A DNA stretch of 64,000 bases. It comes from Dermatophagoides farinae (taxonomy: Eukaryota > Arthropoda > Arachnida > Sarcoptiformes > Pyroglyphidae). Positions within the stretch are counted from its first letter, which is position 1; every line of letters begins with the position of its first letter. Below the pieces are notes generated by a model, which ran no database searches, was not told where the DNA came from, and worked only from the letters and a program-made list of their open reading frames with translations. A program made the translations under genes and the position numbers. This document shows, in pieces, positions 1-64,000 of the stretch. Location of the stretch: NCBI RefSeq assembly GCF_024713945.1, contig NC_134679.1, positions 5,001 through 69,000 of the forward strand, written 5' to 3'.

Positions 1-3000
1 TTTTCAACAAATGATTTTATTGTATGCCAAATTGGTCATCTCATCATCTCATCTATATATGCAAATCCTAATTCCGATATTACCGATACAATACATTGCA
101 TTGATCATCTTATGGCAACATCGCACCAGGCAAACATCTTGATTGCCGGTGATTTCAATTCATCAAACAGATTCTGGTATTCAAATTCGAACGATGTGCG
201 TGGCGATCTTCTGCTTTCAACCATAATTCAACACAATCTTGTTGTCATTAATAATTGTGCTACACCCACATTTAACACATTTCGCCGTAATCGGCAGTTA
301 ACATCACACATCGACCTAACATTGACATCATCATCATTATCATCATCAGTGCACAATTGGAATGTTGTTGACAATCTTGAAATTAGTGACCATCGTATCA
401 TCACATTCGATATAAACTTTTCTGTTCCCACCACACCAGATATCACCACAACAATAAAATGGAACACCAACAATGTCAACTGGGACCAGTGGTCAACCAT
501 TATTAATGATAAATTTATGAACAACAATATAACCTGTGAACATATTCGTGATATCAACAACAAATTTGATCTTGATTTTCTCGTTTCTTTTGTGACCACC
601 ACCATACAACAAGCTTGTGATACAACTATGCGGCGGTACAATCGTCGACGAATTAAACGGCATCCGTGGCACAATGATGGCCATCTCCGTGAACTTTTAC
701 ATTTACAAAAGTCGCTGTACCGCCGCATTAGGAGATCCCGTGATATCAATCAACGAACAGCATTAATAGAACAACATCAACAATCACGACATCAATATCG
801 ACAACGACTACAACAATTAAAAGATGATCATCTTAGACAACAATTTCGTGGTGATAACAGTGTGAACAATTATTATAATATGTGCCATTTTTTGAAACAT
901 CATGACACCTTGCCAGCACGTACACTAGCCAATAGCGCCGATCCACCTTCCACCGTTAAACTATTGCTCGATTACCTCTTTCCAGATGACAACATTGATG
1001 ATGATACACAACAACAAAAATATATCCGCCGTCAGGTTAATAATTGGTCCAATATCCACCGTAATGATGAAACACCATTCCATCCGGTTACCGATCGTGA
1101 ACTGATAAATGCCATCACCAAATTCAACAACAACACATCTCCTGGCTTTGATGGTTTAGCCCCTATTATTTGTAAACAATTCGTGGCCAATTTTATTGAT
1201 ATTGCTGTCGCCATCTACAATCAATGTTTGAAATTGAAACATGTGCCGTACTTATGGAAGATATCGGTGATTCGAATCTTGCCCAAGCCATTAAAGGATG
1301 ATTACACGGTACCCAACAGTTACCGACCTATTGGTCTTATATCTGTGTTTGCCCGAACTTTGGAACGGATAATTGAACGCCGCCTTCGTGGATACTTGGT
1401 GACAAATAAATTAATTTCTGAACAACAATATGGATTCATGGCGGGGAAATCAACAGACCACGCACTACACACGATCGACAAATCATTGGATGAATCAATG
1501 CGAAAAAATGAAAACACGGCATTAATTTCTTTGGATATCCGTGGCGCGTTTGACCATGCCTGGCATCCATCATTAATAAAACGAATGATTCTCATGAAAG
1601 TGCCACCGTATTTGATATTTCTTCTAAGTGATTACCTTGACGACCGGCACATATTAACAACATTTGGTGGTGTAACAGCGGGAAAAAAGACCAACCGGGG
1701 TACAGTCCAAGGATCGGTATTGGGTCCACTTTTGTGGAATATTATTATTGATCAATTTCTCCGTATCAACTTTGGCCAAGATGTTCATGTCCAAGCATTC
1801 GCGGACGATGTCACAATGATTGTCTCCTGCAATTCTCGTGCATATTTCAATGTGATTGTTAATGACATCATGCAGATGGCCTATTGTTGGGGTCAAAATG
1901 TCAAGCTCACGTTTTCGGAAACAAAAACTAAGCTAATGTACATGTCCAGGCGAATTCGATCACCCACCCATCCGCCAGTTTCCATGAATAATATGGCTGT
2001 TACCCCGGTTGAGGACATTAAAATATTGGGCGTTACATTCGATCGTAAACTTGATTACCGACCACACGTACATAAAACATTAGAAAAAGCCGCCCGTGTA
2101 TTCAAGAAAATAATGACGATTGCACAAAAGACATATGGCCTCGGACCAAAAACGGCCCACCTATTATTAAATTGTGTCTTTTTACCAACGATCACCTACG
2201 GCTGTCATGTATGGAAACGGGCAATCCAATATCAATATATGAAATTGGAACTACGGCGAACATTAAAACCAATGGTGCAATTAATCACGAAATCATATTC
2301 CACGGCCTCATTCATCGCCATCACCGCCATCAGCAATTCACCACCATTGGATCTTGTCATTGAATATGTTGCCAATGTTACGATTGCACGCATCACTGGA
2401 AAATATCGGCATAATGACAATGAAATTGTTTTGGATAAATACTGTGCCAATATAAATGAATTATTACCGCCACCGAACATCATCAACCGTCAACCATTTC
2501 CCACTACTAACAGGCAAATATTTATAAAATCAATCCAACGAACCTTGGGCATCGGTTGTGTATTTATGGCGTTCTTCGGTGATCAACTAATTGCGACGGT
2601 CACCCATCGGCTACCAAATCATTGTTCCATCCTACAGGCGGATCTATTCACTATTCATCTCGCAATTCGTTGGATCACTGACAACCACTTGGACTATTCG
2701 GCCACCACTATCATATGCAATAACATTGGGGCACTTCAGCACGTTGTAAAAAAGAACAACAAAAAGAAGTCTGAGCTTGCTGAATCAATTATTAGATCGA
2801 CAAATGATAACATTATCATCTGCTGGAAAAAAGTGGACAGAAATGATCCTATCCAACGAAAGCTAAGAAAAAAAGCAACAGTAACGGCAAACAATCATCG
2901 TCGTAACGTCTCATATCATAGTGCACCATTATCATTTGTAAAGCGGCAAGAAAAAATCAACATGTACAATAATTGGTCAACCGTCTATGATAATGATCCA

Positions 3001-3360
3001 GCTGGCACCACAATTAAAACGCTATGCCCACATCTGAATGATGCCAGACGTTTTGCCCCCTACGTTTCATTTTGGCTGTCACAAAGTTTAACCGGTCATG
3101 GCCAATTTGGTCAGTTTTTATATCGATTCGGATTCTCTGATGATCAAACCTGTCAATGTGGCCACGATATCCAATCTGTTCATCACCTACGATTTGATTG
3201 TCCACTTACTGGCCGCCTACGTTATCATTATTCATTGGCCATATCATCATGTGTTAATATTATTGATCGAACTAAAATGGAAGTAATTTTATATGAACAA
3301 ATAGCAATAATGGCCGATCAATTACACAACTCGATTCATCAGGACCATCATCATCACTAA
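1..3360 (+). CDS. ORF2 of element A: APE endonuclease / reverse transcriptase (5'-partial)
   Basis: The frame is open from base 1, so the first ATG at 112 is internal and the protein begins outside the window; 1,119 residues are visible. In order they show: the second half of an APE-type endonuclease (LIAGDFN near 139-159, SDHR near 388-399); a reverse transcriptase with SLDIRGAFDHAWHP, RGTVQGSVLGPLLWN and the catalytic AFADD (near 1796-1810); a degenerate RNase H-like region (about 2515-2890); and a TGHGQFG segment followed by a C-x1-C-x8-H-x4-C zinc finger (3151-3201). These parts make target-primed reverse transcription likely. The RT and endonuclease core residues I can see are intact. 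It is clearly related to, but well diverged from, ORF2 of element B, so A and B are separate families of one clade. Confidence 0.9.
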   Translation, partial: FSTNDFIVCQIGHLIISSIYANPNSDITDTIHCIDHLMATSHQANILIAGDFNSSNRFWYSNSNDVRGDLLLSTIIQHNLVVINNCATPTFNTFRRNRQLTSHIDLTLTSSSLSSSVHNWNVVDNLEISDHRIITFDINFSVPTTPDITTTIKWNTNNVNWDQWSTIINDKFMNNNITCEHIRDINNKFDLDFLVSFVTTTIQQACDTTMRRYNRRRIKRHPWHNDGHLRELLHLQKSLYRRIRRSRDINQRTALIEQHQQSRHQYRQRLQQLKDDHLRQQFRGDNSVNNYYNMCHFLKHHDTLPARTLANSADPPSTVKLLLDYLFPDDNIDDDTQQQKYIRRQVNNWSNIHRNDETPFHPVTDRELINAITKFNNNTSPGFDGLAPIICKQFVANFIDIAVAIYNQCLKLKHVPYLWKISVIRILPKPLKDDYTVPNSYRPIGLISVFARTLERIIERRLRGYLVTNKLISEQQYGFMAGKSTDHALHTIDKSLDESMRKNENTALISLDIRGAFDHAWHPSLIKRMILMKVPPYLIFLLSDYLDDRHILTTFGGVTAGKKTNRGTVQGSVLGPLLWNIIIDQFLRINFGQDVHVQAFADDVTMIVSCNSRAYFNVIVNDIMQMAYCWGQNVKLTFSETKTKLMYMSRRIRSPTHPPVSMNNMAVTPVEDIKILGVTFDRKLDYRPHVHKTLEKAARVFKKIMTIAQKTYGLGPKTAHLLLNCVFLPTITYGCHVWKRAIQYQYMKLELRRTLKPMVQLITKSYSTASFIAITAISNSPPLDLVIEYVANVTIARITGKYRHNDNEIVLDKYCANINELLPPPNIINRQPFPTTNRQIFIKSIQRTLGIGCVFMAFFGDQLIATVTHRLPNHCSILQADLFTIHLAIRWITDNHLDYSATTIICNNIGALQHVVKKNNKKKSELAESIIRSTNDNIIICWKKVDRNDPIQRKLRKKATVTANNHRRNVSYHSAPLSFVKRQEKINMYNNWSTVYDNDPAGTTIKTLCPHLNDARRFAPYVSFWLSQSLTGHGQFGQFLYRFGFSDDQTCQCGHDIQSVHHLRFDCPLTGRLRYHYSLAISSCVNIIDRTKMEVILYEQIAIMADQLHNSIHQDHHHH

Positions 3361-5392
3361 TCCTGTTTTATGAATCAGATTTTATGAACCAAGTTTTTAT
3401 TTATTTATTTTCAATTCATCATCATCATCGAACCAACACAACATTAATTTTAAACCTGTGATCAATGAATTCTTCTATTTATTCTTAATTTATTCCACCA
3501 CCGCCACCATCAATTTTATATTCGTGATCTTCTTTTATGAAATTCTTCTTTTTATTATTTATTCATTAATTTATTTATTTATTCATCAATTCATCATCGT
3601 CATCATAAACACAACATAATTTAAGTGATTGAGTGTACGCTGTGCCAGTGAGCGTAATTTGAACCAACAAAATGATAATCAACTAGCCAATCGATGGATT
3701 TCTTCACCAATATTTCATTGACATATCGATTTATTTGTTTCAACCATAATGAAAACAACTAGTCAACAGTTTCAGCAATCGATTCCATGTACGCTGTGCC
3801 AATGTGCATTTATTTAATGAACAATGAAACCAATAGCCAAACAGTATTGACCAGCCTGTGATCCATTAATTATCTACGACCAGTCATTGTTGTCGATTTA
3901 CGAACCGAGAGTTCTGATCTTATGCTGTGATGATACACCATAAATTAAAAATGTTATTGTGATTATTATACATGATGAATTAATGATACATACCAAGATT
4001 TTGAAACATTTCACCAAATCCATTGTCCTTGTTTTTACCATAGTAAACAAAAATGTAAACATTGTATACGTCATCTATGAATTAACACAAACAAAATACA
4101 CAAATCTGCTCATCACAATTCACTAGCAGCATTAATGTAAACACCACTGTATTGAACATGCACATCCATTACCACACAAGTCAGCCAATTAAGTCAACAT
4201 AGTTTTAGCTGCTCACACATATACAACGGAAAATGTGCTCTAACTATGTGTGTACATTCAATCGAACACGCTGCTCAACTTGAATTAATTTTGTTTGTTA
4301 CCATCAACATCAACTTTGACATTACCATCATCATTGATTTCTCAACATCATCACCAGCAATATGTGTTCATTCTGTGCCTCTATCAATGTCAACACTGAT
4401 TAATGATAAGACACAAAAGATTTTTTTTTTTGTCTTGGCTGCATATATAAACAAAACTTTTTGTGTTGACAACTTGCTAGTCGAAATTTTCTTTGAGCAG
4501 AAGTCTGAAAATTTTCGTGTTTGTTTATGCTAAAAGTTTGTTTACATGGTATTGAAACAATCTCATCTTCAATCACCATATCATCATCCATTCATCCCAC
4601 CATTTCCCTTCCCTATCATCATTGGCTACACGATCCTCCTGTTGGATCGCTCTCATCATCTGGCTATCCATATCATTGGTCTGGCCCCATCATCATTGTT
4701 TTGGCCTCTTGGTCCAATCATTCCTGGCTTCGATCATCAGCGTCGTCATCCACCATCATTATCCGCTGCTGATCCATCTACCACCATTTGCCGCATTCGC
4801 ACTTGGTCACCATCAACAGAAACAACGAGCAAGGAATTAATTGATTTTCAAAAAACCAGATGGCAGCACATTCGCCTATGAGAAACAAAAAAAATATAAT
4901 TTTACCAAATTTCACCACCACCAATCATCCTACTGGCTCACTGAACACATGCAATACACATAATCCAACATATACACACATAAACATCGGACACATTCTT
5001 AATGATCATTTTTCATTCTTTATTGTTTTTGTAGGCGAAAAACATGATATATCCGATCTCATCATCCATAATACAATGAACAAAATTTTTGATACCTTTC
5101 CAAAAAACCAGATGGCAGCACAGTCGCCTACGAGAGTCAAAAAAAATATAATTTTACCAATTTTGGCCACCAACAATTATCTTACCGGCTCACCGATCTT
5201 ATGTAAAACACATAATCCATCACATACACACACAAACATCGGACACACCCTATATGATCATTTTTATTTTTTATTGTTGTTTTTTTTTCAAATTCTGATT
5301 GTTTTATTTTCATTTTTCTTTGTATTTTTTTTTTTATTATTATGATATTATTCATGCTGGCCATGTCCGGCGAATAAAGATATTTTTAAAAT

Positions 5393-5399
<7 letters not shown>
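3361..5399 (+). other. 3' UTR of element A
   Basis: No credible coding sequence. The stretch starts A+T-rich with many TCATCA runs, then carries two copies of a roughly 175-base block about 252 bases apart (see the repeat entry), and ends with a T-rich stretch, a GGCCATGTCCGGC near-palindrome and AATAAA. Short open frames here are low-complexity and are not proposed as genes. Confidence 0.7.
4850..5275 (+). repeat. Imperfect tandem duplication in the 3' UTR of element A
   Basis: The block beginning AAAACCAGATGGCAGCACA near 4850 recurs near 5102. Shared landmarks follow in the same order in both: TCGCCTA, AAAAAATATAATTTTACCAA, GGCTCAC, ACACATAATCCA, AACATCGGACACA and ATGATCATTTTT. The period is about 252 bases and the copies differ by scattered substitutions and small gaps, so the duplication is not recent. 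Confidence 0.85.
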
Positions 5400-5425
<26 letters not shown>

Positions 5426-5460
5426 CTAACGGCTCTCTATTTCATTAATTGGATTCATTC

Positions 5461-5570
5461 TCATCAACTGGCTTACAAATCATTGTTTTTCATCAACTGG
5501 CTTACAAATCATTATTTTTCATCATTTGGCTTACAAATCATCATTTTTCATCATTTGGCTTAAAAATCAT
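5461..5570 (+). repeat. About 29-bp tandem repeat in the 5' UTR of element B
   Basis: Four consecutive units read CATCAACTGGCTTACAAATC or CATCATTTGGCTTANAAATC, each followed by ATTRTTTTT-like spacers. A degenerate fifth unit (GGTTTAAAAATCATAATTTC, then ATCAACTGGCTTT) lies beyond the T tract near 5648-5682, so the T tract appears to have expanded inside the array. Confidence 0.8.
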
Positions 5571-5577
5571 CATCTTT

Positions 5578-5579
<2 letters not shown>

Positions 5580-5647
<68 letters not shown>
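5580..5647 (+). repeat. Uninterrupted T tract of about 68 bases
   Basis: A homopolymer run inside the tandem repeat of the element B 5' UTR. It could be an expanded T-rich spacer or the reverse-strand poly(A) of a tiny inserted retrocopy. No separate element body is visible beside it, so expansion is the simpler reading. Its exact length is unreliable in any assembly. Confidence 0.8.
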
Positions 5648-5648
<1 letters not shown>

Positions 5649-6340
5649 GTTTAAAAATCATAATTTCATCAACTGGCTTTTATTTTCATTTTTTTTTTAT
5701 CATCCTGGCTTTCAATTTTATTATTTATTTTCGGCTTTCAACAATATCAACAATTTTCTGCTCATCAATATCATTATCTGGATTCAGTTTCCGTAAGCTT
5801 TCAATTTTCTTATTGCCGATCATTACCACCATCGCCGATCCTCCCATCACACATTTTATTATTATCACCATACACCAATTACATTGTTTATTAATTATCA
5901 TTCTTTATTCAATTACACATATCTCAAATAACATTCACATTTGCATAAATCATTATTATTATCACACAATAACCTTTACCAAACCAATTTCTTTGTTAGA
6001 TTCTATCACAAACCATATCAAATACAATTATATTTTTCTGGTAAATAAATAAATTTCTTTTTTTTTTACAATCATACGAACCGACACCATATCCTTTATT
6101 AATTGTCAACATTAACCACACTTTCATGTTATTTTCTGATTACATAATTCCATTCACAACTTTCACTTTTCATAAACCATTATTTCTTCTTTTGACCTTA
6201 CATCAATTCGGTATTGGGTCATCATCATTTATCACAATCACAGCTTCGACTAAATCATTCACATCTCATTGACATTGAATCATCACACGTTTAATAAACA
6301 ATTGGCTCATCATTCATATAAATCAATCAATTCAACCTTG

Positions 6341-8134
6341 ATGGGCCCCACCCGTAAACCGACAGCAAAAAAAATCATAAAAGTTAGTGAGAAAGCATCT
6401 CCAATAACAGAAAATATCAGAGTGTCAACAGCATCTCCAGTCATGAGCAAACAAACCATAGAAATCATGGAGGATGACTCAAACGAACAACCAATGACAA
6501 ACATTGATTTTACGCAACCATCCACCAGCAGACATATTGTTACACAACCAATCACCACTTCACACAATATCGCAACAACATCACACATGAATGTCAACGT
6601 TATGCCTCAACGTCATACATCAAGACATAACATAATCACAAGCAATGTAAATACATCAACAAATGCCCAATATACATCCAATACAGTGCCACCGTCCACA
6701 ATCTATATGCCGACACAATCACAGACACAGTACACGTCACAACAATACACACAGCCACAACAACAAATCCCGCATCACACACAGACATACGGCACTTCAT
6801 CATTTGATTATCGGTACTTACAATCCACAGTTTTGTCTAGACCTCCGACGCCTGTACAATTATCATCATCACACACCCACATGCCGTTATCAACACAACA
6901 ACCGTTAACGACAACCATCACTCGCACAAACCCACTTAATTCAAATTTACAACAACCAGTGATAACAGAAGACATCCACTACATCACTGATGCATTAGGA
7001 ATGGCCATGGATCTTAAAGGAAACATCAGCACGGAGAAAAAATTTCAAACAATAACGGCCTTGAAGATCGCAATCAATTTGCATACCGAAAACCAGGCAT
7101 TAAAAGAGCAACTGTCAACCAACGCCAAGCGTAAGCGACATATCTACGACGAAGAAAAAGAAAGTATTCTAGGCGACGATGAAGACAGTCTCGACTCCAT
7201 TGCAGAAATGAAAATGTGTATCCTGGATCTAAAACATAGTGTTAAAAATTTGACCGAAATTATAATGGGCCAAAAGAACAACAACGTAACCAACACCAAG
7301 GTGAATAAACCGGTTTCTTTTGCCGACATCGTAAAAGAAAACAAGAGTGCATCCACGCCTAGACACCAGACTGTGATTTCAGTAATCGACAACACCGACA
7401 CCACCATAACCAGAAAAGTGCTATCCGACCTGATTCAACCAGCAAAACACGGCATTGATATGACTGGAGCTCAAGGTCTATCCAATGGCAAGATGATTCT
7501 AGATTTCCGAGATGAGCAGAGCAAAAATAAATTCAACAACATCGCTGTAGCTACAAACAAAATTATTGCTGAACCACCCAGAAAATTGGCTCCAACGATC
7601 TTCCTGAAAGGGGTGAGGAAAGATATTGACAAAAACATGATTCCAGAAATGTTCGCGAGCTTCAACCACCTAATCGAACAACATGTTACCAGCAATAATC
7701 TGGAAATCAAAAACCTGGTTCAAATCGTGAATGAACGTACGAATTTTCGTAACAGTGATCGGCTAATCAATTACGGTGTTACTGTCGATCCCAAGATCCG
7801 TGATATCATCATCAACGATATGGCTGGAAAAATCATTCTCGACTTCTCAATGGTCCACGTCGAAGACATGTCTCCTCTGCGGCAGTGTTACCGATGTTAC
7901 GGATTTAATCATAAGGCTGAAAAATGCCAGCTGAAACCGGAAGACCAGCTCTGCTTTCATTGTAGTGGACGTCATCATTTTAATCTATGTCCAAATAAGC
8001 ATCTGGAGCCTCGATGCACCAACTGTGTGAAAACTGGCATCAAGGACAACATCTTCCATAGCAGTGTGAGTAAAACATGTCCCGTCTACACCAGAATGCT
8101 AATGCGTATTGCCAACAAAATTCAATATAATTAA
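6341..8134 (+). CDS. ORF1 (Gag-like, CCHC zinc knuckles) of element B
   Basis: 597 residues from the first ATG (6341); the open frame extends upstream to a TTG at 6269 but has no earlier ATG. The N-terminal half is Gln/Thr/Ser/His-rich and low in complexity. A charged region follows (KRKRH near residue 265), then a conserved Gag-like core including PTIFLKGV near residue 420. The C-terminus has two clear zinc knuckles (CYRCYGFNHKAEKC and CFHCSGRHHFNLC) and a looser third Cys/His cluster starting CTNC. This layout is typical of ORF1 in R1-clade and jockey-type elements, where the protein binds element RNA and, in telomere-specific members, helps bring it to telomeres. The reading frame is intact and overlaps ORF2 by 26-32 bases. 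Confidence 0.88.
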   Translation: MGPTRKPTAKKIIKVSEKASPITENIRVSTASPVMSKQTIEIMEDDSNEQPMTNIDFTQPSTSRHIVTQPITTSHNIATTSHMNVNVMPQRHTSRHNIITSNVNTSTNAQYTSNTVPPSTIYMPTQSQTQYTSQQYTQPQQQIPHHTQTYGTSSFDYRYLQSTVLSRPPTPVQLSSSHTHMPLSTQQPLTTTITRTNPLNSNLQQPVITEDIHYITDALGMAMDLKGNISTEKKFQTITALKIAINLHTENQALKEQLSTNAKRKRHIYDEEKESILGDDEDSLDSIAEMKMCILDLKHSVKNLTEIIMGQKNNNVTNTKVNKPVSFADIVKENKSASTPRHQTVISVIDNTDTTITRKVLSDLIQPAKHGIDMTGAQGLSNGKMILDFRDEQSKNKFNNIAVATNKIIAEPPRKLAPTIFLKGVRKDIDKNMIPEMFASFNHLIEQHVTSNNLEIKNLVQIVNERTNFRNSDRLINYGVTVDPKIRDIIINDMAGKIILDFSMVHVEDMSPLRQCYRCYGFNHKAEKCQLKPEDQLCFHCSGRHHFNLCPNKHLEPRCTNCVKTGIKDNIFHSSVSKTCPVYTRMLMRIANKIQYN

Positions 8135-11100
8135 TCATCAACCATCCAAAACCGAAAACCTCCGTATAGCTCAAATCAATTGCAATAAATCACCGACTGC
8201 TCTTTCACAGTTTTTAACCTTCTGCGACGATAATAAAATTGACATAGGAATCATAAGTGAACCTCCTTTACGAAACAACATACCATCAATCAACAGTAAA
8301 TTTAAACCAATGTATGTGACAAATCAGCTTCAATTACCGACGAATAATCAACGCATCACTCGACGACAAAGTGCTTCAAACAATCAATCAACATCCAACA
8401 ACGACCAATCAAATAATAATAATCAACCAGCTGTTCGTGCTTGTATCATTTTACTTAATTCATCATTATCGTCAATCATCATAACACATCTTTCAAACAG
8501 TGATTTCATCGTCGCCAACATCAACAATATTATCATAGCATCTGTGTATAGTGAACCGAACGGCAACATCAACAATACAATCAATTGTGTGATCAATACA
8601 ACCAATTATGCCAACAACAACAAATGCATCATTGCCGGTGATTTCAATGCTAAATCAATTTACTGGGGTGAACCAACATCAGATGAACGTGGCCACGAAA
8701 TAATGTTAACGATAGTTCAGTGTAATCTGCATATTTTGAATGAAGGAAATAGGCCAACATTTGACACTGTGCGTGGTCAGCGCAGACTCACCTCATGCAT
8801 TGATCTCACCTTAGTAAACAACAATCTTATCGATCAAATCAACAATTGGCATATTCATGACGAAATCCATCTGAGCGATCACCGACCTATTACCTTTGCC
8901 ATCACTGACCAATGTATTGATCACCAACAAAACCAATCGACAACCAAATGGAACACGACCAACATAAATTGGACCGAATGGAGCTCAGATATCGAGTATC
9001 AGTTGCATGATCACAATTTGTCCGCCACCACTATCAACAACATCAATGACACCAACGAACTGGATCTTGCCGTTATAATAATCACTGTATCCACTCAATT
9101 TGCATGCAACCAACATTGTGGTAAATATCGACATAAACGTATACGACCAGCAAAATGGACGAGCAATCAATCACTATTGGACATCACAAAGAAACAAAAA
9201 GCAATTTATCGAAAAATCCGTCGATGCCACAATCCGTTCACGATAGAGAGATTAAAAAATGAATATATGATCGCCAGACAGCAGTATCGTGACATATCAC
9301 AATCTTTAAAAAATGATGATTTCAACAAGTATCTAAATGGCCAAGGACCAGAGAACTGTTATCAGAAGGTCTGCCGGATGCTCAAAAATAGTGATGTCAT
9401 GGTTGCTCGAACAATTGAAGGTACAAACAGCCCTATCGAATCCACAACAAAACTGGTCAATTCATTATTTCCTGATGACGATTTTGACGATAGTAATGAA
9501 CAGCACGAGATACGTCAATTTACAAAAAAATGGCTGGAGAAAAACAAAAACAATACTGGTGTTACAGCTGTTTCGCTGCTAGAGCTGAATAATGTCATTC
9601 ATAAATTCCGTGACGGCAAAGCACCAGGCTTCGATGGTATATCACCGCGAATTTTGAAAAATCTTTGGCTCTCTTTTCCTGACCTGCTGCTCGCTTTATA
9701 TAATGCATGTCTTCGACTAAAATATGTACCGTACCTGTGGAAAAGCTCGATTATTCGTATATTACCGAAACCAGGTCGTGACGACTATAGCAAAACCAAC
9801 GCTTATCGACCTATTGGTCTGATTTCCGTCTTGGGTAAAGTATTGGAACGAATAATATCAATACGAATCACCAATCATCTTATCAGTAATGGCCACATGT
9901 CAGATTATCAATATGGTTTTATAGCTGGCAAATCTACTGATCATGCATTACTGAATCTACACAACGACCTGGAATCAGCCATCACCAGATTTAAGCACGT
10001 CTGTCTAATTTCGCTCGATATCAGAGGAGCTTTTGACCATACGTGGCATCCATTTATCATCAATCAATTGATCAATTATCGTGCGCCAAAATACTTAATC
10101 CAGCTGATTGATGCATACCAAAACGATAGACGAATCACAGCCAGTTATGGAGGCGTCACATGCAACAAGACGACCAATAGGGGAACCGTTCAGGGTTCAA
10201 TTCTGGGGCCATTGATGTGGAATCTGGTGGTGAATGATCTTCTCCGCAAAAATTTCGGTCTGGATGTGAAAATTCAAGCCTATGCCGACGACGTCACCAT
10301 GGTCGTGGCCTGTGATTGCATCAAATACATGCCGGTTAAAATAAATAAAATCCTGGAAATGGCCGCCAGCTGGGGACGTAAATGTAAGCTTACATTTTCC
10401 GAATCGAAAACCAAAATCATGTACGTTTCAAAGAAAATTGCACGTCCAATATATCCACCGGTAAGAATGAATGGCGCAATTATTGATCCAGTGAAAGAAA
10501 CAAAAATTCTTGGCATAATAATTGATCATAAGCTTGATTATCGGCCTCATATTAAATATGCCATCGCCAAAGCCACGAGAATTAACAGAGCTGTAACTGG
10601 TATCGCTCGTAAGTCGCATGGTCTCAGCCCTCAGGTGCTAAGAATGATATACCATAGCATCACAGAGCCAATTATGTCTTATGGTGCCTTGATTACCGGT
10701 AGGGCTGTCAAATATCAGCATATCCAAAAGATCCTCAGACAAATGGTCACACCAATGGCACAACAAGTTGTAAAAGCATATAGATCGTCTTCATACATAT
10801 CGGTTACAGCATTGGCTGATTTCCCACCTATCGAATTATTCATTGGATTCAGAGCAGCAATAGCGACAGCAAGAACAACAGGTCAGTATAAATATAATGA
10901 TTTACCAATTACAGTAGATATAAATGACGATCTCAACAACAATACAACGAGCAAAATTACCACCATCATCAAAGAACCATCAGCATCACCACCGCTTAGA
11001 ATCATAATTAAATCCATCAAAACAACAATGGGCGTCGGTGCTGCATTCATGATTTTTAACAGCAATAATATTATTGGCGTCAAACATTATCGTCTTGCTC

Positions 11101-11837
11101 CTTATTGTATGCTACAACAAGCTGATCTCTTTGCCATAATGAAAGCAACAAATTGGATAAATGAAAATAGCAACAATCAAACGGTATATATCATCACCAA
11201 CAACATAAGCACGGTACAACACATCAATCGTATTGACAGGAAAAACAGGCAAAGATTAGCAAATGAAATAATCGACAAATCCATTGATAATATTGTGATC
11301 GCCTGGAACAAAGTGGATAAAGCTGAACCATGGTATCACAGGCTCAAAAAATATGCAAAAATAACAGCCAACAACCGTTCACGAGATTACGACTACACCA
11401 GGATGCCCATTAGCTTCGTCAAAAAATATGAACACAACAATATGATGATAAGCTGGAACGATAGATATTTAAGAGATCGATTTGGCACAAATATCAAAAA
11501 GCTATGTCCGAATCTACATGACGCACGTAAGTTCGTCCCATACGTTAACAATTTCGTCACCCAGACGTTAACTGGTCACGGACAATTTGGTGCTTATCTA
11601 TCAAAATTTGACATATCGAATGACAAAAAATGTTGCTGTGGTTTCCGATTTCAATCAGTTCAACACCTCATCAATGATTGTCAAATGTTGAACCATCTAA
11701 GACGTGATTATCGAATTTCAATCAATAGTACCGACGATGCCAGGGAAAAAACCAGGTTAACAGCAGTCTTTTACGGTAATATTGCAATGTTTGCTGATCA
11801 ACATAGAAGATCAATTCATCGTTTACATCCACCGTAA
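8109..11837 (+). CDS. ORF2 (APE endonuclease / reverse transcriptase) of element B
   Basis: About 1,240 residues, uninterrupted. The frame opens after a stop at 8100-8102 and has no ATG before the conserved endonuclease start LRIAQINCNKS; 8109 is a TTG and only marks the overlap. Domains: APE endonuclease (QINCNKS, IIAGDFN near 8629-8649, LSDHRPITF near 8872-8898); reverse transcriptase (SLDIRGAFDHTWHP, RGTVQGSILGPLMWN, catalytic AYADD near 10279-10293); an RNase H-like region with altered catalytic positions (about 10990-11370); TGHGQFG; and a C-terminal C-x1-C-x8-H-x4-C zinc finger (near 11630-11680). Expected to nick telomeric DNA and reverse-transcribe the element RNA there. How it is translated is unclear, because its frame is +1 relative to ORF1 and lacks a start codon. 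Confidence 0.9.
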   Translation: MPTKFNIINHQPSKTENLRIAQINCNKSPTALSQFLTFCDDNKIDIGIISEPPLRNNIPSINSKFKPMYVTNQLQLPTNNQRITRRQSASNNQSTSNNDQSNNNNQPAVRACIILLNSSLSSIIITHLSNSDFIVANINNIIIASVYSEPNGNINNTINCVINTTNYANNNKCIIAGDFNAKSIYWGEPTSDERGHEIMLTIVQCNLHILNEGNRPTFDTVRGQRRLTSCIDLTLVNNNLIDQINNWHIHDEIHLSDHRPITFAITDQCIDHQQNQSTTKWNTTNINWTEWSSDIEYQLHDHNLSATTINNINDTNELDLAVIIITVSTQFACNQHCGKYRHKRIRPAKWTSNQSLLDITKKQKAIYRKIRRCHNPFTIERLKNEYMIARQQYRDISQSLKNDDFNKYLNGQGPENCYQKVCRMLKNSDVMVARTIEGTNSPIESTTKLVNSLFPDDDFDDSNEQHEIRQFTKKWLEKNKNNTGVTAVSLLELNNVIHKFRDGKAPGFDGISPRILKNLWLSFPDLLLALYNACLRLKYVPYLWKSSIIRILPKPGRDDYSKTNAYRPIGLISVLGKVLERIISIRITNHLISNGHMSDYQYGFIAGKSTDHALLNLHNDLESAITRFKHVCLISLDIRGAFDHTWHPFIINQLINYRAPKYLIQLIDAYQNDRRITASYGGVTCNKTTNRGTVQGSILGPLMWNLVVNDLLRKNFGLDVKIQAYADDVTMVVACDCIKYMPVKINKILEMAASWGRKCKLTFSESKTKIMYVSKKIARPIYPPVRMNGAIIDPVKETKILGIIIDHKLDYRPHIKYAIAKATRINRAVTGIARKSHGLSPQVLRMIYHSITEPIMSYGALITGRAVKYQHIQKILRQMVTPMAQQVVKAYRSSSYISVTALADFPPIELFIGFRAAIATARTTGQYKYNDLPITVDINDDLNNNTTSKITTIIKEPSASPPLRIIIKSIKTTMGVGAAFMIFNSNNIIGVKHYRLAPYCMLQQADLFAIMKATNWINENSNNQTVYIITNNISTVQHINRIDRKNRQRLANEIIDKSIDNIVIAWNKVDKAEPWYHRLKKYAKITANNRSRDYDYTRMPISFVKKYEHNNMMISWNDRYLRDRFGTNIKKLCPNLHDARKFVPYVNNFVTQTLTGHGQFGAYLSKFDISNDKKCCCGFRFQSVQHLINDCQMLNHLRRDYRISINSTDDAREKTRLTAVFYGNIAMFADQHRRSIHRLHPP

Positions 11838-12109
11838 TCATATGAATATCATTAACCGGTATTGCATCGTGGTTGCCAAATATGCTCAGCTAATTTGATT
11901 ACATTGCTTGGCGTCTGCTCACCGATCTCCGGGACCACGCCAAACCGTCACGAGCATAGCTCGTGAGGTTTGGCTCGAAGCTCACTCCTCCAGGACCACC
12001 CGCCAAACCGTCACGAGCGTAGCTCGTGAGGTTTGGCTCAGAGTTCACTCCTCCGGGACAGCGCCAAACCGTCACGAGCGTAGCTCGTGAGGTTTGGCTT
12101 GCGGACATT
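11838..12109 (+). other. Region between ORF2 of element B and telomeric repeats
   Basis: About 100 bases of plain sequence are followed by three hairpin repeat units and then CCTAACCTAACC. No poly(A), no AATAAA and none of the TGGCCATTGCCGA tail seen in elements C, D and E. It may be the true 3' UTR of B or a foreign block joined to it. Confidence 0.6.
11939..12098 (+). repeat. Three tandem hairpin units (GCCAAACC...GGTTTGGC)
   Basis: Hairpins at 11939-11974, 12002-12037 and 12063-12098, period 61-63 bases. Each has a lower stem GCCAAACC/GGTTTGGC, a small asymmetric internal loop (GT opposite A), an upper stem CACGAGC/GCTCGTG and a three-base loop (ATA, GTA, GTA). A CTCC(A/G)GGAC motif precedes each. 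A fourth unit lies at 17667-17702. No match to a known structured-RNA class comes to mind. Confidence 0.9.
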
Positions 12110-12127
12110 ACCTAACCTAACCTAGCC
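12110..12127 (+). repeat. Short telomeric repeat block (CCTAA)n
   Basis: Two perfect CCTAA units followed by CCTAGCC. It separates the hairpin block from element C. The strand orientation (C-rich strand on +) matches all other telomeric junctions in the window. Confidence 0.85.
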
Positions 12128-12308
12128 TCTGCTAGGGAAGGGATGGTATGGTATCTGCTTGCAAACATACACACAAGATCTTATCCAAACACACCAGAAT
12201 TTATCCACACACACACCAGTTTTTATTATGTTAAACACACCCACATAAGATACAACATCTGTAACAGACTTCTACATACACACACAAAAACACTTTGCAG
12301 CAGTACCA

Positions 12309-12351
12309 AATTGACATTTCCGGGTGGCTCCCGTAAATCGCTATGTCAATT
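12309..12351 (+). ncRNA. Stem-enclosed pseudoknot-capable motif, copy 1
   Basis: Outer stem AATTGACAT / ATGTCAATT (9 bp, perfect) encloses GGG-T-GGC-T-CCC-GTAAA-TC-GCT. GGG can pair with CCC while the loop GGC pairs with the downstream GCY, giving an H-type pseudoknot. Structure is inferred from sequence; no function is known to me. Confidence 0.55.
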
Positions 12352-12540
12352 AACCAGCGGAGGACCAGGACGTGAAGCTCGACCAAAACAACAGCGTGAC
12401 CACACATACACAACAATCATTACAAGAATTAATCCACAGTAATTTAATTTAATGTTCCACACAAACAATGGACACAACACCTGTTACCAGACCCTACACT
12501 CACACATAGAACACAACATAGGGCCACTTGTGGTCACGCG

Positions 12541-12584
12541 CACCAACAGTCCCAGGGTGGCCCCCGTAAACAGCCACTGTTGTG
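12541..12584 (+). ncRNA. Stem-enclosed pseudoknot-capable motif, copy 2
   Basis: The outer stem CAC(c)AACAGT / ACTGTTGTG differs completely in sequence from copy 1 but is fully paired apart from one bulge. The core reads GGG-T-GGC-C-CCC-GTAAA-CA-GCC. A core conserved inside a stem that changes on both strands is the signature of selected RNA structure. Confidence 0.6.
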
Positions 12585-12921
12585 TGCAGTTGCCTAGTAA
12601 TCAAAGTATTAACGATTCAAGCTGGAGCAAATCAAAATCAACATGAAACGGCATCTCATCATATTTGGCCATACTAGTCAACAACAAAAACAACATTAAA
12701 CAATAGCAACGTAATTTATCGTCTGTTCCAACACAGCAACGTAAATCGATGAAATAATGTACCGGTAGTCCAAAAACAACAACAAACAGCGGCCTGCATC
12801 CTTCTCACAGCTTTCCGATCCATGATCCATAGTATAAGAAAATTTTGAAAAAAATCAACAGAAAACAACCGGATCAATGGTAGTGGCACTTCACAACAAA
12901 AGAGTCAAAAAAAAAATAACG

Positions 12922-12947
12922 GCATGTGAAGTATTAACTTCACATGC
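12922..12947 (+). repeat. Perfect 11-bp inverted repeat
   Basis: GCATGTGAAGT, four-base loop ATTA, ACTTCACATGC. It lies inside element C and has no obvious partner elsewhere in the window. Confidence 0.85.
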
Positions 12948-15111
12948 AATTCCATCATTGAAGTCTGTTCCAATAATTTGAAACGTCTATGGCTCATCCA
13001 ATGGTATGTTTCCCGCCACATAAACGCAACAGACTATATGGCCTAAATATGGTATAAATCAAGTTAACATATGAACAAGTGCACAATGATCATCATCATA
13101 AAAATTAATAATATAGTATATATCATATTTCTGCGGCCCATCCATTTGAATATATCCGTCATGGCCATTCATTGGGTACCATCAACAGCAACAACATACG
13201 TCCCATCGAATTGAACAAATACTGGCAGGATCTACAATTAAAAAACAGAAATCAACAATCAATATAATTATTACAAATAATAACAAATATTACCGGTATT
13301 GGAACGATAAAATCAACGGGTTAAAAACAAACGTAACCACCATATAAAACAACAGATTCAATAAGAAAGCAACAGTATTCAACATTATTTGACTAGAATC
13401 CTAGAGAAAAACAAAAAAACAAGAATCAACAGTATTTATAATTATCAAAAATAGTAACAACATCACCAGTATTATAAAAACGATAAAACCAATCAACGAG
13501 AATATAAAACCGAAAAATCAACAAGAATAATCAACAAAAACCAACAGTATTAATTAATTTAAAATCACCATGGACGAAACCAACAAACAACTAAAATCAA
13601 TGATAAAACAAAAGAAGAAAAATCAACAAATTTTAAATTCAACGAATAATAATAATTACCAATGAAAACAATTATAAACGACCACAATCCAAATCAATAA
13701 TTTATATAACAAGAATCAACAATAATCGGCAACAACGATAACAATAACAATCAGCATAAAACCGATAATTTAAAATCTGAAAAATAAAATCAACAACAAC
13801 AAGAATCAATAATATCAACAAGTAAACAACAACACTTACCAGTATTCATTTGACAAAATAACAACAACGAACGAATAGAATCAACAAGGCACCGCCAACG
13901 CATAAGAAATATTCTGTAAAGAAAAATCAATATGGTATACAATTAATTATAATGATTATCAACAATATCACCGGGCAACAAATGATGGTTTTGACGATTA
14001 AAGAAATGATACAACCACATAATGATGACAACGATTCTAATGGAATATCATAGACTGATCTCGACACCAAACAGCACGATGATATATGAATATTAAAATG
14101 GAACACCAAGAATTTACCATCAACATTGGATATGGCTGGCAGAACCACAATACAACACCAGTAGCAACAACGAAACCAAAACCAGCATGGCAAAACATGA
14201 CAATGGCGTTTTGCAATAATCATGACAACTGAGTGGCATTTACAATCAACAATTAATCATACAGTCAACATTGAACGAAAAAAAAAAGAAAAATTGGCCA
14301 ACTCACTAGCAAAACAACGTAAGTCATGCAAAAATCTTAGTCCATTCATAACAATGTCAATGTACACGCATGCACACAAACAAAGAAAACAAAGAAAACA
14401 ATCTTTTCTTTTTGGCGCCAATTAACGCCCAACAAATAGATCATGAAACAAAAATCCATTTTCTTGTATACGAATTGACCATTATCAGACATAGTTTTTA
14501 CTATTTTGTGTACCACTTGTACATCGAATACACCACTAGGACACAAAAACATGCTACAAATTTTTCAATATAAAAATCTTGATGAAACAAGCAATCGTTG
14601 CGATTTACAACGACCTAGTGTTGTGATGAAAGACATTTTTCAATCTTTGATTTTCTCTCCCACACACCGCGTCATATTGTATCCAATCTTGTCGATTTTC
14701 ATCTTTGTCGTTTTCTTTTTCATTTCTTCACGACAATCATCGACACATACACCATACAAAACACACATTCATTTACACAGCCATCTACACACACGTCTTG
14801 GCCCGTTGGCTCAAACATGTCACAATACATAGGACACACAGGGTCTTTCTTTTCCTTTCCTTTTCTTTCTTCCCACACATACAAGAAATGGACACATTTT
14901 TATTTTTGGAATCATTTTCTTTATTCAATTTTATTGTTGTTTTTTTTTATTATTATTTTACTTATGTTTTTTTTTTTCTGATCCATTGATATCAGTCTTT
15001 TATTTGATTCTGTATTATTTTTGAGGTCCTTGGTTTGGCCATTTGCCGACCTATTTTAAAAGAAAGAAAATAAAATTTAATTTTTTAATTAAAAAAAAAA
15101 AAAAAAAAAAA

Positions 15112-15118
15112 CCTAACC
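15112..15118 (+). repeat. Telomeric junction CCTAACC between elements C and D
   Basis: A single telomere-type unit directly follows the A tract of element C and directly precedes the 5' sequence of element D, giving a head-to-tail junction. Confidence 0.8.
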
Positions 15119-15175
15119 ATCATACACAAACACTGGACACAACACAAAACACACCAACACGTACATATAGTACCA

Positions 15176-15222
15176 GTCTGTTTCAGTTTCAGGGTGGCAC
15201 CCGTAAACAGCCACTGACAGAC
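15176..15222 (+). ncRNA. Stem-enclosed pseudoknot-capable motif, copy 3
   Basis: Outer stem GTCTGT(tt)CAGT / ACTGACAGAC encloses GGG-T-GGC-A-CCC-GTAAA-CA-GCC. It lies about 60 bases from the 5' end of element D, which points to a role at the 5' end of the element RNA. Confidence 0.6.
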
Positions 15223-15861
15223 GGCTAGTGGAGAGACACTTCATTTGTATTGCTATTTTGAATGCCTTGGTGGCCATCAACATTTTTATGTAAAGAAGAA
15301 ATTTCAGTTTAACATTTAATTCGTCTCTCTCAACACAGTAATATATATCTAACCCATCCAATGCTAACCTGCCACATTACCGCCACTTTTTATGAACAAT
15401 TGGCCATGATGGTTGACATAGATCCAATCTTCACCGGCAAATGATAGGTATACACATCCACTGGCAAATGTAAACAATGGCAAACGCTGCTTGGCATGAT
15501 GAAAGTATAATTGAAACATCGATTCACTGAATAATTTCGATTAAAAATAACAAAAAATAATGGCCAAAAAATAATATAATAATCATGTACAGCTGGCCTC
15601 GTTTCATCAAAACCACCATCCATCATCAATATCAATGAATCAAAGGCAACATATATGAAGTGTTTGATACAAACGATGGTCTATCAGTTGATGTATGATT
15701 TAATTTGATCATTCCATAATCCATCATTTATGGCATCGAATTCCCGGAACGTCCAACTGGCCTGCCGATATGCACATGTGACACAGGATACTTGATTTTA
15801 CTATTTATTTATTTTATTTACTTATTTATTTATTATTCAATGATCAATGCAACACACTACA

Positions 15862-15916
15862 CAATCGGGAGGTCACAACGAGTAGGGCAGGCACCCGTAA
15901 AAAAGCCGATCGATTG
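15862..15916 (+). ncRNA. Stem-enclosed pseudoknot-capable motif, copy 4 (divergent)
   Basis: Outer stem CAATCG / CGATTG, with a longer 5' linker, then GGG-CA-GGC-A-CCC-GTAAAAAA-GCC. The core pairing is kept although the linkers differ from the other three copies. Confidence 0.5.
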
Positions 15917-16647
15917 TTACCCGTTCAGGTTGAACCAAATGAAAATTTCAAAAATTGATAAGAATAATTGCATCAGACAATCATTTGGCCTAATTCATAA
16001 TTATCAGTTAAGTGCTACTTAGCATCATTTTCCATAATTGCCTATGATGAAATTGAAAACAAATCGATCATCAAAATGAATATAATATCGTGGCAGAAGC
16101 GCTACGGCATACACAGTGACCATTCAAATCGATTGTACAACTGCAACACCCCCTTGGCAACGAAACCAACGTGGTATCGTCCTGATGCATTGCTCACTGT
16201 GATAATGTTGTTGTCAAGGCTTTTTAAAATGCAGTGCTCGACTTAGTATAACAACAGCATGATCATCATCAGTATTATAAACCATTGAACATTAATTTCG
16301 GACACACATGATGATAAATCGAGCATGAAAAATTTTCAATATAACAATGTGTATAAAAACCACGCTGAAATCGAGTTCATTAAGACCTAGTTTTATGCTG
16401 CATCAATGTCGAAATTTTCACTGATTTCATCATATACTTTTCGTCTATGTATCGTCGTGAAATTTTGACCTGCAAATTTTAAATTGTGCTGAAATTTTAA
16501 TCTGTGATCAACAACGTCGAATTGTGTGGCTGTGACCTACGACACATCGTGTCCTGTCACCTTCCCATTTACTGTTATCTTTTGAACATTGACTGTGATT
16601 TTGTCGATCTTTCACCTGTGTTTTGTGCTTCGAGTCGGCTGGTGCAA

Positions 16648-17038
16648 ATGGCCCAGACCAAAAGAAAAGGCAGATCACCTAACGACGATAGTCGAGGAAT
16701 GAAGCAATGGGTGATCATGAAAATGTGACAACGACTTCCCGGGAAAGTTTCGACACAGGGAACCAGCAAGCAGCCGAATGAACCACTCACGACCATCGAT
16801 GACACTTCTGATTCCGGCGACGATGCTGCCACATTCTCATCCATTCCTGAATCCAATGCCGATCAAAAAATCCTCACCACCACCATAACGAATGTCGAGT
16901 CGGCTCAATTGGCCCTTAAAAATCCATCCACATAAATGGCACGACTTCAGGATTCCATCAAACTACTTGAAACTTATTGCCGCCTTACAAACGGTTTCGG
17001 ATCTTACAACAAGAAGTCTTCACCAGTATTGTTAAAAT
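16648..17038 (+). pseudogene. Broken ORF1 N-terminus in element D
   Basis: An ATG at 16648 opens MAQTKRKGRSPNDDSRG and stops after 26 codons. A shifted frame continues with acidic, Ser/Thr-rich residues (TTIDDTSDSGDDAATFSS), is stopped by TAA near 16933-16935 and reads on as MARLQDSIKLLETYCRLTNG until about 17038. The composition fits the low-complexity N-terminal part of an ORF1 protein. At least one frameshift and one internal stop make it non-functional. Confidence 0.55.
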
Positions 17039-17362
17039 GATGGCCGCCCAAAGATATTCAAACTCTGGGTAATCATCGAATCATTGTTGGTAATGGGAAT
17101 GCTTGGAACGTCCGTCGACAACACCAAAATTTCTATTTTCATACACCCCAACATGCATCCACAGGACACATTTTTTAGTTATTTTTTTATTCCTTTTTTT
17201 TATTCTATATGTTAGTTTTTTCATTTCTCATTATTTTCGATTCAATTATTATGATCGATTTCATTATTGTATCTTGTTTTTAATTTGGCCATTGCCGATC
17301 AAATTCAAATCGGTTAATAAATAAATCCTTTTATTAAAAAAAAATAAAAAAAAAAAAAAAAA

Positions 17363-17403
17363 CCTAAAAAAAAAAAAACCTAACCTAACCTAACCAACCT
17401 AAA
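17363..17403 (+). repeat. Compound poly(A)/telomeric repeat block
   Basis: After the poly(A) of element D come CCT, a second A tract of 13 bases, then CCTAACCTAACCTAACC and a variant CAACCTAAA. The A-CCT-A-CCTAA order suggests two retrotransposition ends at the same telomeric block. Confidence 0.85.
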
Positions 17404-17614
17404 TTAATTTAAATCAATTTTTATTTCAATTTTATTTTTGTTACTTTTTTTTTTATTATTATTTTATATGTGTTTTTTTTTCCTTTTCTTCTTTCATTGA
17501 ATCCATTATTTTATTGAATTGTAATTTGATCGAAGTTCTTGGTTTGGCCATTGCCGACCTATTCTTTAAAGAAAGAAAAATAAAATTTATTTTTTAAAAA
17601 AAAAAAAAAAAAAA
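17404..17614 (+). mobile_element. 5'-truncated 3' tail of a retroelement (fragment E, same family as C)
   Basis: Only about 210 bases: T-rich sequence, then TTCTTGGTTTGGCCATTGCC, an AAAGAAAG run, AATAAAATTT and a 19-base A tract (17596-17614) joined to CCTAACC. The tail matches that of element C closely. Severe 5' truncation is common for non-LTR retrotransposition and shows separate insertion into telomeric repeats. Confidence 0.8.
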
Positions 17615-17656
17615 CCTAACCAACCTAACCTAACCTAAAAAACCAAAACCTAACCT
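17615..17656 (+). repeat. Telomeric repeat block with variants
   Basis: CCTAACCAACCTAACCTAACCTAA-type units, then AAAACCAAAACCTAACC. The variants (CCAA inserts) show that it is interstitial and drifting, not an active chromosome end. Innermost telomeric block in the window. Confidence 0.85.
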
Positions 17657-17720
17657 CCGGGACATCGCAAAACCGTCACGAGCTTCGCTCGTGAGGTTTT
17701 GCTCGATTGTCCTCCCGGGA
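17657..17720 (+). repeat. Fourth hairpin unit, with compensatory change
   Basis: The hairpin at 17667-17702 reads GCAAAACC-GT-CACGAGC-TTC-GCTCGTG-A-GGTTTTGC. Against the three units at 11939-12098 the third pair of the lower stem is A-T instead of C-G, changed on both sides, and the loop is TTC. The flanks CCGGGAC and GTCCTCCCGG extend the pairing. It directly follows telomeric repeats. Confidence 0.85.
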
Positions 17721-17918
17721 ATTTGGCCACCGATAATCATTGGGTAAATATCCGAGAAGTTCATTACATTAATTTCAAAAAAAAAAACAAATAAATATTC
17801 GCGAAAAAGTCGATTCCGGCAATAACTGATGGTTTCTACCGCAAAACTATGGATATTATAGTGAGGTTTAAATAAACCTTAGATTTAGGAAGACAATTGG
17901 TGAGGTTTAAATGAACCT

Positions 17919-18372
17919 CGAATGTAGCAAAAAAAAATTGATACAGTAGCAAAAAATTTGATACTGTAGCAAAAAAAAATTTTGATACAGTAGCAATTTG
18001 AAATTGAAACAGTAGCAAAAAAAAAAATTTTTGATACTGTAGCAATTTAAAATGAATCAAAAATTTGATACTGTAGCAATTTAAAATGTAGCGAAAAAAA
18101 TTGATACTGTAGCAAAAAAAAATGATACAGTAGCAAAAAAAAAAATGATACAGTAGCAATTAGAAATGTATCAAAGTACCGATACTGTATCAATTAAAAA
18201 TGATACTGTAGCAATTTAAAATGTATCAACTTAAAAGTAGCAAATAAATGTATCTTTCTAATTGTATCCAAAAAAAAGTATCAAAACAAACTTGGTTTAT
18301 TTAAATAGATACTGTAGCAAATATATAGATACATTAAAACTGATACATTTTAGCTACAATTTAAATTGATAC
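17919..18372 (+). repeat. Degenerate ATAC(T/A)GTAGC satellite
   Basis: About fifteen units of GATACTGTAGCA or GATACAGTAGCA separated by A-rich spacers or ATTTAAAATG. The T/A variants at the centre alternate irregularly. Units decay to GTATCAA-like words at the right end, and similar words resume after 18833. No coding sense: one strand simply reads Phe/Leu-rich frames. Confidence 0.8.
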
Positions 18373-18376
18373 AAAA

Positions 18377-18833
18377 TGTTATATGAAGGGGTTCCTCAGC
18401 TGGAGAAAGACAAAAGCTTGAACTGTCAATCATCGGCTTACACAAACGCCAACATATAAAAGACCAGAAGACGAATGAAAAGTCGTCATTTTTCTAGTGA
18501 GTATAAGTGTCTCCAGTTTCATGTCTTGTTCTTGTGCTCGTGTTTTTCTTGTTTTTCTCGTGTTATTCTCGTGCTATGAGTTTTTCTCATTTATGCTTGT
18601 TTCTCCAGTATTTGTCAAGAAGATAATCAATCTGTACCCGCTGGATCAAAAGGAAGACGCTGGTTCATGTCATCATCATCGTTATATCAGCAAACCGGAA
18701 TCATCACAAACAATATCGTCGAATAACCTATCTGTTACATCATTTTATTCTCATTTCTTTAACTTATTATATTCAACCAATAAACGAATGATTTTTTAAA
18801 CAACGAGCAGCTTGTCTGATTATTTCTGTTACA
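18377..18833 (+). mobile_element. Candidate solo LTR
   Basis: A 457-bp segment begins TGTTAT and ends GTTACA, interrupting the ATACTGTAGC satellite. Inside are TATAAAAG (18455-18462), a plausible start region 25-35 bases downstream and AATAAA (18779-18784), in the order expected of U3-R-U5. Flanks are CAAAA on the left and AAAG on the right, so a target duplication is possible but not clean. No second LTR or internal domain is seen. An alternative is a small Pol II transcription unit. Confidence 0.35.
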
Positions 18834-20820
18834 AAAGTATCAAAATCTGAAAAATTAAAAAATGGCTACAATTATTTTTAACAGATACTGTATGTATCAA
18901 ATTAAAAATGTATCAAAAAATGAAAAAGATTTCAAAGACAAATATTTCAAGGTGATGAGATATTCTTGGGAATTTCTCAGGGACTTGTGATAAACGATTA
19001 TATAAGGGACAAGAGCAATAAATTTAAACGAATGGGCCATTAACAAATCGTAATATGACCACACAAATTTGTGGCCGAAGGACATCAACGCAGTTGATGT
19101 TTCTATCAATAGCATAGGTTAAAGGAACATCTGAAGGACCGTAGGTACGATGAAAATATCAGACCATCTGGATAGTAAATCACATTTGGCCAACGAATTT
19201 AAACAGACAAAATCTACGAACGACTTAGACCATCCGACGTTGCCAAAAATCTAAATGGTCTTCACCACAGCTGCATTGATGATCGGTGAAACTGATAATA
19301 TAAAAGCGATGTAAACTATCCAGTCAAGACTGAGTTCAAAAAATTTCAACAAAACTTTGACTCATCAGCATCATCATCATCGTCAATGATAAGAGATTAT
19401 CCTCTGTTGAAGTGTTGAAGCTATCCATCAGAATCGCAAATCGACGCTCACCTAAAGCCTACAGTCGATCCTGTAAGTAGATGTAAAAAACTTAATTTTT
19501 GCTAAGGTTATCCATCTATGTTTGGCGAAGAAAATATCTGAAAAAAAGCTTGACACGAAAAAAATCTTTATCATTCAAAACAATAATCCAAAATCAAATA
19601 AAGAATTAGGGCAACTATTCTTGAGAAACAAAAAGCAAAATGGCGAGAAGTTATAGTTAATCTGCAGCAAGAAAAGAAATCGAGGAAAATATAACAGATT
19701 TCGAATTTTTAATTTATAAATTAACAAAGAAAAATTTATTTTATTCAATACAATTCTTTTTAGATTGTTGTTGTTTTTTTTGGTCTAAAGACCTCTTGAT
19801 GTTTTTGTATTTATACAACAAAAATTTCTGAAAAAAATACATAAATTAAATACATAAAATTCAAAATATCACATTCTACTTACCATAAATTCCATTTTTG
19901 TTTTGTTTAATTCATTGTATTTTGTTTTGATGGATAAAATTGGATAATTTGAGTCCAATTTATTTAAAATAATAAGCAAGGTATTTTTCGGTATGTAATC
20001 GATATACAAACACATATCGTTAGTTGTTTTACGATTGATCGGACAATTGAAAGAATAATATTATTCAATACTTTGAAGCTTGCAATTTTATTAGGATCAA
20101 GCAAAAAAAATTTTAACATCTACATCCAATTCGGGAAATACATAATTATCGACTCACGGGTCGTTCACAAATGCTGTGACGCCAAGAGCGCCACAATTGA
20201 ATAAATTGATAAAAACTAATACCGGTCAGTTGAATAATTTAAGATTGTGTCGTGAAGACGGTTATCAGAAATCGAATTTTATTATAAAACTTATGTGATG
20301 ATGTTCACGTGCTCGTGTCAATTGATTGTGTGTGTGTGTGTGTGTGTGTGTCGACTCGGAACATTCGGTCGAAATGAGAGAGGGCGGAAATAGGCAGGAG
20401 CATGCGCAGCCAGTTGACTGCTACAATTGATTAAAATAAGATACATTCACAAAGTACGTAATTCACAATCATATTCAGAGAGAGACCCCTACAATACCAA
20501 AGATTCTCGTTTTATGATCGGATAGTATAATTTTTTGAATTGATACATTTTTTAGGTGTTATGTAACAACGTTAACATCCATAATATATCCATTATTATG
20601 TTGCACATTTTTTTTTTACCATCCACATCTCATGCAATGGAAACATTAGGAGATGTGTCAGGATGTCTCTGTTGGTGTGTTGTGTGTGAGCGTCTGTGTG
20701 TAGATGTAGATCATTTAACGTGTGTAATAAAGTGTGTAATATTGAAGGTGTAAAATTAAAATGATAAAATAAAAATAATAATAATAATGTGTGTGTAGAT
20801 GTAGATCATAACGTGTGTAA
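18834..20820. other. No gene found; transposon-border sequence
   Basis: A+T-rich with more GTATCAA words at the left, a TATAAAAG at 19299-19306 without a recognisable product, a (TG)n tract near 20328-20351 and no credible coding exon. Confidence 0.5.
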
Positions 20821-20822
20821 TA

Positions 20823-21021
20823 CAGTAATACCCCGCTTAACGCGGTGGTTACGTTCCAAAAATTTTGAGCGTAAAGCGAAACAGCGCTAAGCGGGGCTAT
20901 TTTTACATAATGCATTTTTACCCTTCATATACAATGTAACAATGTAATTCAATGTAATGTAATTGTACAGCGTTATATCGAAACAGCGCTAATCGGGGCA
21001 GCGTTAAGCGGAGTATGAGTG
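20823..21021. mobile_element. pogo/Tc1-mariner-type MITE
   Basis: About 199 bp with terminal inverted repeats CAGTAATACCCCGCTTAACGC (left) and CACTCATACTCCGCTTAACGC (reverse complement of the right end), both flanked by TA, the duplication made by this superfamily. Internal sequence (ACGTTCC, GCGTAAAGCGAAA, CAGCGCTAAGCGGGG) is the style of Tigger/pogo termini, which often look like multiply palindromic TTAAC/GTAAA words. It has no transposase. Confidence 0.75.
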
Positions 21022-21239
21022 TATATGTGTGTAATTATTGATGATTGATAGATGTGTATGTTGACAATTGACAATTGGTAAGTGTGTGTATTGACAATTG
21101 GTGAATGTGTACGTGTAATGTAAAATTAGTAATGATAATAATAACAATGATGATAATAGTAATGTAATAATAAAAATAAAACAAATGAATACGTGTTGTG
21201 TATAATGAGAAGTGTGTGGTTTCGTCTTTTTGTTGCACA

Positions 21240-22600
21240 TAGTTCAAGACTTTTGCCTTAGCCGGTGATCGAGCAAATGTCCAAAAAAAAACCAGTAGAG
21301 CCAATGTAAATAGCCAGAGATGATACCGGAGAGATCCAAAGTGAGAGCGGGATACCAAAAGCAGGATTCGATCAAACAATTTTGTTTGTTTGACGGCACA
21401 CAGGTCAGAGAACACAATTTCTAGATCGTAAAATCGGTCACTGATTGACTTGGCCACAAGATTGTTGATTATGGTTGAGATCACAATTTCAAAATTTCGC
21501 GATTGAAAATCACACCACAAAGCAGTTTGACAGTAAATTTTTTTTCAATCCAACTATCGCCAATAGGAACAGAAAATGTTAATAGATCATTTTGAATTTT
21601 CATAAGTTCCTCGATTAAAGGCTGAAGCATCCAACAAGTTGGCTGCCCAACACACGAATGCATTGCCAAAGGAAATGAAAATTTCGTCCTTAGATCAAAG
21701 GGCAATTCATAAATATAAATTTTATCAGTGGCCACAATGTTCTGTTTCCTTTTTCAGTAAACGAAACGCCATAAAAGCCGAAATAAACAACACCAAAGTG
21801 TCGGAACCAAAAATACGTCAATAAGCAGCGCCATCAGTAATTTCATGAATTATTGTTGATTCACGAAGATCGAATCTTAGATATTTGTATATCTTGGGAA
21901 TGAAATGTTTAAGCCGGTTGATCGAGTGGCGTTCATTTCTCATATCCACCACCATTGCCTGTAATGCATCGCGGTCTTTCTTAATCTCAATCATTATGGC
22001 ATGCATGGATTGTAGTACCTATGCAACTAACGTTGGATCCAACTTACAACTAAAATATTGAATATTTGTCCATGATTAATTTTGCTGGTAAAACAGGATA
22101 AGAAAAATATTCCATTCAATTTTGTTACTAAGCATGATTTTGGTTCTCTGTAATTGTAGTGGTGACCAAATTTTTCGATGTTCGTTCCAGATGAATTAAT
22201 TATTGAATGACATCTGGTTGTTGGATAATTTTCATATTTTTCCAAACATTCGCGGCAAGTGCTGCTTTTTCCAAATGACAATGGCAATCCTAGAATTTCG
22301 TATTGTGCCAAATTGTCGCATACAACCTTGGACAGTGTCACATGAGTTTTTGTCCCGTCAATTAAAACGATTACATCGCTTTCAAATTTTTCCATTTCTT
22401 GTACGAACGGATTAAATATATTTTCCATAAAATTTGCCACAGGTACCATCCGGAATCGGTCGCTGAACCATGAGAAACATGCAAATTTTGCTTCTTTTTG
22501 TTCGTTCCTGGAATGGTAAATTTGAACATGACATATATCCAACAAGAAATTTTCTTCCACTTTTTCCCATGAATGAGAAATCATCAAGAGAAATTTCAAC
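21240..22600 (-). pseudogene. Decayed transposon-derived protein-coding region
   Basis: Read on the minus strand, 22600-22027 encodes a 190-residue frame with FNPFVQEMEKFE, then VVCDNLAQYEILGLPLSFG and STCRECLEKY. A hydrophobic helix, a DNL word and a following CxxC resemble a transposon-encoded protein common in metazoan genomes. About 300 bases further along the minus strand (21735-21481) a similar block reads LQPLIEELMKIQ and VKLLCGVIF, so two related pieces or one broken gene may be present. Frames change and stops intervene, so it is not a working gene. I cannot name the superfamily. Confidence 0.35.
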
Positions 22601-23085
22601 TCGAAGTTTTCCTACGATCTTCTAAATGATTGACAAATGAATAATTTGTAGCGTCATTCAATAATCAAATGGTCGACACTTATCGACTCTAATTCGAGAA
22701 ACAAATTCTCTCAACTCTTCAGGAGATGATCTTAAACAATAGGCCATTTGTCGATCCGGGTGAAACTGGATGTTTGAAAGTGTGGTCGGATTTCTTAGTG
22801 GTACTTGAGTCAAAAAAGAAAATTACCAATTTTATCTCAATTATTAAAATCATTTTTCTTACCATCGTAAAAAAAGTTTTCTGGGATTTTAATACTCCAA
22901 AGTACAGAGGTGGTTGGGATGAAATTTTTATGTCGAAATAAAGACAACGAGTAAGGTTAATCGGATAAATAATGACGCAATACCCGGTTTTTGAGCCCGG
23001 AACCGATAATATGTTATGTATTATATAATATATTTGCAATAACAACCAAGACAATACGCATAGTTGTTAAAGTTGAAGCAACAAG

Positions 23086-23630
23086 AAGTAGTTGATTTTA
23101 GAAATGTGTTCAACATCATTATTGAACCACAGAGTGGTTTGCTCAATGGCACGCGTTTATTTGTAAATAGACGCAGCATTGAAGCTCGAATATTGACACG
23201 GAGGCTATGATTCATTTTGCAGCAAAACGATCGAGATCCTAAGCTACCATTCAATTTGGTGCGTGGACGATTGCCTGTCGTATTGGCTTTTGCTCTTACA
23301 ATTAATTAATGTTTTAGAAGGAAAATATCAACAACGACCACAGTATCTATACCAAAAATATCGTATTTCTTCAACTTATCGATTAGCAATAATAATTATG
23401 CTGTTCGGTGTACGCAATTTTTTCAACGGTATCCGATGCAATGCACAAGTGATGGCTGACCCTGCGGTACCAAACCGAAAGCAAAACGCCATGCATAAAA
23501 ATCCACCGTGTGTTGCCAAGCAGGGGGGGCGGCGCAGCCGCCACCCCTGCGGGTATCCAGCATTGACCGTCAGGAGTCAGCCCCGCACATCATTAAGTAG
23601 TTGATTTTAGAAATGTGTTCAACATCATTA
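23086..23630. repeat. 36-bp direct repeat flanking a G+C-rich inverted-repeat unit
   Basis: A 36-base word starting AAGTAGTTGATTTTAGAAAT occurs at 23086-23121 and again, identical, at 23595-23630. Just inside the second copy is a 129-bp unit (23454-23582) bounded by GGCTGACCCTG and CAGGAGTCAGCC (imperfect inverted ends) and containing a strong hairpin at 23520-23550 (GCGGC-GCA-GCCGC core). G+C content here is far above the surroundings. It may be an insertion with a long duplication or a segmental copy. Confidence 0.7.
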
Positions 23631-23875
23631 AAGGTTATACAAAATACAATCGATTATATATATGTGTGGCATATTCACAAATAAACATATAATATCGAAT
23701 AAACATACAATATTTAAAAGTTCGATAATAGAACAAAAAATACAGTACTAACAATGTTTTTCCATACAACAATATAGTATAGTAGTAGTAGTTTAATTTA
23801 AATTTTAAAAATGTATTAATGAACAGTCCCGAGAAATGGCATTGTGCAGGATGTGCGTAATTTATGACTTATATT

Positions 23876-24024
23876 CAGGGCCGGCCGAGGCGCCTGTGCA
23901 GACTGTGCACCGCACAAGGCCTCGCGCTGCCTTCGCCCTTTCCGCTGTACAACACAGGGCCTCGCAGTTCCAACTTTTCAAGCTATTTTTGCACAAGGCC
24001 TCGCGATTTTCTCGGCCGGCCCTG
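23876..24024. mobile_element. hAT-type MITE
   Basis: 149 bp with perfect 14-bp terminal inverted repeats CAGGGCCGGCCGAG and a perfect 8-bp target duplication CTTATATT (23868-23875 and 24025-24032). The CAGGG start and 8-bp duplication are diagnostic of hAT elements. The inside repeats GCACAAGGCCTCGC-like words, and there is no transposase. Confidence 0.9.
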
Positions 24025-24032
24025 CTTATATT

Positions 24033-25523
24033 TAATTTATATTGTAATGAAATGATACTCTCTCTCTCTCTCTCTCTCTGACCATTACAATATAATAATA
24101 TAATAAATTAATTAATTTAGAAAACGGCTATTAGCCCCGGTGATAATTAATGAATAGATCCAATTTTGAATCATTTGATTTCGACGTCGATAATGATGCT
24201 GGTAATCATGTTGGTAGCGTCGATTTTGTCGGCGCCGGCGTTGATATCGTTGTTGCTGCTGCCGGTCAAACAAAATTAATCAGAATCTATCCACAAAAAA
24301 AACAAAAGACAAAAAACACGTGCTTTTCAGATCACCGAAAACGAATGAGTCACACTACTTATTACTACTCACTACAAATGCATGCATCCTTTTTTCATAG
24401 AGATGTTCATAACAAACGCATCCTTTTTCCCACTAATGCCATCTATCAACCTTGATTTGAAAAATAAAAAACTTTGATTCAAATTGCTGGATACTAGATG
24501 GCGAGGAAACCATTTGCACATAGAAACTGGATACTGTTGCTGTGCGTTTTGTTGTTGGTTAGAGTATGCGCGAATCCATTCATCCGAGACGTTCATTTTC
24601 TCCTAAGCTCAAGTTTGGATACACTGAGCAGCTGACTTGTGACTATTGTTGTTTTTTCCATTTTGATTGTGTTTGTGTTTGGCTCATATGACAAACAAAT
24701 TGCCATCTCGATGATGATCATCTAGTTGTTGTTGTTGTTGTTTTTGGAAATTCATTTACCTGTGACCTTTACCCGATATTTATCGTTTTCTAGTGCATTG
24801 TTTGTTGTATCTTTTCAATCATAGGTGAGTGTGTCATTGTATTGAATTTGAATATATTGAATATATTTGATCAGTCCGTCTCTCACTCTTTGCAATGGGT
24901 GAATTCCATGTAGACAAACTTTTTCTTTATCCTTTCTCTCGTAATCATCAATAATCACTCGTTTGACATTGATTTGTTTCTCTCTTTCTCTGAAGAATTT
25001 GTTCCAGAAATTTGTTTCTCTATTTCGACAATGGATAATTTGACGTCGTAGCATATACGCAAAATTGCCTTGTAAACAAAATTTCTCCGTCTACATTTTC
25101 TTATCGTGCCATACACTGATATATACGAAGATGAGATGTTGTTGATTGTGTAAAGAAAAAATGAAATTCTAGTGGTATTCACTCATTTGTGTCTCTGTGT
25201 CTGTGTGTGTGTGTATATGTGTATGTAGTGCTTCAATGCATCATTTTTTAATTCATCCCACAAGATAACATTTTCTCATTCAAGGTCTTTTTGCAAGTGG
25301 ATCGTGGACATTTCGTGTGGGGATATTGAATCATCACCGATTCAATCAATCAACCAATTGAACGGTAAGTCTGCAGATTGTGAAACTTTTTGTTGATTCA
25401 TTTTTTGTTTTGTTTGTAAAAGATATCAATGTAATATCCCCTCATCATCAGCAGTGTAACACAACAATCTCAATTGATCGAATAATCAATTGACCAATTA
25501 TTTTTTTTCGTTCACACATCACA
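24033..25523 (+). other. Upstream region and candidate 5' UTR of the ZER1-type gene
   Basis: A (CT)n tract at about 24058-24080 and mixed sequence up to the gene. A good splice donor (ACG|GTAAGT) at 25364/25365 and an acceptor (ATCAGCAG) ending at 25454 define a likely 90-base intron in the 5' UTR, so transcription starts upstream of 25364. No clear TATA box. Confidence 0.5.
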
Positions 25524-28500
25524 ATGTCATTCACCGTTCCCATTCATCCGGTGCCGTACGTGGACTCTTATCAAGGTCCACTCGAACCGTTGGACATTAC
25601 GGACAATTCGCCGTTGTCGCTCTATGTTTTGTGTGCCAAGTATATCGTCAAAAACATTTCGAAAATTTGCTTCAACCAACATTTACCGTCAGAAATCTGC
25701 GACAATCTAATCGAGTTGTTTCGGATTTATCGTTCGAAAAAAGTCTGCAACAAATTTCTCTCCACTTTGAGCACAAAACAGTGTTCAGTCGTGTCGGCCA
25801 ATCTAAGCAATCTGGACATTACCGACGAAGAATTGACCGATTTTATTGATGCGCAAGGCAAAACACTACGATCACTGAATCTTTCCAATTGTAGCCGATT
25901 ATCTACCAACGTTTTATTGCAAGTGAACCGAACATTGCTCAAAGTGCATGATGTGGACAAACTATGTCGATTGGTCACCGTATACGAAATTCCAGCCGAT
26001 CATCCGTCTCAAATTCCACGATCACTGGTGCGGCAAAATTATCCGTTCGTCATTCGTAAATTCTACCACAAAGGCAAAATTGCCACCGAAATCAACAGAA
26101 ACTACAGTACTGCGTGTCCCGAATCGTATCTTCAGAATTCGTACATGTTGCGTATGGAAAGTCAACCACAGTACCCACAACCGCCAACCATCGATGAAAA
26201 CGTGTTCATCAACAACTCAACGCAAACGACATTCGAAACGACTTGTTCGCGAATACCGAAAACCAACTACGAATTGAATCGTGAAATGGGTCTATTTTGT
26301 GATCCGAACTTTGCCAAAGAATTTTTCTTTGACATGGAAGGCACCACATCGTATGCGTGTTATGATCGATTGATCGACGAACACCGAGCCTATCCCTTGA
26401 ATAACATTCGATATCCAATCATACGTGCTGCGCAGATTATACGGTCGAAAAACGATTCGCAATTCCCCGAAGAAAACGTTGAACCAAATCAATGTGCATA
26501 CTGTTATGGTACCGGTATCAATCGACAAAAGATTATGATATTACCAAAAGCAGTCTATCATTCGATGCGCCTGGTTAGCAAATACTATGGTCGTTTTGCT
26601 TTGTACGAGGATAAATTCCTACCCAAATCATTGGCGTATCCATCGAAATTCAAGTGGAATGCCAATAACAAACCAGCTTCAAAATCAACAACAGCAATAG
26701 ACACTGATGTATACACCGCTCCCGAAGATGACGATGAACCATACCTTGATGATACGTTTCCATACTCTGTACTGAATCTAAATAGTCGTCATGTCCACAA
26801 CAATGACCTGTTTGGATCAACGTGCCGGCAAAGTTTACTCAGCTCATGTGACCATCATCATTATCTACTACCACGGATTCATACACGCTCGAATGCAAAC
26901 GCACCACCATCACGTAACCATGTTGTTGGTGTTGATGATGGGCAAAATTGCCAACATTTTCCCCCATTACAGTCCAGTGATGCTACATCGATGGCTGCCA
27001 CTTCATCTTCGTGTCCAATATTGTCGAGCTGTGCTGAAGCTGCATATTTCAATTTCGAAGCCAATCAATTACCGGAACAATCTTTGGTCGCTCTAATTGA
27101 TGACTCGAAATCAAACAGCAATAGCCACAAGTTTCCAAAATTTTTGAAAAAGTTTCGACCACATTCTCATAATACATTCGACAGTGGAAAAAATGATCGT
27201 CATCATCATCATCACCACCACCACCACCATAATCACCACCATCATCATCAGTCCACTTCAGCCGACATTCATCAAAATGAACTTGTTACAAACAACAAGG
27301 ACGAACCTTGTGCCAGAAACTTTTCGCCCACCTCTTCAATGTCATTCGCGTTATCCGAAGACGTTGATTCAAGAGATTCACTGGTCGATGTATATGAAGT
27401 GGACACACACGAAATCACCTGTCCATTGCATCCGCAAAATTGTCCTCCCGAATACGATTATTTCGATTATCTGAGTCTAGTGTACAATACGGAATCATCG
27501 TCATCGCCATCATCATCATCATCATCATCATCATCGTCAACCACATCTGACAATGTCACATTGTCAGAACAGCTTTACTACTCTGAGGATTTGCTTCGTT
27601 TCGAAATGTATCCGTATCACGTATATCGCATTGAAACACCGGGATATCCCTATATACGACTGGTTGAAGTAGTCACCTGGTCACCATCATCACTCGAATC
27701 ATTGACCGTTGGACCTGGTTTGATGCCTCAGAATCTGGAAGAAATGCGTCCCGAACTGCGGCAATCAATCATATTGAATCGTGATTTCAACCGCCTCAAA
27801 CGAATCACCATTCATGATTGGCCAGTGAATATGCAAGAAAAGTTTTTCAACGGCTCCAAATACCTCGACAGGATAACCCATCTGGATCTTAGTCAATGTA
27901 AATCGATTGGTGATGGTCGATCATTGACGCAAATGTCCAATCTGGAAACATTGATCCTGTACAACGTCAAGGAAATTTATAAAGCTATCGATTCTATTTG
28001 TAGCATCAAATCATTGAGGTATGTTTATTCACCATGTTTATGTTTATGATTTATATCAAAAATCATTCAACAGAGTACTAGACATTTCCAACTCCGGAGA
28101 TGATCAAATCACCAAAACGATACGTGATCCTACAACGCAGCTTAGAAATCTCATTTCTTCGTTACCCAAGTTGGTCTCACTCGATCTGTCTGGCACTAAT
28201 CTGGCCGGTGAGTCCATTAAAAAAAAAAAACACATCAAACCAAACATGACCATTTTTCTTTTGTTCCAATGCACAGTCGGAATCATTACCGGTCTAGCTG
28301 AACGGGAAAACAATCCGCTGGAATTTTTGGGCATTTTCCACACAAACGTTGAACCTAGTTCTCGCCATCATATTCCAGCCATAATGATTGCCGGAGAAAA
28401 TTTCCAAGATTTAGTGCTCAACTCATGTGAAGCTTATATGAATCGACCAGAAATGTTGAAAAAATGCCTCAACGAATTGTTTCAGATATTCCGTTATGAG

Positions 28501-30332
28501 GTTTGTTGAATGTTGATTTTAACAAATTTGCAATTCTATTCTATATTCTATTTATAGAGTGGTCACCACGATCATGAACGAGCTGTCAAAATTCTAGTCT
28601 GTGCACTTGGCCGTCATCCCAACGACAAAATGATTCAGATGGCAGCTTCGGCTACATTGTTCTACATAATCAAATCTGACGAAGCAAAACCACTGCTCGG
28701 TAGAAAGATTAAAGAGCTAATTGTTAGCCGCTTGTTGGATGCCATGCAAACATTTAGATATGACCAAACTGTATGTCTTGTTGTTGTTGATGTTGTTGTG
28801 TTGTAAACATCTCATATTTTATTTTTTTCCACCAGATGCTGCGAAATGGTTGCCTGAATCTGATCCATTTCCAAATACCGGCCGATGTAATTTCTGAATA
28901 CACTCGTTTGGCCGATATTCTACTCTACATTGTCACCATGGACGATGACGATTTTGTACAACGATTAGGTAAAAATCATTTAAACAAAGTGAAACAATTT
29001 TCTTACTTTTCTCACTTCAACTCATCATCCATCAGGAATCTATCTGCTAAATTCATTGGCCTGTCAAGTGGACGGTGAACAAAAGACAATTGTGGGCAAT
29101 CTGGGCGCCATTGAAAAAATGCTGAATCTCATTGAATCACGTTACAATCGCAACATTTGCGACGAAGTCATGGAAACAGCATGGAGTACCATGTGGAATG
29201 TTACAGGTAAATTCAACACACACACACACATTTGTATGAAAAGAATGCATGAATTGACCATGTCCACTTTCATCATTAGATGAAACGCCCATCAATTGCG
29301 AACGATTCTTGAACCACAATGGAATGGAATTTTTCGTCACTTGTATGGAGAAATTTCCAGAACATCCAGGTATGTGTTGTCAGTGCCGATGCTGAAAAAC
29401 AAGTGCACTGACTTTTTTTGGCCATTCCACTTTCTCATATAGAACTACTTCGAAACATGATGGGATTGCTGGGAAACGTGTCCGAATGTGCACATCTCCG
29501 ATATCGACTGATGAAAGATGATTACATCTTCAGATTCGTGCAGCTTCTGGACTCGCAGTCTGACGGCATCGAAGTCAGCTACAATTCAGCCGGTATCCTT
29601 GCCCATATCGCATCGGATGGCGCCGAAATTTGGAATCGACATTTGCCCGCCTGTAATCGCGAAGAAATGCTTGCTCGGATGGAATGTGCCATTTCACGGT
29701 GGGAAATAAACTCGAAACGAAACATTAACTACAGGTCATTTGAACCGATTCTTCGGTTGCTTCGTGTTTTGTCCATTTCATGGCAAGCCCAATACTGGGC
29801 CGTATGGGCATTGGCCAATCTGACACGTGTCCATAGTAAGATTCAAACGAATTTGTTTGCTTTATTCAAATTTCAATCTCTCCCAATCCATTTAGGCACC
29901 AAATATTGTACATTATTGGAAAAAGATGGTGGCGTTGATGTCCTAAAGTCGTTTGTCGTGTCACCAAGACCGGATAATTTTTCTCTGCCTGTATCGGTCA
30001 AATGTTTGGCTGTGGTAACCTTGTTCCAGTACTACCTGTATAATACATTTGGCAGTGTGAAAATTTTGGAAAAGTCGCACGAAATTGCTTGTTTCGAATT
30101 GGTCAAATCACCGACAATTGTTGCCGATTTTCTCGAGAAATTTGGATTCAGCCATTTAGCACAGGAATTGGGCATCGATTATGATTCGTCGAATGCATGT
30201 AAAGATGTTGTCATGGCAGATCTATGTATCGAAAACAGCAATACAACATCAACAACAGATGAAACATTGTTGCATAATAGAAACAATAACCACGACGATG
30301 ACGATGACGACGACCACCATATGTTTTTGTGA
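25524..30332 (+). CDS. ZER1: ZER1-type zyg-11 family protein (CUL2 ubiquitin-ligase substrate receptor)
   Basis: Nine coding exons: 25524-28018, 28074-28207, 28277-28500, 28558-28770, 28836-28968, 29036-29206, 29280-29369, 29443-29835, 29896-30332; the joins keep frame and give 1,429 residues. N-terminus LPSEICDNLIELF is followed by leucine-rich repeats (SLNLSNCSRL; later THLDLSQCKSI, RVLDIS, LVSLDLSG). The C-terminal half is armadillo-like and close to ZER1 in MWNVTDETP, RNMMGLLGNVSE, DGIEVSYNSAGILAHI and SKRNINYRSFEPILRLL. ZER1 and ZYG11B load proteins with N-terminal glycine onto CUL2 ligase; the Trp, Asp and Asn of the glycine pocket appear kept. Human ZER1 has roughly 770 residues; the excess is an insertion (about residues 140-700) with His (560-575) and Ser runs. 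AATAAA at 30436. ZYG11B is the alternative, but the C-terminus fits ZER1 better. Confidence 0.9.
27201..27250 (+). repeat. CAT/CAC triplet tract encoding poly-His in the ZER1-type gene
   Basis: Encodes ten His, one Asn and five His. Mixed CAT and CAC codons mean the His run is not just recent slippage of a single triplet. A TCA/TCG tract encoding poly-Ser follows near 27494-27540. Confidence 0.9.
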
Positions 30333-30666
30333 TAATTACAAATAACAAATTAATAATAATGAATCTATAGACAATTTGACAATTTTTCTTCATCGAAATA
30401 CCAATCTCGGTCTTGGACCCAACATGCAATTCTTGAATAAAATGATGTAAAAAACCTTGAAACTCTGAACATTAACCCAAATGATATTCACATACACACA
30501 CACACATACACATTGATCACGATAAAAGTTTTTGTTTTTTCCAAATATTAAATTTTGCCACATTGATTGATTTGTATACATTTGTTTTCACCCAATACGT
30601 CCTTTGTGAATGTGGCAAACACAAACATAAACAGAATCAATATAATGATAATCAAATCAATCAACA

Positions 30667-31678
30667 ATGGCCACATCTCCAGTTTGGTCGGTCAAACTCA
30701 AGGACGGTGTCCAAATTCCCATTCTTGGCCTTGGAACATACCAGGCTCAAGGCGATGATTCGGAAGCAATCATTACAAAAGCCATCGATGTTGGCTATCG
30801 GCATTTCGATACAGCTGATTTTTATGATGCAAGTACCATATCACCATGTGAAATTCAGTTTATCCAATTCTGCCTTTCAACAGAATCTTGAACCGATTGG
30901 AGAAGCCGTGAAAAAAGCAATTGCTGATGGCAAAGTCTCACGAAAAGATTTATTCGTCGTGACCAAAGTGTGGCCCACGTGGTATGGCCCAGATCGTGTT
31001 GAAGCCAGTGTGCGAAGAAACCTACGAGAATCAGGCTTGGATTATTTTGATCTTGTCCTTCTTCATTGGCCAACGGTTTTCGCCGATTCTGATACGGAAA
31101 AGTTTCCAATGGAACCCGGTACAGACAACGTAATCTTTGCCAAACGAAACATTGTCGACGTTTATCGGGACTTGGAAAATGTTCAACGCAAAGGATTGAC
31201 ACGATCAATCGGTGTATCGAATTTCAATGCTGAACAAGTCGAACGTTTGATGAAATCTCCAGTATCCATCGTTCCGGTGACAAATCAAGTGGAATGCCAT
31301 CTTTATTTGGCACAATTTGATTTGCAAAATGTTTGCGCCAAACACGGAATCATTTTGACAGCCTATTGTCCGTTGTCAAGAAATCGTCCCGGCGAACAGA
31401 GCGTGTTGAATGACAAAACTGTCGAATCGATTGCGGCCAAATATGACCGTACCACGGCACAAATAGCTATACGATGGCTCATACAGCGTGGCATCATTGC
31501 CATACCGAAAACAGTGAACCCGGAACGACTGAAAATTAATTTCACTGTATTTGATTTCGAAATCAGTGATGACGATTGCAAGATTCTCGACTCACTGGAC
31601 CAAGGTGAAAAGGGACGTCGTGTTTGGTTTGATATGCGCAACAATCTGCGAGAACACCCGGAATATCCATTCAAATAA
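30667..31678 (+). CDS. Aldo-keto reductase (AKR1-type)
   Basis: Two exons, 30667-30828 and 30884-31678, giving 318 residues, the usual family length. It should reduce carbonyl substrates with NADPH in the cytosol; the substrate cannot be read from sequence. The tetrad is complete: Asp48 and Tyr53 (HFDTADFY), Lys82 (VTKVWP), His115 (LLHWP). GVSNFN and IPKTVNPERLKIN (cofactor phosphate site) are typical. The join giving an uninterrupted family alignment (FYD then NLEPIGEAVKK) needs a GC donor (GCAAGT) at 30829 and an acceptor CAACAG ending at 30883; the GT at 30833 does not keep frame with that acceptor. The gene starts 334 bases after the ZER1-type stop on the same strand; ATTAAA at 31717 may be its polyadenylation signal. 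Confidence 0.93.
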
Positions 31679-31727
31679 TTTACAAAACTTGTCATGTCAT
31701 TCATTCATCTTCTTCTATTAAAATGCC

Positions 31728-32129
31728 TTAATCTGATTCTATTGTTTTTGGATCAATATTTGAAACTCGAGATGGAAGCAACGGTTCCATCTTGCTTGAT
31801 GATTGTGTTGGTAACAATTTACCAATTATGAAAACACTGAATAATTGAATACCTTGAATTTGAAAATGTTGAGCAAAAAATTGACAGAAACTTGAGCCAT
31901 TTTGATCAATCAGAATTCTGAAATCGTACTTGAAAATCCAAGACAACCGGATGAAGCGAATAATTTTTTGTCTGTTGTTTGCTGTTTGCTTCCACCTAGC
32001 CATAATGATAATTGAATTAAATACCCCACATTCCAGTGAATTATGAATGCGATGAGCGTCCATGTGTCGTGTGCAACCAATGATGATAAGTAGCGTTTCC
32101 ATAATAATCATGATCATAATATAAAACAC
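31728..32129 (-). CDS. Uncharacterised ORF convergent with the aldo-keto reductase
   Basis: Open for 133 codons on the minus strand; an internal ATG would give 91 residues starting MARWKQTANNRQKIIRF. The C-terminal part (IIGKLLPTQSSSKMEPLLPS, then ending KTIESD) has balanced composition and no low-complexity sequence, unlike most frames in this window. The N-terminal third is Ile/Met-rich and may be spurious. It stops 50 bases from the reductase stop. I do not recognise a family. It could be the last exon of a longer gene or a chance frame. Confidence 0.25.
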   Translation of the reverse strand: MFYIMIMIIMETLLIIIGCTRHMDAHRIHNSLECGVFNSIIIMARWKQTANNRQKIIRFIRLSWIFKYDFRILIDQNGSSFCQFFAQHFQIQGIQLFSVFIIGKLLPTQSSSKMEPLLPSRVSNIDPKTIESD

Positions 32130-35100
32130 GTTTGTACGATGCTGCCGATATTAGGCATCACGATCCTCATCTCGTATGGAAAGAGATATTGTTATTGCAT
32201 ACTTTTTCTCGCGAAAGACAGCCTTGTGAAATTTGATCGAAAAGAAATGGAAAAAAAACCTTGGTGTGATTGAACAGACTGACCATTCAAATAACAATTC
32301 AATGGTCATGTTTGCAATGTAGCTATACTGATGTAGGCAGGTTAATGCAAGAATTTTTAGAGAATCTTGATCTAGTCATTCAAGGCTCATTATTTATTTA
32401 GTTTGGCTTTACTCTGTGTGTGTGTGTGTGTGTGTGTTTGTGTTTATTCGGGTTCAAGTATTAGTATCTTTGAACATGTCATTTTTGGTCCATTTACAAA
32501 ATTGGCCGGTTGTAGGAACAACATGTAAAATCCAAAATCCAATGTAGAAAAATATCATTGAATGTCAAAGTGTATGCATGGCCAGAATCCATTCATCCAC
32601 TCTCAATAACATGATCAGATAATTCATGCATTCTTTCTATACAAATGTATGTATGTGTGTGTGTGTGTGGAAACAAAACACACAGAATTTATATAGCATG
32701 AGAATCGAAAAAACAAAAAAAACAAAAAGCCAAGCAGAAAATCCAACCCAACTCACAGACAGAATATTCTTTGTTTCTGATTCAATGCAAGTGTAATTAA
32801 TCATAAATTCAATTTCAATTGGCCAAAACAAAAACAAATTCTGTTTGGTCTTGATACATTTGCGTATGGCTAGTTGTTTGTTTATGAAACCGGACCAAAA
32901 AGACTGAATAGTGTCAAAACGGAACTGAAACGCAAATATAACATAATGGCCAGTGAATGTGGTGAGCCAAACAAAAGGTTCATGGTTGTGAGACGAGAAA
33001 AATTTGGACTAAAATTTCATATCTGTGCCAAATACTATGATGATTAGATTTCTTTTCCAATTATGACAATGTCGCAATTGGATTGAACCCACATCAAACA
33101 ATATTCCATCATGCACATTGTTCATGAATCATGATATCCAGTTTGAGAAACTAAACCACGATCGATGGACGAGGAGAAAATTTTTCATTAACACTTTGTC
33201 TCTGTATTCTCGTTGTTGTTGTTTAATGTATCTTGCGATGAATTCTTGTATAACAAATGTTTGTTATGTTAGCTCACCGGAATAAAAAAACTCTAGTCTA
33301 TACGTCGTAGTGTGTTGGTAGAGCTTCGTTGTATAATAACAACAATATGTATCGGTAGTCCATATATCAATAACATTCCATTATACTGGAAACTGAAAAG
33401 AATATGGAGAAAGACCGAGAAAATGGCAGTAGAATAATGATGGGGCCATAAATAATCTGGTTGGTCGACGTTAGTTGTTGTTGAACACACACACATGGAG
33501 AAGAATATTATTTCTATTTATTACTTTGGTCTATTTATCCAATGAATCACGATTGAACAATAAACAAAACAATGAATGAATCAACTGAAAAAACAAGATT
33601 GAATTGTTTGCCATTTTCGTTTTTTCGAATCTACAACAACAATTGAATTCATCGAATGATCCAGGATTTTCACTGACTTGATCATGTTCATGCAATCTGA
33701 ACTGCGCTGCAGTGGTTCATTGATTAATTATTGATTCTTTTTTGCTTGAATTTGATCAACTTTTTCTACACATTCAAATGAAAGGATGGAGGAGATTTTC
33801 GTTCCACCACTTTCTTCAGCATAAAAGAAGAAACGAAAGAAAATATTCGCTTCAAAAATATATATTCACAACATCAACACATACCGGCCATTCTCCACCA
33901 TCATCAATAATCTCTCCTGGGACATTTGAAATCAATCACATTTTTTGATGAACAAAATAAAATGAAAATTTTCCATTGCCATCAGAAACTTTCATTTTTT
34001 CCACTGCTCTATTGTTCTCGATGGTGGTCGATTTGAATTTCAAATGACTCAAAATGTCTTTAAACCAACAGGGACCATGACCAAAACTCTATTATGCAAT
34101 ACGATTATGATCATCACAACAACATTAATTCGGTGAATAAACTTTACCAATTTCTTTTTGATCGAAGAAAAATTTCACTTTCTAGAATCTAGATAAATTA
34201 CTTTACTTTAGTAAAAAACTTATTGATTGGCAAAAGTAATTATTCATCAAAATCAAAGAGCGGAGGAAAAATTCTTTGCCAAAAGGATAATCACTCACTC
34301 TGAATTGGAAACGCTCAAAAATACATTCAATAAAGTCAATTCAATTCAATTTTATAAACACCAAGATTTAAAAAAGCAATCAATTTTTCTCCTCATCAAA
34401 AATGGCAAATAATCTCAATCATCGACTTGGCAAGTCTGATGGTTCAACAACAAAGTCGTTTATTTTTCTGAAAAGCACACACATGAAGCCATCGATGACG
34501 ACCGAAACAAAACGGAGAAAATTCGAGCCCAATTTGCCGGAAAAATATGATTCATATATGGCGCCAATTATTTCTGTTAATTGGCTCGAATTGTTTGCTT
34601 GTTTTTCTGGTGGCACACGCTACTTGAATCCGATTAAATTCACTGAAAATCATTAATTCATCCATTGAATGTTTTAAAAGAATTGCTTTGAATTTGTTCA
34701 TCTTTTGAAAAATAAAAATGTGTTTGCTGTTGCAGTAGTTTGCCATAATGTCATATAGAGGTCTATTGGAAAATCATATGGAAATCTGCCATTTTTCCTC
34801 CCATTCAACTGTGTGTGACTTGTATAATCATTTGCTTAATCGATTTCACGGTTATTTATTATTATGTTCATTTTCATGTCATAACTTAGGATGGAAAAAT
34901 ATCGATTTGAGTAACTGGAATTCTGATAACATGCTCATGTCGGCGCTTTAACCGTAGGGATTATATTCTTTTTCACTATCCACTCGGACAGTGTCCCTGT
35001 TCATATTTATTATTACTGGTGCTTTTCAACCATTTTCATCTCACAGATGCATCAATATTTCAATCACTTTTGCAAATACATTTCTCCCATAAGGAATTAT

Positions 35101-35779
35101 CCAGTGTGACTTTCATCATACAGCAATCATGGTGTGAAATTCATAATTTGCTGGTTCATCTCCATACCCCTTAATCATCTGAGAATTCATTAGTAGTCGT
35201 ACACACACACTTTTCCACGATAATGGTCTATAAATATCAAATTTGTAGTAGATTTTCTTCATTTCGGGAATAAAGAAATTTTCCTTTCCGGTGACTCAGT
35301 ATTCCAAGTTGATTACATACGGAACATCACAAGTCAAGTTGCCATCTATGAGGATGTTTATCATTCAGACTCATCATCCAGGCAGAAAGTAACCGATGAT
35401 CCACAACTGATCAAATGACTAAACCAGTAGCAACGGCAGATTGTCTTTTTCCAAATATATAGACGATGATGCAAAAGAATTTAAACTCACCTATTCTCCA
35501 TGAAAAGTCATACCAGAAATCCTGTCATTGATCATATGAGACACATGGGATCATTGGTGTGTGTGTGTGTGATAACAGGATTTCTATTTTTCAATATTAA
35601 ATTTTTCACGTTCATTGCACCAACATTATTCGCAACTGATTCCTGTTTTATTAATCAAATAATACAGCAGCAGGCTTATCTGGCGATATGTGACATTCAT
35701 TTTTGTTTTCAACGAAAAAAATGACGCGTCTGCTTACATTTAAGCCTTTTTCTCACAACTGAGACATGAATTTAAACAT

Positions 35780-35814
<35 letters not shown>

Positions 35815-38800
35815 ACTTTACACTAATGGATAGATGTATGTCATACTATCAATTTCAATCTACATTACAGACTATTATTAGCCCGAACAATGTGAATAGA
35901 ATGTTCTTGAAATATCCGAACCAGAAAAGAAAACATTTTTTCATCGAAAACAGAAAATCTTCGGAAAGATGGAGAATGTAAATCCAGAACAGAATGAAAT
36001 ATGTGTGTGGGGGCAGGGGGAGAAAACTAATAATAAATAGAGTCAATTTATTTATCGAGAAATGAAAAAACTCGTTACAACCACTGCACCAGTGAACGGT
36101 TGGTTCGCATCAGCAGCATCTGTATGAAATGGCAACATTCGAGGCCAATTTGTTCCTCACATCGCATCGATCGATCCATTACAAAGGCATCAGCATCATC
36201 ATTCGATTCTTGAATGGAAGAGAAAGGAAAAATTTCAAAGTTCATCATAACCATAATCATCAACGATGATCACATGTCAAAAGAGATGGATAATAATCGC
36301 ATTTGTTGTTTATTGATTATTGATTAGATTTTTTAGACAGAAAAGATTCAAAAATTGTAAAATATGCCACTACTGTCATGTGACTGATGAATAATGTAGA
36401 CAAGTAATCAAAATAAATGGCTTTAGTCTTGTGTTTGATTTGTTTCATTCAAGGTACAGATTAATTCGTATATGATTTCCAGTTTTCATTTACATTTCAT
36501 TTTTGTGTCCTGTCTTTTCATCATCACCATCATTTTGGACAAATATGTCTAAATATGAGAAAAAATGAGTGATTCAAAAATGGAAAAAGTATAGAAACAA
36601 ACACAGTGAATTGAAATATTCTCCTGAGAATTTTTTGTCAGCAACAACATGCTAGACGAAGAATCAAATGTTCCAGAAAAAATGAATTCAACAACAACAA
36701 CAATTTACTACTACTACTATTCTCTGTCATCAGAAACTTTTCATCATCATCGTCAGTGAGATGTGATACTTGGGTTTCACACATTTTCACATGCATATGT
36801 GACTCGTAAAACAACGAACCAAGAAACAGATACCAGGAACCTGAAAACGTTGAAAAAAGTCAATGACAATGGACTTGGTTCAGACATTGCAAACATAGTG
36901 TGAAACAAAACGAAAAAACTGATTCGGCGACAAATATACCATTTGACTAATGGATCTGTTTCATGTGTGTTGTGTTTCTCTCTTCTCGATACTATTTAAC
37001 CATCTTTCTTTTACTTTTCGGCTAAAGACACACACACACACACGAATTTTCGTTAATCAAGTATTATTAATTGCTCTTTCTGAATCAAATACACGTACAC
37101 TTGAAAGAATGAAATATTTGGATAATAACAAAAACGAAAAACATCTGGAATACGTAATCCTAATTCATTCGAGTAATGGTGATGGCGAATTGGTTCATAT
37201 TGAATTGTAAAATCATTGTCGAGTTATGGTTTAATTTTTTAAATCAAAAAATCAGCTGCCCATGATTATGATGGATCAGAATGAATCACCAAGGCGACAT
37301 TACCACCCCATTCAACGTAACTCATTAAAATTATCAATGGTGAAACTTTAATCGAATTAACAGTAATGAGTAACTTGTTTTTGTTGGAAACAAAACTATG
37401 GTAAATTCTCAAGAATCACAAACTCATCATGCAAGTGATGGATGATATAGTAGTGAGTATAATTAACAACAGCCTAGAAAAATGTTCACATTGACTGATG
37501 ATTTTTAGAAACAAAAAATTGCAAACTCCAAATCAGAAAAAAGAAAAAAAGAGAAACGGATTTTAAAATCAAATCATCATCACCAATTCAAGTCAAAAGG
37601 AAAGCATTAAGAATTTGTGAACTTTTTTGCCGAAAAAGTAATTTGTTTCCAGTTTTCCAAACATTTCCCAAACATCAAACACACATACACTGGTGTTCGA
37701 TACAAAATGTTCCCTTGTTCTTTTTTTTCCATCTATGGGCTATAAACGAAAAAAGAACTTGGACGCTATTTGTCTTTTATTTGTGTGGATGTTTTTGCAC
37801 ACTCTGTATGCGAACAACGACGACAATAACGATGATGATGATGATGATGATGATGGTTGAAGACTTGAAAAACCGTTTCAAGATAGCAAGTGTGAGCAAA
37901 GAAATTGCAGTTTTGTTGATAAGAATTTAATTTATTTCACACTCACACACACACAATTGATGGGCCCGGCAAAATATAAAATTTTCTTTTCCTTTTTTTG
38001 CTTTGAAAATGGAACCATTGATGATGATTGAGGAGTGTGAAATTAAATTTAAAAATATTTCTTCTGGTGCTTTTGGCTAGAGTTTTCCAATCATTGACCA
38101 ATGTTCAAATGTTGTTTGCATGCCATTGCACACAGTTGAAAGAGAGTTGGTGATGGTGATTGATTTTATTTCGTTCAATGATCAATAATCAATAATGATG
38201 TATACGTGGAAAAAACTAAAACAATTGAAAAATTTAATTTCCACCAACAATTGGTGGTAATTTTATTATCATCCATTAAATTGGACAGTTCGATTCGTAT
38301 CGATTGTTTATCACAAGCAATTCTTACGAAATCCGTTACATTTGTCTATGCATCGGCAGATTTCTCTTTAGTTACTTGAACCAAATCAACACTGATACAA
38401 TCAACAACAAGATAATAAACTGTGACACTAATAACAAACGAAAATTGGCCATTTGTTATTGCCAATTTATTGATAATTTCCAATATTTAATGTTGAATTT
38501 GGCAAATTTTTGTTGTCCGTCTATATATATGTGAAGGATCAAAGTTCATTTTGCCGGGACTCGATTTTTAAAGTTGAACAAATGTCATATTTATTACTAT
38601 TGTAGACATCTAATTTTTATAATTGACAACGACTTTCCAAGGGAAAAAATTTGGGCACGTCATTAAAAAATGCCGAATCTAGGCTGATGATGGATCTAAT
38701 TAAATCTACTCACGAAGTAAGATTGAAATGCAGCAGCAGCAGCAGAGAAAATGTATAAATTCCAGAAATATTTTGTTGCAGTTCAAGAACAACATTGGAA

Positions 38801-41800
38801 TTTCGATCACAACAAGAATAATTCAATACAAGGTATACCTATCTAGAGATGTAGAAAAGGAAAATTCAAACAGAAAGATGAACATGATGGCCCATTTCGA
38901 AACATTCCAATCGATACGGATAACGGTGTTGATGCTAGCTTAACTATGCGAGAATTCAAAAATCGTTCAATTAGCTTGAAAAAAAGTCAAAGACTGGCTT
39001 CTGATTGATTTTGAGAATCCTTTTTGGATTATTGCGTGCTTTGCTTTAAAAGAAATGGAAAACAACAACAACTTGAACAGGGATTGTTTTCATCAGCATA
39101 TCATATCAGTCCACTGTAATTATTATTTTGTCGACCACTACACACACACACACACACACTATTGGTTTCTTAATTTAACAATGTATATTCTCAACATGTC
39201 TACAATCGAATTGAATCCAATCCGTGATCGGTTGTTGTTGTTGTTGTTGTTTTATTATTTTTCTAGTAAACCAACATTGAACCGTACCATTCTCTAGGGT
39301 CTTGGGTTTTCTTATTACACAGTGCAATGTCTGTTTCTGTTAATTCTCAAATTGTTGTTGTTTATGTTTTCTGTCTAGTAGTATTTTAGCAGTGATAAAA
39401 AAAACTGGCAACAATTTATCAATTGCATACAAACCATACAAAATAACAAAACAAGCGCCTCAGTCATCATTATCAGCAATTTCAGAAAAAGAGAAAAGGC
39501 TACAACCAAAAAAAAATAAATAATCAACTGGCAAAAATATAAACAAACTGATTCAATCAACTCGATCCACCCGAATAGCATAGATAACGTAGATATTCAT
39601 CGCCTAAAAATTTCATTCAACAAACTGACTGACCAATTGACCAATGTTGGCAGCACTATAATTGTTGGAAAATAAATTTCAAGAAAATAAAAAGAAATAA
39701 AGTTTCTATCGACAAGATTAGTGCAAGTCTTGGCTCATAATTTATATACGTGAATCACCAGAATTGATCCAAATCACGATTTGTTGGCTGTAATAAAATT
39801 TATATGAAACCAAATTCCGAACGGAAACACACGCGAACATACAAAGTAAATGATGATATAGATACGTGCCAAACAAGCTAATTGTCGAACGTGTAAACAT
39901 TAAAAATTTACGATTTAATGTCCATGTTGATGGTGTTTGTGTGGCTGACAAACACGCAAACACTATCATCAACCAATATACATGTATATTGAAACAATAG
40001 CACTATTATCATCATCATCTTACAACCAAAACAAATCTCTCATGTGATACGAAGGCGATGACTTTTACTATGAATATTTCCCCTAGTATATGATCAAATA
40101 GAATCCACATATGGCACCATTTCACGATGACGATTTGACGATGAAATCCAAGAAAGAATCATTGTTCCATTGTTTCCTCTTTGAACTTTTTCAATTCGTG
40201 ATGATAACAACGTTTTGTACACAACAAATGAAAGAATAAAACATTTCCCAATGCTGGATAGTGTCGACTGAAAAAAACATCATCATGTCATGTTCATGTA
40301 TAGAATTCATATTTGAAAATGAAAATTCCAACCATAACAATAATGATCATACGTGCATTCTCAAATTCCAAACCCAGAATGAATGTGGATCATCACATCA
40401 ATCCATTTCATTTCTTTTGCCCATGTATAGATAAACAATTCATTAATTACACCGGATGGCAGCATTTTCTCAAAGCTGCCATTATTGAGCAACGTGCAGA
40501 GCACCAGGAAAATTAATTTAAATGACTGAATTTCAAGTTGAGCCATTTCGAAACTTGAAACTTTCAAACTGCTTTGTTGAGTGAATGATGGTGATGGGCA
40601 GAAAAATTTTGCTTTTTTAAAATGTTTACAATTAAAGAAATGAACAAGTTTTCATTCTTATATCAAAATAGAATAGAATAGAATGGCTTTGCAAAAAACT
40701 TTAAATATTAAAATGTTCCAAAAACCGTTCAATGAACCCCATTATCATATGGAATGATGCAAAACATCAATTTGGATAATGCACAAGAATGCATGAGGAA
40801 ATACAAATACAATCTCGAATGTGTCACATGTGAATCAATCAGCTATATGTTGATCAAATCGTACAAACACTACAGATTGTTATGATTGATAGATAAACTG
40901 AACAAAAAAGTACATCTTTATTTGAAAACAATTGCCATGATATCCGAGTGCGCGTGAGAAACAATCCAATGTATGCATTTCTGCGTAATTTGAACGTACA
41001 AATTTGCAATTCTATTTTCTGAATCAAATGTACATTGTACAGAGAAAAAAAAAAGTACATACATTCTACAGTTGCAAATTGCAATCAAACATATGATTGC
41101 TGGAATGTTACTTTTTTCCATCAAATTCGATTGGAAAAAAATGATGCACACACCACTTCTCATGATTATTGGGAGCAGAGAAAAATATTGAAAATTTGAA
41201 AAAAAATGCAAAAATCTAAACACCACTATTTAATCAATTTATTGGAAATCAATCGATATTTGATATGTCATATGGGTATTTAGGGTACATCAGTTCGAGT
41301 CATGTGCATGTCATATCCGGTCATGTTATCTCAACCCAAAAAAAATTGAAGCCAAATAAATCCAAACATGTCATGTCCAGATTATTACTGTAGTTATATC
41401 GAAAAATGATTGAACGATCGGATGATTTGCCCACTCATTGTTATGAAACGCAACTGAATGGCTGGCATTTTCATCAGTGTACCTTAGCAACAAAGTCCAA
41501 CAATCAAAAAATTGGTTGGCGTACCATCAAAAAATCAAAAAATTTTAATGATTGTGTGATGATCAGCGTATATACAACAATGCTATGACTGAGTGCTTGT
41601 TTGGCTTCTTGTTCTGGCAACCAGAAAAAAGAACAATCCGGTTTTTTTACTACTCGCATCAAACACAATATCCTTGTTGCTTGTTTCCATTTGTTTGTGT
41701 GCTGCTTTCACCATACACATCTACCAAGCACTCATACACGCAAGCACATGCATAACACATGATCATAATAATACTGAATAAGACTGATAGTGATCGAGGA

Positions 41801-42186
41801 AAAAATAGTATCGATATGAATGTGTGTTTGAGTGAAACTGGTATCACAACTTTTTTTCTTATCTTAAGTGTCCACAAATTCAGTGAATGATTGAATAAAT
41901 TGTTGAATAAATAAACAAGGAAAAAATATGCCAACAACCATCATTGTATGATGACTTTGTGGCAAATTCAATGCCGACATACGATAGTGAACCCAAATAA
42001 CAATCATCAGCACCAGAGTGTTTTGCATCGTGGCATATAATATCGAGTACAAACAATTTGTGATTATGATCAAACTGTGATAATCATGTTGATCATCAAA
42101 ACAACATAACACTCCACCCAATCGAATGACAATCACATGTAACAAGTAACAAGTGATTCAAACGAAATTGACAGATGAAAAACTAG
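32130..42186. other. Gene-poor region rich in microsatellites
   Basis: No coding exon I can support. It contains (TG)n near 32415-32437, AAC triplets at 35782-35816, (AC)n near 37026-37043, GAT triplets at 37827-37856, GCA triplets near 38729-38743 and (CA)n near 39141-39160, with many ATC/TCA runs. Short open frames are A/T-driven. It may be intergenic or carry introns and regulatory DNA of the flanking gene. Confidence 0.5.
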
Positions 42187-42193
42187 TATATAA
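42187..42193 (+). promoter_or_regulatory. TATA box of the TMEM53-like gene
   Basis: TATATAA lies 79 bases upstream of the ATG at 42272, in sequence rich in T and without a closer ATG. Spacing fits a short 5' UTR of about 50 bases. Inferred from position and motif only. Confidence 0.45.
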
Positions 42194-42271
42194 CCAAATG
42201 ATCGATCCATTTTTGATCCTGTGTTTGTGTTTTGTTTTAGTGTTGAAAATATATTGAAGACCACTGGAAAA

Positions 42272-43518
42272 ATGTATCGATATCAACAAACTACATTATC
42301 ATCAATGGTGAAATTGGCCATTGCCACTGATCAATCATCCAAGGTGGCCACTCGAAAAATTCCCGTCATGTTTGTTGCGGTTCAACAGAATCGACAAAAA
42401 TCAAGCTGCATTCAGTCCGGCCAGGTATTGAATGTTGCCAGTGTGACAAAACAACTTTATAATGAAAAACATTTCGAGGTAAAAACATTTGTTCACTAAT
42501 CATCATCTTAATCTTGTAATTCAATTCAATTTAGGCAATATTGAAAGCACCTGTTGCCTTGCCATTATCACGAAAAATTGATTCGACAACTGAAACGCCA
42601 AAAAAAGTTCAATTACCATCCAATATCGTTATGCGTTATTGCCCAGATGGCGAAAATAGCGAAGCACAGAACATGGCCATAACCAAAACACGACAATTAT
42701 CGAAACGGCCATTACTAGTAATGCTTGCATGGTTGGAAGCGAAAGAAATTCACATGGAAAAATATCGTCAATTCTGGTTCGAACGTGGCTACGATATTCT
42801 ATCCGTGCGAACACTACCACAGCATTTGTTACTGCCAAAAATAGGTGGACGTAATAATGCTGTGAAAATGATTGAATTTCTCACCAATCATCATCTGGTT
42901 TATGATGAAATTCTAATTCACGGATTTTCTGTCGGTGGCTATCAGATGGGAGAAATTTTTCTTTATTTATTGGAAAATAAAGATAAAAATGAACGCGTAC
43001 GACATGTCTATGAATCTTTGAAAGGAATTATTGTCGATTCATTAGTATATGCACAGGATTGTCCGCCCGGTGCATCAAAAGCCATAACGACAAGTCCCAA
43101 TTTGGCAACCCATGTTGGAGAAAACAATCGATGCATTTTTAAAGGCAACCAAATCTTTCACATATGACCGTTATCTCAAAGTGCAGGATATAATGTTTGC
43201 TAATGAATCCAAAATACCTGGTAAGTGTGTGTAAACTTGTTCAGACTCGAATCGAATTTCACCCCTTCTACACTCGTAGGATGCATTCTACATTCAAAAG
43301 CTGATGTTGTCAGCAGTATTCCGCATAATATAGAAATATATCATGGATGGAAATCAAGAAATCCAGAAAATTCCGAGATCCATTGCTGGCATGATGCATT
43401 GCATGTATTGATTTATAAAAAATATCCTGAACAATATACCAAAGTTGTTGATGAATTTGTTGCAAACAAAACGAAAATCACCAAAGCTAAATGGCCAAAA
43501 CCAAATAAAAGACAATAA
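42272..43518 (+). CDS. TMEM53/DUF829-type alpha/beta-hydrolase-fold protein, with a one-base frameshift
   Basis: Three exons: 42272-42478, 42535-43220, 43280-43518, joined by GTAAAA/TTTAG and GTAAGT/CGTAG sites. Features: LLVMLAWLEAKEIHMEKY strand and helix, the nucleophile elbow HGFSVGGY, an acidic position in HSKADVVSS and a late His in WHDALHV, followed by YPEQYTKVVDEF, in the order of DUF829 proteins such as TMEM53. The family's catalytic activity is not well settled. The exon total is one base too long: the frame must shift by one between 43110 and 43130, where an AAAA run (43121-43124) sits. Without the shift the protein ends at 43167. A sequencing or assembly error in the homopolymer is likely, but a real null allele is possible. 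AATAAA at 43843-43848. Confidence 0.75.
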
Positions 43519-43848
43519 CTGAAGGAAACGCATAGAGTGAGAAGAAAATTTCATGTCTAACCGGTTGATTACCATATCATCATCATATTGATAATAATAA
43601 TAATAATAAGGCTCACTGTTCTCGGGGGTTTGGTCAGTTTTTTATGTGATTGATCAGTCAACTTGATCAAGTTACTGACCCTACATTATTAATTGCTAAC
43701 TGCTCCATTGCCTGAAAATACTGACCAATTATATAGATCTCTGATAATAATTGTAATGTAATTGCAGATCATGGTGTTCTCGTGTGATATATGTATAGTA
43801 TATAGCTCTTTATTTGAATATATTTTCATTGTTTTAAATTGTAATAAA

Positions 43849-46800
43849 TGAATCAATCAATCACCCTTTGCTCATTGCTAACATGGTTCAACATGGCGTG
43901 ATTTTTGTTCAAATGATCTGATCGAATCATGATGATTCAAGGATTCACACCCAATACACACAACACACACACTTATCATATCACATCACATCATATATTG
44001 ATTAAACAAACAAAACAAAAACCTTGGCAATTTTTCTCTTTTGAAAATAAATTGAAAATATCGAATCGAATAAATGAATAATCTTAAAAAATGAAAAATT
44101 CTAGATACAAGAGAATTATTTTGAAATTAAAAAATTCACATTTTTGATAAATTTCGATTTCTCTGGAGAGTTAATACATTCGTTTTTGTAAAATTTGTGG
44201 CAAATGTCACATGTTCAAACAAAAAAAAAATACAATAAATGTCGAATAACGCCGCAAATTAGCCTGGCTTGAATGACTGAACGATGTTGGTGGCTATCAC
44301 AAGTATGATGATGATGATTTTTGCTTCCAACAAAATAAGGTTCATTTATTCAGCTCATTAACTTTAGATTTTATAATCAACATCCAGGACAGGCAAAATT
44401 GGACTCCACATTGAAATTGTTTTGCTTTGAAACTTTTTTTTCTGCGTTATATTCTGAATTCTCTGGTGAATACGAAACGAAACTCGGAATAAAAAAATCC
44501 AACAACAACAACGAACCACCATCCTCAAAACAACAAAAATACAGAGAGAAAGTTTGACCCATTGAAATTTTTCTGTTCAACATGAAAATTTGTCTTTTCT
44601 GCTAAATGTAAAGTGAAATAGGTGAGTCCTTGTCCATTGTTTTTGTTTTTGATTTGTAATAATTCATATGAAATAATGAGGATGAAGAATTGGGCTTTTC
44701 ATTTCTCCAATCTCCAATCTCAAATAAGTAGACCAGGCCACAGAACAACAACTTGATATTATAATTGGTAATACATTCCAATCTTTTTCCGATAAACAAG
44801 GCAAATGCACAAGACTAACTGAAACTATAGGCAGCAATAAGCAGCTTTAAAATTTGTTTAATCATCATCATCATCATCATCATCATTATTTGCATTCATT
44901 CAAACAAAACGGCGAAATTTTGAGACAAAAAACAAACAAACGAAATGGAAAAAAAATTTGGACCGACCGGCGTCATACAATTATTCCACAATAATAACTA
45001 ACTATTACTAACCGATTTAGTATTTTTTCTGGGAAATGAAATCTTTTATTCTCATCTCTTTTCACTATTTCACATCATCATCATTGAAACAAGTTCCAAA
45101 CAATGAGAAAAAAATGATTGGAAACTTTTTCGCATTCTATATATTGATCTTGGCATCACATTTGAACTGGAAATTGGCAAAAAAGTGAGCGCAAACGCCG
45201 ATCAAAACAAAATGTTCATTAGCTGTGTTAATGTGTTTGGAAAATTGTTGTTCCAAAACACACAAACACACCATCCACCGATTATGAAATTTTTTTTTCT
45301 TGTAAAAAAGTTATCTATTCACTCTAAAAGCTTTGACTACATACGATAATTTGTTCTTTGGTAAAGCAGTCGAATCGAAAATAAAATGGAAAAATTTCAT
45401 ACAACAATCTATGACAGAAAAAGAGATCTCTCTGGATGCATTCAATTCAACTCTTTTTTTGGCTTCGGTTCCTAACAAAGAAACCGATAAAAAAGACTTT
45501 GGTATTAATTTGACTATCAGCATCCATTCTGTTCATTCATTGGATGAACCAATCAAACAGTCTGAAAGAAATGAATTGATCAACAACAAAAATGAACATT
45601 CGATACACTAATGAGAATCAAAAGAAGAAAAACTATTCAGAAATAAATTCCCGGAATCCTTGCTTTACAGTGAGTTGCAAGTTGCAACAAACTGATTCTT
45701 AATAACTGGCAAAGATTGTTTATTTTTGATTCACAAACAAATCCCATCTAATTCCAATTGAATTGACTTGCAAAATGGAATCATTTCCCATACACACGCA
45801 CACAGAAACTGATCACAACCACTATAAACTCGTGTTTGAAAAGTTTTGCAACCAGAAAAATCACCAAAAACACACGCAATAAATGGGTCATCATGAGCTA
45901 AATTGTAATATTGAAATATGAATGATGAATGCTAACAACATGGTGGTCATCACTTTAATGATTCTCTCAGTATCTGATCTGATCTTTCCATTGTGCCGCA
46001 TATATTCGCAGTAATCCGCTTATTTGATTCGATTGGTTACTGGAATAAATGAGAAAAAGAAAATCATGGATTACGTTGTCGAATTCATATAGATCAAAGC
46101 AATGATTATCGTGATGGAGAAATCAACTAGGCCCATAAAAAAGTTTGAAATTGCCTGAATGATGATGAACATGAGTTGAAAAGTTTAAATTTTCCAAACG
46201 AAAAGAACAGAAAACTTTTTCAAAAATATGGTTTGCCAACCAAAAACATAATGGAACCATCAGTTTGATACAATTGTTTGCCAATTTCTACCACAATAAT
46301 ATCTATCGAGTGTGTGGTTTGCCAATCAGTCAGTCAGCAATTAGATTTACTCGTATGACATGTGCGCATTCATTGTATGTGAATCATCATCATCATCATC
46401 ATCATCATCAACGTCGAGTGGAAAGAAAGAAATTATGAGAAAACAAGATAGATAAATGGTTGATGAACATGACATCCATAACATTCACTGCTCACCAAAC
46501 TATTTGGCATCTAACAGAAATCATTGGCTTGGCATCCATTCAAAAATATCATCAAAAGAATTTAATCACACTGTTTGTTTGGCTGGTCCTCAAACTCTCA
46601 TTCATGAACAGAATTTGACTCGAAACAACACACAACTAGCTACTAGTTTCTTGCTGAAAGTAATCCATTCCCCATAATAGCACCCGGTAATAGATGCCGA
46701 TTATCATATTTTTTGTTTGTTTGTTTCACATGGGTTTCACATACGACATTGTAATGTTAGATCTATTTTGATTTTCTTAATATTACCGCTCTAACACATG

Positions 46801-49800
46801 GATCTATGGCCATATATTGCCGAAAATAATGTTCGGAAAGCAACGCAAACAGCACGAAGGAAAAGAATATATTATTCATTTTGAAGTCGTAAGTTGTTTA
46901 TATATCAGTTTGTTCCTTATTATATGGATGATGATGGTAATTATTGATGATGCTGGCCATATGGATGACGATGCAAAAAATGCATTTTAGAGCCAGAAAA
47001 GAAAAAAAAGTCAAACAGCAGTAATACAAGTTGTCATCATCATCATCATCATCATCATCAGCATCATCATCATTATTATTATCATCATTATCATCAAGAA
47101 TCGAGAATCTTCATTGCCGAAAAAAATTAATGTCGAATCGGTTTTTATTGTTATTGTAATCGATGATGGTGGTGGTGGTGGTGGTTACTGTTGCTGATGC
47201 CCCATGTATGAATTCTTGTTCATTTCATGTTATTTCAGTGTGTGTGTGTGTATGTGTATTCAATATTATACAACAACATCAAAATGAAGGAAAATAGACA
47301 GGCATATAGTAAATATTGCTATCCTCTAAACGGCCACTATCGATAGCGACATGATCCATAGTCGATCCAAAACCAAACCAAACAACAACACAACTAACCG
47401 ACCAACTAACAACAACAACAACAACAACAACAATAATAATAACAGAAGACACAATGTGAAAGAAAAAATAAATGAAAAAACGAGATAAACAGCAAAAGAG
47501 AGAGAGAGAAACCCGATTTGGACAGAATCGATCTTTTAGAATAAAAAGACACCAGCAAATATCAGAAATAAAATTTCATCAGTTCTCCTATGCCACCATA
47601 CACACAGACAGACATTAAATTCTGCATTCTGTGGAGTTTTGTATTGGCCAGTTTGTTTGGTTTACCGTTTTTGTTGTTGCCGTTGTTGGACGTATATTTG
47701 GGTTGGCCATTCACGATTCGATGCTGTGTATGATGATGTGGTTGGATACGATTTTCGATTGATGATGTTTTTTCCGATTTTCTCGTTGGTGGGCGTAGGA
47801 AGGGAAAGGAAAAGCTAGAAGCATCGGTGAATGTTGTGACAGAAGAAAAAATTTGGTTTCGCAAATGGCCTTGTGCAATATCATTAATTCAATGATGAAG
47901 TGGTGGAACCAAAACAAAGTATCTGGGTGTGTAGTTCGAAATTTCGGTCGTCAGATATGTTCAATAAAGACTTGCGCATCATAGCAATTTTTGGCCGAAT
48001 AGCGATATCAGTATTGAATAGAAGAACAGAAGCGCCGCATCATTTTTGAATTCTCTTGCCACTACTGTTCAATAGACACATCACTAGAATGCTGCTCCCA
48101 TCTACCATGATTATCGAGGACGTTATTCAATCCACAAAACATGAAACATACAGGAATTTATTTGAAAACAAGTCTCCTCTCTGTCTGTCTCTGTCTGTGT
48201 GTGTGTGTGTGTGTGTGTGCGGAGGAATTCTGCTTCAAGAATAGCAGAAACCAACAATGAATGAATTGAAAATGAAATTGCGCGCGCTATATCTATGGTG
48301 TAAAGAAACTACAATAACGACAACAACAGCAGTTTTCATTGAATGTTGTATCGGGAATCGTTAGTTTGTATTTTTACAAAAATGTTTGTCATCGATTCTC
48401 CTCAAATTGTTTTTGTTTTCTAATTCCGATTCATCATTGTCTTCCTCATTTGTCAATTGTCTAATCGTAATTATAAACTCATCATCATTTTCAAATTGCA
48501 AATTACAAATCTGTCTCTCTCTCTCTGTGTTTGTGTTTAGTTATATGGCAATCAAGTTCAAAATTCATCTCACACATCCACCCACACGCACGCATACACA
48601 AACAAAAGACTGTTGAATTTCAATTAATCGCATTGATCGTGTCATCAGTTTTTTGTTATATGTATCATACATGGTTTGTGTATGTGATTTTTTAAATGAA
48701 AAAAATTGAATCATTCAATCGATTGATTGGTTTATTTTCTTGTTCATAAATTGATTACAAACACACACACACACATGACATGACATGACATGACATGACC
48801 TGATTTGCTTGTGATAAACCTGATAATTTCACAAGTGCATCTTTGCTATCATTCAGAGCAAAAAAGATTCATTCATTATGTCTGTCTGTCTGTGTGAGAT
48901 CATCAAATCCAATTTTTCTTTTTTCTCTTGGTTCTCCACTGTTGTTGCCCAAAGCTTAACACAGAAGCAAAGACGAAACATGTCTCGAGCCTTGAAACCG
49001 ACAATAGAATGAAAAGAAACGAGAACATTCTTGATGTTTTTTGCTCTAAGAATATTCATTCATTGTTCGGATCTTGATTTTTGATTCTGGGATCATTTCT
49101 GGATCATTAGTAAGATTCGTGAAATCATCTTCCGTCTTGTTCATTCTTTCTCTCTCTCTCTCTCTGTGTGTGTGTATTGCCTTACACTATACACACTCGA
49201 CACATTTTTTCCCATTTCTATGTTCGTGATTTTCGGGCAAACCTCTCTCTCTCTCTTTTTATCTTTATGTTTGTTTCGTTCATCATCATCATCATCGTCA
49301 GAAGCATCGTAATATAACATATAACATTTGTCTAATTTTGTTCGTTCATTCATTGCTTGGTTCCTTTGCATCATTTTTATGGAATTTCTATTTCTATTTA
49401 GAATAAATTCACTTATATGTCAAACAAAGTATGATAATAATGATGATCGGCAGCCACGTATTCTTCATCATCATCATCATCATGTGCAATTCATATAGGA
49501 ATTATAATAATTTGAATTTGTATGGTGAGCATCGAAATTTGTTTTCATTCATTGTTGATGATGTGCACTATTAATAGTTTGTCAATGTGTTCATTCGTCC
49601 ATTCATTCGATTATCATCGTCATCATTTTATCTGATTTTTTCTCACAGTTCCTTGTTGTTGTTGTTGTTGATTATCCAATATATTTTCCATCCATTTATG
49701 TATATTTTATATCAGTTTTTCATGTTACAAAGTTCAACAACAATAACCAGATGATGGTGATAATGATAATATGGAACAACAATGGAGCAGCAACAACGCA

Positions 49801-52800
49801 AAAAATCAAATCTGTCGCCCTTCATCGTCGATAGGCCTGATACAATCGCATGAATGCTAATTTGACTTTTGGATGTCTCTGTGTGTCTGTGTGTGTGTAT
49901 AGTTTGGCCAAAATAGTCATCATCAATGCGAATATAGAAGGTATTTTGGATCAATGGCCATAGATTGGATTGCCAATTTTTTCATCATTTGTGTTGTTCA
50001 CATGTGATCCAGCCAATTTTCTTTATCGTGCCGAATTCGATTCTCCATTCTTTTCTTTTCATTCATTGAAATAACAATCGTTTTTGATGTGAACCAGAAA
50101 CAAACACAGCACTGAGAAATTGAGAAATGAAATGAAATGAGAATTGACACAAACACACAAACGCAGAAAGATAGATTAAAGATTGAGATATTCCAATGTG
50201 GATAGATAGATAATAAGAAAACACATCATTTCGAATTGTAGAAAGGGAAAGAGAGAGAGAGAGAAATGAGAAACAAAAAATGCAATGGGTAACTTTTCTT
50301 GAATTTTTTTTTGTTTTGTCGGCTTGTTTCTTCTTTTTCACTTTAGGTTCGGTCCCATACATTTCCTTTGTTGTGCAATTGGGTCTGGTGTCGTTTTCAT
50401 TGCTGTTGAACTTAATTGATTCATTCGATCCAAATTGAAGCTGACATCATAGAACACATTCAACGACAACAAAATGGCAATGGTGATCATAAGAGGTGGA
50501 AAAAAATGGCCAAAATGACAAATTCGTTGGTTTAGTTTATTTCCTCCTGATACGTTACTTTATTATTGGCTTCACAGTTGTCATTATTCGTTAATGTCTA
50601 TCCATTCGTTTGATGATATTTTCAATTCAATCGTCATCATTTGTCATCTACATTTGGTTGAAATGAATTGAAAAATTTTTCTTTTCAATCTTTCTTCACA
50701 ATGATTCAGCAATAGTAGTTCATTATGATTTCGATGATGACGAGAACTTGTTAAATTCAATTGAATCAACGATGCTGCAATATACATGAACAAAAACAAT
50801 GCGATAAATTCATATGTTGTTCAAATAGACTATTTCGACTTAGCCCGGTGGATTTGGGTTGAAATTTTGAACTCTGTGTAATGTAAACAATTTCAATTAT
50901 CATTCTGCTTCTGCAACTCATTGTTAAAAAAACCGCGAAACATTGGTGATGATAATTATTTTGAATTTGTATTTGTATTTCTTTTGTTTTTTTCTCACTT
51001 TAGCTCCAGGACATTCGAGGCGTTATATGTGTCATTCATTCACAATGAACTAGAGTGCAATTCCTGTTTTTTTTTTTAATTTAAATGAAAATTCATGGCT
51101 TGCTCAGATCCACGAACAAATCAATAAACACTACACAACAAAAAAATATTGATTCCGATTGCGAGCATTATGATCATTAAATTTTTTCAACATACAATTT
51201 CTGAATGAAATGAATCGATATCTGACACCCAGGTGAATCAATTATTGCAGAAATGATTGACCAGACAATTAGCAACAATAATTTTTCGGCACACGCAAAG
51301 TCAACAGAAAAAACATTTGGTAACCGACCATAATGAATGTTTGTGTTTTCATCATTCACACAGTGAACATCAACAATAAACTCAATGAAGAATCGAATGA
51401 CTGGATTGATTGAAAGTGATTCACTTTCACTGTGTGTGTGTGTTGTGTTTGATGAAGAGAAAAAAGTAGAAATTATTAGCTCATTAGGATGAATGATCTA
51501 AATATGTGCTGTTCACACCATATATCAAACGACAAACGCCAACCAAATGATGATGTTTTCATCTCGTCCTTTATCGAATGAATGTTGATCCCATGTGAGT
51601 GTGATTTCTCGGTGTGTGTGTGTGTGTGTTTTGTTTGTTTATTTTCCTGTTTTGTCTCTGTTTTTGGGTGATGTAATTTGTGCAATATTTTGATGGCCAA
51701 TATAAATGTCCAATCTGTTTTTGTTTGTGTGTCAAGTGCTGTTAAGTGTTGTTGTTGTTGTTGACCATTGACTCTTCCATCGATATAATGATGATTTGAA
51801 TGTGATAGTGTTATTTGGATGATGTCAGCCGGTCATCCGTTTCATGCATCATGTCTGATCTTGTTTGTTGTTGTTGTTGTGGTTGTGTGAATATCGTTTC
51901 TTAATCATTCTCCAAGTAACATTATGTCGTCGTTGTTGTTGATGATAAACATCACTCATCAAACATTCAATTAGCATCCGCCTATTTTAATCAGCCATCA
52001 ACTAAATAAAATCGACATAGTGACGCGCCCACTTTGTGTGTGTGATCATCAATCCAATATCATCATCACCATCATCATCATCATCATTAATAAGTCACAT
52101 AGAACATCAACAACAACATGACCGCCTTCTAATCATATCATTGGGAGGAAAATCAATTTGCTCAACAAAATTCGCATCGATTAGATTCAATTTGATTTTT
52201 CATTCATCAACAACAGCGACAACAGTATTGATAATAAACACCCAAGTTTAATGGTAGGTGTTTGTTTCAATTTGTAGAATTCGTGTAATGAAAAATGCTT
52301 TTCACAAACCAATTGAAAACAAATTAAAAATTGACTATCATCAGAGTGAAATTAAACTTTTCCACAACAACAATGACAACGACGACGACCGGAAACGAAT
52401 AGGAGATCATGGCGATGATTGTGTTTTGATCATTTCTCATTCTCGGAATAAAGAAAATGTTATTCTTGCTTTCTGTGTAACGACGATGAAAAAATGAAAA
52501 GTTTATTATTATTATTATTATTTGTCCGATTCGAATCGCATCGCATCGTATTATTATTATTATTATTATTATATTTATTTTTAATTTACTTTTCCATTCA
52601 CTCGATTCAATTTTTTCTCTTTATCCTCAAGAATTCCAAAGAATTTTTTCATTCGTTTTTCCCATTTTTTATTTGCTTGGTAAATGCGGAAAAAAAGATT
52701 TTATTCGAAACTCAAAATAATATCAATTCGGCAACAATGTGAGTGAGCAAAGAGGAATGGCTGCAAAACAAAATGAGATTTTTCCGTTTCTCTTTTTTTA

Positions 52801-53282
52801 TCATTTTTGGAAACTAAAAAAAAACTAGAAAACTAAACACATTGACTTGAACTCTTTTTTTCAGAAAACTAAAAACAGTTCAGTGTAAGACCACCATAAG
52901 ACCATTCCATCCATTATTGCATTAGTTGATACTGAAGTGAATACTGGTGGATTGTAAGATGTTAATGATTCCAAGATGATGATCATTTTCATTCAAGTTC
53001 ACAAACATCGTGTGTGTCTGTGTTTGAATCATCATTATGATGATGATTATGATTATATTTAGGTTAGGCTCATATACTTGAGTTTAAAGAAACTATTCCA
53101 CTGTTGCCATAAATTGTTGTTGTTGGTGTATGAATTTGAGTTAATAAAAAAATGGTAACGCAAAAAAGACTCTCTGCCTTGTTTGTTTGCAAAATTTTTT
53201 CAATGTTCTGATGGGAACGATGCGTTTCGAGTTTAGTTTCATTTCCATGTGGATACACATTTCATACATTGGATGTGTGTAT

Positions 53283-53322
<40 letters not shown>

Positions 53323-53995
53323 TAGTTTGTTCATTCTTTTATTTATGATTATTATTTTTCTATAGCTACGTAGTTCCAAGGGTATCCTATTCGTTTCTAT
53401 CTGTGTTATGTAATAAAATAAATGACTAGACCATTAGATCCTATCTTTATGCATTTCCCCCCTCTCATACCCCTCAGTTTGTTCGTTTTGTTGTTGTTTC
53501 CCTCCTGTGTGTCTATAAGAATATTTTGATTGTGAGGGGTGTGAATTGAGTTCTACACACACGCATACAGATAGAATGTTTGTTATGTGTAAGTTCAAAT
53601 TGCGATTCTTTGAATTTTTTTTTTGTTCATGAAACTAATAGTTTGATGTTCATGTGTAATAGTGGCAGTAGTAGAAGTAGTACTGGCAGAACTTGTGGTT
53701 GTCTTTGTCAAAATGATGATGATGCTGAAATGATTGGTCCTTGGCTTCTGTTTTCAACGAAATTTTCAATGGCTGACTTACTGACTGACTGACTGACTGA
53801 CTTTTATAAGAATTTCGAAAAACTTGAAAAAGAACAAACAAAACGAACGAAATGGAAAGAAAAATGGCCAATTTCTTTTCGAAATCGTAATATTCAGCTT
53901 TTATTATTCTCAGTTCTTAGTTTTTTGGATTCAATAATTTTGGCAAATAAAAATGTGCAATATGTTTTTGTTTCATTTATTTTTTAAAGTTGGAC
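43849..53995. other. Gene-poor region rich in microsatellites
   Basis: No defensible exon. Tracts include ATC triplets near 44861-44886, 46385-46413 and 47035-47078, GGT triplets near 47168-47187, AAC triplets at 47407-47437, (TG)n near 48197-48219, TGACA pentamers at 48776-48798, ATC triplets near 52065-52090 and a pure (CA)n at 53283-53321. Open frames here encode Ser-, Leu- or His-rich low-complexity peptides typical of such tracts. Confidence 0.5.
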
Positions 53996-54326
53996 TTTTC
54001 TTGTTTATTATATGCTTATAAATGTTGGCTTCACTTCATTGCATTTTTGAATTTTCTTCATCTCCATGTAATTTCAATTGGAATCGTAGATTTTCAATCA
54101 CGGTGATTATCAAGTCAAGTTATCATAAAGTTATGGATATTGATACAATATCCATTTGTAATTTAATGTTTTGATTATTATTTGCCCCTAAATTATGGAA
54201 TTTTCTTGTTTAGAATATGCTTATAAATGTTGGCTTCACTTCATTGCATTTTTGAATTTTCTTCATCTCCATGTAATTTCAATTGGAATCGTAGATTTTC
54301 AATCACGGTGATTATCAAGTCAAGTT
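53996..54326. repeat. Direct duplication of a 126-bp block
   Basis: The block starting TTTTCTTGTTTA at 53996-54121 is repeated at 54201-54326 with only two visible differences (TT against GA about 13 bases in). The 79-base spacer is unrelated. Near identity means a recent duplication. It does not encode an obvious product. Confidence 0.9.
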
Positions 54327-54661
54327 CAACCAGACCAAAAGAACATTATTGGTTGTTGTTGTTGAAGATTTGATTCTTCATTTTTCTGGTTTTCATGCAC
54401 CAAAGTCAAATACACTGAATATATGAATGAATGACGAAAACACTTGTCCAACGAATGTGGATCAAGTCATCCAGTTGTACATGTTGGATCAATACTATCA
54501 TCAGGCAACTGACAATCAATCCAATTTGAGCATTCAAGAGACCCCTGAAGCTTATTCATTCATTCAACTCAACTCAATAATGGCCAATGATGCAAAAAGG
54601 GAGAGAACTCTATTTATTCTGGCCAACAAATATGTTGTACAACTAGAAACCATTAGGTTTG

Positions 54662-64000
<9,339 letters not shown>

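Follow-up and report, generated by a model that had tools for sequence, protein, structure and literature searches.

Four short stretches in a 64,000-nt window of the Dermatophagoides farinae genome (the window being the whole stretch of DNA analysed here) share a conserved core that was originally predicted to form a pseudoknot within an outer stem, in the 5′ regions of retroelements. This locus raises the questions of whether such a fold exists, where in its host element it lies, and what it might do. When both strands of the window were searched with the full core pattern, exactly four matches were found, at the four places named in the original prediction. No full core occurred on either strand in 100 order-2 Markov simulations of the window.

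Architecture of the motif

The motif spans about 40-50 nt. A closing stem (P1) that is free in sequence surrounds a 3-bp helix S1 (GGG/CCC) and a 3-bp helix S2 (GGC/GCY), in which the S1 loop pairs with a strand placed against P1; a loop bearing NUAAA crosses S1. All four copies in the window are on the forward strand. In copy A1 (12309..12351), P1 is AATTGACAT/ATGTCAATT, and the inner parts are linker TTCC, S1 GGG/CCC, L1 T, S2 GGC/GCT and L3 GTAAATC. Copy A2 (12544..12582) has P1 CAACAGT/ACTGTTG, one base pair longer than the AACAGT stem first described, the pairing of which stands; its linker is CCCA, S1 GGG/CCC, S2 GGC/GCC and L3 GTAAACA. Copy C (15176..15222) lies in a short fragment, with inferred limits, between the poly(A) junction of element A and element D. 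Its P1 is GTCTGT+CAGT paired with ACTG+ACAGAC around a TT bulge, its linker is TTCA, and its core is as in A1 and A2. Copy D (15871..15921) has P1 CAACGA/TCG-a-TTG (with an additional GGT/ACC), linker GTA, S1 GGG/CCC, L1 CA, S2 GGC/GCC and L3 GTAAAAAA; this outer stem is imperfect, with CAACGA at 15876-15881 pairing with 15910-15916. The outer stems are thus as originally described for the first three copies, while that of the fourth had been misassigned to CAATCG/CGATTG from position 15862: relatives of this copy instead share CAACGA/TCG-a-TTG, with stem strands GGGTACAACGA...TCGATTGTTACCC or GGGTCCAACGA...TCGTTGGCCC.

Of the 18 A-like types, 12 have the S1 loop UGGCN and the remainder UGGUU, UAGCC or CUAGCC; in D the loop has 6 nt (e.g. 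CAGGCA). Outside the stems only UAAA is invariant in all 22 hand-aligned types, a constancy that our seeds and patterns favoured. H-type pseudoknots, known from frameshift signals, telomerase and riboswitches, have the order S1-L1-S2-L2-S1′-L3-S2′ with an A-rich L3. The mite motif has the same topology and an A-rich L3, but consists of only 3+3 bp and is enclosed by an outer stem lying next to S2. Judged by comparison of its copies, the motif is a stem-enclosed H-type pseudoknot whose two predicted crossing helices are backed by covariation.

Covariation and selection on structure

A pattern search of the 62.4-Mb assembly found 54 sites, 53 of them at most 51 kb from a contig end (counted from stem starts and a hand-compiled site list), and covariance models added two further sites, both near a contig end. 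The sole copy located elsewhere is a weak match. Related elements sit near contig ends, which would suit the view that relatedness or chance explains the likeness and that the stems are accidental. The pairing, however, has been maintained through many changes. Across all 46 matches of covariance model R1 (E up to 0.01; 23 distinct rows; a structure-fitted alignment that covers types other than D, E and G), 97.7% of base-pair cells are paired, compared with 78.9% in shuffles and 31-56% with a slid structure. Double changes occur at all six P1 pairs, at two of the three S2 pairs (variants GGC/GCC, AGC/GCT and GGT/ACC) and, weakly, at one of the three S1 pairs in one row only. Furthermore, R1 recovered divergent non-seed copies that bear new compensated pairs. 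The larger alignment thus contains covariation, and the pseudoknot first proposed from GGG/CCC and GGC/GCY is borne out by S2 and weakly by S1.

The D-G class by itself is 83.5% paired against 82.0% in shuffles, with little covariation, which is what accidental stems would give. Selection through compensatory change, as originally claimed for all four copies, is therefore supported in the A-like copies and not clearly so in the D-G class considered separately. Copies in which the core is retained and outer-stem pairing lost, which would speak against the fold, are few; there is at least one (C2:8382629, in which part of the outer stem is lost), and the low covariation of the D-G class remains on that side. 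The hand alignment comprises 22 chosen types, with near-duplicates left out. Also outside it are two variants from C10, of A1 and A2 (in one of them S1 is spoiled to GGT), a variant of I2 with ATAAA, the D copy in the window, and the decayed D copies C2:8382629 and C8:7834.

We also compared the contiguous pairs of the outer stem with shuffled flanks in 12 copy types, disallowing bulges and mismatches. The stem was significant (P<0.05) in seven of them: A1 (0.0004), I1 (0.0012), B1 (0.008), A2 (0.012), B2 (0.022), F (0.026) and G (0.033). The other five were C (0.12), H (0.19), E (0.34), the window copy of D (0.53) and D (0.60). The stems of C, H and D are bulged and that of E is mismatched, irregularities that this test does not accommodate.

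Outside the mite, core scans gave no match in viral contigs (two with a looser pattern) and 35 in genome contigs. These 37 chance cores mostly lack stems, with an 8-bp outer stem in viral contig L060 and a 5-bp one in metagenome-assembled genome L085, and the best R1 score among them is 28 bits (L095). The corresponding stem comparison was limited to 18 mite flanks whose cores have a one-nt L1, so that D-G, J2, M and N do not enter it, and because these flanks are mutually related its p-value comes out too small. A search of the viral contigs with an ORF2 pattern matched 24 stretches, none encoding a relative. Shuffled 3′UTRs yielded eight motif-like folds per 1.44 Mb. Chance or mere copying is thus extremely improbable, and because the stems were kept while their letters changed, the predicted fold is very probably functional.

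Host elements and position in the 3′UTR

Element A, on the forward strand, encodes an ORF1 of 597 aa (6341..8134) with two CCHC-like knuckles near its C-terminus (found by regular expression) and an ORF2 of 1175 aa (8310..11837; also given from 8109) with Exo_endo_phos_2, RVT_1 and YADD. Its 3′UTR (11838..15112) contains copies A1 and A2. Upstream of them are tandem 62-63-nt repeats (11927..12099), each with a hairpin CCAAACC..TCACGAGC-RTA-GCTCGTGA..GGTTTGG, and an internal telomere-like CCTAACCTAACCTAGCC (12111..12127); the hairpin repeats recur in lineages A, B, M, K and I, and the telomere-like sequence is kept in the 3′UTRs of A and B. At the 3′ junction (15091..15119, forward strand) the poly(A) of element A is joined to a CCTAACC telomere repeat. 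The motif follows the ORF2 stop by about 306-472 nt, a common order in A, B, I, H, K and D, and precedes the poly(A) by 1490-2784 nt in the five lineages measured (A, B, I, H and D). Poly(A) is followed directly by CCTAAC or CCAACCTAACC in 11 of the 12 runs examined, the exception being an X copy on C2.

The endonuclease-reverse transcriptase ORF2, the CCHC ORF1, the poly(A)-CCTAA on the sense strand and a homologue annotated as tras3 [Dermatophagoides farinae] mark the host, by sequence, as a TRAS-like telomeric non-LTR element. Like TRAS and SART, the host elements have two ORFs, an endonuclease with a reverse transcriptase, CCHC-like ORF1 knuckles, poly(A) adjoining CCTAA and chromosome-end arrays; unlike them, they have 3′UTRs (2.6-3.3 kb long in B and A) that contain a pseudoknot together with a block of hairpins and internal CCTAACC. 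The retroelement context first proposed is therefore upheld, as is the mite host, but element order in divergent lineages puts the motif in the 3′UTR, after ORF2, and the original placement in 5′ regions (for two copies, close to where elements C and D begin) is rejected.

Lineages A, B, I and K have two copies per element. Lineage X, with at least four long copies, lacks the motif in all three 3′UTRs searched; unfiltered R1 gave weak matches in one of these, at 4736 (8.7 bits) and 3733 (5.4 bits), which we took as noise. In the comparisons listed, ORF2 identity among the main groups that bear the motif (A/B, H, I and D) is 36-48%, and the core has hardly changed. In these telomere-dwelling retrotransposons the untranslated RNA tail contains the predicted pseudoknot in one or two copies, and it is almost certain that an RNA fold under selection lies in their 3′UTR.

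This position bears on two functions suggested originally, self-cleavage and an IRES, which are disfavoured by the 3′UTR location and by motif-spanning copies. Hammerhead ribozymes occur in other retroelements, and the small conserved pseudoknotted core would suit a new self-cleaving ribozyme. HDV-like ribozymes occur in R2 elements, according to the available text of PMC3774820; an HDV-like ribozyme, which would sit and cut precisely where the element begins, is ruled out by the 3′UTR location. In five lineages, however, the motif is spanned by copies that have ORF2 before it and poly(A) after it, so the RNA that was reverse transcribed had not been cut there. UAAA, the one element kept outside the stems in the 22 types, offers little for an active site, and a covariance-model search of the window against Rfam gave 11 matches (E up to 5), none at the motif, in agreement with the original view that the hammerhead, HDV, twister and pistol consensus do not fit. 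The pistol ribozyme has a hairpin loop that pairs downstream, an A-rich UAAA linker and a third stem wholly downstream; the mite motif shares the first two features, but its third stem encloses everything. We regard a ribozyme as very unlikely.

Pseudoknots are also known in IRESs and frameshift signals, and open stretches of 156-207 aa lie between the motif and poly(A) in three of six D copies, with one of 205 aa in K. The motif nevertheless comes after ORF2, and the same interval contains no ATG-started stretch of at least 120 aa in the examined A, B, I and H copies or in the other three D copies, so that an IRES or other translation signal likewise seems very unlikely.

A 3′UTR structure could instead be read by the element's reverse transcriptase to begin target-primed reverse transcription, as in other LINEs. 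SART1Bm, as far as the available text of PMC7265360 goes, requires its 3′UTR, and the mite motif resembles this case in belonging to the 3′UTR RNA of a telomeric LINE, which in SART1Bm is needed for mobility. The SART1Bm 3′UTR described there is seemingly about 461 nt long with stem-loops, whereas the mite pseudoknot is 1.5-2.8 kb from poly(A). We compared nine 3′UTRs with limits set by hand, one per lineage and two of X. When A, B or I is set against the distant H, the similar stretches beyond the 3′ end are the motif core and the sequence just upstream. Similar 3′-terminal stretches link all nine, the motif-less X included, though not every pair. Because it links the motif lineages and X, this separate 3′-terminal block appears to be a better candidate for recognition by the reverse transcriptase, and such a role for the motif is improbable. 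As a candidate LINE 3′UTR recognition element, the motif was rejected: it is absent from three X 3′UTRs and far from the 3′ end.

Possible roles in docking or resistance to decay

As a possible function we tentatively favour docking, in the service of RNP assembly or RNA stability, with both the binding partner and the effect inferred. The motif would present a specific shape, often duplicated, to a protein that packages or protects the element RNA. The candidate partner is the element's own ORF1p, with its two CCHC-like knuckles, or a host factor, and binding would help the RNA to survive and to assemble into the RNP that goes back to the telomere. Multimeric binding would agree with the duplication seen in lineages A, B, I and K. 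The near-constant core, set against ORF2 identities of 36-48%, is easier to reconcile with a partner from the host, or with a mechanism intrinsic to the RNA, than with an element protein co-evolving with it. As a precedent we count SART1Bm, whose proteins act in trans on RNAs carrying its 3′UTR, according to the available text of PMC7265360. Besides this divergence of ORF2, we counted against docking the motif-less lineage X, the separate 3′-terminal block and the D-G class, which alone shows no covariation above shuffles.

The main rival of a docking site is a block to decay like that of exoribonuclease-resistant RNAs (xrRNAs), in which the pseudoknot would stop the 5′-3′ exonuclease Xrn1 and leave a stable polyadenylated 3′UTR RNA of 1.5-2.8 kb. 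The 3′UTR position, the duplication in several lineages, the short G-C pseudoknot, the A-rich loop and the near-invariant core would all suit this reading. However, solved xrRNAs put the pseudoknot partner outside the enclosing stem, and in the mite motif it sits within that stem. The closest comparison is with coremin (xrRNA-C), which is likewise in a 3′UTR and has a short hairpin followed by GU(U)AAA. The mite loop is not YGAD (nor the 6-nt variant YGNNAD), its second stem encloses the hairpin, and its pseudoknot strand adjoins that second stem. Coremin membership was rejected on loop, spacer and second hairpin, the coremin rules being a 4-bp hairpin, a YGAD loop and a second hairpin 3′ of the spacer. 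Moreover, none of the 5′-truncated copies placed, a small unsystematic set with starts read by hand, begins at the stem: truncations start about 40 (J), 57 (C), 440-650 (M), 495 (window D), about 650 (G on C8), 1070 (D on C6) and 1600 nt (D on C2) upstream of it. We consider an Xrn1 block unlikely. It is also unlikely that the motif represents a decay-resistant or otherwise autonomous RNA class of animal telomeric retrotransposons, in which a duplicated, stem-locked 3+3-bp pseudoknot would yield a stable telomeric 3′UTR RNA; to our knowledge, it would be the first device of this kind among cellular telomere retroelements.

We know of structured RNA signals of telomeric retrotransposons from very few species, and our literature search found no published description of such a pseudoknot in telomeric retroelements. 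Because the motif covaries clearly, is some 40-50 nt long and comes in many natural versions, short transcripts would allow direct tests of its function. A role in protecting or packaging RNA would reveal how retroelements that live at telomeres retain their RNA, and an exonuclease block would extend xrRNAs from viruses to animal retrotransposons.

The fold in the window and across the genome

The motif is an RNA fold of about 40-50 nt, in which an outer stem (P1) encloses an inner stem (S1, GGG/CCC), a pseudoknot stem (S2, GGC/GCY) and a UAAA-bearing loop. All four cores of the original prediction were confirmed, at 12309-12351 and 12541-12584 (A1 and A2, both assigned to element A), 15176-15222 (C) and 15862-15916 (D). 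The full core pattern has no further match on either strand of the window and never occurred in 100 order-2 Markov simulations of it. A search of the window with Rfam 15 gave 11 matches with E-values up to 5, none of them at the motif.

Searches of the 62,435,336-base genome assembly, whose 22 contigs include C3 with the window at C3:5001-69000, yielded 31 pattern matches (none with the reversed pattern), 43 with up to three mismatches (control, 0) and nine for the pattern of the second copy class, D-G (control, 0); repeat counts in this genome are lower bounds. The merged lists and one additional site comprise 54 distinct sites, of which 53 lie at most 50.5 kb from a contig end, while the 54th (C2:3902900), central and with three mismatches, is probably a chance match. 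With this site excluded, the motif is on the plus strand at left contig ends (25 sites) and on the minus strand at right ends (25), a rule broken at three sites, all in the first 10 kb of contig C8. In that stretch (C8:1-10000) the TTAGG repeats are also inverted relative to other left ends, possibly reflecting a scaffolding error. The motif occurs at ends of C1-C4, C6-C8 and C10, and of no other contig in the three pattern lists. Two more sites on C1 (family M), less than 4 kb from the contig's end, were detected only by the covariance model described below.

Among 37 cores from outside the mite (35 prokaryote and 2 viral stretches, the viral cores coming from a looser pattern), outer stems average 2.3 bp, with one of 8 bp and one of 5 bp. 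The mean for 18 distinct flanks from the mite is 7.4 bp (Mann-Whitney p 4.5e-9, which is too small because mite flanks are related to one another). The 8-bp case, on viral contig L060, is probably a chance core, as probably is L095:33-68, from a MAG, with 28 bits against the model.

Conservation of pairing

The proposal that selection acts on the RNA structure, made because the stems change with pairing kept, is borne out by covariation in A-like copies. In seven A-like seeds, 97.6% of cells are paired, 6 of 12 pairs have changed on both sides, and the covariation score is 0.587, compared with 0.206 in shuffles. The covariance model built from these seeds, R1, picked up divergent non-seed copies (J1, J2, K1, K2, M, M' and variants of I); copy type N was added through patterns and further sequence. 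In the alignment of its 46 matches (23 distinct rows), which leans toward the structure because R1 produced it, 97.7% of cells are paired (78.9% in shuffles) and 9 of 12 pairs have changed on both sides (6.0 in shuffles). Sliding the partner by 1-3 columns leaves pairing of only 31-56%. The number of further pair types, 19 versus 16.9, was reached in 79 of 500 shuffles and is thus not clearly higher. A separate alignment of 22 types, itself drawn toward the structure by hand, has P1 paired in 141 of 154 cells; when 3' strands were redealt among rows in 20,000 trials, the mean was 79 and the maximum 115.

Substitutions in S2 are GC to AT and CG to TA, and S1 has a single GC to AT. Mismatches occur in S1 of M and M' (G.A) and in P1 of K2 (C.A). 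The D-G class alone, a small set of closely related copies (10 matches, 7 distinct rows) that is bulged in D, is 83.5% paired compared with 82.0% in shuffles, with slid pairing of 28-48% and P1 at 69%.

Pseudoknot-free folding recovers most of P1 in all four window copies and S1 only in A1, the core pairing otherwise in A2, C and D. The folding z-scores are -2.7 for A1, -0.1 for A2, -2.0 for C and -0.6 for D, so energy alone would have missed the motif.

Position in telomeric elements

Several contig ends carry TTAGG/CCTAA repeats interspersed with two-ORF elements. ORF1 of A, B and X (the type without the motif) has two CCHC-like knuckles, and ORF2 has endonuclease and reverse transcriptase domains, with named relatives that include D. 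farinae proteins, one labelled tras3. In 11 of 12 poly(A) runs examined, CCTAAC or CCAACCTAACC follows directly 3'; the remaining run belongs to an X copy on C2. One study describes opposite insertion directions for SART and TRAS, and amplification of the SART 3' junction with a CCTAA primer (PMC7265360), so the mite elements appear to be oriented as TRAS.

Placement in retroelement 5' regions, as first proposed, did not hold: across divergent lineages the order is ORF2 stop, motif, poly(A). In element A, the ORF2 stop (11837) is followed by tandem 62-63-nt repeats with a hairpin in each (11927-12099; 2.8 copies by TRF; fold z -4.8 for the first), the telomere-like CCTAACCTAACCTAGCC (12111-12127), A1, A2 and poly(A) at 15091-15112 with CCTAACC. 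On C1, C3 and C4, copies of A share 97.8-99.6% identity over the span that runs from the ORFs past the motifs to poly(A). Because they may be segmental duplicates, the divergent lineages carry more weight. A 5'-truncated element M on C1 has the hairpin block, CCTAACC, motif and poly(A) in a single piece. Copy 3 lies in a fragment of about 255 nt, and copy 4 in a 5'-truncated D (limits inferred).

The stop-to-motif distance is about 472 nt in A (450 and 455 in two further C4 copies), 372 in B, 452 in I, 466 in H, 306 in K, and 403 and 429 in D. It is less variable (306-472 nt) than motif-to-poly(A) (1490-2784 nt; about 2780 in A, 2249 in B, 1598 in I, 2198 in H and 1490 in D), which for so few lineages is only a hint about function. 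Open stretches of 156-207 aa lie between motif and poly(A) in three of six D copies (e.g. L036:2277-2897), and K has one of 205 aa; in the A, B, I and H copies examined, none reaches 120 aa.

At C4:9376-33591 there is a head-to-tail array whose element A units measure roughly 9.7-9.8 kb; no long poly(A) run stands immediately upstream of ORF1 in the second unit. Short 5'-truncated copies ending in poly(A) come after these units. In this array the motif also lies about 3.5 kb upstream of the next ORF1, with 3'UTR-like sequence between, which may account for the original 5' placement.

A scan for the P1-S1-S2 structure with a TAAA loop found two motifs per 3'UTR in A, B, I and K and one in H, with no other matches there, and none in three X 3'UTRs; both D 3'UTRs escape it on account of their bulge. 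Shuffled 3'UTRs gave 8 per 1.44 Mb. In one X 3'UTR, R1 run without filters scored no higher than 8.7 bits, with a second match at 5.4 bits.

Origin and possible function

In the 3'UTRs, lineages A, B, M, K and I share the hairpin block downstream of ORF2, and the same five plus H share the motif region; a third kind of shared island is the 3' end leading up to poly(A) (e.g. window 14862-15118). The last is similar between lineages including X and connects all nine 3'UTRs compared, two of them from X, with some pairs unconnected. The hairpin block is possibly another conserved RNA element, and CCTAACCTAACCTAGCC, which lies between it and the motif in both A and B, could be left over from an old 3' junction.

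Across the listed comparisons, ORF2 proteins of the main groups that carry the motif share 36-48% identity. An 18-row tree joins A, B and K (represented by P0006, which matches the K fragment exactly over 521 aa). It also joins H, I and D (a fragment), and places X with them at a support of only 84/80. On the simplest reading, the motif arose once, long ago, and was lost in X; a different placement of X would alter this.

Two observations make self-cleavage unlikely: there are copies that span the motif, and among 22 types only UAAA is universal outside the stems. The motif is presumably also distinct from pistol and other ribozymes, to judge by their general architecture and by the Rfam search. 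A minor-groove contact of the H-type pseudoknot may explain the conservation of UAAA. A literature search of limited coverage found no prior description of the motif, a weak sign of novelty.

Judged by sequence, the 3'-terminal block is a better candidate than the motif for the site where reverse transcription starts or is recognised, so the motif probably serves another task. Its core is nearly invariant despite diverged proteins, as might be expected of base-specific contacts within the RNA, of a host partner or of a mechanical block. A role as a decay block, the main rival to the reading given below, seems rather unlikely. The coremin xrRNA is similar in its 3'UTR location, short hairpin and GUUAAA spacer, but its loop, second hairpin and topology are unlike those of the motif (PMC10520033). 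In SART1Bm, the 3'UTR is described as required for mobility in trans (PMC7265360). We tentatively suggest that in the mite elements the motif could be a docking site for RNP assembly or stability.
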